DNA of 64,000 nucleotides. It comes from Asaia bogorensis NBRC 16594. GTDB taxonomy: Bacteria; Pseudomonadota; Alphaproteobacteria; Acetobacterales; Acetobacteraceae. Under the pieces are notes generated by a model that saw nothing but the letters and a program-made list of their open reading frames with translations, made no database searches and had not been told where the DNA came from. Positions 1-64,000 of this stretch are shown piece by piece. The stretch lies in contig NZ_AP014690.1 in assembly GCF_001547995.1 (NCBI RefSeq), positions 1,670,001 through 1,734,000 on the forward strand. The letters run 5' to 3'. A program made the translations under genes and the position numbers. The number at the start of each line of letters is the position of its first letter. Position 1 is the stretch's first letter.

Positions 1-962
1 TCACCCGGTTTCGCAACACGATCGGGCAGAAATCGGTTCTTGCTTCGCGCCTGCAGCCCAATCACCCGACTGACGACCTCAAGGGCATCGCCATATCGAC
101 ATTTGACGGTCTGCTTTACGGCTGTGGTGATGCCGTGATTGGCATCAACCCGGCCACAGACAATGTGGAAACCGGCTGCGCGCTGCTCGATATGCTTGAT
201 ACGCTACGCCAGACCTATGAAATCCCGACACAGAGCTGTGTGCTCACCCATGTCACAAACACAATCGAGATCATCAATAAAGGCGGTCCGGTCGATCTGG
301 TTTTCCAGTCCATTGCCGGGACACAGAAAGCCAATGAAGGCTTCGGTGTCACACTCGATATCCTGACACAGGCGCATGACGCGGCGCAGAGCCTGAACCG
401 GGGCAGCATTGGCCAAAATGTCATGTATTTCGAAACTGGCCAGGGCGCTGCGCTCTCTGCCGGGGCGCATCATGGCATTGACCAACAAACGGTCGAGACA
501 CGGGCCTATGCCGTAGCACGCGCCTTCAGCCCCCTGCTGGTCAACACAGTGGTCGGCTTCATCGGCCCTGAATATCTGTATGATGGCAAGCAGATTATCC
601 GGGCCGGGCTGGAGGACCATTTCTGCGCGAAGCTGCTGGGCGTGCCCATGGGGTGTGACGTCTGTTATACCAATCATGCCGAGGCGGACCAGGATGATAT
701 GGATGACCTGATGTTGCTCCTCGGGACCGCTGGGGTCACGTTCCTGATCGGGGTCCCAGGCGCCGATGATGTGATGCTCAATTATCAGAGCCTCGCCTTC
801 AATGACATTCTGACCACCCGCTCGCTCCTCGGCCTGAAACCTGCGCCCGAGTTCGCGGCGTGGCTTGAGCGCATGGGCCTTTACGACCCCGTGAACGAGC
901 GCGCGCTTACCGTCCCGGAGGGCGAGACCCGCCTGCGCGGGATGATTGGCTGGAAACCATGA
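1..962 (+). CDS. eutB: Ethanolamine ammonia-lyase large subunit, 5' end missing
   Basis: C-terminal 319 residues of EutB, the large subunit of the coenzyme-B12 enzyme that splits ethanolamine into acetaldehyde and ammonia. The frame is open from base 3 and runs off the left edge; the family is about 450 residues, so roughly the first third is outside the window. The conserved stretch GCGDAVIGINPATDNVE lies at visible residues 40-56 and is characteristic of the TIM-barrel catalytic subunit. The stop overlaps the start of eutC (ATGA-type overlap at 959-962), so the two subunits are translationally coupled. Neither eutA (reactivase) nor shell genes are seen downstream, which suggests a simple non-compartmentalised ethanolamine pathway. 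Confidence 0.95.
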   Translation, partial: TRFRNTIGQKSVLASRLQPNHPTDDLKGIAISTFDGLLYGCGDAVIGINPATDNVETGCALLDMLDTLRQTYEIPTQSCVLTHVTNTIEIINKGGPVDLVFQSIAGTQKANEGFGVTLDILTQAHDAAQSLNRGSIGQNVMYFETGQGAALSAGAHHGIDQQTVETRAYAVARAFSPLLVNTVVGFIGPEYLYDGKQIIRAGLEDHFCAKLLGVPMGCDVCYTNHAEADQDDMDDLMLLLGTAGVTFLIGVPGADDVMLNYQSLAFNDILTTRSLLGLKPAPEFAAWLERMGLYDPVNERALTVPEGETRLRGMIGWKP

Positions 963-1795
963 CCCGCATCGAGCCATCAACATCCAGCGAGAAGGCCGCA
1001 GCACAGCACGGCGATAACGGCTTTTGGGATGTCCTGCGACGGGAAACGCGCGCGCGTGTCGGGCTTGCCCGTACGGGCAATGCTCAGACGACGCCCGACG
1101 TGCTGGGTTTTCAGGCGGCTCATGCCCAGGCACGGGACGCGGTGCATACACCTCTCGATGTCCCTGCCCTTTCCCAAGCCCTGCTTCCTGCAGTGCCTGT
1201 CGTTGTAACGAGCGCCGCACAGGATCGGCCGACTTATCTGCGCCGGCCCGATCTCGGTCGACAACTCGATGACGCAAGCCGAGATAGCCTCAAATCGGGC
1301 AAATGGGATCTCGCTATCGTACTCGCCGATGGGCTCTCGGCACGAGCGGTTTCGGGTTACGGCCCTGCACTGTTTCATGCCTGCCTTGCCGGTATGCCCG
1401 ATCTGCGTATCGCCCCCCCTGTCATCGCCCTTCAGGGACGCGTCGCCCTTGGGGATGATATTGCCCAGAGCCTCGGGGCCAGGATGGTGGCTGTCCTGAT
1501 CGGTGAGCGACCTGGCCTTTCGGTTTCAGACAGTATGGGCGTGTATTTCACCTTCGAGCCCAGACGCGGTTGCCCGGACTCGAGACGTAATTGCCTGTCC
1601 AACATCCACACCCACGGGCTGAGTGTGACCGAGGCAAGCCTGAAACTGATCTGGCTCATTCGGGAATCCCAGCGGCTGGGCCTCAGTGGCGTCGATCTCA
1701 AGGAGCGTGCGCCTGCGGCTTCGGCAACAGATGCGGCCCGTATGGGTTCAGCCCCTCACACACAAATCAACAAGAGCCGGGAAGAGTCTCCATGA
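959..1795 (+). CDS. eutC: Ethanolamine ammonia-lyase small subunit
   Basis: 278-residue EutC, which with EutB forms the adenosylcobalamin-dependent lyase. Family signatures are visible in the C-terminal half: a run of GERPGLSVSDSMGVY followed by the cysteine-containing RRNCLSNIH segment and the GLSV...KLIWLI helix. The first 45 residues are variable, as usual for the family. The start overlaps eutB by four bases and the stop overlaps the permease start by four bases (ATGA at 1792-1795), giving a tightly coupled three-gene unit. Length is normal and no catalytic segment is missing. Confidence 0.95.
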   Translation: MTRIEPSTSSEKAAAQHGDNGFWDVLRRETRARVGLARTGNAQTTPDVLGFQAAHAQARDAVHTPLDVPALSQALLPAVPVVVTSAAQDRPTYLRRPDLGRQLDDASRDSLKSGKWDLAIVLADGLSARAVSGYGPALFHACLAGMPDLRIAPPVIALQGRVALGDDIAQSLGARMVAVLIGERPGLSVSDSMGVYFTFEPRRGCPDSRRNCLSNIHTHGLSVTEASLKLIWLIRESQRLGLSGVDLKERAPAASATDAARMGSAPHTQINKSREESP

Positions 1796-3150
1796 GTACC
1801 CAAAAGACGCAACTCGATCGCAGGTTGAGCGCCTTTCACCTGTGGGGCATCGCTGTCGGGCTCGTGATCTCCGGCGAATATTTTGGCTGGAGCTATGGCT
1901 GGGCAACAGCGGGAACGCTCGGCTTTTTGGGTGCCACCACCTTCGTGGCGATCATGTACACTGCGTTCATCTTCAGCTTCACGGAACTGACTTGCGCCAT
2001 CCCGCACGCTGGCGGCCCGTTCGCCTATGCAGACCGTGCCCTTGGCAGAGTGGGAGGGACATTGACCGGTCTCGCCACACTGGTGGAATTCATCTTTGCG
2101 CCACCCGCCATCGCGCTTGCCATCGGGGCTTATCTCAATGTGCAGTTTCCCGGCATCCCGCCAAAGGCTGCCGCGACCGGTGCCTATCTACTTTTCATGA
2201 TTCTCAATATTGTCGGCGTTCACATCGCGGCGACTTTCGAGTTGTTCGTAACGATAGCTGCAATCATCGAACTGCTTGTGTTCATGGCAGTCGTTGCGCC
2301 CTCATTCTCATGGGCGCATTTCATGCTCGATGGCTGGGGAAGTGCGCCTCATTTCGGTATTGTAGCGATGGGCGGCATGTTTGCCGCCATCCCTTTCGCC
2401 ATATGGTTCTTTCTCGCCATTGAGGGGGTGGCGATGGCGGCGGAGGAAGCGCGCGACCCTCGACGCGCCATACCGCTGGCCTATACGGCAGGTGTGCTGA
2501 CGCTGGTCGCCCTCGCCTTTGGCGTCATGGTCTTCGCGGGTGGCTCGGGGGACTGGAAGGCGCTTGCCAATCTCAACGACCCGCTGCCCCAGGCCATGAA
2601 ACGGGTTGTCGGCCCTCACAGCCCGTGGCTTTCCATGCTCGTCTGGCTGGGACTGTTTGGCCTGGTCGCCTCACTGCACGGTATTATCATGGGATTTGCA
2701 CGCCAGATCTTCGCTCTGGCCCGTGGCGGTATATTGCCTGGTTTCCTCGGGACGCTTCATCCCAGATTTCACACACCGCATCGCGCGACCATGGCGGGAA
2801 GCCTTATCGGTATCATCGCCATCTATGCAGATGATCTCGTCTCGATTGGGGGGCAACCCCTGACAGCCACATTGGTCACGCTTTCGGTCTTTGGCGCGCT
2901 CACCATGTACGGGATGAGCATGATCAGTCTCTTTGTTCTGCGCTGGCGCGAACCGCAGATGGAACGCAGCTACAAGGCACCTTTCTATCCCGTGCTGCCC
3001 GCTATTGCCCTGGCCGGCGCAGCAATCTGCTTCTTTGCAGTATCGTATTATAATTTTATATTGTTTCTGTTCTACGTATTATCGGTATTTATTGTGATTG
3101 TTGCTTGTAATATCACGAAAATATTCAATAAGCTCAGCGTAATGAAATAA
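1792..3150 (+). CDS. eat: Ethanolamine permease (APC family)
   Basis: 452-residue inner-membrane amino acid-polyamine-organocation transporter with about 12 hydrophobic segments. I chose the ATG at 1792 because it overlaps the eutC stop and begins directly before the hydrophobic core; a frame open further upstream runs through eutC and is not used. The N-terminal LWGIAVGLVISGEYFGWSYG is typical of ethanolamine permeases. Position immediately after eutBC points to ethanolamine import rather than a generic amino acid. The last 30 codons are clearly AT-richer than the rest. Another small amine is the main alternative substrate. Confidence 0.9.
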   Translation: MSTQKTQLDRRLSAFHLWGIAVGLVISGEYFGWSYGWATAGTLGFLGATTFVAIMYTAFIFSFTELTCAIPHAGGPFAYADRALGRVGGTLTGLATLVEFIFAPPAIALAIGAYLNVQFPGIPPKAAATGAYLLFMILNIVGVHIAATFELFVTIAAIIELLVFMAVVAPSFSWAHFMLDGWGSAPHFGIVAMGGMFAAIPFAIWFFLAIEGVAMAAEEARDPRRAIPLAYTAGVLTLVALAFGVMVFAGGSGDWKALANLNDPLPQAMKRVVGPHSPWLSMLVWLGLFGLVASLHGIIMGFARQIFALARGGILPGFLGTLHPRFHTPHRATMAGSLIGIIAIYADDLVSIGGQPLTATLVTLSVFGALTMYGMSMISLFVLRWREPQMERSYKAPFYPVLPAIALAGAAICFFAVSYYNFILFLFYVLSVFIVIVACNITKIFNKLSVMK

Positions 3151-3168
3151 CAAATATGGGAACATCAA

Positions 3169-4665
3169 ATGATAACTTTCCGACACCCCGGGATCGTTGC
3201 AGGTATGCTGCTTGTCGTCGGGGTCGGAACAGCATCGAACACAGCCTTATGCGCCGGAGAGTCCGGCGGGGCACCAAGCTTTCCTGATGATGCATCACAG
3301 CCCGCCACAAGTACCGCCCCGCGCGTCAGGAAAGCGACAACGGGTACCGGACCGGTATCGGAATATCTTGGCAATGCACCAAATCCACACGAGCCGGACA
3401 CGCTGAATACAGGCCATATTGGCAATCTCTTCAGCCCACCACCCGGCAAGGCTCCTGATTACTGGGACGGGCTTGAGGCGCATCTCAGCGTGCAGGGTGG
3501 CATCGCCGGCAACCCGTGGACACGCTCGGGGCGCAATTTCGGCCAGTTCTATACAGATCGCGCCAACACGCTGACCCTCAATCAGGTTCTCGGGTCGATA
3601 TCGCACCCGGTAACAGCGATCGGCGGCGGGTATGGCATCGGCTTCGTTGCCGAGATCCTTTACGGCTCTGACGCCCGTTTCGACCCCACAATCGGGATGG
3701 CGGACAAGCTCATCACCGGGCTCTATCAGATCGCCCCGACGCAGGCTCATATCGATCTGCATGCGCCTTGGCTGGTATCACGGGGGATCGATTTCCAGAT
3801 CGGGCAGATCTATGGCCTGCTCGGAGCAGAGGGTACCCCGGCGCTGGCACGACCGCTTTACACGTTCAATTATGCCTCCGCCTATATCGTTCCATTCGAA
3901 ACGGTCGGGGTTCTCTCGACCATTCATCTGACCGAACAACTGGATGGTATTCTGGGTGTGGATGCCGGAAATTCAACCACTTTCGGAGGAGCGGGCAATA
4001 ACAGTCGTCCGAAAGGCTATATCGGCCTCGCATTTGCGCATATGATGAATGGTAAACTGGACGGGCACGTTATCGGGCATTTTGGGCCACAAGGTAACAA
4101 TGGGCCAACCCGTTTCTCTGCCGATGGCTGGACCAGTATCGGAATTGGCCGCGCTGCCAATAGCAAAATGCTTTATAATGGCGATGTCCTGCTGACCTAT
4201 CACTTCAGTGATCGCCTGGCGGCCACGCTCAATGCCACCTACATGCATGATGATATCACGCGTGATGACGCCTATGGTGTGACCAGCTACCTCGCCTGGG
4301 ACATCAATCCTTCGCTGAGGCTCAATCTCCGTGGCGAAATCTTTCGCGACAATACTGGCACCACGATTGCCGCCTATACCAGCACGACGTCATACACCGA
4401 TATGCTGCGTAACGCGCCCTACCCTTACTATATCGCGCTCCCGACAACCTATGGTGCGTTGACGGTCGGGGTCACCTACAAGCCTGAGTTCGTCAATCGC
4501 CATATCAAGTTCGGCAAGTTTCAGGTCCGCCCCGAAATCAGACTGGACAAATCGCTCAACGGAACACAGCCATTCAATCGTGCGGCAACGGTTGAAGATC
4601 CTGTTGTGCGCCATGGCACGAATAATATGCTCTGGTTCTCATGCGACGCGGTCTGGTCGTTCTGA
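3169..4665 (+). CDS. Outer-membrane beta-barrel porin, BBP2/OmpL-like
   Basis: 498-residue protein with an N-terminal signal peptide (hydrophobic residues 9-28, cleavage probably after ALCAG). A proline-rich linker follows to about residue 95, then alternating beta-strand sequence. Segments such as QIGQIYGLLGAEG and the aromatic C-terminus ending in Trp-Ser-Phe are those of the putative beta-barrel porin-2 family. It lies 18 bases after the permease on the same strand, so it is probably the outer-membrane entry route for the ethanolamine operon; that link is inferred from position only. The substrate cannot be read from the sequence. Confidence 0.75.
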   Translation: MITFRHPGIVAGMLLVVGVGTASNTALCAGESGGAPSFPDDASQPATSTAPRVRKATTGTGPVSEYLGNAPNPHEPDTLNTGHIGNLFSPPPGKAPDYWDGLEAHLSVQGGIAGNPWTRSGRNFGQFYTDRANTLTLNQVLGSISHPVTAIGGGYGIGFVAEILYGSDARFDPTIGMADKLITGLYQIAPTQAHIDLHAPWLVSRGIDFQIGQIYGLLGAEGTPALARPLYTFNYASAYIVPFETVGVLSTIHLTEQLDGILGVDAGNSTTFGGAGNNSRPKGYIGLAFAHMMNGKLDGHVIGHFGPQGNNGPTRFSADGWTSIGIGRAANSKMLYNGDVLLTYHFSDRLAATLNATYMHDDITRDDAYGVTSYLAWDINPSLRLNLRGEIFRDNTGTTIAAYTSTTSYTDMLRNAPYPYYIALPTTYGALTVGVTYKPEFVNRHIKFGKFQVRPEIRLDKSLNGTQPFNRAATVEDPVVRHGTNNMLWFSCDAVWSF

Positions 4666-4684
4666 CACCAGCAGAAAAGGATAC

Positions 4685-4719
4685 GGAGGGAAGCCCCCCT
4701 GAAAACGTGAGGCCCCTCC
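4685..4719. terminator. Possible bidirectional terminator between convergent operons
   Basis: GGAGGG (4685-4690) pairs with CCCTCC (4714-4719), and an inner GCC/GGC pair extends the stem. It lies in the 69-base gap between the convergent porin and ABC permease genes. There is no clear T-tract, so Rho-independent function is uncertain. Confidence 0.35.
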
Positions 4720-4734
4720 CGCTTTCGGAGCCGT

Positions 4735-5667
4735 CTAGCGTTCCTCACGAAAATAAGGTGTGCCCAGTGCGGCGGGCGCCGCCATCAGGCGACGCATACC
4801 GGGCAGCAGGAGAGCGGGCAGGATCATGAACATAATGGTGCCGAGATAAGGGGTCATGTTCAGGATGGCCGGGGCAATCGGCCAGCCCTGCGCCTGTCCG
4901 AAGAAGCTGAGCGACATGACGAGCCCGAATAACAGGGACGACAGCGCCGCAAAAATCGGGCGGTAACCGCAGAAAATGACCAGCGCCACGGCAATCCATC
5001 CACGACCGGCAATCATGCCCTCTGACCAGACGGGCATGACCGACAGGGTCATGTCGGCACCAGCCAGACCGGCCAGCGCTCCGCCAGCTACCACGGCACT
5101 TAGTCGATAGCGGCGCACCGGAATACCGACAGCATCAGCCGCCGCAGGATTTTCGCCCACCGAACGCAGGCTCAGCCCGAGGCGGGAGCGGAAAAGGACG
5201 CAATGGCACAAAGCGGGCAGGATGACGAAGGCGAGATAGACGAACGGGCTTTGACTGAACAGAACCCCAATGCCCGGCAAGCTGCTCAAACCCGGGATCG
5301 CCCAGTTGTCGAAAACCGCGGCAACGGGCAAGCCTGCAACGGCATGGCCGATAACCGCGCTCAGCCCCAACCCAAGAAAGGTCAGGGCGACGCCGCAGAG
5401 TGTCTGATTGGCCGAGACATTGACCGTAGCAAGCCCGAGCACGAGCGCCCCTGCACCACCCGTGCAAAGCGCCGCCAGACAGCCCATCCAGGGCGACATG
5501 GAGGCATCAGCGGCAAGCACGGCGACAACCGCACCAAGGGCCATGAGCCCCTCGACACCAAGGTTGATGACCCCAGCGCGTTCGGCAATGACTTCGCCTT
5601 GCGCGGCCAGAGCGAGGATACTGCCATAGGCCAGCGCATGAAGAACCAGAGGGATCCACACCGTCAT
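4735..5667 (-). CDS. Nucleoside/purine ABC transporter permease 2
   Basis: 310-residue permease of the BPD_transp_2 type (COG1079-like), the second inner-membrane subunit of a BMP-family nucleoside or purine importer. The signature GEVIAERAGVINLGVEGLMA near residues 24-43 is diagnostic of this half of the permease pair, followed by eight or more hydrophobic segments. It is the last gene of a seven-gene minus-strand operon and its start overlaps the stop of permease 1 by four bases. Its neighbours (guanine/8-oxoguanine-type deaminases) suggest the cargo is a purine base or nucleoside. Confidence 0.9.
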   Translation of the reverse strand: MTVWIPLVLHALAYGSILALAAQGEVIAERAGVINLGVEGLMALGAVVAVLAADASMSPWMGCLAALCTGGAGALVLGLATVNVSANQTLCGVALTFLGLGLSAVIGHAVAGLPVAAVFDNWAIPGLSSLPGIGVLFSQSPFVYLAFVILPALCHCVLFRSRLGLSLRSVGENPAAADAVGIPVRRYRLSAVVAGGALAGLAGADMTLSVMPVWSEGMIAGRGWIAVALVIFCGYRPIFAALSSLLFGLVMSLSFFGQAQGWPIAPAILNMTPYLGTIMFMILPALLLPGMRRLMAAPAALGTPYFREER

Positions 5668-6704
5668 TTCTGTGTCTCCAGACGCACATAGGCTGCAAGC
5701 TCGTCACTCACCGCAATGGCAAAAACCAGCAAACCCGTGATCGCCAGTACGGAGGACGCGCTGACCTGCAAGGTCTGCAAAACGATCCCGGTATTAAGGA
5801 TCACTGCCATCAGAAACGAAGCAGGGATAAGGGCATAGGCGGAATGGCGCGCAAGCAACGCGACCACGATACCGAGATAGCCATAGCCGTGCGCGAGGCC
5901 GCCCTGAAGCCGGTGTACCGTACCCAGCGCCTCCATCATCCCTCCAAGTCCGGCAAGGGCGCCGGACGCCATAAGGGCGACGAAAAGCCGTGGTGCAACC
6001 CTGATCCCGGCATAGCGCGCGGCCTCGGGATTGGACCCGCACAGCGTCAGCTCGTAACCGAAACGGCTGCGCTTGAGGAGATAGCCGATAGCCACGACCA
6101 GAACGATTGCAACAATTCCCCCCCAGTGCACGACGCCATAGATGGTGGGGATGGCAACCGAGAGACGCTGGCTCGACACCTGCGCATCCGTCACGTGATC
6201 GGCCCAGGGGCCTGTGACGAGGTAATAGACGACGAACGACGCGATGAAATTGAGCAAAAGCGTGGTGATGATTTCACTGACGCCAAGCCATGCCCGCCCT
6301 GCGGCCGGCACGGCGCTCCACGCGGCGCCAGCCGCCAGACTGGCAAGCATCGCCAGAGGCAAGGAAAGTGGCAATGGCATGGGAAGGAACAGGGCCACAG
6401 CCGACGCTGCCGTGGCACCTGCGAGAAACTGGCCCTCGGCGCCAATATTCCATAGCCCGGCGCGAAGAGACAACCACACCGCACCACCCGTCATAAGCAA
6501 GGGCGTCATGTAGAGCGCGAGATTTTCGAGACCGAAAACAGTACCGAAGGTCGAGGTTACGACAAGTCCCAGCACCATACCAAGCGGCAAACCGAGAATG
6601 GCCAGAACGAGCGCCAGCACGAGCGCAACGAAGCCCAATGCCAGAAGGCGCCCGATCAGGATACGGCGGGCCGGAACCACAGCAAGGCGAATTCTTCGGC
6701 TCAT
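5664..6704 (-). CDS. Nucleoside/purine ABC transporter permease 1
   Basis: 346-residue permease (COG4603-like), first of the two membrane subunits. The arginine-rich cytoplasmic N-terminus (residues 1-18) and the AGLWNIGAEGQFLAGATAA motif near residue 85 are typical. Several transmembrane helices follow, with a FGYELTLCGSNPEAARYAGI loop that contacts the ATPase. Stop and start overlap the flanking genes by four bases (ATGA), so all transporter subunits are co-translated. Confidence 0.9.
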   Translation of the reverse strand: MSRRIRLAVVPARRILIGRLLALGFVALVLALVLAILGLPLGMVLGLVVTSTFGTVFGLENLALYMTPLLMTGGAVWLSLRAGLWNIGAEGQFLAGATAASAVALFLPMPLPLSLPLAMLASLAAGAAWSAVPAAGRAWLGVSEIITTLLLNFIASFVVYYLVTGPWADHVTDAQVSSQRLSVAIPTIYGVVHWGGIVAIVLVVAIGYLLKRSRFGYELTLCGSNPEAARYAGIRVAPRLFVALMASGALAGLGGMMEALGTVHRLQGGLAHGYGYLGIVVALLARHSAYALIPASFLMAVILNTGIVLQTLQVSASSVLAITGLLVFAIAVSDELAAYVRLETQK

Positions 6705-8281
6705 GCTGCGGTCTCCCCTGCGCGGCCACTCATCAAAGCGCCCAATCTCGCCCTGTCAAAATCCTTGCGCTCGACGATGGTCATCAACATACCGGCGCAC
6801 AGCACCGCAATCCGGTCGCTCAGCGCCATCAGTTCATCCAGATCTTCCGACACGAGCACAACGGCCCGTCCCTCGTCACGGATTTCGGCCAGTGTCTCAC
6901 GCATCAGGGAGATCGCCCCGATATCAAGACCACGGCTCGGATAGCTCGCAATCAGGGCGCGGTGACTGATCATCCGCTCACGGGCCAGAACCATGCGCTG
7001 CTGATTGCCACCCGAGAGACCACGCATCGGCGTGGATGGGTCCTTCACCGTCACACGCGCCTGTTCGAGCAAGCTTTTCGTGAACGCGCGCGCCTGACTG
7101 GCGTGGTAGGCCATCCGTCCGCCGACCGGGTGCGAGCGAAATACGCGCATGACGGCATTCTCGGTCACGCCGAGCGCCGGGGCGAGGGCCTTGTGCAGCC
7201 TGTCCTCGGGAACATAGCCAATGCCTGCCTCGCGAAAGGCACCCGGCCCCTGCCCGCGCATGTCTGTCGAACCGACATGGACAGAACCTGTCAACGGCGC
7301 GTTGAGTCCGGCGAGCAGATCAGCCAGTTCGGATTGGCCATTGCCTGTCACGCCCGCCACCCCGAGGATCTCGCCCGCCCTGATGTCGAGCGAGAGCGGA
7401 TGCAACCGCAGGCGACCCGCGCTATCCCGAAAGCTCACCTCGTGCAGCCGTATGACCGTCTCGCTCTTCCCCTGAGGCGTCGTGCGCGGATAGGACGTCT
7501 TTTGCTCGACAGGACGCCCGATCATCTCGGTTACGAGGGTGGCAGGGTCAGTGTGGTCCACCCTGTGGCTGCCAGCGACACGGCCATGACGCAGCACAGT
7601 CACGCGATCCGCCAAAGCCATGATCTCATCAAGCTTGTGACTGATCAGGATAACGGCCCCGCCCCCATCGCGAAAACGACGCAATGCGGCATAGAGCTCA
7701 CCCACTTCAAGCGGGCTCAGCACAGCTGTCGGCTCGTCAAGGATAAGCAGGCGTGCCCCACGGGAGAGGACACGCAGGATTTCAACGCGCTGCTGCTCGC
7801 CAGAGGTCAGGCTGTCGATGGGTGCCTGAGGCCGGATGTCGAGACCAAACCGGGCGGCTTCCGCCTCTGCGCGTCGGGCAAGCGTTTTTGCCGAGAGCCA
7901 TTTACCGGTTTCGCGCCACCCCAGCGCCAGATTTTCCGCAACGGTGAAACGCGATACCAGCTTGAAATGCTGATGTACCATGCCGATACCGGCCGCGATC
8001 GCTGCTTCGGGGCTTTCAAGGCGCATACCATAACCATCGAGGATCAGCTCGCCCTCATCGGGCTGGTAAAGGCCGGTCACGATATTCATCAGCGTGGATT
8101 TGCCTGCGCCATTTTCACCCAGCAGCGCATGAATTTCACCGGGGTAGAAATCGATCGTGACATCCTTGTTTGCGATCACACCGGGAAAATACTTCGCGAT
8201 TCCAGAGAGGGTAAGCAGAGGCGGTGCGCCGGGCGGCAGATTATCCGGTCTGGCTTCCGCGAGATGTGAGAGGTCAGACAA
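6701..8281 (-). CDS. Nucleoside/purine ABC transporter, tandem ATPase
   Basis: 526-residue protein with two fused nucleotide-binding domains, like the simple-sugar/nucleoside importer ATPases (COG3845). Domain 1 has Walker A GENGAGKST (residues 54-62), signature LTSGEQQRVEILR near 160 and Walker B LLILDEPTAVLS. Domain 2 has a degenerate Walker A (GVTGNGQSELADLL) and signature LSGGNQQRMVLARE. An intact first and altered second site is usual in this family. The start overlaps the binding-protein gene by eight bases. Confidence 0.93.
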   Translation of the reverse strand: MSDLSHLAEARPDNLPPGAPPLLTLSGIAKYFPGVIANKDVTIDFYPGEIHALLGENGAGKSTLMNIVTGLYQPDEGELILDGYGMRLESPEAAIAAGIGMVHQHFKLVSRFTVAENLALGWRETGKWLSAKTLARRAEAEAARFGLDIRPQAPIDSLTSGEQQRVEILRVLSRGARLLILDEPTAVLSPLEVGELYAALRRFRDGGGAVILISHKLDEIMALADRVTVLRHGRVAGSHRVDHTDPATLVTEMIGRPVEQKTSYPRTTPQGKSETVIRLHEVSFRDSAGRLRLHPLSLDIRAGEILGVAGVTGNGQSELADLLAGLNAPLTGSVHVGSTDMRGQGPGAFREAGIGYVPEDRLHKALAPALGVTENAVMRVFRSHPVGGRMAYHASQARAFTKSLLEQARVTVKDPSTPMRGLSGGNQQRMVLARERMISHRALIASYPSRGLDIGAISLMRETLAEIRDEGRAVVLVSEDLDELMALSDRIAVLCAGMLMTIVERKDFDRARLGALMSGRAGETAA

Positions 8282-9371
8282 GTCCCGATACTCCCTCGAC
8301 CTGCCAGTTCCAGTGGAAGATTTCCATGTCGCTCATGGTGTGCCCCGCCGGCACGCGGATCTGCCCCTTGGAGTCCCTTATCGGCCCGGTGAAGGGCGAC
8401 CAGCCCGCCAGCATGCGCTCACGCGCTGCATCGGCTTCGCGACGAATGGAATCAGGCACATTCTTGCCCCAGGCATCGCGATCAACACCATGACCGAGCT
8501 TGAGGAAAGTCCCGGTGGGGCGCCAGCGTCCGGCAAGGCGTGCGGCGATCGTCTCGCGGTAATAATCCTCGAAATCCAGCACGACAGAGCTGACATAGGC
8601 GTCAGGCCCGAACTGCCGCATATCGGTGTTCCACATGGCGGCCCAGACGCCCCGTTGCTGCGCAACGCGCAGATAACCGGGGTCGTCCATGATGCCGCAC
8701 AGGAAGTCGCAGCCGCTATCGATCAGAGCTGCACCTGCCGAGGCCGCGGCCTGGGGATCGAACCAGGAGTTGATGGAAATGACCCGCATGGTCGCCTCAG
8801 GGTTGACCGAGCGGGCGCCAAGCAGCGTCGCATTGGCGCTGGCAATGACCGATGTTGTAGGAAAGGAGGCGATATAACCCAGCCTGCCGTTGTGACTCAG
8901 TCGGGCAGCGGCGATGCCAATCACGTAGCTGGCATACCAGTGGGTGATGTAATACCAGCCCAGATTACCCGTAACATTATTGCCGTCACATTCAAGAAAA
9001 CCCACATCCGGCGCCTGATCCGCAACGTCCTTGATGAAATCACCATAATCCGAGGTGGAGATCACCATCTGTGCGCCCTCGGCCACAAACTGCCTGAACA
9101 GTCGGGTTGCGTCAGCCGAGTACGGTATGCTCTCGACGTAGAGCGAGCGCATGCGCGGGAAATGCGATTTGAGGGCACGGATGGCCTTGTCATGCATCTG
9201 TGTCCAGCCGCCATCATTAATCGGGCTGGTATGGCCGAACCCGACAAGCAGATCCTCCTCGGCAATCGGAGCAAAGCGTGGTGCGGCGCTTGCCCCTCCT
9301 GCCAGAGCGGCACATCCACCCGCGGCCAGCAGCCCACGGCGGGTCAGGAGAGCAGGTCGTTTCAATGACAT
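8274..9371 (-). CDS. BMP-family purine/nucleoside-binding protein
   Basis: 365-residue periplasmic binding protein of the BMP/PnrA lipoprotein family (COG1744). Residues 1-29 form an export signal with RRG before a hydrophobic stretch and an ASAAP cleavage site, so a Tat signal is plausible; it lacks the lipobox Cys of many BMP proteins. GFGHTSPINDGGWTQMHDKA follows, typical of the ligand-binding N-lobe, and YASYVIGIAAARLS lies further on. It supplies substrate to the two permeases and the ATPase encoded downstream. Confidence 0.9.
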   Translation of the reverse strand: MSLKRPALLTRRGLLAAGGCAALAGGASAAPRFAPIAEEDLLVGFGHTSPINDGGWTQMHDKAIRALKSHFPRMRSLYVESIPYSADATRLFRQFVAEGAQMVISTSDYGDFIKDVADQAPDVGFLECDGNNVTGNLGWYYITHWYASYVIGIAAARLSHNGRLGYIASFPTTSVIASANATLLGARSVNPEATMRVISINSWFDPQAAASAGAALIDSGCDFLCGIMDDPGYLRVAQQRGVWAAMWNTDMRQFGPDAYVSSVVLDFEDYYRETIAARLAGRWRPTGTFLKLGHGVDRDAWGKNVPDSIRREADAARERMLAGWSPFTGPIRDSKGQIRVPAGHTMSDMEIFHWNWQVEGVSGLV

Positions 9372-9922
9372 GAGGCAATTCCCGGCATGACCACAAAGCC
9401 GGGCAACTGCCTGACCTGACGGATGAAGCGTCGAAGAGCGGGATACAGATCCATAGCAACGCCCAGATCATGCGCCAGCGCGGCGACCGGGAAGAGGATC
9501 ACATCCACAAAGCCGATCGTGCGGCCCGAAAACCAGATCTCGTCCCGGAACGCCCCCGCAGACAGACGATCTTCCATTTCACGAAACAGGAACGTGACAG
9601 GCTCGGTCTCGGCCTTGCGTGGAAGTGTCGCCGCCAGAGCCTCGCGTCGTGCCTCTGAAAAAAGCTCTATCCCATCGAGCGCCCATTTCATGACCTGCCG
9701 CGCCTCGCCCTCGGGCCAGAGCCAACCAGTCTCTGACGCGCGCGAGAAATGCTCGAGAATCTCGTAGAGGCCGACACACGAGACCATCTCATCAGTCAGG
9801 GTCGGGCCGAAGGTTTCCGCGCGACGATCGGTCGCGAATGCCAGAGGGATATCCATCAACGATGCCGCAAGACGGGCCGCATAGCTGCGCTCATCGATCA
9901 TCCAGCCATTGAGCGTCAGCAT
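9362..9922 (-). CDS. Glutathione S-transferase-like protein
   Basis: 186-residue protein resembling the thioredoxin-fold plus helical domain of GST-like proteins. The C-terminal half (WFSGRTIGFVDVILFPV) matches the N-capping/hydrophobic-staple region of GST helical domains, while the N-terminal half is divergent and has no clear glutathione Ser/Cys motif. It overlaps the binding-protein start by ten bases and the Rieske stop by seven. A structural or binding role within the purine oxidation machinery is as likely as glutathione transfer. Confidence 0.5.
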   Translation of the reverse strand: MLTLNGWMIDERSYAARLAASLMDIPLAFATDRRAETFGPTLTDEMVSCVGLYEILEHFSRASETGWLWPEGEARQVMKWALDGIELFSEARREALAATLPRKAETEPVTFLFREMEDRLSAGAFRDEIWFSGRTIGFVDVILFPVAALAHDLGVAMDLYPALRRFIRQVRQLPGFVVMPGIASCH

Positions 9923-10512
9923 GATGTCTCCTCCAGCGTGTCACGCAGCCGGAGCAGCCATGACGCCGCCTGCTCCCGATGCGAGGCATCGCGTACAGCG
10001 AGATGGACCATGGTGATTCCCTCCACGGGCGTATGCAGCGCCAGCAGGCGGTCGGCAGAGAGGCGCCATTGTCCCTCATCCATCACGAGGGCTGCTCGCG
10101 TGTCGTGCTCGGTGGCCCGTATGCCAAGGCTTCGCGCACCATGCCAGATCCCTTCCGCCGGGGCGATCAGAGGGCGGTCATCGCCCGAGGTGAGATCGAC
10201 CCAGATCATCCCGGCCTTTTCGATTAGCTCATAGGGGCGTGTTCGTATGGTCGAGGGCGGATTGAGCTCGGGATGGGCGGGTATGGCACGACAGCGCCCC
10301 TCGGTATCGAACTGCCAGCCGTGATAAAGACAGGCCAGACGATTATCACGCATGAAGCCAAGGCTGAGACGTACGCCGCGATGAGGACAACGATCCTCCC
10401 AGGCATGCGCGATGCCCGCCTCGTCGCGCCAAAGCACGAGCGACAGGCCCCTATGACGGGCGGGGGCAATATCACCCGGGGCCAGGTCCTTTGACAGGGC
10501 AACAGGGATCAT
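9916..10512 (-). CDS. Stand-alone Rieske [2Fe-2S] protein
   Basis: 198-residue protein with a complete Rieske cluster site: RCPHRG (Cys42, His44) and CLYHGW (Cys61, His64), spaced as in ring-hydroxylating oxygenases. The remaining 100 residues do not contain a D-x2-H-x4-H mononuclear iron site. Family knowledge: this domain normally forms the N-terminus of the oxygenase alpha subunit. Here it is a separate gene, divergent from an oxygenase (10865-11737) that lacks this cluster site. I infer the two proteins act together. The ATG overlaps the upstream small gene by four bases. A free ferredoxin role is the alternative. Confidence 0.85.
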   Translation of the reverse strand: MIPVALSKDLAPGDIAPARHRGLSLVLWRDEAGIAHAWEDRCPHRGVRLSLGFMRDNRLACLYHGWQFDTEGRCRAIPAHPELNPPSTIRTRPYELIEKAGMIWVDLTSGDDRPLIAPAEGIWHGARSLGIRATEHDTRAALVMDEGQWRLSADRLLALHTPVEGITMVHLAVRDASHREQAASWLLRLRDTLEETSC

Positions 10513-10760
10513 CGCCGGTATCCTTCTGTCCAGTCATTGACGAGGCAACCCACCGGGCCAACCAGACAGGCCATCACGAACATCCCTACCAGCGGCTGCG
10601 CACCTTTCACGACAAACACGATATCAGTCGCCTCCAGACGCTCTGTGCGCATATCGAGTGACAGAAGGCGTGCGCGGCCCTCGGCAAAAGACCGAAACGC
10701 TTCAGTGTCGAAATGACCTGTGAGATGAAGTGCAGTGGCTATAGTCCCTCGCTCCCGCAT
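10509..10760 (-). CDS. Small acylphosphatase-like protein
   Basis: 83 residues. The pattern HLTGHFDTEAFRSFAEGRA followed by a V-x-GA...F...GP segment resembles the acylphosphatase fold (family motif G-x-V-Q-G-V-x-F-R). The FR arginine is kept, but the glycine-rich phosphate loop and the catalytic Asn appear changed. It is the first gene of the minus-strand purine operon. I chose the ATG at 10760 over a GTG three bases upstream. Function is unknown; it may be a small accessory or structural subunit of the oxygenase. The fold assignment is tentative. Confidence 0.5.
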   Translation of the reverse strand: MRERGTIATALHLTGHFDTEAFRSFAEGRARLLSLDMRTERLEATDIVFVVKGAQPLVGMFVMACLVGPVGCLVNDWTEGYRR

Positions 10761-10802
10761 CACGGCGTTGCATACCAGCTGATCCTGCCAGTAATATTTT
10801 TT

Positions 10803-10830
10803 TTGACAAGTGCAGGACCACTATTAATGT
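10803..10830 (+). promoter_or_regulatory. Likely promoter of the plus-strand purine operon
   Basis: TTGACA at 10803-10808 and TAATGT at 10825-10830, with a 16-base spacer, directly upstream of the oxygenase gene and after a run of eight T residues. It lies in the divergent gap between the two purine operons, where a common regulator would be expected to bind. Confidence 0.5.
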
Positions 10831-10864
10831 AACCGTTATCGCAACGACGAGGATGGCTGTCAGG

Positions 10865-11737
10865 ATGACCTCACCAGCAAATGTGGATCCGGTCTCACTC
10901 AGCCAGTGGTATCCGCTCGGGATGATCGAGGCCCTGTCTGACATCTGGGTGCAAACCATGCTGCTCGGTGTCGTCATCCGTTTCCGTCGTATGGCTGATG
11001 GTACGGTCGAGGTCGCACATGGCGCGCATTCCCTGCCCTGCTGCGAGCGCTACGGCTATGTCTGGACCAGTCTCGCAACGGATCCTGCTCTTCGTGATGC
11101 CATGATCCGTATCGATGAGGCCGATGAATCCGACCGCCGACTTGTGTGCTGCGGGTCGGTGGCCGTCAATGCTTCCGGGCTACGCGTGGTTGAGAACTTC
11201 CTCGATATGGCGCATTTCCCCTTTGTGCATACCGACATACTGGGCGCAGAGCCGCATACCGAGGTCCAGCGTTACACCGTCGAAACACGCGATGACGGCA
11301 AGGAAATCTGGGCGACGGATTGCCGGTTTTTCCAGCCGCAGGCAGCGCTCTCGGCCGAAGGCGGCATCATGACCGACTATGTCTATCGCATTGCCGGTCC
11401 GTTCGCGACGCTGCTGTACAAGACCAGCCCCGGTGATGACCAACGCAAGGACGTGATTGCGCTGTTCGTCCAGCCCATGACGGCCGGTACATGTCGTGCC
11501 CATCCGGTCATGTTTCTTCTCGACGATCACTCCGATCTTGATGCTTTGGTGGAGTTCCAGCAGACGATCTTCTTGCAGGATCGCATCATTCTGGAAAGCC
11601 AGCGGCCGGTTGCCATGCCGCTCGATGCCGCGAGCGAGATTCCCACCCTGGCAGACCGTTCCTCGGTGGCCTATCGCCGCTGGCTCAAGGCCCGTGGTGT
11701 CACATTTGGCGCGGGCGCCGCCAGAGCCGCCGCCTGA
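10865..11737 (+). CDS. Ring-hydroxylating oxygenase catalytic subunit lacking the Rieske cluster
   Basis: 290-residue alpha-subunit-like oxygenase. The mononuclear iron site is intact: NFLDMAHFPFVH gives Asn111, Asp114, His117 and His122. The N-terminus (QWYPLG...LLGVVIRF) and the later ERYGYVWTSL align with the flanks of a normal Rieske domain, but the C-x-H...C-x2-H cluster part between them (about 45 residues) is missing. The cluster is carried by the divergent Rieske gene. By analogy with HpxD-type oxygenases that hydroxylate hypoxanthine or xanthine, and because of the deaminases next to it, I infer a purine substrate. An ATG at 10853 is possible, but its SD would abut the codon. Confidence 0.8.
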   Translation: MTSPANVDPVSLSQWYPLGMIEALSDIWVQTMLLGVVIRFRRMADGTVEVAHGAHSLPCCERYGYVWTSLATDPALRDAMIRIDEADESDRRLVCCGSVAVNASGLRVVENFLDMAHFPFVHTDILGAEPHTEVQRYTVETRDDGKEIWATDCRFFQPQAALSAEGGIMTDYVYRIAGPFATLLYKTSPGDDQRKDVIALFVQPMTAGTCRAHPVMFLLDDHSDLDALVEFQQTIFLQDRIILESQRPVAMPLDAASEIPTLADRSSVAYRRWLKARGVTFGAGAARAAA

Positions 11738-11752
11738 ACGAAGGAAAAGACC

Positions 11753-12250
11753 ATGAGCCATCCCCCAAACGAGACCGATCTGACGTTTCTGCGTCAGGCT
11801 TTCGAGGTCGCCAACCGGTCCCGCCTTGCGGGCGATCATCCCTTCGGCGCCCTGTTGGTGGATGAAACCGGCGAGATCGTCATGGAACAGGGCAATGGCT
11901 ACAGCACCGAGGGACAGGACATGACCGCTCATGCTGAGCGCCTTCTCGCCAGCCGGGCGAGCCGTATGTTCGGGCCAACAAGATTGCGCGGTTACACACT
12001 GTACAGTTCTGCCGAGCCCTGTGCCATGTGCGCCGGGGCCATCTACTGGGCGGGGATCGGTCGGGTCGTGTACGGGCAGTCCGAGGCCCATCTCAAGGCC
12101 ATGACTGGCGCCCACCCTGAAAATCCGACACTCGATCTGCCTTGCCGGGTGGTTTTCTCCGCCGGGCAGACTCCGGTGGAGGTTCTAGGGCCATTGCTGG
12201 AGGATGAGGCCGCAGAGTTGCAGCGCAGCTTCTGGAAGGACCACGCCTGA
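11753..12250 (+). CDS. Nucleobase/nucleoside deaminase (guanine deaminase type)
   Basis: 165-residue zinc deaminase of the cytidine-deaminase fold. Zinc and proton-transfer residues are present: HAE (His60, Glu62) and PCAMC (Cys90, Cys93) followed by AGAIYWAGIGRVVYG. Guanine deaminase GuaD and tRNA adenosine deaminase TadA share this layout; the purine transporter and 8-oxoguanine deaminase around it favour a purine base. It follows the oxygenase by 15 bases with an AAGGAAAAG ribosome-binding site, so they are co-transcribed. Confidence 0.85.
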   Translation: MSHPPNETDLTFLRQAFEVANRSRLAGDHPFGALLVDETGEIVMEQGNGYSTEGQDMTAHAERLLASRASRMFGPTRLRGYTLYSSAEPCAMCAGAIYWAGIGRVVYGQSEAHLKAMTGAHPENPTLDLPCRVVFSAGQTPVEVLGPLLEDEAAELQRSFWKDHA

Positions 12251-12429
12251 CGGCACCATAATCTCTACGCCCGCTCTTCCAAGCGAGATGACGATCCGGA
12301 TAGCCGCCAATCCGGGACAGGGCCAACGGGAGCCTATCTGACGGAGACTCCCCGTGAGATGGGCGCCCCAAGTGCGGCACAACCGGGTGCCCCATCATAC
12401 TGGCGGCACCATGCTCACAGGAGCCTGCC

Positions 12430-13794
12430 ATGCCTCTCGCCTTGTCACCCTCCATCCTGATCACGGATGCCTATCTCTATCTCGATCGCGGCCATGAAAT
12501 AGCAAATGGCTGGATTTATCTCGAAAATGGCCGGGTCCGCGGTTTTGGCTCCATGACGACCCCAAGACCTGCAGCCGACCGCACGATCTCAGCGGCAGGT
12601 CGGATTGTCACTCCAGGGCTGGTGAATGCGCATCACCATATGTACCAGAACCTCACGCGGTCCTACGCGCCAGTCGTGAATGGCACCCTGTTCGAATGGC
12701 TGCAGGGCCTCTACCCGCTCTGGGCCACGCTTGATGAGGAGAATGTCTATCTCTCCTCTTATGTCGCCATGATGGAATTACTGCTTGGTGGCTGCACGAC
12801 ATCGATGGATCATCATTACGTCCACCCCCGGCCTCGGCTGATCGATGCCCAGATCCGCGCTGCAAGGGATATCGGCTTTCGCTTCCATGCCACGCGCGGC
12901 TCCATGACGCGCTCGGTGAAAGATGGTGGCCTGCCACCGGATAGCGTGGTGCAGAGCGAGGATGTTATCCTGTCTGACAGTGAGCGCCTGATCAGCGCCT
13001 ATCATGACGCCTCCCCCGGCGCGATGATCCGTGTGGCGCTGGCACCCTGCTCGCTGTTCAGCGTGTCGGAAACGATCATGAAAGAGAGCGCGCTCATGGC
13101 AGAGCGCCTCGATGTGCGCCTGCACACCCATCTGGCGGAGGACCACGACGAGGACCGATATTGTCAGGATGTGTATGGCTGCACCCCAACCGAATATTTC
13201 GAGCGTTCGGGCTGGGCCAGCGAGCGATCATGGGTCGCGCACTACATCTATCCCAGCGGCGACGAGATCGATCGCCTGGCGCATAAGGGTGTCTGCACGG
13301 CGCAATGCCCCTGCTCGAACATGATGATCGGTGGTGGCGCGGCGGATGCGATGGACATGCGACGCCGAGGCATGAAAGTCGGGCTCGGCTGCGACGGCTC
13401 TGCCTCGACCGATCATGCGTCCCTCTGGCTCGAAGCGCGTATGGCACTGCTTCTGGGGCGCTACCGCAATGGCCCGCACAGCATGAAAGCGCGTGATGCG
13501 CTGGATATGGCAACCCGTGGCGGCGCGGCCTGTCTGGGCCGTGAGGATGAAATCGGCCATCTCCGTATGGGCGCTTGCGCCGATCTGGTGATATGGGAGC
13601 TGCCCCCCTTCTCAAGGGCCGGGGCACTCAGCGACCCGGTTGAGGCGCTTTTACGCTGTGCTCCGGCAACAGCATGGACAACCATCGTCAATGGCCGGAT
13701 CCTCGTGGAAGATGGTCAGCCTTGCCAATCAGGCCTCGACATCATCCTTCGTGAACATGAGCGGGCTGCGCGGCGGATGCAGAAACTCGACTGA
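12430..13794 (+). CDS. 8-oxoguanine deaminase-type amidohydrolase
   Basis: 454-residue metal-dependent amidohydrolase of the ATZ/TRZ-like group. The metal site motif NAHHHMYQNLTR (His68-70), the HTHLAED segment and the CDGSAS aspartate are all present, as is the amidohydrolase C-terminal beta-sandwich (ADLVIW). Family members deaminate 8-oxoguanine to uric acid, and some also deaminate guanine or isocytosine. With the oxygenase this would give two routes to urate-type products. It follows the deaminase after 179 bases without another gene and has an AGGAG site before ATG. Confidence 0.88.
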   Translation: MPLALSPSILITDAYLYLDRGHEIANGWIYLENGRVRGFGSMTTPRPAADRTISAAGRIVTPGLVNAHHHMYQNLTRSYAPVVNGTLFEWLQGLYPLWATLDEENVYLSSYVAMMELLLGGCTTSMDHHYVHPRPRLIDAQIRAARDIGFRFHATRGSMTRSVKDGGLPPDSVVQSEDVILSDSERLISAYHDASPGAMIRVALAPCSLFSVSETIMKESALMAERLDVRLHTHLAEDHDEDRYCQDVYGCTPTEYFERSGWASERSWVAHYIYPSGDEIDRLAHKGVCTAQCPCSNMMIGGGAADAMDMRRRGMKVGLGCDGSASTDHASLWLEARMALLLGRYRNGPHSMKARDALDMATRGGAACLGREDEIGHLRMGACADLVIWELPPFSRAGALSDPVEALLRCAPATAWTTIVNGRILVEDGQPCQSGLDIILREHERAARRMQKLD

Positions 13795-13809
13795 ACAGCC
13801 ATGTCTGTC

Positions 13810-13844
13810 GGCGCGACCTGATGGCGGAAGCGTCAGGTCACGCC
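13810..13844 (+). terminator. Hairpin after the purine operon
   Basis: GGCG-C-GACCTGA (13810-13821) pairs with TCAGGTC-A-CGCC (13833-13844), eleven pairs with one mismatch and an 11-base loop, 15 bases after the amidohydrolase stop. There is no T-tract, so it could be an mRNA end-protecting hairpin instead. Confidence 0.5.
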
Positions 13845-14146
13845 GGGAGGGGTATCCGACCACAACTTGTGGTGAGACACAGAGTGTCATGGCAACTGCG
13901 CTGTGTCAGTCATCGTTAAGCGAACCCACAATAGTCGGCAAGATGAAAGCATCACAAACGAGGGGAGCCTGTTGGTTACGTTCGCCTTGCACCGGGCGTA
14001 TATCGTGATCTTCCAACAGATAACACGTCACGAAGCCCTCATCCTGCTTCAGATTGGTCGTATGACACATTGCGAAACTGGCCAGCTTATTTCTGTATCG
14101 TTTATATATCTTTATCTTGTCTCCATGTTCAGGATTTCGAGTTACG
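13845..14146. other. Intergenic region upstream of the antiporter
   Basis: About 300 bases without a convincing gene. Open frames here lack a ribosome-binding site and overlap the antiporter out of frame. The last 50 bases are AT-rich (TTTATATATC near 14100) and probably hold its promoter, but no clear -35/-10 pair can be fixed. Confidence 0.5.
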
Positions 14147-15892
14147 ATGAGTCACGACACGCCCCTGATTGGTATCCTCGTCATTGGTCTCGGGCTTGCG
14201 TTCATCCTCGGCACAATTGCTCAGCGTATCCGGATATCCCCATTGGTGGGGTATCTCCTTGCGGGTATCGCCGTAGGGCCCTTCACTCCGGGTTTCGTCG
14301 CTGATCAGCCCCTCGCTGCCGAGCTTTCCGAAATTGGCATCATTCTGCTCATGTTCGGCGTCGGGCTTCATTTCTCCCTGAAAGACCTGATATCGGTCAA
14401 AGCCATAGCCGTCCCAGGCGCGTTACTGCAGATCACCGCTTCGATCGTGATCGGTGCCGGCGTTGCCTGGGCGCTCGGCATGTCGCCTGGCGCTTGTCTG
14501 ATCTTCGGTATTGCGCTCAGTGTCGCCAGTACGGTTGTCTTGCTGCGAACCCTTCAGGAACAGCGCCTGATCGAGACCGAGCGCGGCAGGCTCTCGGTCG
14601 GATGGCTCATTATCCAGGATCTCGTGACCGTTCTGGCCCTGGTGCTTCTGCCGATTTTCGCGCCAATCATGAGCGGCGGGAGCAATTCCAGCATCAGCCT
14701 CTCAGGTCTTGCTGTGGCGATTGCTCTGACCCTGGGGAAGGTCGCGGCGTTCATGGCCCTGATGCTGGTGATCGGGCGGCGGGTCATCCCGGCCATACTG
14801 CACTACGTGGCCCATACGGGATCGCGTGAACTGTTCCGTCTCGCGCTGCTTGCCCTGGCACTGGGTGTGGCCTTCATCGCCACTGAGTGGTTCGACGTTT
14901 CGTTTGCTCTCGGTGCCTTTGTTGCCGGCATGGTCCTGAGCGAGTCAGAACTCAGCCATCGCGCTGCAGCCGAGACCCTCCCCCTTCGAGATGCCTTCGC
15001 CGTATTGTTCTTCATCTCGGTCGGGATGCTGTTCAACCCCCTCGTGCTGATACGGCAACCTGTCCCGCTCATCCTGACCTTTCTGGTTATTCTGATCGGC
15101 ACACCCCTTGCCGTCATCGCCATTCTTCGCCTCTTGCGTCAGCCTTGGAATACCACGCTCTTCATCGCGAGCGGCCTTGCCCAGATCGGCGAATTTTCCT
15201 TCATCCTTGCCGCGCTGGGTATGAAGATGAAGGTTCTGGACGGTCAGGCACAGGATCTGATTCTCGGCGCGTCGATCCTGTCGATTCTAAGCAACCCGTT
15301 TATCCTCATGGCGACCCAGCGCATCGAGGCGTGGATCACGCGGCACAGCCCTGCACCAGAGACGCCTGCAAAGGATGAGGGAGGTATTCTGCTCCCGCCT
15401 CCAGCGCCGACGGCCCTGGTCGGGCATGCTGTCGTCGTCGGGTGCGGACGGGTGGGACGTCTGGTTGTCGATGGTCTTGTCCAGAATGGCTGGCCGGTTC
15501 TGGTGGTTGAAACCGGAAAGATACCCGACAGCCTCGCCGCCCTGCCCGATGTCGAGCTCATGCTTGCCAATGCGGCAGAGTCACGCGTCATGAAAGCCAT
15601 GAACCTTGAACAGGCACGGTTGTTGATGGTTGCCATTCCCGAACCCTTCGAAGCTGGCCAGATCATTGCTCAGGCCAGGTCCCTCAACCCCGGGCTACGG
15701 ATTGTGGCACGTGCTCATTTCGACAGCGCCGTCGACCATCTGAAAGAGCTCGGCGCTGATCACGTGATCATGGGTGAGCGTGAGATGGCCCTCGCCATGC
15801 TGGCCATGACGATGGACGACCTGCCATTCGACGGCCGCCCCCCATTGACCGACCCCGGGAACGAGGAAGGCATCGAACCGCTCCCGGCCTGA
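14147..15892 (+). CDS. YbaL/Kef-type monovalent cation:proton antiporter
   Basis: 581-residue CPA2-family antiporter. Residues 1-390 contain about 12 transmembrane helices with LVGYLLAGIAVGPFTPGF and GIILLMFGVGLHFSLKDL, characteristic of the YbaL/RosB branch. The last 150 residues form a RCK/TrkA-N nucleotide-binding domain starting at VVVGCGRVGR. The role is proton-coupled K+ or Na+ movement, useful for pH control in an acid-forming bacterium (inference). The ATG at 14147 was chosen because AGGA lies 12 bases upstream and the protein starts just before the first helix; an upstream ATG at 14117 would add ten non-conserved residues. Confidence 0.9.
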   Translation: MSHDTPLIGILVIGLGLAFILGTIAQRIRISPLVGYLLAGIAVGPFTPGFVADQPLAAELSEIGIILLMFGVGLHFSLKDLISVKAIAVPGALLQITASIVIGAGVAWALGMSPGACLIFGIALSVASTVVLLRTLQEQRLIETERGRLSVGWLIIQDLVTVLALVLLPIFAPIMSGGSNSSISLSGLAVAIALTLGKVAAFMALMLVIGRRVIPAILHYVAHTGSRELFRLALLALALGVAFIATEWFDVSFALGAFVAGMVLSESELSHRAAAETLPLRDAFAVLFFISVGMLFNPLVLIRQPVPLILTFLVILIGTPLAVIAILRLLRQPWNTTLFIASGLAQIGEFSFILAALGMKMKVLDGQAQDLILGASILSILSNPFILMATQRIEAWITRHSPAPETPAKDEGGILLPPPAPTALVGHAVVVGCGRVGRLVVDGLVQNGWPVLVVETGKIPDSLAALPDVELMLANAAESRVMKAMNLEQARLLMVAIPEPFEAGQIIAQARSLNPGLRIVARAHFDSAVDHLKELGADHVIMGEREMALAMLAMTMDDLPFDGRPPLTDPGNEEGIEPLPA

Positions 15893-15912
15893 TCCTTCAG
15901 GCGGGAGCGGTT
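15876..15912 (+). terminator. Terminator hairpin after the antiporter
   Basis: AACCGCTCCCG (15876-15886) is the exact inverse complement of CGGGAGCGGTT (15902-15912), an 11-bp stem whose left arm lies in the last codons of the antiporter. It is followed by the T-rich CGGTTTC. Confidence 0.75.
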
Positions 15913-16337
15913 CGGTTTCAGCGCCTGGAATGGATCACACCGCTGCTCGATGCACGGGCGGCAGGTTTGATCGCCCCCCAAGAGTGATCCGCAGGGTATC
16001 CCCCCTTGTGACGCTCCCGCGTGGTGACGTCCACGCGGGTGTGTGACGATAACGCAGCCTCGCGCTTCTCTGGCAACGCGAGGCCGTTGCTCTCCCCTAA
16101 ATTATGTCGAAACGTATCAATTGTGGCTTTTCTGACATAGTGGACAGGATCATGATTCGCTGTCGTTCCATTTCACATCACTGTCATAAATTTTCTTTTA
16201 AACGAGGCTCCGCAAGATGTTGCGGTTTTTCAAATGCCGCTTGCAGCGCCACCTTCCGGCGCTTCGAGGCGCAGCTGCGAGCCGTAACGTTACATAGTGA
16301 TACTGAAGCCGCCCCCCCGGCACGGAAGATCGACATC
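15913..16337. other. Intergenic region with two further hairpins
   Basis: 425 bases before the TonB receptor. Two clean inverted repeats are seen: CCCGCGTGG/CCACGCGGG (16016-16024 and 16031-16039) and GCCTCGCG/CGCGAGGC (16057-16064 and 16077-16084). The frame from 16104 is in phase with the receptor but has no leader features, so I treat it as 5' untranslated. No Fur box can be assigned with confidence. Confidence 0.5.
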
Positions 16338-18851
16338 ATGTTTTCACGCACGGCCCTCTTGTTCGGCACAACCGCGCTCGTAGCGCTGACTATATCTGCT
16401 GCCAGCGCCAAATCGGCGGACACCCATCTCAACTCGGACACCGCGCAAGGAGAGGCTGCCGCTCAAAGCAGCCGCCCCAGTGGACGATCTGCCACCAGCG
16501 ATTCCTCCGCCCCTTCCATGCTTGGCGCAACCTCGCCAACCGACGAGCGCATTGAAGTTACCGGACATAATTATGGGGATGGTGTTACCCGTCGCGCCTT
16601 TGGCGGCGGTCTGATGACGCCTTCTGACAGCCCGAAATCAGTATCGGCCGTAACGCGCGACTTTATTGCCAAACAAAATCCCGCGTTGAACCCGATGCAG
16701 CTTATTGCCCTGCTTCCGGGCGCCAATGTGTCAGACACCGACCCGTTGGGCATGACGGGCGGCAACCTTTCCGTACGAGGCCTGACAGAATCCCAGATGG
16801 GCTTCACCCTTGAAGGGTTCCCGATCAACGATATCGGCAATTTTGCCGTCTATCCGCAGGAAATTGTTGATGCGGAAAATCTGAAAACCGTGCGCCTTGC
16901 TCAGGGCTCTGCCGACCTCGACAGCCCTCATATCAGTGCCTCGGGCGGTGTGGTCGACATGTACATGATCGACCCGAAGAACAAGATGGGCGGCATGGTC
17001 GATGTAACCTATGGCTCGTTCAATGCCACACGCGGCTTCCTGCGTTTTGATACTGGCAAGATCGGCAACACCAATCTGCGCTCCTACTTCTCCTACTCTC
17101 AGGGGCGTCAGGATCATTGGCGTGGCCCTGGCTGGGACAATAAGAAGCATGGCGAGATGAAGATCGTGAATGACTGGGGCGACGGAAACCGGGTCTCCCT
17201 GGCTGTGGTGGGCAATAACATCCAGAACAATGCCTATCCCAACGTCACCAAGGCGAGCTGGGACAAGTGGGGCACGGGCTTTACCAACCCGGTGGGTGGC
17301 AGCGGCCTCGGCCCGTCCGACCCGCCAAACACGGTTTATGAGGCCAATTACTACACCCCGGCGAAGGCTGGCTCATCCAATTACTATAAGACCCGCCCGA
17401 ACCCCTTCACCAATATCTACGCCTCCATGCCCTCGACCTTCCGTCTGAACGATCATCTTGTTCTGACCGAGACGCCCTATTTCTGGTACGGCTATGGTAA
17501 TGGTGGCGGCGCCCAATACACGGATATGTCGAAATTTGTTTATGGCAAACAGACATTGGCTAGCTCGGTCAATGGCGTCGGAAAGGGGATGCAGGTTCTC
17601 TATAATCCCTCGCTTACCGAAACCTATCGTCCGGGTGCCACCACCAAACTCACCCTGACCACTGGCATCAACCGCCTGATGATTGGCTACTGGTTTGAAT
17701 ATGCCAAGCAGCGTCAGACGGCTCCTTACAGCTTCGTCGACGCCGACGGTACACCGCTCAGCCAGTGGGGTGACGAAAACAACGTAGTGCTGAGCAACGG
17801 TGCCAAGGCACAGTATCGCAATACGCTGACGCAGACGCAGGTTCACACGCCGTTCATCGGTGATAGCTTGTCGCTGCTGCGCGGCAAACTCACGATTGAT
17901 GCGGGCCTGAAATACTCCATCGTCAAGCGCTCGGGGACGAATTACCTGCCGGATGTACGCAGCAAATACGTCACGACAGATTACAACCAGGCGCTCCCGA
18001 CAGCGGCAATCCGGTACAAGATCGACCGGCACAACCAGGTCTTTGTTTCGGTCTCCACCAATTTCCGCATGCCGCAGAATTACGCGCTTTACGATGCAGG
18101 GAGTTTCAATCAAAAGACGGGCCTGTATTCGACCCTGGCCAACCCGGACCAGAAAGCGGAAATCTCGATCTCCGAAGAAGCGGGCTGGCGCTATCAGGAT
18201 GACATCATTTCGTCCTCGATCACCTACTTCCATTACAACTTCACAAACCGCCTCTATACACAGTCCATCCAGGACCCCGCCTCAGGCGCGTTTTACTCGA
18301 CCAATATCAATGCGGGCGGCATGCATTCGGATGGCTTCGATGCGGAAATCGGCACGCGACCGATGCATAACATCCGCCCTTACCTGTCGGTTGAATATCT
18401 GCATGCCGTGACCGACAGCAATGTGCCTGCCGGTTCGGGAACAGGTGCCGATTACGTACGCAGCGCAGGCAAAAAGGCACCGCAGGCGCCGGCATGGCAG
18501 GTCGGGTTCGGGCTCGATTACGACGATGGCACCCGCTTTGCGAATTTCAATCTCAAATATGTCGGACGCCAATACGCGACATTCATGAATGATCAGAGCA
18601 TCCCGGGTTATGTCCGCATGAATATCGGCCTCGGCTACCGTCTGCCGAAAGTCAGCATCTTCAAAAGTCCGGTCCTGCGTCTCAACCTGCAGAACATCAG
18701 CGACAACCGTTACCTGAACTGGATCCAGTCGCCTCAGGCCAACGCCAACCCGACCACGGGTGTCTTTGGCAAGACGATTGCGGGGTCGACGCCGACTTAC
18801 AAGATCGCTTCGCCTTTCGCCGCACTGGCAACGCTATCCAGCGAATTCTGA
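16338..18851 (+). CDS. TonB-dependent outer-membrane receptor
   Basis: 837-residue receptor. The ATG at 16338 is preceded by GGAAG at nine bases and starts a signal peptide (hydrophobic residues 7-23, cleavage after ASA). About 55 low-complexity residues follow, then the plug domain (ERIEVTGHNYG...NLSVRGL...GFTLEGFPIND), and a large beta-barrel ending in a terminal phenylalanine. It lacks a recognisable STN signalling domain, so it probably does not regulate its own transcription through an anti-sigma factor. The substrate (siderophore, cobalamin or carbohydrate) cannot be read; cobalamin would fit the EutBC requirement nearby, but that is speculation. Confidence 0.93.
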   Translation: MFSRTALLFGTTALVALTISAASAKSADTHLNSDTAQGEAAAQSSRPSGRSATSDSSAPSMLGATSPTDERIEVTGHNYGDGVTRRAFGGGLMTPSDSPKSVSAVTRDFIAKQNPALNPMQLIALLPGANVSDTDPLGMTGGNLSVRGLTESQMGFTLEGFPINDIGNFAVYPQEIVDAENLKTVRLAQGSADLDSPHISASGGVVDMYMIDPKNKMGGMVDVTYGSFNATRGFLRFDTGKIGNTNLRSYFSYSQGRQDHWRGPGWDNKKHGEMKIVNDWGDGNRVSLAVVGNNIQNNAYPNVTKASWDKWGTGFTNPVGGSGLGPSDPPNTVYEANYYTPAKAGSSNYYKTRPNPFTNIYASMPSTFRLNDHLVLTETPYFWYGYGNGGGAQYTDMSKFVYGKQTLASSVNGVGKGMQVLYNPSLTETYRPGATTKLTLTTGINRLMIGYWFEYAKQRQTAPYSFVDADGTPLSQWGDENNVVLSNGAKAQYRNTLTQTQVHTPFIGDSLSLLRGKLTIDAGLKYSIVKRSGTNYLPDVRSKYVTTDYNQALPTAAIRYKIDRHNQVFVSVSTNFRMPQNYALYDAGSFNQKTGLYSTLANPDQKAEISISEEAGWRYQDDIISSSITYFHYNFTNRLYTQSIQDPASGAFYSTNINAGGMHSDGFDAEIGTRPMHNIRPYLSVEYLHAVTDSNVPAGSGTGADYVRSAGKKAPQAPAWQVGFGLDYDDGTRFANFNLKYVGRQYATFMNDQSIPGYVRMNIGLGYRLPKVSIFKSPVLRLNLQNISDNRYLNWIQSPQANANPTTGVFGKTIAGSTPTYKIASPFAALATLSSEF

Positions 18852-18860
18852 AACCATCAT

Positions 18861-18885
18861 GCGGCGTGCTTTTTGGGCACGCCGC
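18861..18885 (+). terminator. Terminator hairpin after the TonB receptor
   Basis: GCGGCGTGC (18861-18869) pairs with GCACGCCGC (18877-18885), a perfect 9-bp stem with a 7-base T/G loop, nine bases after the receptor stop. No T-tract follows. Confidence 0.6.
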
Positions 18886-19273
18886 CCCGTGTATTATATC
18901 ACTACGCATGACGTAGCAGGATCGCTTGAGAGGCAGACGGCTTCTCTAAAGTAGATTTTTTCAGATATTTATGCTATCTGAACTCAATACTGCCAGTATC
19001 TGGAGACCCAGAATCTGACCAGCACAGCTCATCACTGACGAGCATCGGGCCTAGACCCGAAATATATTCCAATTACTTTCATCGCTTCTCTGTCGCGCTA
19101 TCCGCAAACGCGCGCGAGATGCCCTTTCCCGCGTGGATGCACCTATAAGGCCGCGGCAACCGGGATGAACCCGCAACAAGCCTGATCATGCCCCAAATCA
19201 CCAGGTGTCGAGCCGTACGAGGCTCTGCGCCGGCATGATCGATGTTTCGTATAATTCCTCCAGGAGTACATTC
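18886..19273. other. Intergenic region at the host/phage-remnant border
   Basis: 388 bases with no gene I can support. One perfect inverted repeat, TTCAGATA-N7-TATCTGAA (18960-18982), could be a protein-binding site. AGGAG at 19262-19266 serves the next gene. Confidence 0.45.
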
Positions 19274-19792
19274 ATGACGTGGCGTCCTAGCGCCAATATC
19301 CTGCGTCCCGTCAGGGAGCCTGCAGGTCAGGGCTGCTATCCAAAATCTCACCCGGAACTCGTCTGGCCACCCTCGGCCCTCAATGGCGGGGGAGACTACA
19401 GTATTGATTTCGATGCTCTTCTGGCCCCGGGAGAGTTCATCTCTTCCTTCCGCTTCGATGCCGGAGCCTCGGCGCAACAGGCCTGGACAAGCCTGTTCGG
19501 AACGATCGCGACGGCCTGGCTGCAATGGACCGAGCCGGGCCTGCAAACTGTGACGGTATGCGCCCTGACCAGCCTTGGTGCGAGCCTGCAGGTGGAGGCC
19601 AAGATATGCATCGGCACCCGCCCCTCTCTTTTCCCGGCGAGTGCGCCTCCGTCCCCCGGCGCACAGCTCCCTGTCGTGACCGATAACACGATGGATGCCT
19701 GGCTGAGGGCTCTCCCTACCGAGCCCGATACTGATGCGGGAGGCTGGTTCAACAACGCAGGTATCCCCACACGCATAGGAGACCCGGCATGA
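19274..19792 (+). CDS. Phage fibre-tail adaptor-like protein
   Basis: 172 residues. The start MTWRPSANILRPVREP, the alternating beta pattern and the length resemble the 'phage fiber-tail adaptor' proteins of Acetobacteraceae prophages, which join tail fibre and baseplate. AGGAG seven bases upstream fixes the ATG at 19274. Its stop overlaps the following fibre-like gene by four bases. No other morphogenesis gene is present on this side of the att site, so this belongs to a reduced phage remnant. The identification rests on resemblance and neighbours. Confidence 0.5.
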   Translation: MTWRPSANILRPVREPAGQGCYPKSHPELVWPPSALNGGGDYSIDFDALLAPGEFISSFRFDAGASAQQAWTSLFGTIATAWLQWTEPGLQTVTVCALTSLGASLQVEAKICIGTRPSLFPASAPPSPGAQLPVVTDNTMDAWLRALPTEPDTDAGGWFNNAGIPTRIGDPA

Positions 19793-20715
19793 CCCGCAAG
19801 ATCAATGAAACCGCGCGCGTCGCTCTTGCCCTAAGCGTCGCATTCTGGGGCGAAGCATGTCTTGCGGCACCTCCATTCATCGCGCCGAATGGCCTGTCCC
19901 CCGACACCGCCATTGGCACGGAACGCCTAGCTGATGGCACACCCGCCGTGACGCTCAGAACGATGAACAATACGATTGCCCAGAATCAGAAGGCTCTAGA
20001 CAATCTGGCTCTACAATCTGTCAGCAAGACCGATCTGGGCGTGGCACTCTCGCCCTATCTCACTGTGTCGCAGGCCGCCTCTCGTTATGCATCGTCTTCC
20101 GCCATCGCTGAGGCGGTGAAGACCGAGAGCGACCGGGCAAGCGTCGCTGAACAGGCTTTGGGCAATCGCATTGCGGACATGCAGGCGAAATCTGTCAGCG
20201 CCGAGAGCCTGTTCGGCATCCTGTCTGGATATCTGATGACGAAAGACGCTGACTCACGCTACGCGACGGCGACCGCGCTATCCTCAGCTGTCGCGGGTGA
20301 ACAGGCACGTGCAACCCAGGTTGAAAACAGCCAAGCCGATCAGATCACCGCGCTTCAAGGGTCAAGCGTGAGCAAGGCGAGCCTCTCGAACACCTTGAGC
20401 GCTTATCTCACGACCGATTCCGCCTCGCACAGCTACGCAACGCCTACTTCTGTCTCAGCTGCGGTCGCCCCAAAACTCGATAAGGACGAAGCGGCCCGCA
20501 CCTATCTCCCCGTTATTGGGGGGAGTGTCAGCGGCGCCATCAAGGGCGGCTATTATCTCCCAACATGCTACACACAGGCCGAACTTCGAGCACTCCCTAC
20601 CCCTTCGGGCATGGCGCTGGCCTGCTACTGGGATGCCAACAATCAGAACAAGGGTAATCTCGCCGTATATGCTCTGGGAGCTTGGCGATGGGTTGGGTTG
20701 GGGTCTCCAATCTGA
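19789..20715 (+). CDS. Repeat-containing tail-fibre-like protein with signal-like N-terminus
   Basis: 308 residues. Residues 1-28 read as a signal peptide (basic start, hydrophobic VALALSVAFW, CLAAP). Three repeats start at residues 77, 135 and 193, a spacing of exactly 58, each beginning with SVS and containing a YL...YA pattern. Coiled-coil-like stretches link them, as in trimeric fibre shafts. The last 60 residues form a Gly/aromatic-rich tip. Overlap with the adaptor gene supports a phage fibre origin; the signal sequence is odd for one. Confidence 0.55.
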   Translation: MTRKINETARVALALSVAFWGEACLAAPPFIAPNGLSPDTAIGTERLADGTPAVTLRTMNNTIAQNQKALDNLALQSVSKTDLGVALSPYLTVSQAASRYASSSAIAEAVKTESDRASVAEQALGNRIADMQAKSVSAESLFGILSGYLMTKDADSRYATATALSSAVAGEQARATQVENSQADQITALQGSSVSKASLSNTLSAYLTTDSASHSYATPTSVSAAVAPKLDKDEAARTYLPVIGGSVSGAIKGGYYLPTCYTQAELRALPTPSGMALACYWDANNQNKGNLAVYALGAWRWVGLGSPI

Positions 20716-20869
20716 TTACGATGGCCGCAAACCGGCTGGTTGAGCCTTTCAGTCACAGCGCGTCCGTTCCGTCGCTTCCCGGCTCTCAAATCGTACGCCT
20801 CTCATTCGCGTCAACACAAGCTGAGCCTTGCGGAACGAGCAGCCTGCCTTCAACAATGGATACTCCCTC

Positions 20870-21139
20870 ATGAATGAGGCCTATCAACCCCAACCATGGT
20901 GGGCCGCCGTCGTTGGGGGGATTCTTTTTACAATAAGATGGCTTATCGGGTTTGGGGCCTCCAATGCTCGCAGCACCATCGCTTCTCAACGCGAAGATCT
21001 TGCTCGCCTGAACGCCCGCGTGGACAAGCTCGAACAACGCGAAGAAGAAAACCTCCACCTGATTGAAGAACTGCGTCAGCAGAACGCTCTGCTGCGCGAC
21101 CTGCTCTGGCGCTCGGGTATCGCTGTGCCGCAGGCCTGA
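20870..21139 (+). CDS. Small membrane protein with coiled coil (lysis-cassette position)
   Basis: 89 residues. One transmembrane segment (WWAAVVGGILFTIRWLIGFG, residues 9-28) is followed by a heptad-rich helix (DLARLNARVDKLEQREEEN and onward). The size and position between fibre and spanin-like genes suggest a role in lysis or a holin-like accessory, but there is no diagnostic motif. The ATG at 20870 is preferred to a TTG at 20828, although its ribosome-binding site is weak. Confidence 0.5.
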   Translation: MNEAYQPQPWWAAVVGGILFTIRWLIGFGASNARSTIASQREDLARLNARVDKLEQREEENLHLIEELRQQNALLRDLLWRSGIAVPQA

Positions 21140-21145
21140 AACTGA

Positions 21146-21358
21146 TGGATCGTCGCAGCCATTGTTGGCGAGGCCTGTGACCTGATCTGGTACGCCAACC
21201 GGGCGGGGAAGTACGCGGCGTCTCTCACCACATCCGAGACCGCAAAAACCTCTGCCGTTGCGACAACGCTCAGTGCGCAATCAATGGCGCAGGCTCAGGC
21301 CGACAAGCCAGCGACGGAATATGCCGTGTTGCAGGGGCTTGTAGATGGCACGGCATGA
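21146..21358 (+). pseudogene. Decayed inner-spanin-like (Rz-like) reading frame
   Basis: This frame is open from the TGA at 21143-21145 to the TGA at 21356-21358 and encodes a plausible short membrane-anchor plus Ala/Gln/Thr-rich helix (starting WIVAAIVGEACDLIW). It has no in-frame start: the only nearby ATG (21145) is one base out of phase. A single-base indel therefore seems to have removed the start. The overlap with the next lipoprotein frame is the usual Rz/Rz1 arrangement. Confidence 0.45.
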
Positions 21359-21560
21359 GGTGGATCGCTCTTGGGCCCTGCTCGGGCTCTCCGCCTGCTC
21401 GTCTGTGCAGTACGTGCCCCGCCCTGCCCTTTTCACCTACAGCAAGACTGATCAGGCTGCGCTTGTTGCTGAGATTGAGGGCGACCCGAAGCCGAAAACG
21501 ATGCGCTGGATCGGCGACTATATCGGGCTGCGGGACCAGGTGCGGGTTTGTCAGCGCTGA
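21355..21560 (+). pseudogene. Frameshifted outer-spanin-like lipoprotein (Rz1-like)
   Basis: An ATG at 21355 overlaps the previous stop (ATGA) and begins MRWIALG, but the lipobox LLGLSAC and the rest of the protein are read in the other frame (ending at 21560). Joining the two frames around 21370-21376 gives a normal short lipoprotein signal. I infer a small indel there. The ORF starting at ATG 21345 includes the lipobox but has a poor signal sequence. Confidence 0.45.
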
Positions 21561-22909
21561 CTGCGGGTATGCGCACTTCCGGCCCGCATGTTATATATGT
21601 AGTCGAGGACAGAAGGCATAGCAGCTACGCCCCCAATATTCATTTTGATAGTTTTGTCATAGTCATCATTATAAAGGAAGAAAGCGACCGAATCAATGCG
21701 ATAGTTTTCGCTATGTTTCAAGAACTGAGAAGCGCGTTGTACCTCTTCCATGACTCTCTTTTCGATCAGCTTTTCGGGTTGCCCCTGCTCTCGGTTCTGG
21801 TGTGAGTCGAATTCCATTACCCCGTTGTTACTGGACTCCGATATCAGCATAGTGCGAGCTGAGGGAGCAACCGAAGATATTTGCGCGTTTAGCATAGTCA
21901 TAAGCGTTCCAACGCGGCACCGATAGAGATCATCGAGCAGTCTCTGATCGTTATCGAGGTCTTTTTTCGTTACGTTTATAGGGCCGTCACGGAAGAAAGA
22001 TAATTTCCTCCTTAAGTCGGACATCTTCATACCGGAGAATACTCGACAATTGTCGATGATGTTCTTCTGCACGAAAAAATCTAAGATATCCTCATATGAT
22101 GAATCTAACAGGAAAGTGGATAGATAACTGTCAAACGTATATATATCGAAACCTTTAGGTATACCTCCCTCAATATAACTGTTTCCGGACTGATCGTATG
22201 TGGTTAAACGCACTCTCTCCAAATTTCTTCTATTCTCATCATTAAGAGATTTTGCATATGCATCAATATTCTTTGTGTATTCAGAAAATGATTTACTCAT
22301 AATATGAGCAAATTGTCGATCGAACATACCGTTAGAAAAATTTATTCCTACTTTAATATTTGTCAAATCTGCATCCGATAGGATCTTTTTGATTAGTAAT
22401 GCGTTTTTTTCAAGGTCTTCTTTTTTTATGCCATTTAAATAAGGCTCATCCGCCAGAAATATAGCATATATGCAATCTTTATACTTCTTCATAACGTCTT
22501 TTATAGACGATAGTTTTTCGTTTATCTCGGGAGAAAACGAACGAAGTTTAGTTGGCGTTGCTGGCGAAAATCCCTTCTGCACACTCTTGCCACTTTGGGG
22601 ATCACTATAATGAGTGGATATTTCGTTTCTCGGCTTTTGCACAGCGATGAATGGACCGAGATCTAGGTAAACCTTAAGATTTTCCTGACGGATACGAGCA
22701 AGCTTAGCATCGAGATCGGCTGGACTATAGACGTTTACGATGACGAAATCAATCTTGTTTGCGTAACCTGAGTCGACTCCAGATGGCGAGAAAAAACCGA
22801 TTTTTGGCGTGTTTGTAGCTGCGCGAAGCGGTGCCGCATTGCTTAGAGCTATAAGTATGCCTGAGGCGGCTAGAACCTTGATGCGTGAACAAATCATGCG
22901 TGAATCCAA
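21551..22909 (-). CDS. Secreted protein of unknown function, AT-rich cargo gene
   Basis: 452 residues with a signal peptide (hydrophobic residues 11-28, cleavage around LRA-A). The mature part begins PKIGFFSPSGVDSG and alternates strands and helices with DFVIVNVYS, YAIFLADEPYLNG and FDIYTFDSY, which recalls TIM-barrel glycosidase-like proteins; the ADEP segment could hold an acid residue. I do not recognise a family. Base composition is much richer in A/T than in neighbouring genes, indicating transfer. It lies between phage lysis remnants and the att site, the usual place for lysogenic-conversion cargo. Confidence 0.7.
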   Translation of the reverse strand: MDSRMICSRIKVLAASGILIALSNAAPLRAATNTPKIGFFSPSGVDSGYANKIDFVIVNVYSPADLDAKLARIRQENLKVYLDLGPFIAVQKPRNEISTHYSDPQSGKSVQKGFSPATPTKLRSFSPEINEKLSSIKDVMKKYKDCIYAIFLADEPYLNGIKKEDLEKNALLIKKILSDADLTNIKVGINFSNGMFDRQFAHIMSKSFSEYTKNIDAYAKSLNDENRRNLERVRLTTYDQSGNSYIEGGIPKGFDIYTFDSYLSTFLLDSSYEDILDFFVQKNIIDNCRVFSGMKMSDLRRKLSFFRDGPINVTKKDLDNDQRLLDDLYRCRVGTLMTMLNAQISSVAPSARTMLISESSNNGVMEFDSHQNREQGQPEKLIEKRVMEEVQRASQFLKHSENYRIDSVAFFLYNDDYDKTIKMNIGGVAAMPSVLDYIYNMRAGSAHTRSQR

Positions 22910-23026
22910 ATAAAAAGGCGCTGCGTTCTAGTGTCGCAGTGGTTGCGCTAGGTTATCTCGGTCGCGATCGTCCGAACTCTCTTTGCTAGGATAATAGCAG
23001 AGGAATATGTCTGCAACGTATTGTGA

Positions 23027-23230
23027 TTCTATGCTCGCGAGGGCCAGCACCTCGACAAGTCCATCGGTCGCATCACGGCCCATTATCGCCGGGTCGACCG
23101 AGCGCTTAAGCAGGGGCCGGGCTTAATACCAACTGTCGCTGACGGACGTATAGCGACAGTTGGGGCCTTCCCACCGATTAACCGTCTAACACGCTTGCTC
23201 TGGGCTGGCGAGCCGCATGATCCCGCTTAG
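23027..23230 (+). pseudogene. Start-less reading frame, probable gene remnant
   Basis: 67 codons are open between the TGA at 23024 and the TAG at 23228. The product (containing HLDKSIGRITAHYRRVDRAL) has natural-looking composition but no start codon or ribosome-binding site, so it is likely the 3' end of a deleted gene. I do not recognise the family. Confidence 0.3.
23129..23163 (+). terminator. Perfect 12-bp hairpin
   Basis: CCAACTGTCGCT (23129-23140) and AGCGACAGTTGG (23152-23163) are exact inverse complements with an 11-base loop. No T-tract follows. It may be a terminator or a relic of a mobile element end. Confidence 0.4.
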
Positions 23231-23472
23231 GGAGGGCCCTCTCCCGCGTGTCCATCCACGCCGCCGCAGCCCTCGCAGAATCGCACGATCTGGCGGGTCA
23301 GTACAAGGGGAAACGACTCGCGCCCTATGAGAACAAGACACGAACAAACTGCACGGATTTTGCACGGATTGGGCCGGGCGACTCTAGACCGCAGTAGACC
23401 GAGATAGATCGAGAAGATGCGTGGGTTAGACCCTGCAATCTTCAAAAAACGGCAGTTTTCTGCGGGTGAGGA

Positions 23473-23521
23473 TGGTGGGTGCGACAGGGATTGAACCTGT
23501 GACCCCTGCCGTGTGAAGGCA
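23473..23521 (-). other. attL core: 3' half of tRNA-Val(CAC)
   Basis: On the minus strand this is the 3' part of a tRNA: anticodon stem TTGCC/GGCAG around the loop TTCACAC (anticodon CAC), T-arm CCTGT-TTCAATC... closed by ACAGG on the plus strand, acceptor strand CGCACCC, discriminator A and encoded CCA (23475-23473). The D-arm and 5' acceptor half are absent. It is therefore a duplicated attachment core rather than a working tRNA. The integrase gene begins 36 bases away. The intact tRNA should lie at the far end of the prophage, to the right. Confidence 0.85.
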
Positions 23522-23556
23522 AAGTGACAGCGCGATAAGCGTCTGTTTTATATGTG

Positions 23557-24711
23557 TTATTTTCCACCATCCAACATAGTGGCCCCGATCTGGCACGAAT
23601 AGACGATATCTGGCCAGTCAGTCGTGCCAAGCCAGCGAATCACCGCCTCCCTGTGATGGTCCGGCATCTTCTTGGCATAGCGCGTGACCATTGTGATCGT
23701 CTGCCACCCGCCATCCTCTTTCAGCTTCAACAGATCTTTGTGCACGCAATAATGCCACGTTGCCCATGTGTGACGCAGGCAATGCGGGGTGAGGCTCGGC
23801 ACAAAAACCCGCCGCTCCTTTGTCTCCCCCTTGGGTGTCCAGACTCGTTCGCGGCCCGGCAAGCCCGCACGCTTGCAGGCATATGCCCAGGCGTTCTTTA
23901 TCTGGCCCCCGCCGTTCCGCCCGGTGTCATAATAGGCGTCTCCCATCACAAGCCCCTGAGCCCCTCGCGATGATCGCACAGGGCGGAATACGCGCCCCGA
24001 TCTGTGTGGAAGGCCCGCAAGCGCCAGCACGACAACGGGTGGCAAGTCTATGTGCCGCTCAGTGCCCTGCTTCTGCCAGACGACCGCGCGTGCGGCTGGC
24101 AAATCAACATCAGACCATTCAAGATCCAGAGCCTCGGACATGCGGGCACCAGTGCCGATCAGAAAGACCAGTAACGGCCGGACATGCGGCGCTGCCTCAT
24201 TCACCAGATCGACCGCTTCATCTGGCCGGATGAAAAGCATTTTCGTCTGCGGAACCCGTGGCATCTGAAACGCAGGCTTGTCGCACCAGCCACGCACGGC
24301 TGCGAATTCTAGAATAGCCCGCAGCGGCGTCAGAACGCCACGGGTCTTGGTGGCTGGGGAAGCATTCGCCCCGTCACGCAGGATGGTCTTGCACGCCTCG
24401 TCAGCATCACCTTGCCCAATCGAGGTCAGCTTCCGTTTGCCGAAGTGCCTCAGGAGCCTCTCAACATGGTTCAGCGTCGTCTCGCTGCGCTGCTCGGCCT
24501 CAAGATAGGCCGTGACAGCCGCTGCGAAGGTTACGACCGCACGCTTGCCATAGACGCTCTCGGCCCAGAGTTCCGCCTCCCGCTTTGCCCGGTAAGCCTC
24601 TGCCTGCTTCGGGTCAGTCGTTCCAGTGCTTTCGTATAGGCTTTGTCCTCGGACGGTTCCGCGTATGTAGAGGTCTTGCCTTCCTTTTCGCGCGACGATC
24701 TTGAGGGACAT
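23557..24711 (-). CDS. int: Prophage tyrosine integrase
   Basis: 384-residue site-specific tyrosine recombinase that inserts and excises the prophage at the adjacent tRNA-Val core. Catalytic residues are visible: Arg190 (GTGARMSEAL), His310 and Arg313 (HCLRH), Trp336 and nucleophile Tyr345 (TRYAKKM). The N-terminal 60 residues form an arm-binding region and residues 60-140 a SAM-like core-binding domain. It is the last gene of the minus-strand early operon. The xis-like gene overlaps its 5' end by 180 bases in another frame, which may set the integrase/excisionase ratio. Confidence 0.95.
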   Translation of the reverse strand: MSLKIVARKGRQDLYIRGTVRGQSLYESTGTTDPKQAEAYRAKREAELWAESVYGKRAVVTFAAAVTAYLEAEQRSETTLNHVERLLRHFGKRKLTSIGQGDADEACKTILRDGANASPATKTRGVLTPLRAILEFAAVRGWCDKPAFQMPRVPQTKMLFIRPDEAVDLVNEAAPHVRPLLVFLIGTGARMSEALDLEWSDVDLPAARAVVWQKQGTERHIDLPPVVVLALAGLPHRSGRVFRPVRSSRGAQGLVMGDAYYDTGRNGGGQIKNAWAYACKRAGLPGRERVWTPKGETKERRVFVPSLTPHCLRHTWATWHYCVHKDLLKLKEDGGWQTITMVTRYAKKMPDHHREAVIRWLGTTDWPDIVYSCQIGATMLDGGK

Positions 24712-24908
24712 TCCAGGCTTTCGATCAGGGTCTTGATATCTTCGGGGCTGAACTTGATCCGTGGCCCGACGCGACGGTGTGTTGGCTTCCCATCATGCTC
24801 GGGCACATCACGCAGATGGTGCAGCAGCTTTGTTCGTCCGACGATCCCACGAAGGTCGGTTGCCAAAACATCGAGCATGGGGCGCAGCCGAGGCATTCCC
24901 TCACCCAT
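24531..24908 (-). CDS. Small basic excisionase-like protein
   Basis: 125 residues. AAGGAG eight bases before the ATG at 24908 fixes the start. The middle (KPTHRRVGPRIKFSPEDIKTLIESLECP) resembles the winged-helix/MerR-like excisionases of alphaproteobacterial phages, in which 'RVGPRIKFTPADI' is a common phrase. The gene overlaps the HTH gene by eight bases upstream and runs 181 bases into int in a different frame. Excisionase or directionality factor is the likely role from motif and position. Confidence 0.55.
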   Translation of the reverse strand: MGEGMPRLRPMLDVLATDLRGIVGRTKLLHHLRDVPEHDGKPTHRRVGPRIKFSPEDIKTLIESLECPSRSSREKEGKTSTYAEPSEDKAYTKALERLTRSRQRLTGQSGRRNSGPRASMASVRS

Positions 24909-25158
24909 CCGCCCTCTCCTTCCGATGCTCCACAAAGTCGGCATAGATCGCGGCCATGACCTCGGGCGGCGCCTTGAGCGCGGCCATGACGCTCAGGACC
25001 GTGTTGATCGTGCTGTTCTGGCCCTTGATCAGGAAGCCCAGCGTGCTCGTGGAAATCCCGGCCTCCACGGCCACACTCTCTTGCGACCGGCCTTGCGCGA
25101 CGATCATCCGCCGCACCCGCTCGCCCAGGAGACGGTTGAAGGGGGTGGGGTCAGTCAT
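24901..25158 (-). CDS. XRE-family helix-turn-helix protein
   Basis: 85 residues with a Cro/CI-type HTH at residues 15-60 (SQESVAVEAGISTSTLGFLI). It is a small DNA-binding protein inside the early operon. The start and stop overlap both neighbours by eight bases, so translation is coupled. It may modulate int/xis expression. Confidence 0.65.
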   Translation of the reverse strand: MTDPTPFNRLLGERVRRMIVAQGRSQESVAVEAGISTSTLGFLIKGQNSTINTVLSVMAALKAPPEVMAAIYADFVEHRKERADG

Positions 25159-25348
25159 GCGCGTCTTGCTCCAGCTTTTCCGAATAGTAAGTTACGGAAG
25201 TGAAGCTCTCCGCGAAAAACAGGCGACCACATTCTCCGCAATCTACCTCTGAGCCGTCTTCTATCTTGAATTCCCAGCTATCTTCGTGTTCGTGCCCACA
25301 GTATGGGCAGACTAGCAAACGCGTTCCGCTCGTATCGATATCACCCAT
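25151..25348 (-). CDS. Zinc-ribbon small protein
   Basis: 65 residues with two CxxC knuckles (CPYCGHEH at residues 14-21, CGECG near 37-41), enough for one zinc ribbon. The rest is acidic. Such proteins occur in phage early regions as possible modulators of host transcription or replication; no precise role can be assigned. It overlaps both flanking genes. Confidence 0.6.
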   Translation of the reverse strand: MGDIDTSGTRLLVCPYCGHEHEDSWEFKIEDGSEVDCGECGRLFFAESFTSVTYYSEKLEQDAHD

Positions 25349-26201
25349 GCTCGCCTCCCTCGCGGATGGCTGCGCGCACCGTTACGAGCGCACGCTCGCA
25401 ATCCTCTGTGACCTCGCTGTGGATGATATCGGCGCGTTCACCGTCACTCATCCTCAGACAGACAAACTTACCGTTGCGCGCATTGTATCCGCCTCGCTCT
25501 CCGTCTGTTACTTGCTCAAGGGCGCGTGCAGCTTCTTTCAAGACCCCCTCCAACTCCTTCACCCGAGCCTCAAGCGCGGCGACGTTGGCGGGGCGGGTGA
25601 GCTTTGCCGCGATCATTTCGCGCTTTTGTTCATCAGGCGCCGTCAACCTCTTTTTTGCTTTCTCAATGGCGGCAAAGGCTTTGCCAAAGTGCTCTTGTTC
25701 CAGAAAACGCATTTCTTGGAGATGCTCTGCTTCAGTCGCTGGCAGGGCCGTTTCCCGGTAAGCATCCTCCAACAGATCCGACGCTGCCTTCAAAAGTTCA
25801 TCCATAGCCTCGACAAACTCTTTTGTATCGTTGGCGCTGGCCTCCGTGTCCTTCCGGCGCTGCTCTGCTTTATTCAGCGGGAACCTTTTGTCGCGCTCCT
25901 GCCACCAATTCAGTTCTTCAGACGCCTCTTCACGGTTAATCCCGTGCCTTCGCATAAGGGCGTTGAGCGTGCTTTCCTCATCCGCATCAGCGAACCGGGC
26001 GTTTTCGGCTTCATCCTCGATTTCTGATTTCCGGCGCTGCTCTGCTGCGCCTCGGGCCTCGGCTTCTGATAGTTCTCTATCGGCCCAGGCATTCGCTAGG
26101 GAATGGCTCATTCCCTCGTCTTGCCATGCCTGGGCAATGTGCTGCCTATGCGCCTCCCGCGTCCGAAACCTCGCGTTCTCCGGCTTCTGTTCGTGGGTCA
26201 T
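25341..26201 (-). CDS. Hypothetical early phage protein, helical and charged
   Basis: 286 residues, almost entirely charged helices. The first 80 residues are Glu/Arg/Ala-rich; FAAIEKAKKRL near the middle and a 35-residue coiled-coil-like stretch (VAALEARVKELEGVLKEAAR) follow. I do not recognise the family. The ATG at 26201 overlaps the stop of the preceding gene (ATGA). A structural or DNA-associated early role is possible. Confidence 0.6.
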   Translation of the reverse strand: MTHEQKPENARFRTREAHRQHIAQAWQDEGMSHSLANAWADRELSEAEARGAAEQRRKSEIEDEAENARFADADEESTLNALMRRHGINREEASEELNWWQERDKRFPLNKAEQRRKDTEASANDTKEFVEAMDELLKAASDLLEDAYRETALPATEAEHLQEMRFLEQEHFGKAFAAIEKAKKRLTAPDEQKREMIAAKLTRPANVAALEARVKELEGVLKEAARALEQVTDGERGGYNARNGKFVCLRMSDGERADIIHSEVTEDCERALVTVRAAIREGGEHG

Positions 26202-26368
26202 GTCCAAGCTTCCTTGATATCTTCGGCGAATGGCCCGATCCCAAACAACAAATGCACTTCGTGAGAGCTGAGATACATGCCGCGCTCTTTACGGTTGGCT
26301 TCCTGGCCTCGTGCGATAACTGCCCGGCACTCTTTCTCGAATGTCTCCGGCTCCCGTTTGTGGGTCAT
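26198..26368 (-). CDS. Small hypothetical early protein
   Basis: 56 residues beginning MTHKREPETFEKECRAVIAR. The frame continues upstream, but the real start is the ATG at 26368, which overlaps the stop of the gene before it (ATGA). Composition is that of a small helical phage protein of unknown function. Confidence 0.6.
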   Translation of the reverse strand: MTHKREPETFEKECRAVIARGQEANRKERGMYLSSHEVHLLFGIGPFAEDIKEAWT

Positions 26369-26508
26369 CCCAGTCTCTCCCCTGCGCTCCGGTCCTTCAC
26401 GGCCTCCTGCGCTTGTCCCTGCGCCGCTATCCGGGCGCGAATTGCATCCTGTGCCGCCTGCTCTCTCGTCAGGCGGTCCGCTATTTCCTCGTCGCCGGGG
26501 TGGGTCAT
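26365..26508 (-). CDS. Very small hypothetical early protein
   Basis: 47 residues starting MTHPGDEEIADRLTREQAAQ, a single amphipathic helix. ATGA overlaps join it to recT upstream and to the 56-residue gene downstream, which is the main evidence that it is a real translated gene. The shared MTH start with its downstream neighbour could reflect a small duplication. Confidence 0.6.
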   Translation of the reverse strand: MTHPGDEEIADRLTREQAAQDAIRARIAAQGQAQEAVKDRSAGERLG

Positions 26509-27317
26509 GCGGGGGCGTGCTCCAGTTCGTCGGCCTCTTGCACCGCATGCGCTTCGGCCAGCTCATCAAGCCGCGCCTCGATCATGCCAGCCACTGCGTT
26601 CTGTACGTCCTCGGCTATCGGATTTCCGGCTTCATCGGACTTCGCAACGATCTCGATCCACTTGCCACGCACAGCTACAGCTTGCTCAGGCCTCGTTGCG
26701 CGCTCCAGCCATCCCGAAATTCGTGCCGCGTGATCAATGGTCGGAGGAGTGCGCTTCGGTTCGGGCGTGAGGTCAACCGGCTCGCGGCGATCGTCCTGTG
26801 CGTCTGCCATTTCTTCCGGCGCGTAAACGCCAAGCATGACTTCCGGCGTATGACGGCGCGCCCAGACGCGGGCTGCGTGGTAAGTCAGCATCTGGTCCGG
26901 CGTCTTCTTCCACCACTGATTTTCAGTGCGGGCCTCTGACAGTTTGACCTCGACCGACCGGGCTTTCTTCTCGCCACGAATAAGGCCGGCGCAGATCACC
27001 GCTCTGTTATCGCCCTCTCCGGTAAACTCGTAATTCAGCCGCCCTTCCAGCACGCCACTCGTCTGGATCGCCGCGGCGACGAGCTTGCCCTCAAAGCACA
27101 TCTTGCCTTTGACGACTGCGGTAGCCTGGGCCACGGCAAAGGGTGACATCTGCCAGCGCATGGCCTGTTCGATCACCATCAGGCAATCGCCGGGGCTGCT
27201 CTGTAAGTGCTGCGGCACCATGCGAGCGGAGGCCATGGCCTGGGCCAGTTTCATTGCTCCCTGCATGCCCTCGATTACGAAAGATCCTGGGGCGCCGACT
27301 GTCGCTACTTCGTTCAT
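26505..27317 (-). CDS. recT: RecT-family single-strand annealing protein
   Basis: 270-residue phage recombinase that anneals complementary single strands. Diagnostic segments: MSPFAVAQATAVVKGKMCFEGKL near residue 60, the WWKKTPDQMLTYHAARVWARRH segment near 140 and TPEVMLGVYAPEEM after it. The last 90 residues are variable and acidic at the end. No RecE-type exonuclease is encoded beside it. The nearest nuclease candidate is the VRR-NUC protein at 34685, in the opposite operon. ATGA overlaps tie it to both neighbours. Confidence 0.88.
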   Translation of the reverse strand: MNEVATVGAPGSFVIEGMQGAMKLAQAMASARMVPQHLQSSPGDCLMVIEQAMRWQMSPFAVAQATAVVKGKMCFEGKLVAAAIQTSGVLEGRLNYEFTGEGDNRAVICAGLIRGEKKARSVEVKLSEARTENQWWKKTPDQMLTYHAARVWARRHTPEVMLGVYAPEEMADAQDDRREPVDLTPEPKRTPPTIDHAARISGWLERATRPEQAVAVRGKWIEIVAKSDEAGNPIAEDVQNAVAGMIEARLDELAEAHAVQEADELEHAPA

Positions 27318-27763
27318 TTTCTTGTCCTGATCTGAATGGTTCCAACGGGGGCAGCACCGAGCGTTGCGCCCGGTATCGTCTCGCCGCGTCGGAGGCGTTT
27401 CGTGAGCGTGGCTCGATCCAGCTTGTCCGGCTGGGGCGAGAACAGCGCCGGCATGGCGGCTCTCAAGGCGGCTTCATCGGTCACTGTGGCAGCAGGATCG
27501 GGGCGCGTTCTCGTCACCAGATACGGGCCGGCCTCGAATGAAACTGTGCCGCTCTCGTCGCATGACTGACGGACGCCTTCCCGCAGTTCATCCCGCATGG
27601 CGGCGCAATCCTTGGCGAGTGCATCCAGCGCCTCGATGCACAGAACCGCACCTGTGTCCGGATCATTTGCCGAACGCATCTGCTTGAGCGCGTCGATCAT
27701 CCGATCAAACGAGGGCTTCACGTGCTCCGCATATGCCGCGTTGGCGATGTCGAGGGTGTTCAC
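27314..27763 (-). CDS. Gp157-like early phage protein
   Basis: 149 residues. An N-terminal helical part (DALKQMRSANDPDTGAVLC) is followed by a C-terminal region (DKLDRATLTKRLRRGETIPGATL) like the tail of siphovirus Gp157 proteins, which are linked to phage recombination or phage resistance. The start is a GTG that overlaps the preceding stop, with GGAGAGG upstream. The position beside recT fits a recombination accessory. The family match is tentative. Confidence 0.45.
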   Translation of the reverse strand: MNTLDIANAAYAEHVKPSFDRMIDALKQMRSANDPDTGAVLCIEALDALAKDCAAMRDELREGVRQSCDESGTVSFEAGPYLVTRTRPDPAATVTDEAALRAAMPALFSPQPDKLDRATLTKRLRRGETIPGATLGAAPVGTIQIRTRK

Positions 27764-28095
27764 GCCCCCTCTCCCTTCGCCTTGGCGAGCACGGCGCGGG
27801 CTTTGGCGAAAGAGTCAGGCGCGAACCCTCGCTCCTCCAGGTCATCGGCGTTCAGATCCTGGCGGCCGGCGCACGATGTCGCTGAAACGAGCAGTTCCCT
27901 TGCGTCTGCGTATAATTCCTCCAAAGCCTCGGCCAGTTCCGGCGAGGTGGCTATCAGGTGGGCGTCGTCGGAAACTTGTTCACCTTCTCCATGCAGTATC
28001 CCTAACTGCGCTCCGGATGCATCGAGGATGGCAATTCCGCCCTCTTCTTCGTCTCTATCAAGACTCCAAGGCCCAGGCGTCCATTTCCCGCTCAT
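27760..28095 (-). CDS. Hypothetical early phage protein (WTPGPW type)
   Basis: 111 residues. It begins MSGKWTPGPWSLD and later has DDAHLIATSPELAEALEEL, a pair of phrases found together in a widespread group of small phage proteins with no assigned function. GGGAG eight bases upstream supports the ATG at 28095; a GTG at 28110 is also open. Confidence 0.65.
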   Translation of the reverse strand: MSGKWTPGPWSLDRDEEEGGIAILDASGAQLGILHGEGEQVSDDAHLIATSPELAEALEELYADARELLVSATSCAGRQDLNADDLEERGFAPDSFAKARAVLAKAKGEGA

Positions 28096-28268
28096 GAGCG
28101 TGTCTCCCACAATTCAGAAATCATCCGTCGATCTGCCTCAGTCCGCTGAGCCTCCCACTGCTGGATCAGGCTCTTGCGGAGCGGGGTCGCATCGAGCCCC
28201 CAGGCCTCGTTGCGTAGGTGCTTGAGGACTGCGTTTGCCTTCGCGAGGTCATGCTGCGCGGGCGTCAT
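28092..28268 (-). CDS. Small hypothetical early protein
   Basis: 58 residues, starting MTPAQHDLAKANAVLKHLRN, helical and basic. ATGA overlaps at both ends place it firmly in the coupled early operon. It is not recognised as any family. Confidence 0.6.
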   Translation of the reverse strand: MTPAQHDLAKANAVLKHLRNEAWGLDATPLRKSLIQQWEAQRTEADRRMISELWETRS

Positions 28269-28456
28269 TGTGCGGCCTCCTGCACGGCTTCGCGCAACTC
28301 AACGTTGCTCCGCATTTTCCAGAATACGCGGTCGGCTTCTTCCTTCATGCCGTCGCGACGCAAACGGCGTTCATGGTGCCCAAGCATCTCGTTCGTTGCC
28401 TGCAATTCCTGGCATACGTCCGCGAGCAAGGACGCATCGACTTGACGCTGTTCCAT
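28265..28456 (-). CDS. Small hypothetical early protein
   Basis: 63 residues, strongly helical with many Glu/Arg/Gln (MLGHHERRLRRDGMKEEADR). The ATG at 28456 overlaps the preceding stop; GTG at 28459 is an alternative. No family recognised. Confidence 0.6.
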   Translation of the reverse strand: MEQRQVDASLLADVCQELQATNEMLGHHERRLRRDGMKEEADRVFWKMRSNVELREAVQEAAQ

Positions 28457-28734
28457 CACCCTGCCCTCTGCTCAAGCACAGCACGGTTCGGCAACGCCTC
28501 GCCCAGTCGGCAGAACAGGCAATCAAGCTCGTCCGTATCGAACGCGCCCCGGTCATTCACGCGGGACAGCTTGGCGTTCACCTGCTGCTCTGTGCGCGTA
28601 ATCAGTTCGCGGATTTCCTCGGCGATCTCTGCGTCCTGGCTGACCGCCGCCTGAAAGTTGCTCATCGCACTGGCGCGATAATACGGGCTGCGGGTATCGC
28701 TGCTCCGGAACTGCATTCCGTCTGGATATGCCAT
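28456..28734 (-). CDS. Hypothetical early protein
   Basis: 92 residues. Residues 20-60 form a long amphipathic helix (DAEIAEEIRELITRTEQQV), and the C-terminal part has the CLFCRLGEAL cysteine pair. GGAGAGAGAAG precedes the ATG. An 80-base gap separates it from the next gene upstream, the only real break in this operon. Function unknown. Confidence 0.6.
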   Translation of the reverse strand: MAYPDGMQFRSSDTRSPYYRASAMSNFQAAVSQDAEIAEEIRELITRTEQQVNAKLSRVNDRGAFDTDELDCLFCRLGEALPNRAVLEQRAG

Positions 28735-28814
28735 CTTCTCTCTCCATCACTGGAAACACTGGCCGGAAACCCGGCTTGTTCGGCCCCGGCGTACCGGGGT
28801 CGCGTCAAGCGGGG

Positions 28815-29003
28815 TCAGAGATAGCGGTTCAGGTTCTCGATGATCTCGGCGACGGTGAACGAAGCGATCCTTTCGTCTTCGCTCACGAGGTCTTTCAGAT
28901 AGGAGCAAGTGTGCTTTGCGCGATCGACCGATACGCTCTCGCGTTCTTCGCGTGACGCATCGAAGAATGCGTCATGGAAGGCTTTGGCCTTATAGATAGA
29001 CAT
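28815..29003 (-). CDS. Small hypothetical early protein
   Basis: 62 residues, acidic and helical (AFHDAFFDASREERESVSVD). The start overlaps the stop of the gene before it (TGATG). No family recognised. Confidence 0.55.
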   Translation of the reverse strand: MSIYKAKAFHDAFFDASREERESVSVDRAKHTCSYLKDLVSEDERIASFTVAEIIENLNRYL

Positions 29004-29218
29004 CACTTCGCCCCCTGCGCTTCGGCGATCAGGGCAAGGATTTGCTCGGGGGTTTCTTTGACCTCGATGATCCTCACGTCTCCCTCAGAAATGGGGCGAA
29101 GCGTCATAGTCGAGTTTTTGGAACCTCTCCCCGAAAATGAGACAATGTCTGATGCTCTGACGCAGGAACGAAAATTCACGTCCCTAACCACCTTGGTCAA
29201 CATTACGAAGTCTGCCAT
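29003..29218 (-). CDS. Small hypothetical early protein
   Basis: 71 residues starting MADFVMLTKVVRDVNFRSCV. AAGGAA in front of the ATG at 29218 marks the start, although the frame is open further upstream in antisense to the antirepressor. The predominantly beta pattern with EVKETPEQILALIAEA at the end resembles small phage proteins that bind nucleic acid, but this is not specific. Confidence 0.6.
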   Translation of the reverse strand: MADFVMLTKVVRDVNFRSCVRASDIVSFSGRGSKNSTMTLRPISEGDVRIIEVKETPEQILALIAEAQGAK

Positions 29219-29244
29219 TTGGCTATTCCTTGATTTGTTGAGGG

Positions 29245-29970
29245 TCAGTGCTGAGCCAGTCGTGCGTCGAGGCGCGTAACACCGCGTGGCGTGACGTAGA
29301 CGGTCTGTGTCGCCACCTCCTCGCCTGCCGTGTTCGTGAAGGTCGCGTATTTCATCTCGACGTAACCGGCATCGACTGCGGAGGCGTATGCCTTCCACTT
29401 CCCGCGAGCGTCTTTGAAGATCCAGCCGACCTGACGCATCAGTTCGATGCCTTTCTGCGAGCCGATCTTCAGTTCCTTGCCGACTTCGCGCAGGTTCGTG
29501 CGGCCCTTGGCGTTTACAAGGCGCTCATGTGATTCAAGAGTGGGTTGCGCTGCTGCGAGTTGAGCTTTTTGGCGCTCGATTGTCGCCTGCATGACGATTA
29601 GGGCGCGGGCTGCCAGTTCTTCCGGCGTCTCGTCCGGCGCTGCGACCATGTATCCGCCGCACTTGCGGATGGACGGCAGAACTTCCTCGAAAACCCACTG
29701 CTCGAACTGCTGCGCCTCGGGCAGCTTGCTGCGAACGATCAGGCGGAGAACGTCAGGCTCGGAGAGAACGCGGACTTCCTGCATCCCGCCTTCGGTGGAA
29801 AGGGGGTAGCGTTTCGCGACCCCCTTGCAATGCTTGGAAATCGCATCTGCTGCGTTCGAGTATCCCAAACGCTCGGCCACGTCCTTGCCGACGAAGTGCG
29901 GCGCGTCGTCCAGCATGACGACCCGGATCTCAGCATTTGCAAAAACGAAGATTGTTGGCTCGGTTGCCAT
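29245..29970 (-). CDS. BRO/KilAC-type antirepressor
   Basis: 241 residues. The N-terminal BRO domain reads FVFANAEIRVVMLDDAPHFVGKDVAERLGY with FEQWVFEEVLPSIRK further on. The C-terminal 100 residues (NLREVGKELKIGSQKGIELM) form a KilAC-like DNA-binding part. Antirepressors of this group bind and disable the phage repressor to favour lytic growth. It is the first gene of the minus-strand early operon and sits directly behind an operator-containing promoter, so it should be silenced in the lysogen. GGGGAAG precedes the ATG. Confidence 0.82.
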   Translation of the reverse strand: MATEPTIFVFANAEIRVVMLDDAPHFVGKDVAERLGYSNAADAISKHCKGVAKRYPLSTEGGMQEVRVLSEPDVLRLIVRSKLPEAQQFEQWVFEEVLPSIRKCGGYMVAAPDETPEELAARALIVMQATIERQKAQLAAAQPTLESHERLVNAKGRTNLREVGKELKIGSQKGIELMRQVGWIFKDARGKWKAYASAVDAGYVEMKYATFTNTAGEEVATQTVYVTPRGVTRLDARLAQH

Positions 29971-29999
29971 CTGGCTTCCCCATCGGTGTTGATGGGGTC

Positions 30000-30028
30000 A
30001 ATGTGCGTTGTTTCCGCACGTCGGTCAA
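30000..30028 (-). promoter_or_regulatory. Early leftward promoter with repressor operator
   Basis: On the minus strand TTGACC (30028-30023) and CACATT (30005-30000) are separated by 17 bases. The spacer and inner -10 edge contain GTGCG-N7-CGCAC (30003-30019), a perfect copy of the operator found three times at the repressor. A weaker match lies at 30027-30043. The predicted start of transcription is about 23 bases before the BRO gene. Confidence 0.7.
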
Positions 30029-30052
30029 GCGTTTTTTCCGCACATGCCGCAC

Positions 30053-30077
30053 AAAAAGAAACCCGGCTGGGCCGGGC
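30053..30077 (-). terminator. Rho-independent terminator of the toxin/DUF6941 operon
   Basis: CCCGGC (30062-30067) and GCCGGG (30071-30076) form a stem with a 3-base loop. Read on the minus strand, it is followed by TTTCTTTTT (30061-30053). It would stop transcripts from the DUF6941 operon before the early promoter. Confidence 0.75.
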
Positions 30078-30159
30078 TTGCACGATTAGGAAAAGGAATT
30101 CTATCTTTCGTAGGTTGGGTTTATTCAACCTGAGATCGGCGACATTACCCGGTCCAAAG

Positions 30160-30570
30160 TTAGTCTACCTTTTTCGTAAGCCTCAGCCAACCTGATCTCT
30201 GCCAGTCATTACCGTCTACAGCAACGAACGACTCTAGTATTCCCGGTTGAGAAAACGAAAACGCCTCTAGAACTATCATCCCATAGAACACCAAGTTTTT
30301 ACTATCCGGCAATTGATCACTTGGTACGTTGGAGATGTCTTGTACGGTCTCGAACAACTCTTCTCCGTTTAGTGTCAACCTGAAAGATATCTCTTTGGGT
30401 TTATCCTCCTCACCGCAAAGAACTATATTTCTTACACAAAATTTTCCTGGTGGCGTCGGGAAAGTTCGTTGCTCCGCCGTTTTGGGATAAGAACCAACGA
30501 ATGTGAAACGCCCTCCAACTTCGATCCGCAGATCGTCATAGAACTCCGAGAGCGCCGGATAGTCTTTCAC
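30160..30570 (-). CDS. DUF6941-like protein
   Basis: 136-residue all-beta protein. EFYDDLRIEVGGRFTFVGSY near the start and the FPTPPGKFCV segment match the DUF6941 family, whose members begin with a 'CDDIR-EVGGK-LIG-Y' phrase and a 'P-FP--LPKLCV' strand. Function is not established. It is third in an AT-rich module and overlaps the antitoxin-like HTH gene by four bases, so the three products are made together. It may be a partner or effector of the toxin-antitoxin pair. Confidence 0.6.
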   Translation of the reverse strand: MKDYPALSEFYDDLRIEVGGRFTFVGSYPKTAEQRTFPTPPGKFCVRNIVLCGEEDKPKEISFRLTLNGEELFETVQDISNVPSDQLPDSKNLVFYGMIVLEAFSFSQPGILESFVAVDGNDWQRSGWLRLTKKVD

Positions 30571-30893
30571 TTTCCAACCCCCATCATGATAACAGAGGGC
30601 TTAATCTGTTCATTTTTGCCTGCACGGTGATTTTCTTCCGTCAGCTCAAAATTAATCTTTCTGTTGAGCGCATAAGCCATGTCGGCAATAGTCTCGACAG
30701 TTATATTTCGAGTGCCGTTAAAGATGCGCGTAACAAAGGATTTATCCTTTTCAAGCTTACGCGCCAGATCTGCCTTGCTGAGCCCGGATTTCGTGTTTTC
30801 TTCTGAGTAAGCTTTTTTCAGTTGCAGATCGATATCGCTAAGAAGCTCCAGATAAATCTTTCGACGCCTCGGAATAATTTTCTTAAAGGACAT
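30567..30893 (-). CDS. HTH antitoxin-like protein (HigA type)
   Basis: 108 residues. An XRE helix-turn-helix lies at about residues 40-85 (LSKADLARKLEKDKSFVTRIFNG) with a basic N-terminus. The GGAAGG site seven bases before the ATG at 30893 fixes the start. It overlaps the putative toxin gene by eleven bases; toxin-first order with HTH antitoxin second is the higBA layout. It probably neutralises the toxin and represses the operon. Confidence 0.65.
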   Translation of the reverse strand: MSFKKIIPRRRKIYLELLSDIDLQLKKAYSEENTKSGLSKADLARKLEKDKSFVTRIFNGTRNITVETIADMAYALNRKINFELTEENHRAGKNEQIKPSVIMMGVGK

Positions 30894-31359
30894 CTTTAAG
30901 CCTTCCACTCTCAGAGCTAACTGATTTCTCAAGCCCTAACTTACTACGAAAAGAAAGAACCTCTTGTATTAAAGGTTCGTATGCAGTGTTGATGAGCAGC
31001 TTCTGCTTAAGCTCCCAATTTACAAAGAGGAAGTGAGACTTTTCAGGGAACCAGCCGAACAATCTCACATGCGTTGTTTTTAGTTCCCAAACTCCGTGTA
31101 TTCTGTGCTTGAGATTACTTATTTCCTGGGGATAAAAGATAGGCTTTCCCGCGCAGAAATCATCTAACCGCTGCATCGCTTGCTCAAAGGGTGTTCTATT
31201 ACATCCTCCAATCCTAGGACGCCGCTCGAGCTCCTGCATTCGAAGCTCGCCGTCTTCTCCATACCAGATATACCTTTCAGGCAAGCCTTCAATATCTGGA
31301 TCATATTTGGTGATGCCCCTTAGGCTACCGAGTGCGCCGATAATCCCACCAGTTGCCAT
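30883..31359 (-). CDS. Gp49/HigB-like toxin candidate
   Basis: 158 residues. The segment HGVWELKTTHVRLFGWF and the following strands resemble the phage-derived Gp49-like (RelE/HigB fold) proteins, which are usually mRNA interferases. The N-terminal 60 residues are an extra charged region not typical of the minimal toxin. The ATG at 31359 is preferred over a TTG nine bases upstream. It is AT-rich compared with the phage core genes, suggesting an acquired module. Toxicity is inferred from family and operon layout only. Confidence 0.55.
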   Translation of the reverse strand: MATGGIIGALGSLRGITKYDPDIEGLPERYIWYGEDGELRMQELERRPRIGGCNRTPFEQAMQRLDDFCAGKPIFYPQEISNLKHRIHGVWELKTTHVRLFGWFPEKSHFLFVNWELKQKLLINTAYEPLIQEVLSFRSKLGLEKSVSSESGRLKDVL

Positions 31360-31438
31360 AAAAGTCAACTTTCTTTAATTGACGCAAAAGCGACGCACTC
31401 AAACGCCAAACGTGAGGTACTCCTGAGAGGAAAAGATC

Positions 31439-32188
31439 TCATTTCCATAGCCACTTGCCTACCACACGCCCATTGATATGGATATCGGTCAGAGCAACCT
31501 CGTCGATGGGGTAACTGGGGTTCACACTAATGATGCGAACGCGCTCAGGGACCGAATTGGGAATCAGCTGAAGTTGTTTGATAACCACACCGTGCCCATT
31601 CCATAGAACATAGACTCCATCATGACTGAGTTGCCGGTGACGGGTATCGACCAGAACTCGTTCACTGGGGAGGAAATCAGGTTCCATCGAGTTGCCGATC
31701 ACTCTGACGACTGCCAGCCCAGACGTGTCAGGAAGATAGTTCTCCAGAAAGCCTCTAGGCATAGCCCACGATGCAACGGGAGCATGCCCCTCGCCCCCGC
31801 CCGCGCTCTCATCAATCAATGCCCCCGATCCTGCCTGCGGAGAGATGTCGTATTCATTTACGACCACCGCGCCTTGGACTGGGTGCGTGGCGGCCTCTAC
31901 CCGTTTGGCGCGCTCGATACCTTCGCGAATTCCCATCTCGCCTGGGAAAACGCCAGCAAGTTCCCATACCTCTCGTAGTTCGATAGGCGGCTCGCCTCTA
32001 TCTACGAGCAAAGGCACGGCCTTCTCTACGAAATCGATCGGTAGGAACGGCTTCTTATAGGTGTCCTCGTAGGTTCGATAAGAGGACTGCTTCTCGCCGT
32101 ATCCCATAGCATCGGCAAAAGCCCTTACAGTCCACCCAGCGCGGTTCCGGAGAGCTTTGAGCTTGAGGCGGGGTAGTTCGTCGGTCAT
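31439..32188 (-). CDS. Phage repressor, HTH plus S24 peptidase (CI/C2 type)
   Basis: 249 residues. An N-terminal HTH (residues 8-50) is followed by a LexA-like self-cleaving domain: catalytic Ser167 in GNSMEPDF, Lys204 in VVIKQL, and an Ala119-Gly120 pair (SPQAGSG) as the likely cleavage site. It should hold the prophage silent and be inactivated by RecA during SOS. Its start is ten bases from the first of three operators, so it probably regulates itself. The frame is open further upstream, but the ATG at 32188 is where homology to the family begins. Confidence 0.9.
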   Translation of the reverse strand: MTDELPRLKLKALRNRAGWTVRAFADAMGYGEKQSSYRTYEDTYKKPFLPIDFVEKAVPLLVDRGEPPIELREVWELAGVFPGEMGIREGIERAKRVEAATHPVQGAVVVNEYDISPQAGSGALIDESAGGGEGHAPVASWAMPRGFLENYLPDTSGLAVVRVIGNSMEPDFLPSERVLVDTRHRQLSHDGVYVLWNGHGVVIKQLQLIPNSVPERVRIISVNPSYPIDEVALTDIHINGRVVGKWLWK

Positions 32189-32197
32189 GGGCGCATC

Positions 32198-32263
32198 GTG
32201 CGACAAAAACGCACAGCAGTCAGTGCGGAAATTCCGCTTGCTATATGTGCGGACATAGCGCAC
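32198..32263. promoter_or_regulatory. Repressor operators and Cro-side promoter
   Basis: Three 17-bp sites of the form GTGCG-N7-CGCAC: 32198-32214 (perfect), 32223-32239 (right arm CGCTT) and 32247-32263 (perfect). TTGCTA (32238-32243) and CACATT (32261-32266), 17 bases apart, form the rightward promoter, with the third site in its spacer. The -10 hexamer is identical to that of the leftward early promoter. An extra CGCAC half-site lies at 32268-32272. Confidence 0.75.
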
Positions 32264-32272
32264 ATTCCGCAC

Positions 32273-32494
32273 ATGACAATCGCTACCGATATCATAACTC
32301 GACTAGGTGGTACGCGCGCTGCGGCCAAACTGCTCGATAAGCCGCCCTCGACTGTCCAGTCATGGAAAGGTTCAGGGTTCATTCCTGCTCGCTATCAGGG
32401 AGAAATTCTTGAGAAAGCGCGACACGCTGGGATCGAAATAAATGCTGCTGATCTCGTAGGCGCCCGTCGCACCCCAACGGAGGCCCGCCCATGA
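32273..32494 (+). CDS. Cro-like HTH regulator
   Basis: 73 residues with a compact HTH (ITRLGGTRAAAKLLDKPPST, residues 8-27) of the type found in Cro-like proteins opposite S24 repressors. It opens the rightward early operon. The -10 box ends seven bases before the ATG, so the mRNA probably begins at the start codon itself; no Shine-Dalgarno sequence exists in front of it. It presumably represses the repressor side after induction. Confidence 0.75.
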   Translation: MTIATDIITRLGGTRAAAKLLDKPPSTVQSWKGSGFIPARYQGEILEKARHAGIEINAADLVGARRTPTEARP

Positions 32495-32601
32495 GTCTCC
32501 TGCACTTCCTCGAAATCATCATCCCCGCCTGCGCTGCCATCCGCCTACTCGTCTGGGCGTCCGGCGTGACGCGGGCCACAAGCTCGGAGGAACGGTCATG
32601 A
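32491..32601 (+). CDS. Very small membrane-like protein
   Basis: 36 residues, beginning MSLLHFLEIIIPACAAIRLL, mostly one hydrophobic helix. ATGA overlaps with the Cro-like gene and the next gene support translation by coupling. Function unknown. Confidence 0.45.
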   Translation: MSLLHFLEIIIPACAAIRLLVWASGVTRATSSEERS

Positions 32602-32705
32602 GCGCCCCAGCCGCCAAACCGCCGTTCTCCTTGACCGGCACGGTCTCCGCGCTCGACCTGCAGAGCATCGCAAGCCGCCTCGAACGCAAGGGGGGGCAGA
32701 AATGA
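32598..32705 (+). CDS. Very small hypothetical protein
   Basis: 35 residues (starting MSAPAAKPPFSLTGTVSALD) between two ATGA overlaps. It ends in a basic helix. Support comes only from the coupled arrangement. Confidence 0.4.
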   Translation: MSAPAAKPPFSLTGTVSALDLQSIASRLERKGGQK

Positions 32706-33220
32706 GCGATACGAAGAACTGCGAATATTGCGGGGCTACGTTCAGCCGTAAGCCGGGTATGCGCCTTTCCAAATGGCTGCCGCGCCGCTTCTGCAGCGTG
32801 GCTTGCGGCGCACATTGTGGAGGCAATGCCACCGGGAGCCGAGTCAAGAAAGAAAGAGCGTCTGGTCCGGCAAATATCGACCCGAAGTATGATGATTACT
32901 CCCTTGAGGACGTAGTGCGCGATTGTGGGGGCATCGATGCACTCGCGGCGCACTTCGCGATATCGAAGCACGCGATCAGGTATTGGAACCGGGTACCGAC
33001 CAGGCGGCAATATGAAATCCGCGATTTATCCGGGATTCCGCTGGCCGTTATCGAGCGTGTCAAGAAATCGGAAGTCGTCGCCGAACATCCGCAGAGCAAG
33101 CCGAAGATCACGCGCATCGACCCGCTGCCCGCTGGTTCGGCTGAGACCTGGGGCGCAATGATGCCCGGTGTCTCATGGGCCGACGCTCAACGCGACATCG
33201 CGCAGATGGGCGCGCGTTGA
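32702..33220 (+). CDS. Zinc-finger and HTH phage regulator
   Basis: 172 residues. The N-terminus carries CEYCG...FCSVACG, four cysteines for a zinc-binding FCS-like finger. Residues 75-115 (DALAAHFAISKHAIRYWNRV) form an HTH like those of YdaS/Cro-type proteins, with the sequence RYWNRVPTRRQYEI continuing. It is probably an early regulator of the rightward operon. The start overlaps the previous stop. Confidence 0.6.
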   Translation: MSDTKNCEYCGATFSRKPGMRLSKWLPRRFCSVACGAHCGGNATGSRVKKERASGPANIDPKYDDYSLEDVVRDCGGIDALAAHFAISKHAIRYWNRVPTRRQYEIRDLSGIPLAVIERVKKSEVVAEHPQSKPKITRIDPLPAGSAETWGAMMPGVSWADAQRDIAQMGAR

Positions 33221-33242
33221 CATGAGCGAAGCACCTTGACCA

Positions 33243-33458
33243 TCAAATGACGACCACGACCCCCACCGCAGCCGCAAACTGCTCGACCAGACGTTGGCGC
33301 GTCTGGCCCGTAGCGTGCGGGTGCAGCACCGACCAGAGCCGGGCGGCGCGCATGATGTCGAGAGCGATCACGGGCGTATCCAACCGCTGCGTGAACCTTC
33401 TCGCATCTGCCTCGACCAGTGGCTTGTCGTGCTCGTGGGTGGTGGTGTCGTCGTCCAT
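33243..33458 (-). CDS. Possible antisense small gene
   Basis: 71 residues starting MDDDTTTHEHDKPLVEADAR, with a natural-looking helix (LDIMRAARLWSVLHPHATGQ). GGAG lies ten bases before the ATG on the minus strand. It is opposite to the surrounding plus-strand operon, in the gap where no plus-strand gene is convincing. The longer frame extending to 33863 is an antisense shadow and is not used. Confidence 0.45.
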   Translation of the reverse strand: MDDDTTTHEHDKPLVEADARRFTQRLDTPVIALDIMRAARLWSVLHPHATGQTRQRLVEQFAAAVGVVVVI

Positions 33459-33563
33459 TCTTTGGCTGCTCCAATTCGTCCCTGACCTGACGAACAATGG
33501 AGAAAGCCAATGCGAAAATCGCGAGGGAATCACCACCGAGTTTTTCGGTGGAGGACAGGCAAC

Positions 33564-33887
33564 ATGATGGATGCCGCCACCTACGCAGACACCGTGTCCG
33601 AGATCCTGCGCCGTAATTACGGCCATCTCAGGCACGCAGCGAAACAACTTGCCCGCAGCGTCGGCACCTCGCCACGCACGGTCGAAAACTGGTTTGCCGG
33701 TATCAATGCGCCCCGAGGGGCTGAGCTGATCCGGCTCATGCAACAATGTGACGATCTCCGCGACGAGATCTTCCGAATTGTGGAGGAAGGCCAATGCCCA
33801 AAGGCGTCGGCATCGACTTCGGATGGTGTGGATTTGGCCACCATTCCGGGCCCCCAAGAACATTCAGGCTGGGTTTTCTATCGGTAA
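33564..33887 (+). CDS. HTH early regulator
   Basis: 107 residues with an HTH at residues 24-50 (AKQLARSVGTSPRTVENWFA), CII- or Cro-like. GGAGG ten bases upstream marks the ATG at 33564 (a second ATG follows at 33567). The SD overlaps the right arm of a hairpin, CCACCGA/TCGGTGG (33533-33551), which could limit its translation. Confidence 0.65.
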   Translation: MMDAATYADTVSEILRRNYGHLRHAAKQLARSVGTSPRTVENWFAGINAPRGAELIRLMQQCDDLRDEIFRIVEEGQCPKASASTSDGVDLATIPGPQEHSGWVFYR

Positions 33888-33970
33888 TGCTTTTCCCGGA
33901 CGGCATCGTTGCGCGCTTCGCGAGCTACGAGATCGCGCTCCAGGTGAAGCGGGATGGAGCCGAGAAATGA
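33794..33970 (+). CDS. Small hypothetical protein overlapping the HTH gene
   Basis: 58 residues starting MPKGVGIDFGWCGFGHHSGP. The first 94 bases overlap the HTH gene in another frame, and the stop overlaps the next gene (ATGA). GGAGGAAGG lies before the ATG. The continued frame and coupling suggest it is real; function unknown. Confidence 0.5.
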   Translation: MPKGVGIDFGWCGFGHHSGPPRTFRLGFLSVMLFPDGIVARFASYEIALQVKRDGAEK

Positions 33971-34185
33971 CCCAGCCGCTCCCGTTCGCAAACCTGCGAA
34001 ATTACTTAGCCGATCAGATCGAAATGGAAGGAAGCCTTTCGCGATGGGCTGACCGGCACGGCTTCCACAAATCGACCGTCTCCGAAGTCCTGAGCCAGAA
34101 GCGTGAAATGCCAGACACCATGGCGAACGCGCTCGGTTTTGCTGTCCAGAAAATTGCCATTCCGATGCGAGGCCAGAATGTCTGA
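33967..34185 (+). CDS. Small HTH protein
   Basis: 72 residues. GSLSRWADRHGFHKSTVSEVL (residues 22-42) is a clear HTH of the type in small phage regulators. The frame is open upstream, but the ATG at 33967 overlaps the preceding stop. It probably binds DNA in early regulation. Confidence 0.65.
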   Translation: MTQPLPFANLRNYLADQIEMEGSLSRWADRHGFHKSTVSEVLSQKREMPDTMANALGFAVQKIAIPMRGQNV

Positions 34186-34450
34186 GTTCCCGAACGATCA
34201 TAATTCCCGCGCCCAAGAAGGCGGGGTGGCTGCCGATCGTCTGCGCTCCATTATCGAGCGGCATATCCGGCTTGAGGAAGAGGTGAAGGCCCTGCGCGGC
34301 GACCAGAAGGACATAATGTCCGAGGCCAAAAGCGCGGGCTACTGTCCCAAGACGATCAAGCAGGTCATTCGCATCATGAATGCTGATCCGAAGGATGTGC
34401 AGGAAGCAGAGCATCTGCTCGACACATACCGGAGGGCATTAGGATGCTAG
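34178..34450 (+). CDS. GapR/DUF2312-like DNA-binding protein
   Basis: 90 residues. LRSIIERHIRLEEEVKAL followed by KDIMSEAKSAGYCPKTIKQV is the hallmark of DUF2312, the family of Caulobacter GapR, a nucleoid protein that clamps overtwisted DNA ahead of replication forks. A phage copy could support replication or alter host chromosome topology. The start overlaps the HTH gene by eight bases. The family assignment is strong; a chromosomal-type function in the phage is inferred. Confidence 0.8.
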   Translation: MSEFPNDHNSRAQEGGVAADRLRSIIERHIRLEEEVKALRGDQKDIMSEAKSAGYCPKTIKQVIRIMNADPKDVQEAEHLLDTYRRALGC

Positions 34451-34698
34451 GTTTCCTCTTCCTCCGCCGATGCCGCCGACTGGAAGCCGAAAACGACAGG
34501 CTCGTTGCGTTGCTCGCTGCAACTGAGATCGTCCACACTGGCCAGGATCATGAGTTGTGGAAAGCCAAAGCTGAGGCTGGTCGGGCGCTGTCGCTGCTGG
34601 CGGCCAAAGACTGCGAGATCAACCTGCTTAAAGCCGAGATCCGCGCCCTGAAACGGGAGCGGGACCGGGCTGGGAGGTTTGCTCATGAAGCGCCCTGA
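34444..34698 (+). CDS. Coiled-coil small protein
   Basis: 84 residues. After a short hydrophobic/basic start (MLGFLFLRRCRRLEAENDRL) it is nearly all coiled coil. It could be membrane-anchored. It overlaps both neighbours (seven and fourteen bases). No family recognised. Confidence 0.55.
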   Translation: MLGFLFLRRCRRLEAENDRLVALLAATEIVHTGQDHELWKAKAEAGRALSLLAAKDCEINLLKAEIRALKRERDRAGRFAHEAP

Positions 34699-35041
34699 GG
34701 ACACCCTGCATGAAGCAGTATGGCTGGCGCTCAAGCTGGCCCTGCCGCCCGAAGCCGTAGCGATCAGCCATGAGAACCGACAGAACGGCCCGCGTGAAGG
34801 TGCCCGACGCAAAAAGCGCGGCTGCCTGCCTGGGTGGCCGGATCTGGAGATCGTCCACGCCGGCCGCCATCACCTGATCGAGCTCAAGACGCCCGTAGGG
34901 ACGCTGAGCAAGGCTCAACGCGAGATGCACGCTCGCCTGACGCAGGCTGGCGGGTCAGTAGCCGTCTGCAGGTCTGTGGATGCCGTGCTGGCGCATCTGG
35001 CCGCCTGTGGCGTGCCTGTGAGAGCGAGGGTGGCGGCATGA
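34685..35041 (+). CDS. VRR-NUC domain nuclease
   Basis: 118 residues of the VRR-NUC family of PD-(D/E)XK nucleases. Visible are the early glutamate (DTLHEAVW), the GWPDLEIV aspartate motif and the ELK catalytic lysine strand (HLIELKTPVG). Such phage proteins act as structure-specific nucleases in replication or recombination. It could supply the nuclease partner lacking next to recT. A TTG six bases upstream is possible, but the ATG is preferred. Confidence 0.85.
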   Translation: MKRPEDTLHEAVWLALKLALPPEAVAISHENRQNGPREGARRKKRGCLPGWPDLEIVHAGRHHLIELKTPVGTLSKAQREMHARLTQAGGSVAVCRSVDAVLAHLAACGVPVRARVAA

Positions 35042-35925
35042 GTAAACCAGAACCCCTGACGCCCTCAGATTGCGACCTGCGGGGGCTCCCATTCATGCAA
35101 TTGGACGTGTCCAGGCTGGTTGATAGCGACATGTTTGCGCTGTCCACCGGGGAGGAATTCAAAGCTGCTGTTGCGCTTTGGTGCAAGTCGTGGCTGCAAA
35201 TTCCCGCGTCGAGCCTTCCGAATGACGACCGAGTGCTTGCCCATCTTTCGGGCGCAGGCTCACGGTGGAGCCGCATCAAAGAGATGGCTTTGCGTGGCTG
35301 GGTGCTGTGTTCTGATGGCCGTTTGTACCACCCTACAGTGGCCGAAAAAGCCCGCCATGCTTGGGAATCTCGCGTGCGACAGCGCGAGAGAGCCGCAAAG
35401 CGTTGGGAGAAGTCTGACCGCGCAACCGGCAATGCCACAGCATCGGACTCACAAGAGCCACGGGAATGCCACGGCATATCCCACGGCAATGCCATAGAGA
35501 GGGAGAGGGAGAGGGAGAGTATAGACTCTTCACTACGTTCAGAGTCTGTCAGCGCTTCCGCGCCTGACGAAAAGCCATCCGTCCGGGTTGTGGGATATTC
35601 CGAGCCGAAAGCCCCCAAGGGATGCAGGCTGCCGGATACCTGGTGGCCGTCTGACGATCTCCAGCAGTTCGCCCGTTCGAATGGCTGCAACCCGAACAAG
35701 GTGGCCGAAGCTTTCTGCGACTACTGGCGTGCGGTTGCCGGCGCAAAGGGCGTCAAGCTCGACTGGGACGCCACGTTTCGCAACTGGTGCCGCAGGGACA
35801 GCGAGCGCGGGGGCAAAGCGGCGTCCGTCCCACGTGAGCGACCAAAATCCATTCTCGCACAACAGGCCGACCGCATGGAGGCCGAATGGCTCGAACGCCA
35901 AGGCATGGGGGAGATGCAGCGATGA
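35038..35925 (+). CDS. DUF1376-type phage replication protein
   Basis: 295 residues. The N-terminal 110 residues (LPFMQLDVSRLVDSDMFALS, then FKAAVALWCKSWLQIPASSLP) form the DUF1376 winged-helix domain found in phage replication initiators. A charged linker with a Glu-Arg repeat (encoded by GAGAGG repeats at 35498-35519) leads to a C-terminal domain (FCDYWRAVAGAKGVKLDWDA) that resembles replisome-loader partners. ATGA overlaps on both sides. It probably recruits host helicase to the phage origin. Confidence 0.75.
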   Translation: MSKPEPLTPSDCDLRGLPFMQLDVSRLVDSDMFALSTGEEFKAAVALWCKSWLQIPASSLPNDDRVLAHLSGAGSRWSRIKEMALRGWVLCSDGRLYHPTVAEKARHAWESRVRQRERAAKRWEKSDRATGNATASDSQEPRECHGISHGNAIERERERESIDSSLRSESVSASAPDEKPSVRVVGYSEPKAPKGCRLPDTWWPSDDLQQFARSNGCNPNKVAEAFCDYWRAVAGAKGVKLDWDATFRNWCRRDSERGGKAASVPRERPKSILAQQADRMEAEWLERQGMGEMQR

Positions 35926-36761
35926 ACAACCTCGCCATGTCTGATCGCCGCCCGGCGATCGTGATCAGCCCCGAATTGCAGGCAGTGATCGGCTCACACT
36001 CTGGCGGCTTCTTCGGCAGGCGCGAAACGGACGCCGAGCGCAACGCCCGCTTGCGCCGAGGCGATGTCGCTCCCGGTTTGGTGCTTGGCAGTACGGCGCA
36101 GGCAAAGCCGTCAGCCGGGGCTATTGCCGAGGCCCGTCGCGTTCTCCCCCTTCTCGAACGCGAGTTAGACCCTCTCCCGGCCCATGAGCTTTTTGCGGTG
36201 GTCAAGCATCTGACCGACATGCTCAACGGCGCCGCCCCAAACCCGCAAGACGAAGGGGCGATGAAGATGCGAAGGCTTGCAATGCTTGCCGCGCTCTCGG
36301 ACACCCCTGCCGGAGTGTGGGGCGATGAACTGACCAAGGCAGCATTGCGCCGATTCAAGTTCTTCCCCTCTGTGGCTGAGCTTGCGGAGTTGCTGGACGA
36401 GGTGGCCGCCCCTCTGCGCGACAAGGTGGCGCATGTCCGCATCGTGTCGCGTCAGGAGGCTCGAGAGCCGGAACGCCCTCGCCCGACCGACGCTGAACGC
36501 GAGGCCGTCCGGGAGATGATGGCGGCTCGCCGGGCTGAGGTCGCCAAGCGCGAAGCCCACGAAGCGAAGATCCGCAAGCACGGCACCTACACACCACCCG
36601 GCGCTGAGGGTCTGACCGGCTGGGCCCTGCTCGACGCGCTGAAGGCCGATCTGCCGAACCTCGACGGGGATTTGCTGGCCGTGACGCAAGAGCGGGTCGA
36701 GGAAATGCAGCGCCGGTTTGAGGCGGCGGAACGGTTCATGACGAGCGAGGCGCAGGCATGA
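35922..36761 (+). CDS. Hypothetical phage replication-region protein
   Basis: 279 residues, helical and charged. LPAHELFAVVKHLTDML and GVWGDELTKAALRRFKFFPSV are the more ordered parts; the latter resembles segments in phage proteins near helicase loaders. A long Arg/Glu helix occupies residues 180-225. No Walker motifs are present, so it is not itself a loader ATPase. The ATGA overlap with the replication gene suggests a joint role. Confidence 0.6.
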   Translation: MNNLAMSDRRPAIVISPELQAVIGSHSGGFFGRRETDAERNARLRRGDVAPGLVLGSTAQAKPSAGAIAEARRVLPLLERELDPLPAHELFAVVKHLTDMLNGAAPNPQDEGAMKMRRLAMLAALSDTPAGVWGDELTKAALRRFKFFPSVAELAELLDEVAAPLRDKVAHVRIVSRQEAREPERPRPTDAEREAVREMMAARRAEVAKREAHEAKIRKHGTYTPPGAEGLTGWALLDALKADLPNLDGDLLAVTQERVEEMQRRFEAAERFMTSEAQA

Positions 36762-37249
36762 AAAACCCAGCAAATCCGGGCGATTTCGGTACAAACGGGA
36801 CTCGGGGTGTGGTAGGATCGGGCATGAGCGAAACGACGAAACGGGCGATACCCACGGACCTCATGGACACCGGCACGCGATGGGCCGAACGAGTGGACGC
36901 AACGCACCTCATCGCCAAGCCCGTTCCCTATCATGCCGCGAGAGCCAATTTGCGGGCCGCTGAGGGCGGTGCGGAACACGAGACGACAAACTCACCGGCG
37001 GAAATTGGAACGGGCTGTACGGGGCGGAAAATGGCTCTTGTGGCGATCAGATGCGCGGCGTTGGTTTTGTCTTTCGCCCTGATCGGCTTCATCGCGTTGT
37101 GGATCGATCGCAAGGAAGGCCTCCTGTGCACGGTCATATCCGTGACGATCAGCGCTGCGATATCGTGGTATCTGTGTCCGCCACTGGTCGTGCGTAGGCG
37201 TGGTTCTGGTGGGGAGGGGGTTCGACGAGAAAAAGTCACAATAATGTGA
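36758..37249 (+). CDS. Two-helix membrane protein
   Basis: 163 residues. The first 90 are polar and disordered; two hydrophobic helices follow (MALVAIRCAALVLSFALIGF and VISVTISAAISWYLCPPLVV) and a basic tail. ATGA overlap links it to the replication operon. It may be a superinfection-exclusion or lysis accessory protein; there is no recognised family. Confidence 0.55.
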   Translation: MKNPANPGDFGTNGTRGVVGSGMSETTKRAIPTDLMDTGTRWAERVDATHLIAKPVPYHAARANLRAAEGGAEHETTNSPAEIGTGCTGRKMALVAIRCAALVLSFALIGFIALWIDRKEGLLCTVISVTISAAISWYLCPPLVVRRRGSGGEGVRREKVTIM

Positions 37250-37283
37250 TTGATGGGCGCGATTGATAGCGAGACTCAGGCCG

Positions 37284-38291
37284 ATGCATCTCGCTACGGT
37301 AAAAAGACGTCAAACGCCGCGGTTAAGTCGACTACCGGCCGCCAATATTATTAGGGATTACAAGGCCTTGTCTCTAAATCCCCCTTCATCTCCGGCCACC
37401 CCAAAGCAAGGTATTCTAGACCTAGGGATTGAGATCGAGCGCGTCATAGCCGGCATAGAAATGGGCGTGTTGGAAAATGGCACCCCCTACCTAACACAGC
37501 GAGGCTTGGCTGGAATGTCAGGCGCCGCAAGATCAACCCTGCAAGAGCTGACCCTCGAATGGGAGACAGCTCATCAAACTGGGATATTTGGTTCTAAGCG
37601 CGTGTCTTGGTTCAAAGACTATCTGGCTGAAAAAGCTTACGGCGAACCTAGTCTCTACATTGAGATACGAAAAGACGGATCAGCGCACTACGCTTATCCA
37701 GATGTCGTATGCATGGCGGTCATCGAGTATTTTGCATTCGAAGCACAGAGAACGAATGAAACGGCGCTAAAAAGCTTCCGCCAACTTGCGCGTTTCGGCC
37801 TCCAAAGTTTCATCTACGAAGCCTTGGGATACGCTCCTCCTGACAAGTGGAAGTACTATCATGATCGCGTATCTTTACTTGTCGGGGGAGCACCTGACGG
37901 ATACTTCATTGTGTTCAACGAGGTGGGAGGGATGATTGTCGACTTAATAAATGCTGATGTTGGCGTAAATGATAAAACGATACCTGACATCAGCGTTGGG
38001 AAGGCTTGGGGGAGCTATTGGACGAAAAACAATCTCGAAAATACTTATGGCCCCCGAGTAGTATTCGAGCACAATTATCCCTCTTACTATCCTCAGGCAG
38101 CTAGCAACCCGCAACGCCCTTGGGCATACCCAAATGAGGCTTTGGCCGAGTTTCGCCGGTGGTTTCGACACGAATATCTCACCACTCGTTTCCCAAAATA
38201 CATATTGACAAAAGCTCACCTGATTGGCGGACAAGAAGAGGCCAAACGTATTGGGCAGATCTATCAGCCCCGCGCTTTGAGCGGTCCATAA
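37284..38291 (+). CDS. BstA-like abortive infection protein
   Basis: 335 residues. The N-terminal half (GIEMGVLENGTPYLTQRGLA, residues 59-78) looks like a KilA-N-type DNA-binding region. The C-terminal half has YHDRVSLL, DISVGKAWGSYW, FEHNYPSYYPQAASNPQ and EFRRWFRHEYL, which I recognise from prophage BstA proteins. BstA makes infected lysogens abort other phages, while the host prophage escapes through a DNA element (aba) at the start of its own gene. AT-richer than neighbours and followed by a truncated gene, so probably an acquired moron. ATG 37284 or TTG 37263 could be the start. Confidence 0.65.
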   Translation: MHLATVKRRQTPRLSRLPAANIIRDYKALSLNPPSSPATPKQGILDLGIEIERVIAGIEMGVLENGTPYLTQRGLAGMSGAARSTLQELTLEWETAHQTGIFGSKRVSWFKDYLAEKAYGEPSLYIEIRKDGSAHYAYPDVVCMAVIEYFAFEAQRTNETALKSFRQLARFGLQSFIYEALGYAPPDKWKYYHDRVSLLVGGAPDGYFIVFNEVGGMIVDLINADVGVNDKTIPDISVGKAWGSYWTKNNLENTYGPRVVFEHNYPSYYPQAASNPQRPWAYPNEALAEFRRWFRHEYLTTRFPKYILTKAHLIGGQEEAKRIGQIYQPRALSGP

Positions 38292-38295
38292 TCTG

Positions 38296-38451
38296 GCTAG
38301 AACGAGTGGCGCTCCGCCCTTCCCCACCTGGCGCGACCTAGCCGACACGCTCGCCAGCCAAGACCCGGACCAGCGTGTGACGGACGACGATGCGGGGTTC
38401 TGGATCGGCGTGCACGAAAAAATCAAAGCTCGTGGCGCAAGTTTTAGTTGA
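38296..38451 (+). pseudogene. 3' fragment of an interrupted phage gene
   Basis: 51 codons (containing PTWRDLADTLASQDPDQRV) are open up to the TGA at 38449, in a different phase from the BstA-like gene and without a start codon. Composition is typical of the GC-rich phage core. I infer that insertion of the BstA-like gene removed the 5' part. Confidence 0.4.
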
Positions 38452-38503
38452 TTTTTGAGTCATGATTAACGGAGATTACCGTTACAAACTCAGGATCAAA
38501 AAA

Positions 38504-38701
38504 ATGCCAAGAAGCCAGATCCCCGCCCTAATGTTATTCGCCAACTGCTTTGTCATAGTGAGCTTACGGGCGATGGAGATAGACATAGAGTATTACACGG
38601 AAGCTATGCTCTATATGTCCGCCTGCCTCATCGGTCTCGCTTGCGTTGCCCAACTGAGTTTGCGGTTGTTCAAGGCGCATCGGCTTCGTCGTCGTTATTG
38701 A
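38504..38701 (+). CDS. Small two-helix membrane protein
   Basis: 65 residues with two hydrophobic helices (ALMLFANCFVIVSL and MLYMSACLIGLACVAQLSL) and a basic tail. AGGAT seven bases upstream supports the ATG at 38504 over an open ATG at 38462. Possible exclusion or regulatory peptide; no family known. Confidence 0.45.
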   Translation: MPRSQIPALMLFANCFVIVSLRAMEIDIEYYTEAMLYMSACLIGLACVAQLSLRLFKAHRLRRRY

Positions 38702-38855
38702 TCCGTAAGAACCGGACGTAGCTGTGCGTCAGGAATACTTTGACGGTGCGGCGTAATACCTGTGAGGGGCAAGCGGTTTTCGTTGTACTGACGGGCTGTT
38801 TCTGGTAGAATTTGAGTATGGCCATATCCCAGAAATCGCAGGAACGATCTTCGAG

Positions 38856-39020
38856 ATGTTCAAGCCCAAACCGAAAGATGGGCCTTTTCCCGTTCTTACT
38901 GTGAAGCGGCCTGGACACGGGCTGCCTGTTCCGACGCCGGCCAATAAGGCAGATCAGGTCTCAAGCTCTTGCGCCAACACATTCGTCGGTCTGGTTGAAG
39001 CGCCAGACGGAAGTCGGTAG
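38856..39020 (+). CDS. Possible small protein, convergent overlap
   Basis: 54 residues starting MFKPKPKDGPFPVLTVKRPG, proline-rich and plausible. AGGAA lies eleven bases before the ATG. Its last 60 bases overlap the minus-strand gene at 38961-39200, so at most one of the two may be real. Confidence 0.3.
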   Translation: MFKPKPKDGPFPVLTVKRPGHGLPVPTPANKADQVSSSCANTFVGLVEAPDGSR

Positions 39021-39200
39021 CTCGCCCGCATCTTGGTTTACATAACACCAGGTTCCCGTGACTGACGGTTCATCATCGTCCAGGGTCAAAGCGCTTTCGC
39101 ACCATGTCTGCGCAAGAATGAGCGATTGATAAAGCTGCAAGGCCTCCGCAACGGCGTTTAAGGCTTTCAACTCTGCGATCCGGCTCTCGAACTCGTCCAT
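38961..39200 (-). CDS. Small hypothetical protein on the minus strand
   Basis: 79 residues. The amphipathic helix of residues 1-35 (ESRIAELKALNAVAEALQLY) and the acidic middle look protein-like. It stands alone against the plus-strand operon, like a small moron. No family recognised. Confidence 0.45.
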   Translation of the reverse strand: MDEFESRIAELKALNAVAEALQLYQSLILAQTWCESALTLDDDEPSVTGTWCYVNQDAGELPTSVWRFNQTDECVGARA

Positions 39201-39372
39201 GCATCGAGGCTAACGTAAGTACGGTTAATCATCCGTTATGCGAGTGTTAAGTAAATTTGAGCATAGAGAAACGTTGCGAGAAGGCGCCATTTGTCTCCTC
39301 TCGCGCGGGCGTGCAAACGATTCCTTAACCCTTTTAACATCACCTGCGGAGTTCGATTCAACAGGACTTATC

Positions 39373-39774
39373 ATGTCTAGATGCAATATCATTGGACTGT
39401 CTTTATTATTGGCAACCCTTCCTGGTTGTCACAAACAAGACCGGAATATCGCACAAGTGTCTTTGCATGAAGCCCATTGTCATGTCGTCGCTCAAGAAAG
39501 CTATTGCGAGGAGGACGGCGGCGGTAGGCGATTTGAAATCGCCGACATCCCCGAGGAATTCAGAAACCAGTTCATAACCGAGTGTAGCGGTAACTTGCAC
39601 TGCGACGTCGACCTGAGCGTACCGCGAATAGAGGCTGGAGACCGCAAACTGTGCAAGATCGTAGACATCTCGTGGTCCGATGCTCGTGGGGGATCACACT
39701 ATGAACATATCTATGGCAAGTGGTTAGCCGCGATCCACCTCCCGCAATGGGGAGGCACAAACAAAAAAGCTTGA
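39373..39774 (+). CDS. Small lipoprotein
   Basis: 133 residues with a lipoprotein signal (MSRCNIIGLSLLLATLPGC; lipobox LPGC, Cys19) and AGGAC before the ATG at 39373. The mature part has five more cysteines that could pair, and no recognised domain. Prophage lipoproteins of this size often act in superinfection exclusion. The frame is open upstream but without a signal. Confidence 0.6.
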   Translation: MSRCNIIGLSLLLATLPGCHKQDRNIAQVSLHEAHCHVVAQESYCEEDGGGRRFEIADIPEEFRNQFITECSGNLHCDVDLSVPRIEAGDRKLCKIVDISWSDARGGSHYEHIYGKWLAAIHLPQWGGTNKKA

Positions 39775-39839
39775 TGAATTGTTGTCGAATCGTAATCGTA
39801 CCCTTCCGCAATGTTACAATTCGATGTAGTCGCGCACCC

Positions 39840-40037
39840 ATGACGATATCGAAATCAATTTTCGGCGCCGCTGCGTGCGCGTGGGGAGCATTTCTCGTGC
39901 TACACTTCCTCGATCTAGAAGGGACATGCGCTTTGCAGGATCATGCTCAAATGATTGCAGACATCATGGCTGTAGCCTGCATCTTCGTGCTGCTCGGTAA
40001 ACTCGTCAGGATGCATAAATCTCGGGCAACCCACTGA
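39840..40037 (+). CDS. Small two-helix membrane protein
   Basis: 65 residues with two hydrophobic helices (IFGAAACAWGAFLVLHFL and ADIMAVACIFVLLGKLV). No clear ribosome-binding site. It could be a holin-like or exclusion protein, but it lies before the terminase and far from a lysis cassette. Confidence 0.4.
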   Translation: MTISKSIFGAAACAWGAFLVLHFLDLEGTCALQDHAQMIADIMAVACIFVLLGKLVRMHKSRATH

Positions 40038-40104
40038 CCTTCCTTTAAACTGACCGCTGTAATTTCCTGTGTACTTAGAGGGCGCGGTCGGCGATAATCA
40101 GGGT

Positions 40105-40692
40105 ATGACGACAGCCCCAAAAATCCATGAAACTGTTGCTCAAATGGCGAGGCCGAAAGCGGCCAAACGCCCTCCGGCCCCGAGGCATGAAACGGGGCTC
40201 GTTGCAACGATGGAGCGCGTGGGAAAGGACGATTACCAAGGCCCTGTCGGCAAGCGCTCGCGATGCAATCACCTCCTGACCCTACGCAAGGCCGGCGAGC
40301 TTGATGCTGAGGCCGAAACCTTGGCTGAGCGCTGGTTGAGCGATTACCAATTTGGCGTTCACGGCTATACGGACGCCATGCACAGTCCGCTGCCAAGCGA
40401 TTACATTCGCGGCGATGCGATCACGTTCGCCACGTCGCGCGGCATCGCCAGTGAGCGGGTGGGTTTGGTGCGCGACAACCTGGGGGATGATGCGCACGAT
40501 ATGCTCGTCCGGCTCCTTTCTCTCGATCAGTCGTTTGCCTCCATTGCGCGCGAGAAGTTTCCTGCACGTAGCAAGACGAGCGCCGAGAAGGCCATCCGGG
40601 AACGCGCAGTCGTGCTGCTTCAAATCCTGCCGAGCGCCTATAAATCAGCTTGCCGCTTGCAGAAGCAGCGCAAGGAACAGGCGCGCAGATAA
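40105..40692 (+). CDS. DUF6456-like putative late regulator
   Basis: 195 residues. The N-terminus is basic and disordered. Residues 70-195 (ERWLSDYQFGVHGY, RDNLGDDAHDMLVRLLS, FPARSKTSAEKAIRERAVVL) follow the pattern of DUF6456-type proteins: a 'time to late' regulator-like helical domain ending in an HTH-like segment. The location directly before terminase suits an activator of late genes. ATG 40144 is an alternative start. Confidence 0.5.
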   Translation: MTTAPKIHETVAQMARPKAAKRPPAPRHETGLVATMERVGKDDYQGPVGKRSRCNHLLTLRKAGELDAEAETLAERWLSDYQFGVHGYTDAMHSPLPSDYIRGDAITFATSRGIASERVGLVRDNLGDDAHDMLVRLLSLDQSFASIAREKFPARSKTSAEKAIRERAVVLLQILPSAYKSACRLQKQRKEQARR

Positions 40693-40755
40693 CGCTGTAC
40701 AATGGCCATGCAGACGGATAATATCTGATAAATCCCTAAATCCGCGCGGTCCACA

Positions 40756-41112
40756 ATGCTCCCTCAATCAACGCGATTGTCGGTGGGCGATATTGTGCAG
40801 TTCGGCGCGGTTCGGTTTTTCTTGGTTGGGCTGGGCTCTAATTCCGCCGTTCTCTGTGAAATCGTTGGTTCTTCAGCGCCCCACCATAGGGCTGACATCT
40901 CCCTGTCGTGGCCTGAGACTTTGCGGATGGGGGTCGCTACGCGCAGTCATATCAGATGCGCGCCACGGCTTTTTCGGAATGCCGGGCGACTTATGAAAAT
41001 CGGCGCTGCCGATAAGCCCATTTTGACGCGTGTGCGGGCAGCCGTTCGGGTCGAGCTCGACGTGCAGAGACGCGAGGACGAGTGGCTTTTTGCTCGGCAT
41101 TTTTGTGGCTGA
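40756..41112 (+). CDS. Hypothetical protein before terminase
   Basis: 118 residues. The N-terminal 50 residues form a beta pattern (LSVGDIVQFGAVRFFLVGLG) and the C-terminal half a basic helical part. I do not recognise it. It is single-spaced between the regulator and terS and on the same strand. Confidence 0.5.
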   Translation: MLPQSTRLSVGDIVQFGAVRFFLVGLGSNSAVLCEIVGSSAPHHRADISLSWPETLRMGVATRSHIRCAPRLFRNAGRLMKIGAADKPILTRVRAAVRVELDVQRREDEWLFARHFCG

Positions 41113-41143
41113 ATTCCCCTAAACATAATTGCCTGGAGGTCGC

Positions 41144-41605
41144 ATGGCTGGGCGCAAACGTCCGGTAAAGAGCCGGGCTACTACAAAAACCACAAAGCCA
41201 AAGCGCGATGCGCGAGATGTCTTTCTCGACCATCTGCGCAAAACGTCGAATATCTCGGAGGCGGCGCGCGTTGCCGTTCTGGATCGAACAACCGTTTACA
41301 GATGGCGCTCGGAAGATCCTGGCTTCGCTACCGCCTGGGACGACGCAATTGACGAGGCGACAGACGCTTTAGAGGCGGAAGCCAGACGCCGCGCAGTCGA
41401 TGGGCACGAAGAATATGTGGTCTCAATGGGCCAGATCGTCCTCGACCCCAATACCGGCGAGCCCTTGAAGCAAAAGCGTTTCAGCGACTCTCTGACCGCC
41501 TTACTGCTGCGCGCGCACCGCCCCGAAAAATATCGAGAGCGGCATGACGTGAAGCAGTCGGGATCGGTCGCCATCACCATCACACCGGACGACAGCGCGC
41601 TTTGA
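41144..41605 (+). CDS. Terminase small subunit
   Basis: 153 residues. A basic start is followed by an HTH (NISEAARVAVLDRTTVYRWR, residues 36-55) and a helical oligomerisation part ending in the common SLTALLLRAHRPEKYRERH phrase, typical of small terminase subunits that mark viral DNA for packaging. GGAGG five bases before the ATG at 41144 fixes the start. The large subunit begins four bases after its stop. Confidence 0.85.
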   Translation: MAGRKRPVKSRATTKTTKPKRDARDVFLDHLRKTSNISEAARVAVLDRTTVYRWRSEDPGFATAWDDAIDEATDALEAEARRRAVDGHEEYVVSMGQIVLDPNTGEPLKQKRFSDSLTALLLRAHRPEKYRERHDVKQSGSVAITITPDDSAL

Positions 41606-41608
41606 GGC

Positions 41609-42916
41609 ATGGTCGCAACGCTCAATCCTGCGCAGGCTGAGGCCAACCGGCTCCTAGGCTCGCCTGCCACGCATATCCTGCTGCGTGGCGGGTCGCGCTC
41701 GGGCAAGACGTTCCTGCTGGTCCGGGCAATCGTCATCCGAGCAGTCATGGCCCCTGGCTCACGGCACGGGATCTTCAGGCACAGATTCAACGCCCTCAAA
41801 CACACGATCATTGGCGATACCTTTCCGAAGGTCATGCGCCTCTGCTTTCCCGATCTGCCTTACACGCTGAACAGAACTGATTGGTTCGTGAGCCTGCCAA
41901 ATGGCTCCGAGATTCTGTTCCACGGTCTCGACAGTTCGGACCGGACCGAGAAGATCCTCGGTCTGGAGTTCACCACGGTTTATCTGAACGAAGCGAGCCA
42001 GATCAGCTACGGCGCACGCAACATGCTGCTGACGCGCTTGGCACAGAAAACGAAGCTGGTCGCCAAGGAATATATCGACGCCAACCCGCCAACGACCTCG
42101 CACTGGCTCTACAGTCTGTTCGAGCGTCGGATAGAGCCGAAAGGCGGCGAGCCCCTGCCTGATCCGGCGTCTTACGCGACGATGCAGATTAACCCGGACG
42201 CGAACCGGGACAATCTCTCGCCTGAGTATCTCGCCCAGCTGGAGGCATTGCCGGAAAAGGAGCGTCAGCGCTTCCTGTTCGGGAATTATCAGACCGCGAT
42301 TGACGGCGCGCTCTGGACGCTGGATCGGATCAGGCGGGCCCCTGCGGTTGTGGAAGAGGAACGCGCCGTCTTCTTGGCAGACATGAAGCGCATCGTCGTG
42401 GCTGTGGATCCGTCTGGCTGTTCAGGTCAGGAAGATTACCGCTCGGACGAGATCGGCATTTCAGTTTGCGGCATCGACCGTGAAGGTTGCGGCCACGTGC
42501 TCGCAGATCTGACATGCCGCACCGGCCCGGCCGGATGGGCGAAGGTCGCGCTCGATGCCCTCGACCTCTGGAAGGCCGACCGGATCATCGCAGAACGTAA
42601 TTTCGGCGGGGCAATGGTTGAGCAGACAATACGATCGGTCAGGGCTACCGCGCCGATCAAGATGGTGACGGCCTCACGTGGCAAATACGCCCGGGCAGAG
42701 CCGATCGCCGCGCTCTATGAGCAAGGCAAGGTCACGCATCACGGGCGCTTTCCCGATCTCGAGGATCAGATGTGCCAGTTCTCGGCTTCCGGCTTCCAGG
42801 GCGCTCGCTCGCCTGACCGGGCCGACGCGCTGGTGTGGGCGCTGACAGAACTGATGCTTGAAAAGCAGAGCGCCCCGGCTGGATGGGCGCCTGCACCAGT
42901 TACTTTTGGACGATAA
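41609..42916 (+). CDS. terL: Terminase large subunit
   Basis: 435-residue DNA-packaging motor. ATPase domain: Walker A GGSRSGKT (residues 27-34) and Walker B-like TTVYLNEAS near 125. Nuclease domain: AVDPSGCSG near 265, the GCGHVLADLT strand and the ARSPDRADALVWALTEL metal-binding aspartates near the end. Both catalytic parts look complete, so the motor could work. It lies in normal order between terS and portal. Confidence 0.95.
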   Translation: MVATLNPAQAEANRLLGSPATHILLRGGSRSGKTFLLVRAIVIRAVMAPGSRHGIFRHRFNALKHTIIGDTFPKVMRLCFPDLPYTLNRTDWFVSLPNGSEILFHGLDSSDRTEKILGLEFTTVYLNEASQISYGARNMLLTRLAQKTKLVAKEYIDANPPTTSHWLYSLFERRIEPKGGEPLPDPASYATMQINPDANRDNLSPEYLAQLEALPEKERQRFLFGNYQTAIDGALWTLDRIRRAPAVVEEERAVFLADMKRIVVAVDPSGCSGQEDYRSDEIGISVCGIDREGCGHVLADLTCRTGPAGWAKVALDALDLWKADRIIAERNFGGAMVEQTIRSVRATAPIKMVTASRGKYARAEPIAALYEQGKVTHHGRFPDLEDQMCQFSASGFQGARSPDRADALVWALTELMLEKQSAPAGWAPAPVTFGR

Positions 42917-42925
42917 GGCTCTCGC

Positions 42926-44416
42926 ATGGACTGGCGGCATCTCACCGAGCGATACGTCGCGCCTCAAGGTCTGGCCGCGCGGAGTGCTCGTCTGCTCAAT
43001 CTCCGCCGTGTGCTCGACGGAACGATGTACGACGTTCTGCCGCACGATTTCTCGGAAGAGTATTCCGGAGCCGGTGAGTATATTCCCCTCTCCCGCCGCC
43101 GCCCGTCCGTCCGCACCAATCTGTGCCGAACGGTGGTTGATGACAGCGTGTCGCTCTTGTTTGGTGACACGCATTGGCCGAGCTTTCGGGCAACGGACCA
43201 GAACACGAGCGATGCGCTTAATGCCTTTGCCCGGTGCGCAGGGCTTCGGACCCTAATGGTCGAGGCAGCGACGCGGGGTTCGGTCGGTTCTGTCGCGATC
43301 CTGGTCGAGGCAATCGACAGCCAGCTTGCGCCCACATTGCTCGACACGGCCTATCTCACGCCACGTTGGGACGCGCTTGGTCGCCTTCTTTCGGTGCAAG
43401 AGCGGTTCATTGTCAAAGGTGCTGATTTGGTCGCATCGGGCTACTCGATCCCTGACGATATGGCCGGGGCGCTGTATTGGTGGCAACGAACATGGACGGC
43501 GCAAGAATGCGAGGTCATGCAGCCGCAACCCGTCAGTTCGGACAAATCAGCCAACATTGACGCAGAGCGGTCGAGCAAGCACGGCCTTGGCTTTGTGCCC
43601 ATCGTCTGGATCCGGAACCTTGGTGGTGCACCGGGCGAGGCTGACGGGGCTTGCACGTTCGAGAAGGCGATCGATACCGTCATCGAAGCTGACTATCTCC
43701 TGTCGCAGGGTGGTCGCGGCTTGCGCTACGCCTCAGACCCAACGCTGGTGCTCAAGGCTGGTCGGGAAGAGTCCGGCGCCCCAGCCCGGCAAGGTGGTGC
43801 GGCCTCAGCTCTAACCCTGCCCCCTGACGGCGATGCCAAGCTGCTCGAGATCAACGGTGCGGCGGCTGATGCGGTCCTGACCCACTACCGGGAGTTGCGG
43901 GCCTTGGTGCTCGAGCAACTGCACGGCAACCGCGCCCATTCAGACAAGATTTCCGCAGCGCAGTCCGGCCGGGCCATGGAGATGATGTGCCTGCCGCTCA
44001 TCTGGCTCACGGATCGGCTCAGGCAGTCCTATGGCGAGAGCGGATTGCTATGCCTGCTCCGCATGGTCTGTCAGTTCTCCGCTGCTCTGGCTGACGGCGT
44101 GCTGATCGACGGCGAGCGGCACAAGGATCTCGACCCGACTGGCCTCTGTCTGCACTGGCCGCCGTGGTTCGACCCGACCGAGCCCGAATTGCTGGCGCTG
44201 GCCCAAGGGCTCGTGACGGCAGTGGATGGCGGCCTGATCGCGAACCAGACCGCATGCATGATCTACGCCGCCCGGATTGGTGTCGCTGACGCCTCCGAGG
44301 AATGGACGGCGATCAAAGCCGAGATTGCGAATGGTGAGCGCGTGGCCAAGCCCGCCGACGCGGTTCGCAAGGATGCCCTCGTTGGCAAGACGCTCTCGCA
44401 TCAGGTCGAGGCGTAA
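42926..44416 (+). CDS. Portal protein
   Basis: 496 residues, resembling Gp6/SPP1-type portals that form the 12-mer at the capsid vertex. RRRPSVRTNLCRTVVDDSVSL near residue 60 and the helical crown-like C-terminus (LIANQTACMIYAARIG) fit the family. Position nine bases after terL and before the scaffold confirms the role. Confidence 0.85.
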   Translation: MDWRHLTERYVAPQGLAARSARLLNLRRVLDGTMYDVLPHDFSEEYSGAGEYIPLSRRRPSVRTNLCRTVVDDSVSLLFGDTHWPSFRATDQNTSDALNAFARCAGLRTLMVEAATRGSVGSVAILVEAIDSQLAPTLLDTAYLTPRWDALGRLLSVQERFIVKGADLVASGYSIPDDMAGALYWWQRTWTAQECEVMQPQPVSSDKSANIDAERSSKHGLGFVPIVWIRNLGGAPGEADGACTFEKAIDTVIEADYLLSQGGRGLRYASDPTLVLKAGREESGAPARQGGAASALTLPPDGDAKLLEINGAAADAVLTHYRELRALVLEQLHGNRAHSDKISAAQSGRAMEMMCLPLIWLTDRLRQSYGESGLLCLLRMVCQFSAALADGVLIDGERHKDLDPTGLCLHWPPWFDPTEPELLALAQGLVTAVDGGLIANQTACMIYAARIGVADASEEWTAIKAEIANGERVAKPADAVRKDALVGKTLSHQVEA

Positions 44417-44451
44417 TCGCGGCTGATGCCGCACCCCGAAAAGAGAGACTG

Positions 44452-45030
44452 ATGTCCGAACCAACCGAAATCGACCCGAACACCGTTCGGGAGCTCGAAC
44501 GCGCGCGCGCCGACCTCAAGACACTGCGTGCCGAACTCAAAGGCGTGCAGGAAGACGCCGATCGCGCCCGCAAGGAGCGTGACGGTTTCAAGGGCCAGAT
44601 GGAGAAGCAGCGGGCGGAGCATGACGCCAAGTTGGCCGAAGCCACCGCTGCAAATGACGCTCTCCGCGCCGAAAACGAAACGGCCATGACCGAACTGCGC
44701 TCGGCAGGCGACAAGGCCCTGATGCACGCGAAGGCCGAGGCAATCGCGACCCGACTGGGTGCTCATGACCCGTCTGATGTGGTGCGCCTGCTCGATCTCT
44801 CTGCCGTCAAGCGCGGCGAGGACGGCACGTTTGAAGGGCTGTCCGACGCCCTTGAAGCCGCCAAGGAGAGCAAGGCCTATCTGTTCGGCGAGCCGCCCAA
44901 GACCGGCGCCGAGCAAGGTACGACCCGCACCGCTCCTGCGCCCCAGCCGGGCAAGCCCGAGCCGGTCAACGCCCGCACAATGGCGACGCAGGATTACGAG
45001 GCGCAGAAGCGCCAGTTCCTCGCACGCTGA
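44452..45030 (+). CDS. Capsid scaffold protein
   Basis: 192 residues, mostly charged coiled coil (RELERARADLKTLRAELKGV and onward) with a Pro-rich segment and a basic C-terminus (YEAQKRQFLAR). That is the composition of phage scaffolds whose C-terminus binds the capsid protein. It precedes the major capsid gene, as expected. Confidence 0.8.
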   Translation: MSEPTEIDPNTVRELERARADLKTLRAELKGVQEDADRARKERDGFKGQMEKQRAEHDAKLAEATAANDALRAENETAMTELRSAGDKALMHAKAEAIATRLGAHDPSDVVRLLDLSAVKRGEDGTFEGLSDALEAAKESKAYLFGEPPKTGAEQGTTRTAPAPQPGKPEPVNARTMATQDYEAQKRQFLAR

Positions 45031-45058
45031 CAATCCCTTTCCCCGCCTGGCTGATGCT

Positions 45059-45086
45059 GGGCGTGACTGTGCCTGATGGCACGCCC
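45059..45086 (+). terminator. Hairpin before the major capsid gene
   Basis: GGGCGTG (45059-45065) pairs with CACGCCC (45080-45086), with an inner GTGCC/GGCAC stem. It lies in the 88-base gap before the capsid gene. It has no T-tract; an mRNA-processing or stability element for the highly expressed capsid message is as likely as termination. Confidence 0.4.
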
Positions 45087-45118
45087 AACCAATTCAACAG
45101 ACACAGGGACACGCCCCA

Positions 45119-46477
45119 ATGGGTATCGAAAACTTCCCCGCCAACCTGGCGGCGGCCATTCAGCAAGGCTTTCTCGCTCGTGAATTCCAGAACGGACTAC
45201 AGTCCAAACTCGGTTTCCGTGCGGTCGCAGATCGCGAGCTCTTCCCGGTTCAGATCGGTGAAACGCTGACCAAGACACGCAAGAGCCTCAAGACACCGGT
45301 AACCACGCCGCTGAACCCGGCCGCCAACACCAATTTCGACAACGGCCTTACGCAGAGCGGCTGGAGCGTCGAGCAATACACGCTGACGATCAACCAGTAT
45401 GGCGATACGACCGACCTGAACATGGTTACGTCTGGCGTCGGTATCGCCAATCAGTTCCTCGCGAACGCCCATACCAATGGCATCCAGGCGATGCAGTCGC
45501 TTGATCGTCTCGCTCGGAACACGCTGTTTGGCGGCGGGCAAAACGGTGTCGGCGGCTATCTCGGCGGTAACACGCGTGTGACCACCACGCTTGGGGCTGC
45601 TGGCAGCACAGTGAAGGTCGACGATATCCGCGGCTTCCAGAATGTCCTGCTGAATGGCCAGGTCGTGCCGGTCAGTGCGACCAATGGTATGACGGTCACG
45701 GTCGGATCTGGCGTCTATACCCTGGTCGGTGTTCTGCTTGATGCACCCTCTGTCTCGACTGCGCCGAACGGTATTTCGGGCTCCCTCGTGTTCTCAGCGA
45801 ATGTCGCTGTATCTGATGGCACCGCAGGTCAGGCGGTTCGCGCCGCAACTGCGCCGCTGGTGCTGCGCACGAACGGGCGCGCCACTTCCGCAGCATTCAA
45901 GTCTGGCGACACGCTCGGCATTCAGGATGTCAACGCAGCCGTTGCTACGCTGCGTTCGAACAATGTGCCGACCATCGATGGTCTGTATAACTGCTATCTG
46001 GACCCAATCCAAAGGCAGGCGCTGTTCCGTGATCCAGACTTCAAGGAGCTGTATCGCGGCGCCTACAACTCTGATTCCTACCGTGACGGTCAGATCATCG
46101 AACTGCTGGGTACTCGATTCATCGATACAACCGAAGCGCCGCAGCAGGCATCTCTTGGCGCAGGCCCGATCCACCGTGCATTGATTGTCGGAAAGGGCGC
46201 GCTGGTCGAGGGCGATTACCAGAACACGGGTCATTCCGACATTCCGGGCATGGAAGAGGGGCTGATCGAGATGATCGATAGCGTCGCAATGGTGACGCGC
46301 GAGCCTCTTGATCGACTGAAGCAGATCATCGCGCAGTCGTGGTACTGGATCGGCGGCTTCGCTTTGCCGACCGATACGACCGCAACGCCGGACATTATTC
46401 CGACTGCCACCAACAGCTACCTCAAGCGCGGTATCGTGATTGAGAGCCTCGGAACTGACCAGATCGTTTCAGACTGA
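45119..46477 (+). CDS. Major capsid protein
   Basis: 452 residues resembling the N4-gp56/HK97-fold capsid family. Segments such as VTTPLNPAANTNFDNGLTQS, EQYTLTINQYGDTTDLNM and the C-terminal PGMEEGLIEMIDSVAMVTRE are typical. A Gly/Thr/Val-rich insert at about 150-265 may be an extra domain facing outward. It is the product expected in highest amount. Confidence 0.85.
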   Translation: MGIENFPANLAAAIQQGFLAREFQNGLQSKLGFRAVADRELFPVQIGETLTKTRKSLKTPVTTPLNPAANTNFDNGLTQSGWSVEQYTLTINQYGDTTDLNMVTSGVGIANQFLANAHTNGIQAMQSLDRLARNTLFGGGQNGVGGYLGGNTRVTTTLGAAGSTVKVDDIRGFQNVLLNGQVVPVSATNGMTVTVGSGVYTLVGVLLDAPSVSTAPNGISGSLVFSANVAVSDGTAGQAVRAATAPLVLRTNGRATSAAFKSGDTLGIQDVNAAVATLRSNNVPTIDGLYNCYLDPIQRQALFRDPDFKELYRGAYNSDSYRDGQIIELLGTRFIDTTEAPQQASLGAGPIHRALIVGKGALVEGDYQNTGHSDIPGMEEGLIEMIDSVAMVTREPLDRLKQIIAQSWYWIGGFALPTDTTATPDIIPTATNSYLKRGIVIESLGTDQIVSD

Positions 46478-46704
46478 TGGCACGGCGTCCGCGCAATCTG
46501 TCACAGCATGAGGAGGCGTCGGAAACGGCGCTTCCTCAGCCTCAGGTCATTCGCCTGACCGCGCCGCACGGCTTTATCGAGAGCGTCCATAACAAGGGCG
46601 TCTTTCACTGGCCTGCTGGCGAGGTTGTCACCAATCCCGCCACGGTTGCGCTCCTGATCGAGCGTGGCGCGTCCTGGGAGATTGTGGAATGTCAGGATCA
46701 CTGA
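46477..46704 (+). CDS. Small head-region protein
   Basis: 75 residues. HGFIESVHNKGVFHWPAGEV is followed by ATVALLIERGASWEIV, a small beta/alpha protein common after capsid genes in Acetobacteraceae prophages. It might be a head-decoration or connector accessory. The ATG overlaps the capsid stop. Confidence 0.55.
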   Translation: MARRPRNLSQHEEASETALPQPQVIRLTAPHGFIESVHNKGVFHWPAGEVVTNPATVALLIERGASWEIVECQDH

Positions 46705-47111
46705 CCCCCATTTCAGCGCCGGCTTTTGCGACTGCTCCGCTCACGAGTGATGAACTGGTCATGTGCCGCCGCTTCATGGGCTATCCGGCTCTTGGCGGCA
46801 TCAGTTCGGGCGAGCAGTCGTGGCGCTTCTTCGCCGCCTACGGGTTCAACGAGTGGCGCTTCCAGAACATGTCACCCGCCGAACTGGCGCAGGTCCGTTC
46901 CTACCTGACGAACTGCACCAGCCTCGAACAGGCGATCTACGGTGCTTCCGATAATCTCGATACCGATCAGGCGGCGGTCTGGAGGCACAACCGGTCCGAG
47001 GTCGCCGACCGGGTGGCCCTTTACAACTATTGGCGTCAGCAGCTTTGCGCGTTCTTCGGTGCCCCTGTTGGCCCCGGCGTTTACGGGCAGGCGGGGCGCA
47101 TCATCGTTTGA
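46689..47111 (+). CDS. Head-completion/connector protein
   Basis: 140 residues. The helical pattern (ELVMCRRFMGYPALGG..., ELAQVRSYLTNCTSLEQAIY) resembles head-tail adaptor proteins. It overlaps the preceding gene by 16 bases and is followed nine bases later by another connector candidate. Assignment is by position. Confidence 0.55.
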   Translation: MSGSLTPISAPAFATAPLTSDELVMCRRFMGYPALGGISSGEQSWRFFAAYGFNEWRFQNMSPAELAQVRSYLTNCTSLEQAIYGASDNLDTDQAAVWRHNRSEVADRVALYNYWRQQLCAFFGAPVGPGVYGQAGRIIV

Positions 47112-47119
47112 GGTCGAGC

Positions 47120-47515
47120 ATGGACTACAAAGACGATCCCATCATCACGAACGCCAATGGCTTCGCCCTGCCCCGTATCGCCTGGGCACTGGTCGAGGAT
47201 GGCACGGTGCGCGCCGTTGCTCATACCTATGACGACCAGGCTGCGCCGTTCGGAGATGCACCCGTGGCCGTAGCAGGTCAGGTGCCGCTTATTGGGCGTT
47301 GCGCTCTCAAGGTGACGGGCGCTGGGGCCATGATCGGCCATCTTGTCGATCGCAACGGCAACGTGTCGGCGTCTGGCGGACGCGAGGCGGCCCTCGGCCC
47401 AGAGATGGCGGCCTATCACGACGCTTGGCCCGCACCGGTTGCTGCTACTGCATCCGAGGCAGAGCCGGAACAACTGCCGCCCGAACTACCGCCGCCTGAC
47501 AAGCCTGGAGAGTAA
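47120..47515 (+). CDS. Head-tail region protein
   Basis: 131 residues. The first 95 form a beta-rich domain (LPRIAWALVEDGTVRAVAHT), followed by a Pro/Glu-rich tail. The ATG at 47120 is preceded by GAGG. Unknown role in head-tail joining. Confidence 0.5.
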   Translation: MDYKDDPIITNANGFALPRIAWALVEDGTVRAVAHTYDDQAAPFGDAPVAVAGQVPLIGRCALKVTGAGAMIGHLVDRNGNVSASGGREAALGPEMAAYHDAWPAPVAATASEAEPEQLPPELPPPDKPGE

Positions 47516-47520
47516 GCGCC

Positions 47521-48222
47521 ATGCCACCCATCAACCAGGGCGTATGCCAGACCGCTATTCAGCGCCATGTAGCGCGCGGATATGGACAGGCCGCAAAGCG
47601 CCTTGGGTCAGTGGCACATCAATACCGGCCATCCTGTCTGACGATGCCCTGCGAGCCCGAACCTTATGCGCTCGTGATGGCAACATTCAACGATGACCCG
47701 GAATTTGCGTTCCGGCGTCCCGTCCAGTGGGGCAAGCCGGTCGCATATGGCCTTTTCGATACGACCGATGTCGCGCCGGGCGATGTGTTTGTGCTGCCCA
47801 ACGAGGGCACGTTCTTCATCACACGGTTCGAGCCCTTCCGGCCAGCGCAGGCCATTCTGAGCAATGCAACGGTCACTTTGTCTGGTGCGCCGGGCGCAGG
47901 GTCAGGGCCGTCTTCAGGGGGCATCTCCTGCCCGCTCGTTGGGTATCAGCCGGGATATGGCGGGGCGACGGAGGGGGATGTGAGGTTAGCCACCGGCTGG
48001 CCTGCCTGGATTGGTGAGCCCGGACGTGGCTATGTGCCTCAGACGGGAACGCCCGGCGCGCTTCCAGCTGCAGCGCTTCTCATGCGGCTACCGGTCATGC
48101 CCGGCTTTTCCCCGACCGCCTATATGACGGTCGCGACCCAGGCGGGGCAGGCCTACACAATCACCGGCGTTGCTTCCTCGCAATACGGGCATGAATGCCT
48201 GATGGTCACACAGCAGGTCTGA
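47521..48222 (+). CDS. Virion structural protein, connector region
   Basis: 233 residues. N-terminal MPPINQGVCQTAIQRHVARG is followed by beta-rich sequence with GDVFVLPNEGTFFITRFEPF, suggestive of a neck or tail-terminator-associated protein. No exact family is recognised. It lies between connector and tail genes in one operon. Confidence 0.55.
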   Translation: MPPINQGVCQTAIQRHVARGYGQAAKRLGSVAHQYRPSCLTMPCEPEPYALVMATFNDDPEFAFRRPVQWGKPVAYGLFDTTDVAPGDVFVLPNEGTFFITRFEPFRPAQAILSNATVTLSGAPGAGSGPSSGGISCPLVGYQPGYGGATEGDVRLATGWPAWIGEPGRGYVPQTGTPGALPAAALLMRLPVMPGFSPTAYMTVATQAGQAYTITGVASSQYGHECLMVTQQV

Positions 48223-48223
48223 C

Positions 48224-49114
48224 ATGTCCGATATTTCGAGCGTAGCAAACGGGCTGGCGCAGCTTTGTTCGAGCCTGCTCTACCCGAACGGCACGAACGC
48301 CGCCTCAGTCTCTGGACGCCGAACGATCATCCAGCGTGGGTGGCTGACCGAGTCCGTCATGTCCGGCATATGCGGCCCTCAGGGCGGGACAGACTATGTG
48401 CTCGTCATGCCGGTGCAGGGCGCATATCGCACCATTCCCGAGCCGCTGGGCTGGCCTTGGGAAACAGGCCCGATCACGGCCCCCACTGTATCGCTGAGCA
48501 TCGCAGGCAACACGGCAACGGTCTCGCTCGCCTCCGGATCGGTGCCGGGCGGCAATGTCGGGCTTCAGGTTCGCGCCGATGCGAACGCGCCATTCCCCGA
48601 CCGCCTGGCCGCTGTTCATGCTGTGCGGTCCTCAGACACGCCCGCAACGATTGCGGCCGCTCTGGCCGCTTTCTTCCCCGGCGCAACGGTGCAGGGGCCG
48701 ACCCTCACCATTACGAACGCAATCGGGCTGACCCCGGCCACGGGCGGAACCGGCACGGCAACGCGCATCACCCGGCGTCAGCAGCAGCTCTTTCTGGTCA
48801 CGCTTTGGTCGGGCGCGCCTGAAGGACGCGATGCGCTCGGCTCGGCCCTCGATGGGGCGTTGTCTGGCGTGACATGGTTTGCAGCCTCGGACGGCGCGCA
48901 ATGCCAACTCAAATTCGCCGGGTCTGCTGATATCGACACGATGCAGGCCCAAAGCCTCTATCGGCGCGATATGCGCTTCAATGTGATTTACGACACCACA
49001 CAGATCCAGGCCGCAGCGCAGATGCTCTTTAGCGCCGGTGTGGTGCATGTCCAGACGCCTGATGGCCCTGTGATCCAGACATTCGGGTCTGTCATCCCTG
49101 ACAGCCTGCAATGA
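48224..49114 (+). CDS. Virion structural protein before the tail sheath
   Basis: 296 residues. Helical start (SSVANGLAQLCSSLLYPNGT), central Thr/Ala-rich beta insert (residues 85-175), and an alpha/beta end (IYDTTQIQAAAQMLFSAG). Size and place fit a tail-terminator or neck protein of contractile phages; identity is inferred from order only. Confidence 0.55.
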   Translation: MSDISSVANGLAQLCSSLLYPNGTNAASVSGRRTIIQRGWLTESVMSGICGPQGGTDYVLVMPVQGAYRTIPEPLGWPWETGPITAPTVSLSIAGNTATVSLASGSVPGGNVGLQVRADANAPFPDRLAAVHAVRSSDTPATIAAALAAFFPGATVQGPTLTITNAIGLTPATGGTGTATRITRRQQQLFLVTLWSGAPEGRDALGSALDGALSGVTWFAASDGAQCQLKFAGSADIDTMQAQSLYRRDMRFNVIYDTTQIQAAAQMLFSAGVVHVQTPDGPVIQTFGSVIPDSLQ

Positions 49115-49178
49115 TGCCTCCTGAGGGACGGCACTGACGCCCCTCGCCTCTTTCAAACTCACCCTTCGAGGATAATTC

Positions 49179-49454
49179 ATGAGCGGCACAACCACGCTAT
49201 CGAGCGGGGGCAGCGGGGCTGCGTCTGCCGAGCCGGCGGCCAATCCGACCGTATCGGGCGCGACAACCACCAAGCCCGCGACTGTCAGCCCGGCGCCTGA
49301 CTACGCCTACATCCCCCGCGAGCCCCTGACCGTACTCGGCAAGAACTGCCCGGCTTTTGCGCCGATCACCGACGCTGCGACGATCGCCGAGATCGAGGCG
49401 ACCGGTCAGGTCAATCACTGCACGCGGGTCAGTGCCGCATCCCTTGGAGGCTGA
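49179..49454 (+). CDS. Small structural-region protein
   Basis: 91 residues, starting with a Ser/Gly/Thr/Ala-rich 40-residue region and ending in an ordered part (PREPLTVLGKNCPAFAPITD). It lies four bases before the sheath gene. Unknown. Confidence 0.5.
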   Translation: MSGTTTLSSGGSGAASAEPAANPTVSGATTTKPATVSPAPDYAYIPREPLTVLGKNCPAFAPITDAATIAEIEATGQVNHCTRVSAASLGG

Positions 49455-49457
49455 TTC

Positions 49458-50984
49458 ATGTCGAGGATCTATCAAAGCGGTCAGTTGAACACGACCGCAC
49501 TTACTGTGCCGGATCTCTATGTCTCGATCGTGCAGCCGCAAACGCTGCTCAATGGCGTGACATCGGGGCGCGTGGGCATTGTCGGCACGGCCTCGTGGGG
49601 CCCGGTCAACACGCCCGTCATCATTGGCGGCATGGGCGACTATCTCGTCGCCTTCGGCCCCAAGCAGGCAGCCGCGACCGATATGGGGCTGGCGGTCAAT
49701 ATCGCCTCGCTACAGGGTGCCTCTGACTTCCGCTGCGTGCGCGTGACCGATGGGACTGACACGGCGGCCACAGGCACACTGACGGGCTTGCTGAACCTCA
49801 CGGCGCGATACACCGGCACATCGGGCAACGCCCTGTCGATGACGGTGCAGAAAACCGCCACGCAGTATCAGATCACGCTCAGCGCGCCATTTGCGCAGAC
49901 CGCCGAAGTCTATTCGGTCGCTATCCAGAGCAGCGTTCTGGCCTCGATGCAGGCGATTGTCAGTGCGGTGAATGCTGCGAGCAAGCTGGGCATCCTTACG
50001 GTGGTTGCCTCACCCGGTACGGAACCTACCTACCCGGCGACGGTCGCCCTGACTGGTGGCACCAATGGCAGCGCCCCAGGCACAACCGCCTTCATTGGCT
50101 CGGATGGCTCCGTGTCGGGTGCCGGAACAGGCATGTATGCCCTGCGCGGTCAGGGCTGCGCCCTGGGCATGCTGCATGGCCTGACCGATGCGAGCACCTT
50201 CTCGACGCAGGCGGCATTCGGCCTCGTCGAGGGCGTTTACATGGTCGGCAGCATGTCGGCCGGCATGAGCGTTTCTGCTGCGGTCTCCGCTATGGCAGCT
50301 TCGGGTGGCGCCTCCTACGCGCTCAAGGTCATGCACGGCGACTGGCTGTGGTGGAACGATGACACGAACGGGCTGATGCTTGCGCCTCCGCAGGCTTTTG
50401 CGGCTGGCGTGATCGCCAATCTGGGTCCGCAGAATGCCAGCCTGAACAAGCAGCTTGCAGGCATCGCCGGGAGCCAGAAGGCAGGGCAGACTAGTGCGGG
50501 CGGTACGACGACCTACTCGACAGCAGAGCTCTCTGCCCTGATCGGTGCCGGTCTGGACGTGATTGCCAACCCCGCGCCAGGTGGCGCCTATTGGGCGTGC
50601 CGATCGGGTCACAACACCAGCCTGACAGCCACCGTGCAGTCCGACAGCTACACGCGCATGACCAACTACCTGGCCACGACGCTGGCAGGCGGCATGGGCG
50701 TTTATGTGGGCGCTGTCGTCAATGACACGCTGTTCGCCGAGATCCGCGCGACCATTCTCGGGCTCTTGTCCGGTATGTTGGGTCAGGGTCAGCTGGCGAC
50801 GGTCAATGGCGCCCTGCCCTACACCGTGATCTGTGATCGCACGAACAACCCCGTCACCCGCACCGCACTCGGCTACGTTCAGGCCGATATCGCCGTGCAG
50901 TATCAGGGGATCAACGAGAAATTCATTCTCAACCTTCAGGGCGGCGCCTCGGTGCAGATCGCCTCGGCTAGCGGGAGCGTCTGA
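49458..50984 (+). CDS. Contractile tail sheath protein
   Basis: 508 residues. Early GRVGIVGTASWGPVNTPVII and the C-terminal sheath core (VNDTLFAEIRATILGLL, DIAVQYQGINEKFILNLQGG) are typical of Mu/Bcep-like sheath proteins. It forms the outer tube that contracts during injection, and identifies the phage as myovirus-like. The start of the tail tube gene overlaps its stop. Confidence 0.9.
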   Translation: MSRIYQSGQLNTTALTVPDLYVSIVQPQTLLNGVTSGRVGIVGTASWGPVNTPVIIGGMGDYLVAFGPKQAAATDMGLAVNIASLQGASDFRCVRVTDGTDTAATGTLTGLLNLTARYTGTSGNALSMTVQKTATQYQITLSAPFAQTAEVYSVAIQSSVLASMQAIVSAVNAASKLGILTVVASPGTEPTYPATVALTGGTNGSAPGTTAFIGSDGSVSGAGTGMYALRGQGCALGMLHGLTDASTFSTQAAFGLVEGVYMVGSMSAGMSVSAAVSAMAASGGASYALKVMHGDWLWWNDDTNGLMLAPPQAFAAGVIANLGPQNASLNKQLAGIAGSQKAGQTSAGGTTTYSTAELSALIGAGLDVIANPAPGGAYWACRSGHNTSLTATVQSDSYTRMTNYLATTLAGGMGVYVGAVVNDTLFAEIRATILGLLSGMLGQGQLATVNGALPYTVICDRTNNPVTRTALGYVQADIAVQYQGINEKFILNLQGGASVQIASASGSV

Positions 50985-51412
50985 TGGCCAACATGTTCAA
51001 TGTCGGGCGGGATTGCCAAGTCGTCCTGCTCTGGAACGGCACCAGGATCAATATGCCGATCGTCACTGGCTTCCAGAGCCAGCAGCAGACCCATCAGGTC
51101 AACAGCACGCCGCTCAACTCGCCTCCCATCTTCACGGATATCGAGAACGGCTGGCGCGGTCAGTTCGACGTGGACCGTAGTTCTGCCGATCTGGACAGCC
51201 TTATCGCTGCGAAAGAGGCCGCGTTCTGGAACGCTGGCACGATCGGTCAAGGAACCATCTATCAGTACATCAACGAAAAGGATGGCTCCACGACGACATG
51301 GGAGTACGCGGGTTGCACGGTCAGACTCTCGGATGCCGGTCGCTGGCAGTCTGAAAACAAGACCTCCCAGCGCCTCGAATTCAATGCCAGCACAAGGACG
51401 AAAATCTCGTGA
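50984..51412 (+). CDS. Tail tube protein
   Basis: 142 residues, all beta, of the contractile-tail inner tube type (QVVLLWNGTRINMPIVTGFQ, TTTWEYAGCTVRLSDAG). It is the normal partner directly after the sheath. Its stop overlaps the tail chaperone start by four bases. Confidence 0.85.
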   Translation: MANMFNVGRDCQVVLLWNGTRINMPIVTGFQSQQQTHQVNSTPLNSPPIFTDIENGWRGQFDVDRSSADLDSLIAAKEAAFWNAGTIGQGTIYQYINEKDGSTTTWEYAGCTVRLSDAGRWQSENKTSQRLEFNASTRTKIS

Positions 51413-51887
51413 CTGATACCATCAAAGACGCCAAGGGGCGTGAAATCGAAGTGCGTGAAGTTGTCGGGAGCGCCATGTCCCGCCTGGCACGCCTCAGTGG
51501 CGAAGCATTCGGCGCCAATCTCTGGACCACAGCCACGATTGCCCGGGCGAGCGTTGTGTCGATTGATGGCGTTCCCCTGCCGCCGCGCATCTCATCGCTC
51601 AACGACATCGACGGCCTCTGGGACAGCGTGGATGCAGAGGCGGCTTCGGCTGCGATCGAGTGGATGCAGGCCCGTCAGGAAAAGGCTGTTGAAGAGGCAA
51701 AAAACTCTTCGGCGCCCCAGGCTTCCGAGACCGCCTCTGGCTCGTAAAGAATGGGGTGCCTTACCTCACGGCAACTGAAGAACTGACTGACGCCGAGGTC
51801 ATGGCCCACGCGATTGCCTTCTCTGAAATGGAGGGCAATCGCTTCGATTGGGACCAGATGCAGTTTGAGAGGCGCGACGATGCGTGA
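51409..51887 (+). CDS. Tail assembly chaperone, short form and -1 frameshift product
   Basis: The zero-frame product ends at 51747 (112 residues). At A-AAA-AAC (51699-51705) a -1 shift leads into an open frame ending at 51887, giving a product of about 159 residues with a 60-residue extension containing LVKNGVPYLTATEELTDAEV. Myovirus tail chaperones are classically made in such short and long forms, which bind the tape measure before tail polymerisation. The extension has no start codon near its 5' end, which supports frameshifting. Its end overlaps the next gene by eight bases. Confidence 0.85.
51699..51705 (+). promoter_or_regulatory. -1 ribosomal frameshift slippery site
   Basis: AAAAAAC in zero-frame phase A-AAA-AAC (codons GCA-AAA-AAC at 51697-51705), the canonical X-XXY-YYZ heptamer. 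It is located 43 bases before the zero-frame stop. Confidence 0.85.
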
Positions 51888-52365
51888 TTTCACCCCCGAG
51901 GCCTTTGCCGCCTTTCTAGGTGAGGCCGCTCTTGCGGTAGAGCATCGCAAGCGAAGCGCTCTCGAAGAAGCCGCACGCATTGTCGAGCACGAGGCCAAGG
52001 CTGAGATTGGGCATTACCAGGAACAGGCCGGGCCGTTCGTGCCATGGGCGGAACTGGCGGATGCGACCAAGGATGATCGTGTTCGACAGGGCTTCACCGA
52101 GAACGACCCTGGCCTGCGCTCTGGCACGATGGGCGACAGTATCAACCACCGGGTTGAGGGCTCCGAGGCCCATATTGGCTCCGATGATCAGAACCTTGCC
52201 TATTTCGAGCTTGGAACTGAAAAGCAGTCGCCCCGCACGGTTCTGGCCGGGGCTCTCATCAGAAAGACCGACGAGGTGGTCGAGACCCTTGGACGGCGCT
52301 TTGTTGCCAGCCTCACTGGTGACGGGGTGGCGAATGGGGCTTTGCCGCTGGATGGGGAGCGGTGA
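51880..52365 (+). CDS. Tail completion protein (HK97 gp10-like)
   Basis: 161 residues. Helical start (AALAVEHRKRSALEEAARIV) and the later GPFVPWAELADATKDDR and YFELGTEKQSPRTVLAGALI segments match gp10-like tail completion proteins (the 'FEFGT-KMPARPFL' region). It would cap the tail before head joining. ATG 51880 overlaps the frameshift product stop. It is the last normal gene before the cargo island. Confidence 0.75.
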   Translation: MRDFTPEAFAAFLGEAALAVEHRKRSALEEAARIVEHEAKAEIGHYQEQAGPFVPWAELADATKDDRVRQGFTENDPGLRSGTMGDSINHRVEGSEAHIGSDDQNLAYFELGTEKQSPRTVLAGALIRKTDEVVETLGRRFVASLTGDGVANGALPLDGER

Positions 52366-52386
52366 GAGATTGGTCTGTAACGCACG

Positions 52387-52578
52387 CTAGGCGTGAAAGC
52401 GGGCCGGTATGCCGGGACCGCGATCGTCGCCGTGGATGCACACCTCGTCAACCCCATCCTCCAGCGACAGTAAGGCACCTCCGGCAAACCGGATCGCGTC
52501 GTTGAGCAGGTTATCGATCGCGTCACGAACACTGTCGTCAGCTTCCACCACGACGATCCGCGCCACGCTATCTTCCAT
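52387..52578 (-). pseudogene. Sensor histidine kinase ATPase fragment
   Basis: 63 residues with the N box DNLLNDAIRFAGG and a G1 box DDRGPGIPAR of a GHKL kinase domain, ending right after G1. No dimerisation domain or C-terminal half remains. It is a truncated host-type gene carried in the prophage island. An ATG start exists, so a short product could still be made. Confidence 0.6.
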
Positions 52579-52639
52579 ATCTTACCGTAAATTGAGATTT
52601 TATTGCGATAGTGTCTCGAAAATGACTTAGGATACTGAG

Positions 52640-53983
52640 GTGGCACAGGCACAATACATCTACGCCCTAGAGACCTCCAACCAAGGAAGGAAATGCGGGC
52701 AAGTGCGTTTTAAAAATCATCGGCAGCTATGGTGTACGATCGCCGGAGTGGCTGGGTGTATCGCCGCTTCTGCATCGGCGCAGTCCATGTCAGGTAGCAG
52801 CATGAAGGTGGCAAGCGAGGCCATCACCGAACAGCATGACTTATGTCAGCACGATGCCGGCCGGCTATGGGGGCTGAGCATTTGCGGACCGATCATGCTC
52901 GTCGATCCTAAGACGCGAACTCTCTATGCGAACAGGAATACGACTGAGCATGATTTGCGGGCAAAGGGCTCCCTGTTCACCGGGACGCTCCCCCCGGACG
53001 TCAGCATCGCCAACACCTCGATCGACTGGGCCGGAATTCGTTGGATAATGGTCTTGCTGCCGCTGCCGTCGGACATGGTCGCGCGTGACACGTTATTGAT
53101 GCATGAATCGTACCACCGCATCCAGCCCGCACGCCTCCCTCCGCCGAAGGCAGCCCTACCGGATCATCTCGACACGTATGATGGGCGCATGCTCCTTCGC
53201 CTCGAATGGCGGGCACTGGCGTTGGCGCTACGGACTAGTGGCGACGCACAGCGTTCCGCGATCTGTGACGCGCTCGCTTTCCGAAAGCTCCGTCGCGGTC
53301 TGACAAAGGACGCGGCCGAACGGGAGAATGCGTTGGAGATACTGGAGGGCATCGCCGAATATACCGGCAAGCGTCTCGGCGCCGGCAGCAAGGCGGTACC
53401 ATCAACGATTGACACCCTCTCAACATACGATCAGCGCGACGGTTATGTGCGGAGTTTCGCCTATGCCTCTGGCCCAGCCTACGGCCTGTTGCTGGACCGC
53501 CTCTCTCCTGCTTGGCGGGAAAAGGTGCGGCCGGGAAGCGATCTTGGTGAGATGTTGCATCGTGCCATTGGCAACGTCGCTTTGCCGCAGGTGATGTCGA
53601 TCCGTGATCATTACGGCTATGCGGACATTCAGCGCCAGGAGACTGCGAAGGCGGACGCTCATGGCCGCCAGGCCGCAGTGTGGCAGTCGGCTCTGGTCGA
53701 CGGCCCCGTGTTGCGAGTGCCGTTGATTCACATGAAGATCGAGTTCAACCCGCAGACTGTCTTTGCCTTGCCGCCGTCGGGCACAGTCTACCCCACCGCA
53801 ATCATTCGCGACGATTGGGGCACCCTTACAGTCCGGCAAGGTGTGTTGATTTCGAACGACTGGAAATCGGCATCCGTCGCTGGTCCCTCAACCGTTCAGG
53901 GCGACGACTATACTGGAGACGGATGGCTTCTAAAACTTTCGCCTGATTGGATTTTGTCGAACGGCAGTGTTCGTCACCGGTGA
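52640..53983 (+). CDS. Exported metallopeptidase-like cargo protein
   Basis: 447 residues. A hydrophobic signal (residues 31-48, ASASAQ) follows a basic N-terminus. HESYH (His155, Glu156, His159) is a gluzincin HExxH motif, and EILEGIAEYTG about 90 residues later could give the third zinc ligand. The C-terminal 110 residues are beta-rich. I do not recognise a specific family. The start is GTG 52640; no upstream SD is strong. It is not a phage structural gene, and lies in the island between tail genes, so I consider it a moron. Confidence 0.65.
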   Translation: MAQAQYIYALETSNQGRKCGQVRFKNHRQLWCTIAGVAGCIAASASAQSMSGSSMKVASEAITEQHDLCQHDAGRLWGLSICGPIMLVDPKTRTLYANRNTTEHDLRAKGSLFTGTLPPDVSIANTSIDWAGIRWIMVLLPLPSDMVARDTLLMHESYHRIQPARLPPPKAALPDHLDTYDGRMLLRLEWRALALALRTSGDAQRSAICDALAFRKLRRGLTKDAAERENALEILEGIAEYTGKRLGAGSKAVPSTIDTLSTYDQRDGYVRSFAYASGPAYGLLLDRLSPAWREKVRPGSDLGEMLHRAIGNVALPQVMSIRDHYGYADIQRQETAKADAHGRQAAVWQSALVDGPVLRVPLIHMKIEFNPQTVFALPPSGTVYPTAIIRDDWGTLTVRQGVLISNDWKSASVAGPSTVQGDDYTGDGWLLKLSPDWILSNGSVRHR

Positions 53984-54166
53984 CGACCAAAGTTTATTTC
54001 TTCCATCCCGGCAGCTTTTCACCAGTGGGTCTGAACTCGCCCTTTGTTGTGACGTGCCGGTCGAGGGGTGGGGAGTAGGTTTTTTACGGCGTCTTAGTGA
54101 GGATGCATCGCTTATTTTTTCATTTACGGATAAATGGTCCACTCTACCTGACGGAGAAGCGAAAAC

Positions 54167-54703
54167 ATGTTTGGCAGGTTACTTCTTGGGGGCGCCGCTA
54201 TCTTCGTGTCAACGCTATGCGGTCATGCGGAGGCGCAAGAGTTCCGTGTGACTGCGTCACAAGGTAATTGGACAGCTGCCGAGCATACTGCTTCTGATGG
54301 TTTGACTGTAGATGTGTGTGTCGCAGGATCACGCGACCGCGGCTTCTTATTGCGGGCCGATAAAGACTATATCGAGCTTCGTAGTGCAAACGGAAGCTGG
54401 TCTATGACTGTAGGTGATACAGGTGAAATGACTGTTATCGCTGGTGACTTCAGCCAATCATTCCAGATGACGGCTGAAAACGATCAAGTGTTAGCGACGG
54501 ACGTTACTGCGGCGGATATGGGAGGTATGCTTGACGCCCTTAGCAAGGAGAAGAGCATCACCCTTTCTTACGGAAAGAAGACGTTACGCAAGCTCTCATT
54601 GGCTGGCAGCACAAAAGCGTTCAACAGTTTCCGTGCCTGCGTAACGAGCCATGGTTTCGGCAACCTCGGTAAGGCCGCCGGACCAGAGGGCTCACCATTT
54701 TAG
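54167..54703 (+). CDS. Small periplasmic protein of unknown function
   Basis: 178 residues with a signal peptide (LLLGGAAIFVSTLCGHAEA, cleavage before QEF) and a beta-rich mature part (DGLTVDVCVAGSRDRGFLL) that resembles invasion-associated locus B-like proteins in outline, with two cysteines far apart that could pair. AT-richer than the tail genes. Probably cargo of the same island as the metallopeptidase. Confidence 0.6.
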   Translation: MFGRLLLGGAAIFVSTLCGHAEAQEFRVTASQGNWTAAEHTASDGLTVDVCVAGSRDRGFLLRADKDYIELRSANGSWSMTVGDTGEMTVIAGDFSQSFQMTAENDQVLATDVTAADMGGMLDALSKEKSITLSYGKKTLRKLSLAGSTKAFNSFRACVTSHGFGNLGKAAGPEGSPF

Positions 54704-54881
54704 TCCTCGCTTATCCATTGATCTACACCGCCGTAATGCGAGTATGTGCCTCGGTAAGGCTAGTTGAAAGTGTAGGAGTCTTCGCAGCAACTTGGCAGAC
54801 GCTCGGGTTGAGGTACCCGCGTAGAAAGCACAGTTGATTAAATTCGACCCGCTCCACGCCTGACTTAAAAAGGCAAAAGCG

Positions 54882-55397
54882 TTATCGGTGCTCCCGCGTC
54901 GCCCAAGGCAGTTCATAGAAATTCCCACTCCCATCCGAATGTACAATTATAACGTCATGGGCGTATGGAAACGAATGCTGCAGAGCCACTTTTTGCCCCT
55001 GAATGTCCTCCAGACGTAAGTATTCTCCCGCGATGATCTGGCCGTCTTTCACGACGACGAGCATCCGACCAACTATGTCAGTCCTAGTCAGGATTACATC
55101 GCTTCCGCTTTCGCGATATCGGAAAACCCTCAACTCACCCTGTCGCAGAGCTGACTCCAGCCCGCGCTCAATATGCCAAAGCCGATCGTTCATCCTTTCA
55201 AAAAGCGTATTACGTGCGCTCTCCGCCTTTTCGAGTTCCGTAAGACGGTCAGATACATCAGAGAACGTTTCGTCTATCCGTCGCAAAATCTCGCCGGTTA
55301 ACGTTAATCCGCGCTTTGCAGCCTCCGCCTCGAGTCTCTGGCGCAGCTGCCCTGTCAGCCTTAGTTTAAACAGTGAATCGGTGGCGTTATCGGTCAT
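54882..55397 (-). CDS. Arc/Mnt-type ribbon-helix-helix regulator with C-terminal domain
   Basis: 171 residues. The first 45 (FKLRLTGQLRQRLEAEAAKR, then LTGEILRRID) form an Arc-like RHH DNA-binding domain; a coiled coil (60-95) and an 80-residue beta domain follow. It is divergent from the Arc/Ant genes, as Mnt is in P22 immI. A TATAAT on the minus strand (55418-55413) lies about 16 bases before its start. It probably represses the antirepressor operon. Confidence 0.65.
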   Translation of the reverse strand: MTDNATDSLFKLRLTGQLRQRLEAEAAKRGLTLTGEILRRIDETFSDVSDRLTELEKAESARNTLFERMNDRLWHIERGLESALRQGELRVFRYRESGSDVILTRTDIVGRMLVVVKDGQIIAGEYLRLEDIQGQKVALQHSFPYAHDVIIVHSDGSGNFYELPWATREHR

Positions 55398-55412
55398 GGC
55401 TATTTATGGCCC

Positions 55413-55465
55413 ATTATAGTCCTTGACGCCTATGGGCACGATATGGCCTTATTGTGACCATAGGC
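55413..55465. promoter_or_regulatory. Divergent operator/promoter of the Arc-Ant locus
   Basis: GCCTATGG (55428-55435) and CCATAGGC (55458-55465) are exact inverse copies, 30 bp centre to centre, in the gap between divergent RHH genes. TATAAT for the minus-strand gene is at 55418-55413; TTGACG at 55423-55428 could be a plus-strand -35. TATGGCC occurs twice (55405-55411 and 55442-55448). Confidence 0.5.
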
Positions 55466-55480
55466 AAAATCGGGGAGACG

Positions 55481-55669
55481 ATGAGACAGCAACTTCACTT
55501 CAAAATTCCCATGCCTGACGATGTGCGAGCATGGCTCGACAGTTCAGCGCCGAAAGCACAACGAAGTCGGGGAGCGCACATAATCTTTCTGCTTCGGCAG
55601 GAAATGGAAAGAGAAAAGGCGACGGGAACACGCCTGGCAGCAAATCCCGTCGCCTCAACCACCGAATAA
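55481..55669 (+). CDS. Arc-like repressor
   Basis: 62 residues. QLHFKIPMPDDVRAWLDSSA is followed by RSRGAHIIFLLRQEMER, the ribbon-helix-helix pattern of Arc-family proteins. GGGGAGA precedes the ATG at 55481. It sits seven bases before the antirepressor gene, exactly as arc precedes ant in P22. Confidence 0.7.
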   Translation: MRQQLHFKIPMPDDVRAWLDSSAPKAQRSRGAHIIFLLRQEMEREKATGTRLAANPVASTTE

Positions 55670-55676
55670 GGAAACA

Positions 55677-56462
55677 ATGGTTATGACCGTGGATATCATA
55701 AGCACGCCTGTAATTTCCAGTCAGCTTTCAGGCGGCAGCAAAACCATGTCGAGCCGCGAAATTGCCGAGCTGACAGGCAGTTCGCACGACAATGTTCTCA
55801 AGACTGTCCGGGCACTCGTGAAAAGGAGGGTCATTTCTGGAAACGAGACCCCATACACGCACCCGCAGAACGGACAAACATACACGGAGTTTTTGCTAGA
55901 CTACCGGAACACGATGGTCGCCGTCTCTGGATATAGCCCGGAGCTTCGCGCCAAAATTATCGACCGATGGTTAGATCTGGAAAAAGGTGTTGCTGTAACA
56001 GCAGCACCCAAACGCCCGCGCAAACCGGCCTTCGACACGACCTACACGCGCCTTCTCAGGATCGCCCGCACCCTCCCCGGCTTTGACGAGAACCAGCAGT
56101 GCCTCCACGCAGCGCGTGGCACTTTCAACATGACTGGCGTTAACCCGCTCGAAATCATGGGCGTCACATCCATCGCAGCCCCGAACAATGACGCCTACCT
56201 GACGGCAACCGAGATCGGGAAAGAAATCGGCCTCAGTGCCGTGGCTGTGAACAAGCTGCTTATCGCCGAGGGCTATCAGGTCAAGGTCCAGGCATCGTCA
56301 TCGGGCTCGGATTATCAAGCCACGGAGAAGGGCGCACCCTTCGGACGTATGTTCGACACGACGCGCAAAGGCGGCAAGGGATCACAAGCAACCCTGAAAT
56401 GGTCCAACCGGATCGCGAAGCATCTGCGCCCTTTCTCCCGCCCGAAGGATGCAGCGTCATGA
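55677..56462 (+). CDS. Rha/Ant-type antirepressor
   Basis: 261 residues. The N-terminal Rha-family HTH (MSSREIAELTGSSHDNVLKT, residues 24-43) with YTEFLLDYRNTMVAVSGYS, and a C-terminal KilAC-like part (YLTATEIGKEIGLSAVAVNK). AAGGA six bases before the ATG. Such proteins inactivate phage repressors. This is the second antirepressor in the prophage (the first is BRO at 29245). Confidence 0.78.
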   Translation: MVMTVDIISTPVISSQLSGGSKTMSSREIAELTGSSHDNVLKTVRALVKRRVISGNETPYTHPQNGQTYTEFLLDYRNTMVAVSGYSPELRAKIIDRWLDLEKGVAVTAAPKRPRKPAFDTTYTRLLRIARTLPGFDENQQCLHAARGTFNMTGVNPLEIMGVTSIAAPNNDAYLTATEIGKEIGLSAVAVNKLLIAEGYQVKVQASSSGSDYQATEKGAPFGRMFDTTRKGGKGSQATLKWSNRIAKHLRPFSRPKDAAS

Positions 56463-56866
56463 GCGCGCTGACACTGGCCGGCGTCGCGGGGTCGAACAAC
56501 CACGTCAAGCGGATCGATCATATGGGGCTGTTCCCGACGCTGCGCCGGGGCGACTATGTCATCTGGCAGGACGTGGCGGGCTTTGTAGAGGAAGGGCTCT
56601 ATGTTGTCTCGGCTGGCGGCGCGGATCAGGTCTATCAGGTGCAGAACTGCGGCGGTCGGCTCCGCTTGCTTTGGCCCGAACGCGACATCGACCCGAGGAC
56701 ACGGGCGCTGAAGCCGACCGCGAGGCCACAGGAAATCGAGATGGAAGCGTTCGCGATGTGCTGCCGAGGCTTTGTAGTTGCCTCAGTGGCTGTTCATAAG
56801 GAGGCGGCGCTACTCGGGCGAGAGGCGTTGGCCCCGGTGCAGCGAATGCGCCCTGCCCTCGCCTAA
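56459..56866 (+). CDS. LexA/S24-fold protein without catalytic serine
   Basis: 135 residues. MGLFPTLRRGDYVIWQDVAG is very like the region around the active Ser of S24 peptidases ('DSM-PTLRRGDYV'), but Gly-Leu replaces the serine, so it should not self-cleave. The rest is beta-rich. ATGA overlap with the antirepressor. It may bind or mimic the repressor C-terminal domain. Tentative. Confidence 0.5.
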   Translation: MSALTLAGVAGSNNHVKRIDHMGLFPTLRRGDYVIWQDVAGFVEEGLYVVSAGGADQVYQVQNCGGRLRLLWPERDIDPRTRALKPTARPQEIEMEAFAMCCRGFVVASVAVHKEAALLGREALAPVQRMRPALA

Positions 56867-57201
56867 AATCCCAACCAGGCAGTGATCGCGTCGTCGAGCA
56901 GCCAGTAAGCGAATACTGCAAACACGACCATGAAATAAATCACTACTGGTCCGCACACGATCAGCAGGAGCGCCGCTGAAGAAACATCGTGCGGCGCCAT
57001 CCAGCGCCCATGAGTTGCTTGTTTGGGCGCGGTGGTAACAACACGCCTCACTTGGCCGGTAGGTTTTCGCGCCGAGGCCTTTTCAGGTTTGCGCTCCCGC
57101 AGTTGCGGCATCTCAGCGACCATATCTGCCTGCATCTGACGCCACATAGGCGTTCCACCATCATCGAATTCGTCGTCTGTTTCGTCACGAGATGGGCGCA
57201 T
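56863..57201 (-). CDS. Single membrane-anchored protein, exclusion candidate
   Basis: 112 residues. An acidic then basic polar region (1-70) is followed by two close hydrophobic segments (SSAALLLIVCGPVVIYFMVV and FAVFAYWLLDDAITAWLGF). It overlaps the preceding convergent gene by four bases, and its 5' end abuts the tape-measure start. Isolated minus-strand membrane genes in tail regions are often superinfection exclusion morons; that role is a guess. Confidence 0.5.
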   Translation of the reverse strand: MRPSRDETDDEFDDGGTPMWRQMQADMVAEMPQLRERKPEKASARKPTGQVRRVVTTAPKQATHGRWMAPHDVSSAALLLIVCGPVVIYFMVVFAVFAYWLLDDAITAWLGF

Positions 57202-57217
57202 GCCCGGAGTATAGCAT

Positions 57218-59431
57218 ATGGCTGACGTCTATCGCATCGGTGTTGCGATCGGCATGACCGACAATGCCACGCAAGCACTGCAGACGCTGGCATCAAAAGT
57301 GCTTGGCCTCAACATGGCGGCGAAGGATCTGGAGCGCGGGCTGAACCGCGCAAAGCTTGCCGCAGTTGGGCTGGTGGGAGTTCTTGGTGGCTCGGCAATT
57401 CTGCGCGGCGTCAACTCAATGGCCGAAGCAGGCGCCAAGCTTCAGCGCGCCCAGACCGCCATGCTTCAGGCGGGTATGACCCAAAAGCAGATCGCGCAGG
57501 AAACGGCGGTCGCCTATAATTCGATGAGCCAGGTGCGTGGCCCGGACATCACCGAGCGTTTACAAAAGATCATCGAACTTCGCAGCATCGTCGGAGCTGG
57601 AAAGAGCGGTGACGATTATAGGGAGATCAACGCGGCTTTCCCCGACTTTCTCCGCGTGGAAAGTCTTTATGGCAAGGGTGGCGCGCAACAGATCTTTCGA
57701 ACGGTCGAAATGCAAGGCGGGGCGCGTTACGATGCCAATGGAAATTTCGATAAAGAGCGGCTGACCAATTATCTTGATGCTGCGCTTCGTACCCTCCAGG
57801 CGTCTGGTGGGAATCTCAGACCGCAAGATCTCCTGAATGTCATACAGATGAGTGCGGTCACGGCCCGTGGCATGACGCCTGATGCTTTCTGGAACATGAT
57901 GATGACGCCCGCACTGGAGATGCGCGGGCATCTTGCAGGAACTGCCGTGAGTGCGATGTCGCGTGCTTTCTACGGCGGCATCATGCCTGATCACGATGCG
58001 CGGGAGTTGGAACGGCTCGGTATCTTGAGCGGTGGCTCAATTAAAAAAATGGGTCATCTGACCCCGGAACAGCGGGCCGACCTCAAAGCGCATGGCTACC
58101 ACGTAGGCCGTGGAGGGGTCGTCACTGTCCGGCGTGATGGAGTCAAGGGCGCAGACGAGCTGAATGACCCGAACCGCGGATTTTTCCCGTGGATAAGGGA
58201 CGTTCTCGCTCCTAGCCTACGCCACGACTACGACACTAATGTTGCCACGCGCCCAGGCAATACTGAGACTTACGATGCTTTTGTGAGAAGGGAAATTCTA
58301 CAGGCGCTGCCAACAGAGACGGCGCGAAGGTTCTCAGCACTGATGGTCCAGCAGATCACAAGCGTCGAACGTGATGCGACCCTGAGGCAGCAGGCTTCAG
58401 GGCTTAGCGCCTACGATCTCGCACAGCAGAACTACACCCAACAGCTTGAGAATATGCGGCACTCGTGGGCGTCTCTCATGGAAACGCTCGGCCTCCCAGC
58501 CGCCAAAGATGCTGCGAGCATCATGCAGGGGATCAGCCACGGGCTTGATAGTCTTACAAAGGCTGCGGCATCGCACCCTGAGACAGCGCAATGGATGCTG
58601 CGTGTAGGAGCGGGCCTCGGCGTTTTGTTGGCGTTGGGAGGTACGGCCGCTATTGCCGGTGTCGCATTTGGAACCATGGCCGGAGGTATCCGCACGATCG
58701 GCGGTGTAGCAAGCCTGGGTGTGAGATCGTTAGGGCTACTCAGTTCTGGACTGAGCAAGATCGGCCTCATTGCCGAGGGTGGATCTCTGATTGTCGCGGC
58801 AACGGGCCTGACGGCTCTCGCGGCTGCGATCGGCGGTATCATCTTGGCTGTCAATCTGTGGAACCGACAGGATCAGATCAAAGCCGACCACGCTGCGCAA
58901 CTGAAAGCGCATCCAGAAATGCAGACGCCCATCTACGGTGATGCACCGCTGAACTGGTCAGATCTGAATCCTCGCACTTTCATGCGCCACTATCTCAACC
59001 GTAAGCCGATTTGGGAGCATGGCCATTGGGTGATCGACCCTAAGGCGCAAACTGCTCAGAGCGATCTATCGTCGCTCACAGGCTACAGCGGCTACACACC
59101 AACAAAGCCCGGCCCACGCCAAGTCTCAAACGAGAATGTTCCAATCATCGACCGACTGAATGCGGCGCGGGTCTTCCCTGAGAACGCCGGGTCAACGCGC
59201 CGTAGCGATCGGACATCGAGCGGCGCATCGCCCTCGGGATATGGAACGGAACAGCGCACCCAGAGCCAGACGCTCCACCTCACAGTGCCCCTCACCCTAG
59301 ACAAACGCGAACTCGGCCGAGCGATCCTGCAGATCAACCTGGACGACGCCCGGCGCTCCAACCGGGCTCAGTCGGGCGCGTTCGACGGGCTGGCGAGTGC
59401 ACAGGTGCCGGGGATGAGTGTGGGGTATTAA
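57218..59431 (+). CDS. Tail tape measure protein
   Basis: 737 residues. Helical throughout, with IGVAIGMTDNATQALQTLAS at the start, central hydrophobic helices (about 455-550: VLLALGGTAAIAGVAFGTMA) and a polar C-terminus. It sets tail length and enters the host membrane during infection. GGAG eight bases before the ATG. It is unusually separated from its chaperone by the 4.8 kb island. It is short relative to many myovirus tape measures. Confidence 0.85.
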   Translation: MADVYRIGVAIGMTDNATQALQTLASKVLGLNMAAKDLERGLNRAKLAAVGLVGVLGGSAILRGVNSMAEAGAKLQRAQTAMLQAGMTQKQIAQETAVAYNSMSQVRGPDITERLQKIIELRSIVGAGKSGDDYREINAAFPDFLRVESLYGKGGAQQIFRTVEMQGGARYDANGNFDKERLTNYLDAALRTLQASGGNLRPQDLLNVIQMSAVTARGMTPDAFWNMMMTPALEMRGHLAGTAVSAMSRAFYGGIMPDHDARELERLGILSGGSIKKMGHLTPEQRADLKAHGYHVGRGGVVTVRRDGVKGADELNDPNRGFFPWIRDVLAPSLRHDYDTNVATRPGNTETYDAFVRREILQALPTETARRFSALMVQQITSVERDATLRQQASGLSAYDLAQQNYTQQLENMRHSWASLMETLGLPAAKDAASIMQGISHGLDSLTKAAASHPETAQWMLRVGAGLGVLLALGGTAAIAGVAFGTMAGGIRTIGGVASLGVRSLGLLSSGLSKIGLIAEGGSLIVAATGLTALAAAIGGIILAVNLWNRQDQIKADHAAQLKAHPEMQTPIYGDAPLNWSDLNPRTFMRHYLNRKPIWEHGHWVIDPKAQTAQSDLSSLTGYSGYTPTKPGPRQVSNENVPIIDRLNAARVFPENAGSTRRSDRTSSGASPSGYGTEQRTQSQTLHLTVPLTLDKRELGRAILQINLDDARRSNRAQSGAFDGLASAQVPGMSVGY

Positions 59432-59967
59432 CCTGACCTACGGCCGACTAACGCTGTACTCATGCACGTGGACAAAGCTAATCTAGAGAAGTGCTGCGCC
59501 GATGGAGACAACGCGACATTGGACTGTACAATTTTGTCGTGACCGGTGACACCCCTCCGCCAGTTCTCGAGCCTGTTGAGCGTGCGCTCGATGCGGTTCG
59601 TCAGCTTGCAAGCGTGCCGGTCAACGCTCACTCCGCTTCCGTCGCCCCAATCGTATCGTCCAATGCAACCTCCGGATAACAGCATTGAATCAAACCCGCT
59701 CATCCGCATCAAGTTTGTATACGAGCGTTAATAATGTAATTTATTACAGGTATATGTTGCTGTATTCAATAGTTATTAATTTCTACAAATAAAGCGTATC
59801 ATATATTGTTTTTTATACTTCTGCGTGGTCTTATTCCATTGTGGTTTCTTGTAATATGCATTCTATTTACCATAATGCAAACTAACTTGCCAGGTGCTAT
59901 ATTGTGTCAAAAAAATGACAGATTTCAGAGGTTTATTGCGCAGCCATCTTTCAAAAGGAGCCTCTGT
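59432..59967. other. IS scar and AT-rich leader
   Basis: 536 bases. The first 280 hold the transposase remnant below; from 59720 the sequence turns strongly AT-rich and probably contains the promoter of the Hint-domain gene. The plus-strand frame open from 59806 is in phase with that gene but lacks an SD. Confidence 0.5.
59458..59712 (-). pseudogene. Remnant of an IS5-superfamily transposase (C-terminal part)
   Basis: On the minus strand the segment KLTNRIERTLNRLENWRR followed by GVTGHDKIVQS is the Y(2)R(3)E(6)K-type signature region of IS4/IS5 DDE transposases ('NRIER-LNRLKNWRRVATRYDK'). Two substitutions (RRGVTGHDK for RRVATRYDK) and the missing catalytic front show decay. Confidence 0.65.
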
Positions 59968-61404
59968 ATGCCCAGCCAAATTTTTGCCCCAGGCGAATAC
60001 ACTTTTTCAGGCGTATATTTTACCACCAGTGGTGAGACGGGGAGTTTCGACAATAGTGATATTCATGATGACGTTACTGCGACGATAGATGGCTGGAAGA
60101 TAAGTTTTAATGACCCAAATAACGGTGGTTCTATTGTTTGGGATTACGACTATACATGGGGTAACCCAAGTTGGGGATTTTTAATTCTCGGATCCACCAG
60201 CGGTGCGTATCATATCATTTTCCTCGGGGATCAGAAGGTAGATTGGAGCAAGGTGAAGATTTCTTATCCTGGAGCTGGAGAATCAAGTGGTGTCGATAAT
60301 CGTTTTACCGTGACAGTAAATGGCGTCACGGCTGATCTCTATCAGGATGATTCTGGAACTGCGCCAGATCGTTACACGCCATGTTATCTTGCTGGCTCGA
60401 AAGTATCCTCGCCGAAAGGACTTATCCCCGTAGAACAACTTAATATCGGTGACGAAGTATATATATTCAGGGACAGTCAGAAAATTATAGCGCGTATCGT
60501 TTGGTGCGGAACATCTACCGTGAGAGCATGTATCGGAAAACCTCTGGATCTCGCAAAATATCCGATTATCATCGAACCGGGCGCACTTGACGACCAGGTC
60601 CCTCTCGAGCCTCTGCGCATCACGGCAGAGCATTGTCTGTGCATTGACGATAGGCTCATTCCAGCTCGCATGCTCGTGAACGGTCACTCAATCCGATACG
60701 ATACTGATATGACGGAATACAGTATCTACCATTTTATGACAGGCGATCATGCCATTATCGAGGTCAACGGGGCACTCTCCGAGACGCTCTGCGTGGAGGG
60801 CTTAGGCAATTGGAGATTCGACAAATCAAAAACGGCTGTGAGCATGGACCAACTCGCAGTTGCCGAGGGCAACAAGCGAGCTCGCCCTCTAGATACGTCT
60901 CGACATTTCGTCGAAGGCGTTTTCAAACGCATCATCGGGCGGTGTGGGGGAGAGCACGCACCTGATATCATCGCTTCTTCGATAGATAGTGAGTCTGAAG
61001 ATGTCACCATCATAACAGACTGCGGTGACGAAGTTCGTCCCGTCCGTGCGTCCCAGAACCGTCTCACCTTCCAAATTGGGGGGCGTTCCTCGAAGATCAT
61101 GATAAAATCGTCTTCTGCTCGCCCATGTGATCAACTCGGGCCATTTGTCGATGATCGCCGTGAGCTAGGTATCCTTGTACAAAAAGTTATTATTTACGGC
61201 GCAGAAGTCGGTTGTTGTCGGGAGTTGGATATAGCGGATAAGGCGCTCAAAGGCTGGAATATATGTGACGTATCCAATATGCGATGGACGAGAGGTTGCG
61301 CTGAGCTACGCATACCTCAAGACATCGCAATACATCCTTTCGTTCTATCTATTGAATATATGAGTCGTCGGGAATGTCTGAGTGGATACGGTTCACAAGG
61401 TTAA
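59968..61404 (+). CDS. Hint-domain secreted/surface protein
   Basis: 478 residues. AAGGAG before ATG 59968. Residues 1-135 form a beta-rich domain (FAPGEYTFSGVYFTTSGETG). A Hint (hedgehog/intein-like) domain starts at CYLAGSKV (Cys139) and includes VPLEPLRITAEHCLCID (His222) and MTGDHAIIEVNG. The last 190 residues are unlike known Acetobacteraceae Hint proteins. There is no classical signal peptide. AT-rich and flanked by IS scars, so acquired. Hint domains here may cleave themselves or anchor; no downstream intein Asn is evident. Confidence 0.7.
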   Translation: MPSQIFAPGEYTFSGVYFTTSGETGSFDNSDIHDDVTATIDGWKISFNDPNNGGSIVWDYDYTWGNPSWGFLILGSTSGAYHIIFLGDQKVDWSKVKISYPGAGESSGVDNRFTVTVNGVTADLYQDDSGTAPDRYTPCYLAGSKVSSPKGLIPVEQLNIGDEVYIFRDSQKIIARIVWCGTSTVRACIGKPLDLAKYPIIIEPGALDDQVPLEPLRITAEHCLCIDDRLIPARMLVNGHSIRYDTDMTEYSIYHFMTGDHAIIEVNGALSETLCVEGLGNWRFDKSKTAVSMDQLAVAEGNKRARPLDTSRHFVEGVFKRIIGRCGGEHAPDIIASSIDSESEDVTIITDCGDEVRPVRASQNRLTFQIGGRSSKIMIKSSSARPCDQLGPFVDDRRELGILVQKVIIYGAEVGCCRELDIADKALKGWNICDVSNMRWTRGCAELRIPQDIAIHPFVLSIEYMSRRECLSGYGSQG

Positions 61405-61414
61405 GGTCTCATAG

Positions 61415-61492
61415 CTAGTAAATGACGGTAGCGGCCAGGCAGATGGCTGAGAAGATGGTGGCCGACCTTTACCGGCGGTAGCCTCGCAGCTT
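61415..61492 (-). pseudogene. Transposase 3'-end fragment (IS5-like, second type)
   Basis: Read on the minus strand it gives KLRGYRR, a stop, then RSATIFSAICLAATVIY and a stop, matching the end of IS5-family transposases ('-FLSAI-LAATVIFWL'). The internal stop and missing part show a broken copy. The sequence differs from the remnant at 59.5 kb, so the two scars come from different elements. Confidence 0.6.
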
Positions 61493-61682
61493 TAGAGACG
61501 CCGTTCCCTTCTCCTTGGAATCTGCTCGAAGCGAGCAGCATATCGGTAACTACCATGGTAGCCATGAGCGCGCCCTGTCAGGCGTATGACGACGGGACTA
61601 AGCGTACGGACGCGACGGGCTTCGCCTGACCGTTGCCCTTTCCCATTCCTCACGCTATCGTGAGGCGTCTGTGGTAGACATT

Positions 61683-61711
61683 CGCCCCCGTGTCATCCGC
61701 GGGGGCGTTTT
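61683..61711 (+). terminator. Rho-independent terminator
   Basis: CGCCCCCG (61683-61690) pairs with CGGGGGCG (61700-61707), followed by TTTT. It points in plus direction and would end transcripts from the Hint-protein gene. Confidence 0.8.
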
Positions 61712-61721
61712 GCGTTCTGTC

Positions 61722-61829
61722 TCAGTTCGTCGGGTTCTCGGGGGCGTCGGGAAGCGGTGCGTTCTCGCCCGGCTTGGGCTCAGGTGCCGGATGGCTGGGA
61801 TCGTATGTCGGTGTCGGTTTCGAGGTCAT
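61722..61829 (-). CDS. Small Pro/Glu-rich acidic protein
   Basis: 35 residues, starting MTSKPTPTYDPSHPAPEPKP, intrinsically disordered. The ATG overlaps the stop of the preceding small gene (ATGA), the best sign that both are translated. Unknown role. Confidence 0.45.
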   Translation of the reverse strand: MTSKPTPTYDPSHPAPEPKPGENAPLPDAPENPTN

Positions 61830-61957
61830 GCGGGCTTTCCTCCATCCTCGGGATGATCGGGATGTTCAGGCGCGTCATCCTGCTGCGGGCTCGTGTCGGG
61901 ATACGGCTCAAACGGCTCGTCGCTCCCCGGCTTGGCTAGGTTCGGCTTGTTTGTCAT
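61826..61957 (-). CDS. Small Pro/Asp-rich acidic protein
   Basis: 43 residues, starting MTNKPNLAKPGSDEPFEPYP. GGAAAA lies before the ATG. It shares an MT(S/N)KP start and acidic proline-rich composition with the gene after it, so they may be paralogues. Confidence 0.45.
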   Translation of the reverse strand: MTNKPNLAKPGSDEPFEPYPDTSPQQDDAPEHPDHPEDGGKPA

Positions 61958-62029
61958 CGTCGTTTTCCAGAGGTGAGATGACTCAAGGCAGGCGGGGCAG
62001 CAGAGTTGCATTCCTCGAAAGCGGCATAC

Positions 62030-62440
62030 CTAGAGTGGCAGCTGCTCAAATTTCCCGTTTTTCCCCATTGGCAATTTGAAGAGCGACCCACCCGCCGTTT
62101 TGCTGATGAAATCCTCGATCTCCGGCCAACGCCATATCAGATTGGATGCGATTTGATGCACCTGAGTCTTTTGATAACTCGACGCCAGGACAAACCCGCG
62201 CAACCTTGCCTGCCTAAATGCTACTCTCTCAGCGCGGTTTTTTTGAATGCGTCCATCGCCGGTCATAACTATCCATGCCTCCTTCTCCCGTTGAAGGAAA
62301 GACATCCATTCCAGATCGGAGGCGTGTCTACCGCAGGGCAGGTCACGGATATGCATCGCTGCGTGACCGCGGTGGATTAGAAACCCGTTCAGCGTTTCGG
62401 CAAGCACCGGCGAAGTACAATTGTCGAAGAAGACCTTCAC
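62030..62440 (-). CDS. PIN-like toxin (VapC45 type)
   Basis: 136 residues. MKVFFDNCTSPVLAETLNGF holds the first PIN aspartate, WIVMTGDGRI a second acidic site and VAFRQARLRGFVLA the middle of the fold. This is the DUF5615/VapC45-like group, which act as RNases. Its ATG overlaps the stop of the DUF433-like gene by four bases, the usual antitoxin-toxin arrangement. Confidence 0.7.
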   Translation of the reverse strand: MKVFFDNCTSPVLAETLNGFLIHRGHAAMHIRDLPCGRHASDLEWMSFLQREKEAWIVMTGDGRIQKNRAERVAFRQARLRGFVLASSYQKTQVHQIASNLIWRWPEIEDFISKTAGGSLFKLPMGKNGKFEQLPL

Positions 62441-63177
62441 GCAGCAATAGCGGGCTCAGACAGCCAACGCTCGAATGCGATGGCGCGGCGCACTGCACGC
62501 ACCGGAACGTCCCAGAGTTTAGCGACAAGCTCGGCAGAACCCTCTGACTTAACTGCCGACACTAAATGCTCGGTAGGAACGGATGTCTCTTGGTCAATAG
62601 GTTTGCCGAAAGACCGTGCAGGATCAATGAGGATTCCTGCTTTCTCACCTTGGGGCCACCAAGCTGCAGGATATAACCCGTCAAACTTGATATCTTTCAG
62701 GCTGCCGTTGACTATTCTTGAGAACGCATATTGATTTTTGAAGAGATCCAAGCACTCTGGCTCGCCCTCATCTTCTTCATCTCTAGCAAGCTGCAGGAAT
62801 ACCGAACGTCCATCAGTTTTCAGCCACTTGGTCGCCAAGGGCCGCTCGCCAACAACTTGCTGAGCTATCTCTATCGCTTTTCTGAGTTTTTTCGCACTTA
62901 AGCCGTTAGCGATAAAGCTAGACGCGACCCGAGCTTCCAACATATCGCGAAAACTCAGATACGTCTTGCCGTCGTCGAGGTCGATCTCTGACGCCCATAA
63001 TGGCTCGTAGTGCTTGCCATTAGCCTCGTGTCCCTGAAGCCACCTACGGATCTTCGACGGGCGAACACCTATCAAACGCCCAGCTTCGGCAGGGGTATAC
63101 AGCCCTATGCCGACTAGGGTTTGCGCGCTCGCGTTCACTGATGCCACTCCGGTTCCTGATAAAAAATCACTATGCAT
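62437..63177 (-). CDS. DUF433/VapB45-like antitoxin with MerR-type HTH
   Basis: 246 residues. N-terminal MerR-like HTH (YTPAEAGRLIGVRPSKIRRW, residues 27-46), a middle domain and a C-terminal DUF433-like HTH (SAELVAKLWDVPVRAVRRAI). This order is typical of VapB45-like antitoxins. It should bind the PIN-like toxin and repress the operon. Alternative start: GTG at 63138 with a better SD (GGAG). AT content is higher than in phage core genes. Confidence 0.7.
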   Translation of the reverse strand: MHSDFLSGTGVASVNASAQTLVGIGLYTPAEAGRLIGVRPSKIRRWLQGHEANGKHYEPLWASEIDLDDGKTYLSFRDMLEARVASSFIANGLSAKKLRKAIEIAQQVVGERPLATKWLKTDGRSVFLQLARDEEDEGEPECLDLFKNQYAFSRIVNGSLKDIKFDGLYPAAWWPQGEKAGILIDPARSFGKPIDQETSVPTEHLVSAVKSEGSAELVAKLWDVPVRAVRRAIAFERWLSEPAIAA

Positions 63178-63358
63178 GGCGTTTTCACAAATGTCATCTC
63201 AACAAACATTACGATCTGCATGATCGCTTCTCCTTGCCCCGCTTGACCAAACTTCCTACTGCGATCTGGTCTGATGCCAGACTGACGCCCCCATGGGTCG
63301 CCCTGGGGGCCGGCAATATCGTTGACATAGCCCCTGCCCCAGCGTCAGAATCTCCCCC

Positions 63359-63742
63359 ATGAAATCCTCCCGCGCTCTGCTGCTCCTGGCGACGTTCCCC
63401 CTCCTCAGCGGCTGCTATTTCCACAACAAGAGCCCCGGCGAGACCGACGCGCGATGCGTAAACCGGCTTCTCGGTTCAACGCCCTTTGCAGAGGTCGCAG
63501 CGAAATGTGCCTCAGGCCCGATGACAGCGAGCGGGCAGCGGATGCTCGATGTATGGCAGGATGGCTATGCGACCAACGTTGCCGCCTCGCAGCATTGGCC
63601 TATGGTCATCCCTACACACGAGCAGATCAAAGCATACCTGGATGGCCGTTACGGTGTGGCGCCAGGCGGCTTTCGACCTTCCTCAGAGGAAAGCTGGGAC
63701 AAGCACCTCATGGCTGTCGAGGCAGGCGAGAGCGCGTTCTGA
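63359..63742 (+). CDS. Small lipoprotein A
   Basis: 127 residues with a lipoprotein signal (LLLLATFPLLSGC, Cys19). The mature part has GETDARCVNRLLG near the start and an aromatic C-terminal half. The next gene encodes a related lipoprotein. No recognised family. It may be host or prophage cargo. Confidence 0.65.
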   Translation: MKSSRALLLLATFPLLSGCYFHNKSPGETDARCVNRLLGSTPFAEVAAKCASGPMTASGQRMLDVWQDGYATNVAASQHWPMVIPTHEQIKAYLDGRYGVAPGGFRPSSEESWDKHLMAVEAGESAF

Positions 63743-63762
63743 TCCTGATTTCCTTGTACTGC

Positions 63763-63873
63763 ATGGCCATATGGGATAGGGATGTGTGGTTCGTGAAAGA
63801 CCTGCGCCCATCGCCAAATGCAGGCTGCCCGAACAATCGGGCCTCTCTGAATGACAGGCTGGTTCAATGCTGA
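63763..63873 (+). CDS. Possible very small protein
   Basis: 36 residues, starting MAIWDRDVWFVKDLRPSPNA. The end overlaps the next lipoprotein start by seven bases. No SD; only the overlap supports it. Confidence 0.25.
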   Translation: MAIWDRDVWFVKDLRPSPNAGCPNNRASLNDRLVQC

Positions 63874-64000
63874 GATACCTCCCCGCTCTGGCGCTTGCGA
63901 CGCTTCTCTCCGGTTGCGCTGGCCTGGGTCGCCTTCCGGGTACGACCGACGCCCAGTGCGTGCGCCAGCAAATGGCCCATGGCAGTTCAACGAATGGTAC
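63867..64000 (+). CDS. Small lipoprotein B, 3' end beyond the window
   Basis: 44 residues visible. Signal LPALALATLLSGC with Cys17, then GTTDAQCVRQQMAHGSS, which aligns with GETDARCVNRLLGSTPF of lipoprotein A. A tandem duplication is likely. Runs off the right edge. Confidence 0.65.
   Translation, partial: MLRYLPALALATLLSGCAGLGRLPGTTDAQCVRQQMAHGSSTNG

Follow-up and report, generated by a model that had tools for sequence, protein, structure and literature searches.

A probable Rieske oxygenase with its redox centres on two polypeptides, encoded beside putative purine deaminase genes of Asaia bogorensis

As shown in Table 1, a Rieske-less oxygenase gene and a gene for a stand-alone Rieske protein lie in divergent orientation in the window, that is, the whole stretch of 64,000 nucleotides of the Asaia bogorensis NBRC 16594 genome (contig NZ_AP014690.1, positions 1,670,001 to 1,734,000) analysed here. 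Both ORFs were found where the initial annotation, which described a split ring-hydroxylating oxygenase, had placed them. The Rieske gene, described there as the first gene of its operon, is in fact the second, behind a short acylphosphatase-like ORF. No promoter or terminator signals were found at positions 10500-10950.

Table 1. Features of the oxygenase locus (positions in the window)
Feature	Position	Strand	Remarks
BMP-type ABC transporter: substrate-binding protein, ATPase, two permeases	4735..9371	-	Same operon; Pfam Bmp, ABC_tran, BPD_transp_2 (twice)
GST-like protein, NdmE-like, 186 aa	9362..9922	-	7-base overlap with Rieske gene
Stand-alone Rieske [2Fe-2S] protein, 198 aa	9916..10512	-	Rieske domain 1-108; reduced C-terminal domain about 120-198
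Cluster ligands C42, H44, C61, H64	10321..10389	-	Invariant in 53/53 aligned rows
Acylphosphatase-like protein, 84 aa	10509..10763	-	First gene of the operon; 4-base overlap with Rieske gene
Rieske-less catalytic subunit, NdmC-like, 294 aa	10853..11737	+	Alternative start 10865
Junction of the missing 49-residue cluster-binding subdomain	11003..11014	+	From alignment with full-length oxygenases; accurate to a few codons
D118-x2-H121-x4-H126 motif	11204..11230	+	Invariant in 50/50 aligned rows
Asp243	11579..11581	+	Invariant in 50/50 aligned rows
Cytidine-deaminase-type deaminase	11753..12250	+	Just behind the catalytic gene; Pfam dCMP_cyt_deam_1, 79.9 bits
8-oxoguanine deaminase	12430..13794	+	NCBIfam NF006055, 559.6 bits (cut-off 532)

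The catalytic protein has a Pfam VanA_C domain (74.1 bits) and shares 49% identity over 273 aa with the NdmC-like protein of Pseudomonas putida KF715, which likewise lacks a Rieske domain. Its best PDB sequence match is SxtT, of which it covers residues 103-333. The AlphaFold model (pLDDT 86.9) also found SxtT/GxtA as the best Foldseek matches, with a TMq of 0.75-0.81. The residues named Asp114, His117, and His122 in the initial annotation are present, but their numbers become 118, 121, and 126 when counted from the first ATG at 10853 instead of the second in-frame ATG at 10865. From family knowledge, I take Asp118 to be the electron-bridging Asp of the D-x2-H-x4-H motif rather than an iron ligand, and Asp243 to be the third iron ligand. 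On this assignment, the facial triad and the bridging Asp of a canonical alpha subunit (D118, H121, H126, and D243) are all present. The 50 aligned rows comprise the window, three further rows, and 46 of the 79 usable catalytic loci; a broken gene of Asaia platycodi was excluded.

When aligned with a full-length oxygenase from the Asaia genome, the catalytic protein lacks a single run of 49 residues, spanning the CPHRG...CAYHG region. A second gap in that alignment, of 6 residues, is at the extreme N-terminus. The clean deletion that had been expected was borne out by alignment with full-length oxygenases. Is this common in related bacteria? I scanned genome contigs and used the best 80 of at least 540 relatives, all species-representative genome records, for every count out of 80 given below. 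The C-x-H...C-x2-H motif, and with it the canonical one-chain architecture, is absent from 80/80 catalytic ORFs, which belong to Acetobacteraceae, Rhizobiales, Rhodobacterales, and Rhodococcus, and the aligned relatives have the same gap. In a phylogenetic tree, the catalytic protein and the NdmC-like proteins formed one clade (support 100/98) with six full-length oxygenases outside, a topology to be read with a warning of long branches.

The Rieske protein scores 76 bits against the Pfam Rieske family (cut-off 20.3). Its best PDB sequence match is again SxtT, over residues 16-121; since the catalytic protein matches residues 103-333, the two are complementary, as had been proposed, with about 19 residues in both. 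Its Rieske domain is 43% identical over 105 aa to that of an NdmD-like protein of 585 aa. The Rieske ORFs found in 72/80 loci are 99-373 aa in length from stop to stop. With 198 aa, the Asaia protein is outside the definition of a single-domain Rieske ferredoxin of about 100 aa. In the AlphaFold model (pLDDT 92.7), residues 121-198 form a second folded domain (pLDDT 87-98 per 10-residue block), in which R127, S128, H170, and R190 are conserved. The 53 rows of the Rieske alignment are the window, two further rows, and 50 Rieske loci out of 68 usable ones, rows cut by the end of a stretch being excluded.

Among the 50 Foldseek matches listed for the Rieske protein against full-length oxygenases, the TMq was 0.65-0.78 in 44 and 0.60-0.62 in six, at a large rmsd of 5-11 A. 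Since the 108 residues of the Rieske domain alone would give at most about 0.55, the match extends beyond this domain. The C-terminal part also matched three NdmD-like linkers (profile probability 93.3%, E 2.7e-7), and these linkers in turn matched the catalytic profile over 147 columns (71.1%, E 3.7e-5); the NdmD-like linker profile and the NdmE-like profile used below were built from three reductase-fused clusters alone. The direct match of the C-terminal profile to the catalytic profile was weak (1.9%, E 0.025), and that to the full-length oxygenases was 0.1% (E 0.52). The structure comparison and the linker profile, rather than this direct link, thus suggest that the C-terminal tail is a catalytic domain in shrunken form.

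Two further members of the operon, the GST-like and the acylphosphatase-like proteins, had been overlooked in the initial annotation. The GST-like protein matched three NdmE-like proteins with a profile probability of 98.4% (E 5.2e-15), and at the level of single sequences it is 40% identical to an NdmE-like protein over 43 aa (E 7e-10). Its gene was found in 59/80 loci at a threshold of at least 25 bits. The 84-aa protein matched acylphosphatase families weakly (NCBIfam E 0.0032; Pfam E 0.11), while its relatives in Paracoccus and Rhizobium are annotated as acylphosphatase. The gene is present in 65/80 loci, including 62 of the 72 with a Rieske protein nearby (absent from the other 10), and its dN/dS is 0.10-0.12. 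I take the acylphosphatase motif to be a catalytic Arg and Asn, with R24 as that Arg. This position is Arg in 10 of 66 aligned acylphosphatase-like proteins and no conserved Asn was seen, although the residue correspondence is unsure owing to the weak family match.

The deaminase gene just behind the catalytic gene probably encodes a guanine deaminase; its product is far under the TadA cut-off (64 vs 150 bits). A guanine deaminase or a cytidine-deaminase-type protein was found in 48/80 loci, while no guanine deaminase was found within the examined stretch in the other 32. In 33/80 loci, a deaminase gene lies immediately 3' of the catalytic gene (29 of amidohydrolase type and four of cytidine-deaminase type), and 28/80 loci encode 8-oxoguanine-deaminase-like proteins. 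The BMP-type transporter, the probable guanine deaminase, and the adjoining 8-oxoguanine deaminase point to a guanine- or xanthine-type purine, most likely as a substrate for oxidation or N-demethylation. The Asaia genome encodes an XdhA-like protein, which would make a xanthine hydroxylase redundant. No purine riboswitch or other RNA was found in the window at Rfam gathering scores. Cytokinin degradation was also considered as a role, and a literature search gave nothing relevant.

My first guess was a step from N-methylguanine to guanine, within the broader reading of an N-demethylation of an N-methylated guanine or xanthine such as 7-methylguanine, the resulting guanine being passed to the adjoining deaminase. 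The homology to NdmC-like proteins and the occurrence of two unrelated deaminase families behind the catalytic gene in those 33 loci argue for it, the guanine specificity of the cytidine-deaminase type being a presumption. Against it, the formaldehyde genes frmA and fghA, a feature of the caffeine-type cluster, were found in 0/80 loci, and a literature search on 7-methylguanine with demethylase and Rieske found no paper. This guess is tentative, with the balance somewhat against it. Slightly further down the scale, and rather unlikely, is hydroxylation at C8: guanine would be converted to 8-oxoguanine and, by the linked 8-oxoguanine deaminase, to urate, by-passing xanthine dehydrogenase. The 8-oxoguanine-deaminase-like proteins of the 28 loci and the lack of formaldehyde genes are consistent with C8 hydroxylation, as are the related hpxDE products, which act in purine oxidation (PMC7373994). 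However, the deaminases directly 3' of the catalytic gene would compete for guanine, and NdmC, the nearest tested homologue, is an N7-demethylase (PMC4408171 and PMC10380055).

Do the two redox proteins belong together? The Rieske gene is near the catalytic gene in 72/80 loci. In the remaining eight, a whole-genome search found the Rieske protein elsewhere in the genome, with 140.7-186 bits against at most 93.1 for the next match, so that a partner is present in 80/80 genomes. In a sample of 385 genomes of the host's class, both proteins occur together in 8/8 genomes with the catalytic gene, and the co-occurrence anticipated in the initial annotation thus held in both samples. In the class sample, at most six candidates per genome were scored in one search and at most eight in the other, and the gap between the last true Rieske protein (126.0 bits) and a full-length oxygenase (123.7 bits) was narrow. 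A mirror tree of the two proteins over 52 loci gave a modest signal beyond that of the transporter (partial r 0.33).

Two other Rieske ORFs and a 346-aa full-length oxygenase are also present in the Asaia genome, so that the Rieske protein might be a mobile ferredoxin-type donor to a conventional oxygenase while the catalytic protein uses another route. This is very unlikely, since the Rieske protein consists of an SxtT/NdmA-type Rieske domain and a second domain, in contrast to a ferredoxin, and accompanies the catalytic gene in the sampled genomes. It is hardly credible that the catalytic protein represents an oxygenase in decay, or the product of a sequencing or assembly deletion, beside an unrelated ferredoxin-like carrier: such loss may happen, as the catalytic gene of A. 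platycodi is split over two frames, but the shared gap and missing motif over several families, the invariant ligands, the low dN/dS (0.07-0.27), and the constant Rieske partner speak against it, and conservation across families and phyla rules out a pseudogene or an assembly artefact.

What is the electron donor? As the initial annotation had noted, there is no reductase gene nearby, and an FNR/VanB-type reductase was found within the examined stretch in 1/80 loci. No NdmD- or VanB-type reductase was found in the Asaia genome, where the VanB query reaches 37 bits. The Fer2 proteins of this genome, as identified by reading, are an isc-type ferredoxin and the XdhA-like protein. Since no such reductase was found, the donor is probably a general ferredoxin with a ferredoxin reductase. 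A dedicated donor is possible in general, because the Asaia genome has two ORFs with FAD_binding_6 and the genome of Rhizobium sp. L51/94 encodes a VanB-type reductase elsewhere (170.6 bits).

Taken together, the locus likely encodes an NdmCDE-like heteromeric Rieske oxygenase, with its redox centres on two polypeptides, acting in guanine/xanthine catabolism. By homology, the stand-alone Rieske protein would take electrons from a soluble donor, dock like the neighbouring subunit of an ordinary alpha3 trimer, and pass the electrons on to the catalytic subunit at its mononuclear iron. By analogy with NdmE, the GST-like protein, and probably also the acylphosphatase-like protein, may hold the complex together. 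An inter-chain path would be normal for Rieske oxygenases: in CntA, 44 A separates the two centres of one chain, and the distance from one chain to its neighbour is about 12 A (PMC7948474). The two Asaia proteins look like paralogues that degenerated reciprocally and may descend from full-length alpha subunits. The alignment shows that the catalytic lineage lost the cluster-binding subdomain, while the structure prediction and the NdmD linker profile suggest that the Rieske lineage lost most of the catalytic domain.

Sinorhizobium meliloti has two Rieske-less catalytic genes adjoining one Rieske-reductase gene, and another related locus has two catalytic genes and one matching Rieske gene. These cases raise the idea of the Rieske protein as a shared electron-delivery module. 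As a speculation that falls somewhat short of an even chance, the Asaia set may belong to a widespread class of four-subunit oxygenases, in which paralogues that arose from one ancestral alpha subunit and degenerated reciprocally are held by a GST-like and pseudo-acylphosphatase scaffold, a general ferredoxin supplies the electrons, the Rieske module is loaded with different catalytic subunits, and the substrate is a guanine derivative rather than caffeine.

Since electrons cross between neighbouring subunits in Rieske oxygenases, nothing in principle requires both metal sites to be on the same polypeptide. The Asaia-type set would be a simpler form of this split-site idea, found in 80 species-representative genome records, and points to an uncharacterised step of purine breakdown. 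With small separate proteins, each metal site could be loaded alone, catalytic subunits could be swapped, and inter-chain electron transfer could be measured directly.

The full-length relatives differ from the Asaia pair in having both centres on one chain. SxtT/GxtA and NdmA/NdmB, which both Asaia proteins match best in structure and sequence, are of this type. HpxD/HpxE of Klebsiella share the setting of a purine-oxidising Rieske oxygenase, and annotated HpxD proteins are 30-32% identical to the Asaia catalytic part, while a full-length protein of P. putida KF715, which I label HpxD-like, retains the Rieske domain. The plasmid clusters of Paracoccus alcaliphilus and Komagataeibacter nataicola, like that of Asaia, encode a separate Rieske protein, a Rieske-less oxygenase, and a GST; that of P. 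alcaliphilus also has the acylphosphatase, the BMP transporter, and the 8-oxoguanine deaminase. Unlike Asaia, both have their own PDR/VanB reductase gene. These clusters are annotated, and the literature search found no description of them.

The closest known system is NdmCDE, the 7-methylxanthine N7-demethylase of P. putida CBB5. The initial annotation had held that both centres of all known Rieske oxygenases are on a single chain. This is contradicted by NdmC, which lacks a Rieske cluster and relies on the Rieske domain fused to NdmD, in a complex that requires the GST-like NdmE (PMC4408171 and PMC10380055). The structure of this complex is unsolved according to a 2026 paper (PMC13237722). 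NdmCDE thus already demonstrated split sites, its Rieske domain being part of the reductase chain. The homology was measured on NdmC-, NdmD-, and NdmE-like proteins encoded by P. putida KF715 and by two other plasmids rather than on those of CBB5. The Asaia set shares with NdmCDE the Rieske-less catalytic subunit, the Rieske domain on another chain, the GST-like helper subunit, and the purine setting. In contrast, its Rieske protein stands alone in a genome without a detected NdmD-type reductase, its GST-like protein is shorter than the NdmE-like protein (186 vs 214 aa), and an acylphosphatase-like protein is added. The Asaia set seems to represent an undescribed variant of this caffeine-degrading enzyme.

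The oxygenase is indeed split into two proteins, as the initial annotation proposed, with complementary SxtT coverage, a 49-residue loss and invariant ligands. SxtT is the best PDB sequence match for both proteins; its residues 16-121 are covered by the Rieske protein and 103-333 by the catalytic protein. Since these ranges overlap, the strand around E-x-x-G-x-x-W is retained in both. The suspected clean deletion was borne out by alignment with full-length oxygenases, a single 49-residue block with CPHRG...CAYHG being absent from the catalytic protein. D118, H121, H126 and D243 of the catalytic protein are invariant (50 of 50 aligned rows), as are C42, H44, C61 and H64 of the Rieske protein (53 of 53). 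Within the genus, dN/dS of the catalytic, Rieske, acylphosphatase-like and GST-like genes is 0.07-0.27 (two genomes against the window, with the higher dS values close to saturation). The genome is a single contig of 3.2 Mb, and the catalytic protein is 96% identical to that of its nearest named relative, Asaia bogorensis. The genes of the divergent operon overlap one another. Near its transporter genes lie EutB (ethanolamine ammonia-lyase, partial match), EutC and an amino-acid permease (135-3150). An apparent prophage occupies 23557-59431, where 8 of 10 scanned proteins match phage families (integrase, replication protein, terminase, portal, head, tail sheath, tape measure); it holds a BstA abortive-infection protein (37263-38291, 344 bits).

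Genes of the split oxygenase locus, in window coordinates
Feature	Length (aa)	Coordinates	Strand or placement
Catalytic gene	294	10853-11737	+
Acylphosphatase-like protein	84	10763-10509	operon divergent to catalytic gene
Rieske protein	198	10512-9916	operon divergent to catalytic gene
GST-like protein	186	9922-9362	operon divergent to catalytic gene
BMP-type ABC transporter		9371-4735	operon divergent to catalytic gene
Cytidine-deaminase-type deaminase		11753-12250	behind catalytic gene
8-oxoguanine deaminase		12430-13794	behind catalytic gene, after cytidine-deaminase-type deaminase

Do the two genes always occur together? I scanned public genomes with the catalytic alignment and analysed the best 80 of at least 540 relatives, which span Acetobacteraceae, Rhizobiales, Rhodobacterales, two Rhodococcus and others. 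In all 80, the catalytic ORF lacks a Rieske motif. A separate Rieske protein is encoded in the same stretch at 72 of the 80 loci, with an acylphosphatase-like gene in 62 and a GST-like gene in 59 of the 72. The remaining 8 genomes, searched whole, each have a Rieske match of 140.7-186 bits, all else scoring at most 93.1 bits. Of 385 evenly drawn genomes of the class, 8 gave catalytic matches above 230 bits, and Rieske matches of at least 126 bits came from those same 8. The next-best matches, catalytic at 115 bits in two genomes (G377 and G378) and Rieske at 123.7 bits in G378, are single frames with both parts, i.e. full-length oxygenases; the Rieske score gap is therefore narrow. Both Rhodococcus loci (L119 and L123) carry the same split system, and the catalytic tree places L119 together with Roseibium (100/100), suggesting transfer between phyla. 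In Asaia platycodi (L115, 7965-8908), the catalytic gene is spread over two overlapping frames and is therefore broken there or misread. On the same contig (L038), the genes for the transporter ATPase and for a sodium/hydrogen exchanger-like protein are likewise fragmented, which may reflect poor assembly.

Three arrangements of Rieske domain and reductase were found. The Rieske domain is fused to the reductase in Pseudomonas putida KF715, Paraburkholderia caffeinilytica and Sinorhizobium meliloti; the same-order genes of the KF715 plasmid pKF715A, called NdmC/D/E-like from their architecture, were used for comparison. Paracoccus alcaliphilus and Komagataeibacter nataicola have a stand-alone Rieske protein with its own VanB reductase gene. 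In the third arrangement, that of the window, the Rieske protein stands alone and the stretch has no VanB-type reductase; 79 of the best 80 loci lack such a reductase in the stretch, L090 being the sole exception. My searches of open-licence PMC papers turned up none that describes the stand-alone Rieske protein set. In the Asaia genome, Fer2 domains are confined to an isc-type ferredoxin and an XdhA-like protein (names by my reading), and a VanB query gave one match of just 37 bits, versus 170.6 bits in Rhizobium sp. L51/94; ferredoxin, together with a ferredoxin reductase, is therefore the probable electron donor. The genome also holds two FAD_binding_6 ORFs.

Other gene sets vary. S. meliloti (L160, 9074-10885) has two consecutive Rieske-less catalytic genes and then one Rieske-reductase gene, while in another relative (L144) a single matching Rieske gene accompanies two catalytic genes that lie about 12 kb from each other; a shared electron module is possible in both. 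In P. caffeinilytica (L158, 9034-11670), the annotated start of the NdmD-like gene, at 10276, leaves out its Rieske domain, whose motif was found in the open frame upstream; the NdmC-like gene is likewise annotated too short. On a K. nataicola plasmid (L163, 4984-6973), a full-length NdmA-like gene is accompanied by a second Rieske-less oxygenase that is very divergent, a GST and a 177-residue Rieske protein whose C-x-H...C-x2-H is incomplete (second Cys missing).

Residues 121-198 of the Rieske protein have a confident predicted fold (model mean pLDDT 92.7). Of the 50 rows that Foldseek listed against full-length Rieske oxygenases, 44 have a TMq of 0.65-0.78 and 6 a TMq of 0.60-0.62 (173-298 columns, at least 254 in 43 rows; rmsd 5-11 Å); the ceiling for the 108-residue Rieske domain alone is about 0.55. 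At the sequence level, a profile of the tail hits three NdmD-like linkers (93.3%, E 2.7e-7), whose own match to the catalytic profile spans 147 columns (71.1%, E 3.7e-5). Compared directly, the tail profile shows next to no similarity to the catalytic profile (1.9%, E 0.025) or to full-length oxygenases (0.1%, E 0.52). The structure comparison and the linker profiles support the tail as a putative shrunken catalytic domain that lost its iron-site part. The catalytic model (pLDDT 86.9) resembles SxtT/GxtA (TMq 0.75-0.81). The two proteins look like two alpha-subunit copies that have lost opposite halves.

In CntA, according to PMC7948474, the two centres of one chain lie 44 Å apart and those that face each other at the subunit interface about 12 Å, and a carboxylate serves as the bridge. 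A trimer with Rieske and catalytic parts from different chains could preserve such a geometry. Holding the complex together is probably the role of the GST-like protein, as is thought for NdmE. The acylphosphatase-like protein, whose family match is weak, seems from its sequence to lack the catalytic Arg; the residue, placed by what I take to be the acylphosphatase motif, is present in 10 of 66 aligned sequences. This protein may be a second scaffold.

What is the substrate? Among the best 80 of at least 540 relatives, 43 loci encode an amidohydrolase resembling the L050 enzyme, itself a protein that passes TIGR02967, the guanine deaminase model; a cytidine-deaminase-type protein is encoded at 8, and either at 48; a deaminase lies immediately behind the catalytic gene at 33 (29 amidohydrolase, 4 cytidine-deaminase type). 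Two of three L050-like amidohydrolases scanned pass TIGR02967, and L047 falls just under. A protein resembling the window's 8-oxoguanine deaminase occurs at 28 of the 80; two scanned proteins of this kind pass the 8-oxoguanine deaminase model, and the amidohydrolases of R. johnstonii and L121 do not. Since such deaminase-like genes recur across loci, the setting points to guanine chemistry, either hydroxylation to 8-oxoguanine or demethylation of a methylguanine. Kinship with NdmC favours demethylation, and the absence of formaldehyde genes from all 80 loci argues against it.

The initial annotation stated that known Rieske oxygenases carry both centres in one chain. This is wrong, because in NdmCDE of P. 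putida CBB5, as described in PMC4408171 and PMC10380055, NdmC lacks a Rieske cluster, the extra one is carried by the reductase NdmD, and the complex requires the GST-like NdmE. As the former source gives ndmCDE homologues in 18 organisms, chiefly Sinorhizobium and Mesorhizobium, some of the relatives may already have been listed there. The catalytic protein of the window is 49% identical to the NdmC-like protein of KF715 and the Rieske part 43% identical to the NdmD-like one, while profile comparison links the GST-like family to three NdmE-like proteins (98.4%, E 5.2e-15). The tree built from the catalytic part, for which the program flagged long branches, gathers all its 40 Rieske-less proteins, with the NdmC-like ones, in one group (100/98) separate from 6 full-length oxygenases. 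The split enzyme is real and conserved, and it belongs with NdmCDE as a variant of that type, not as a separate kind.
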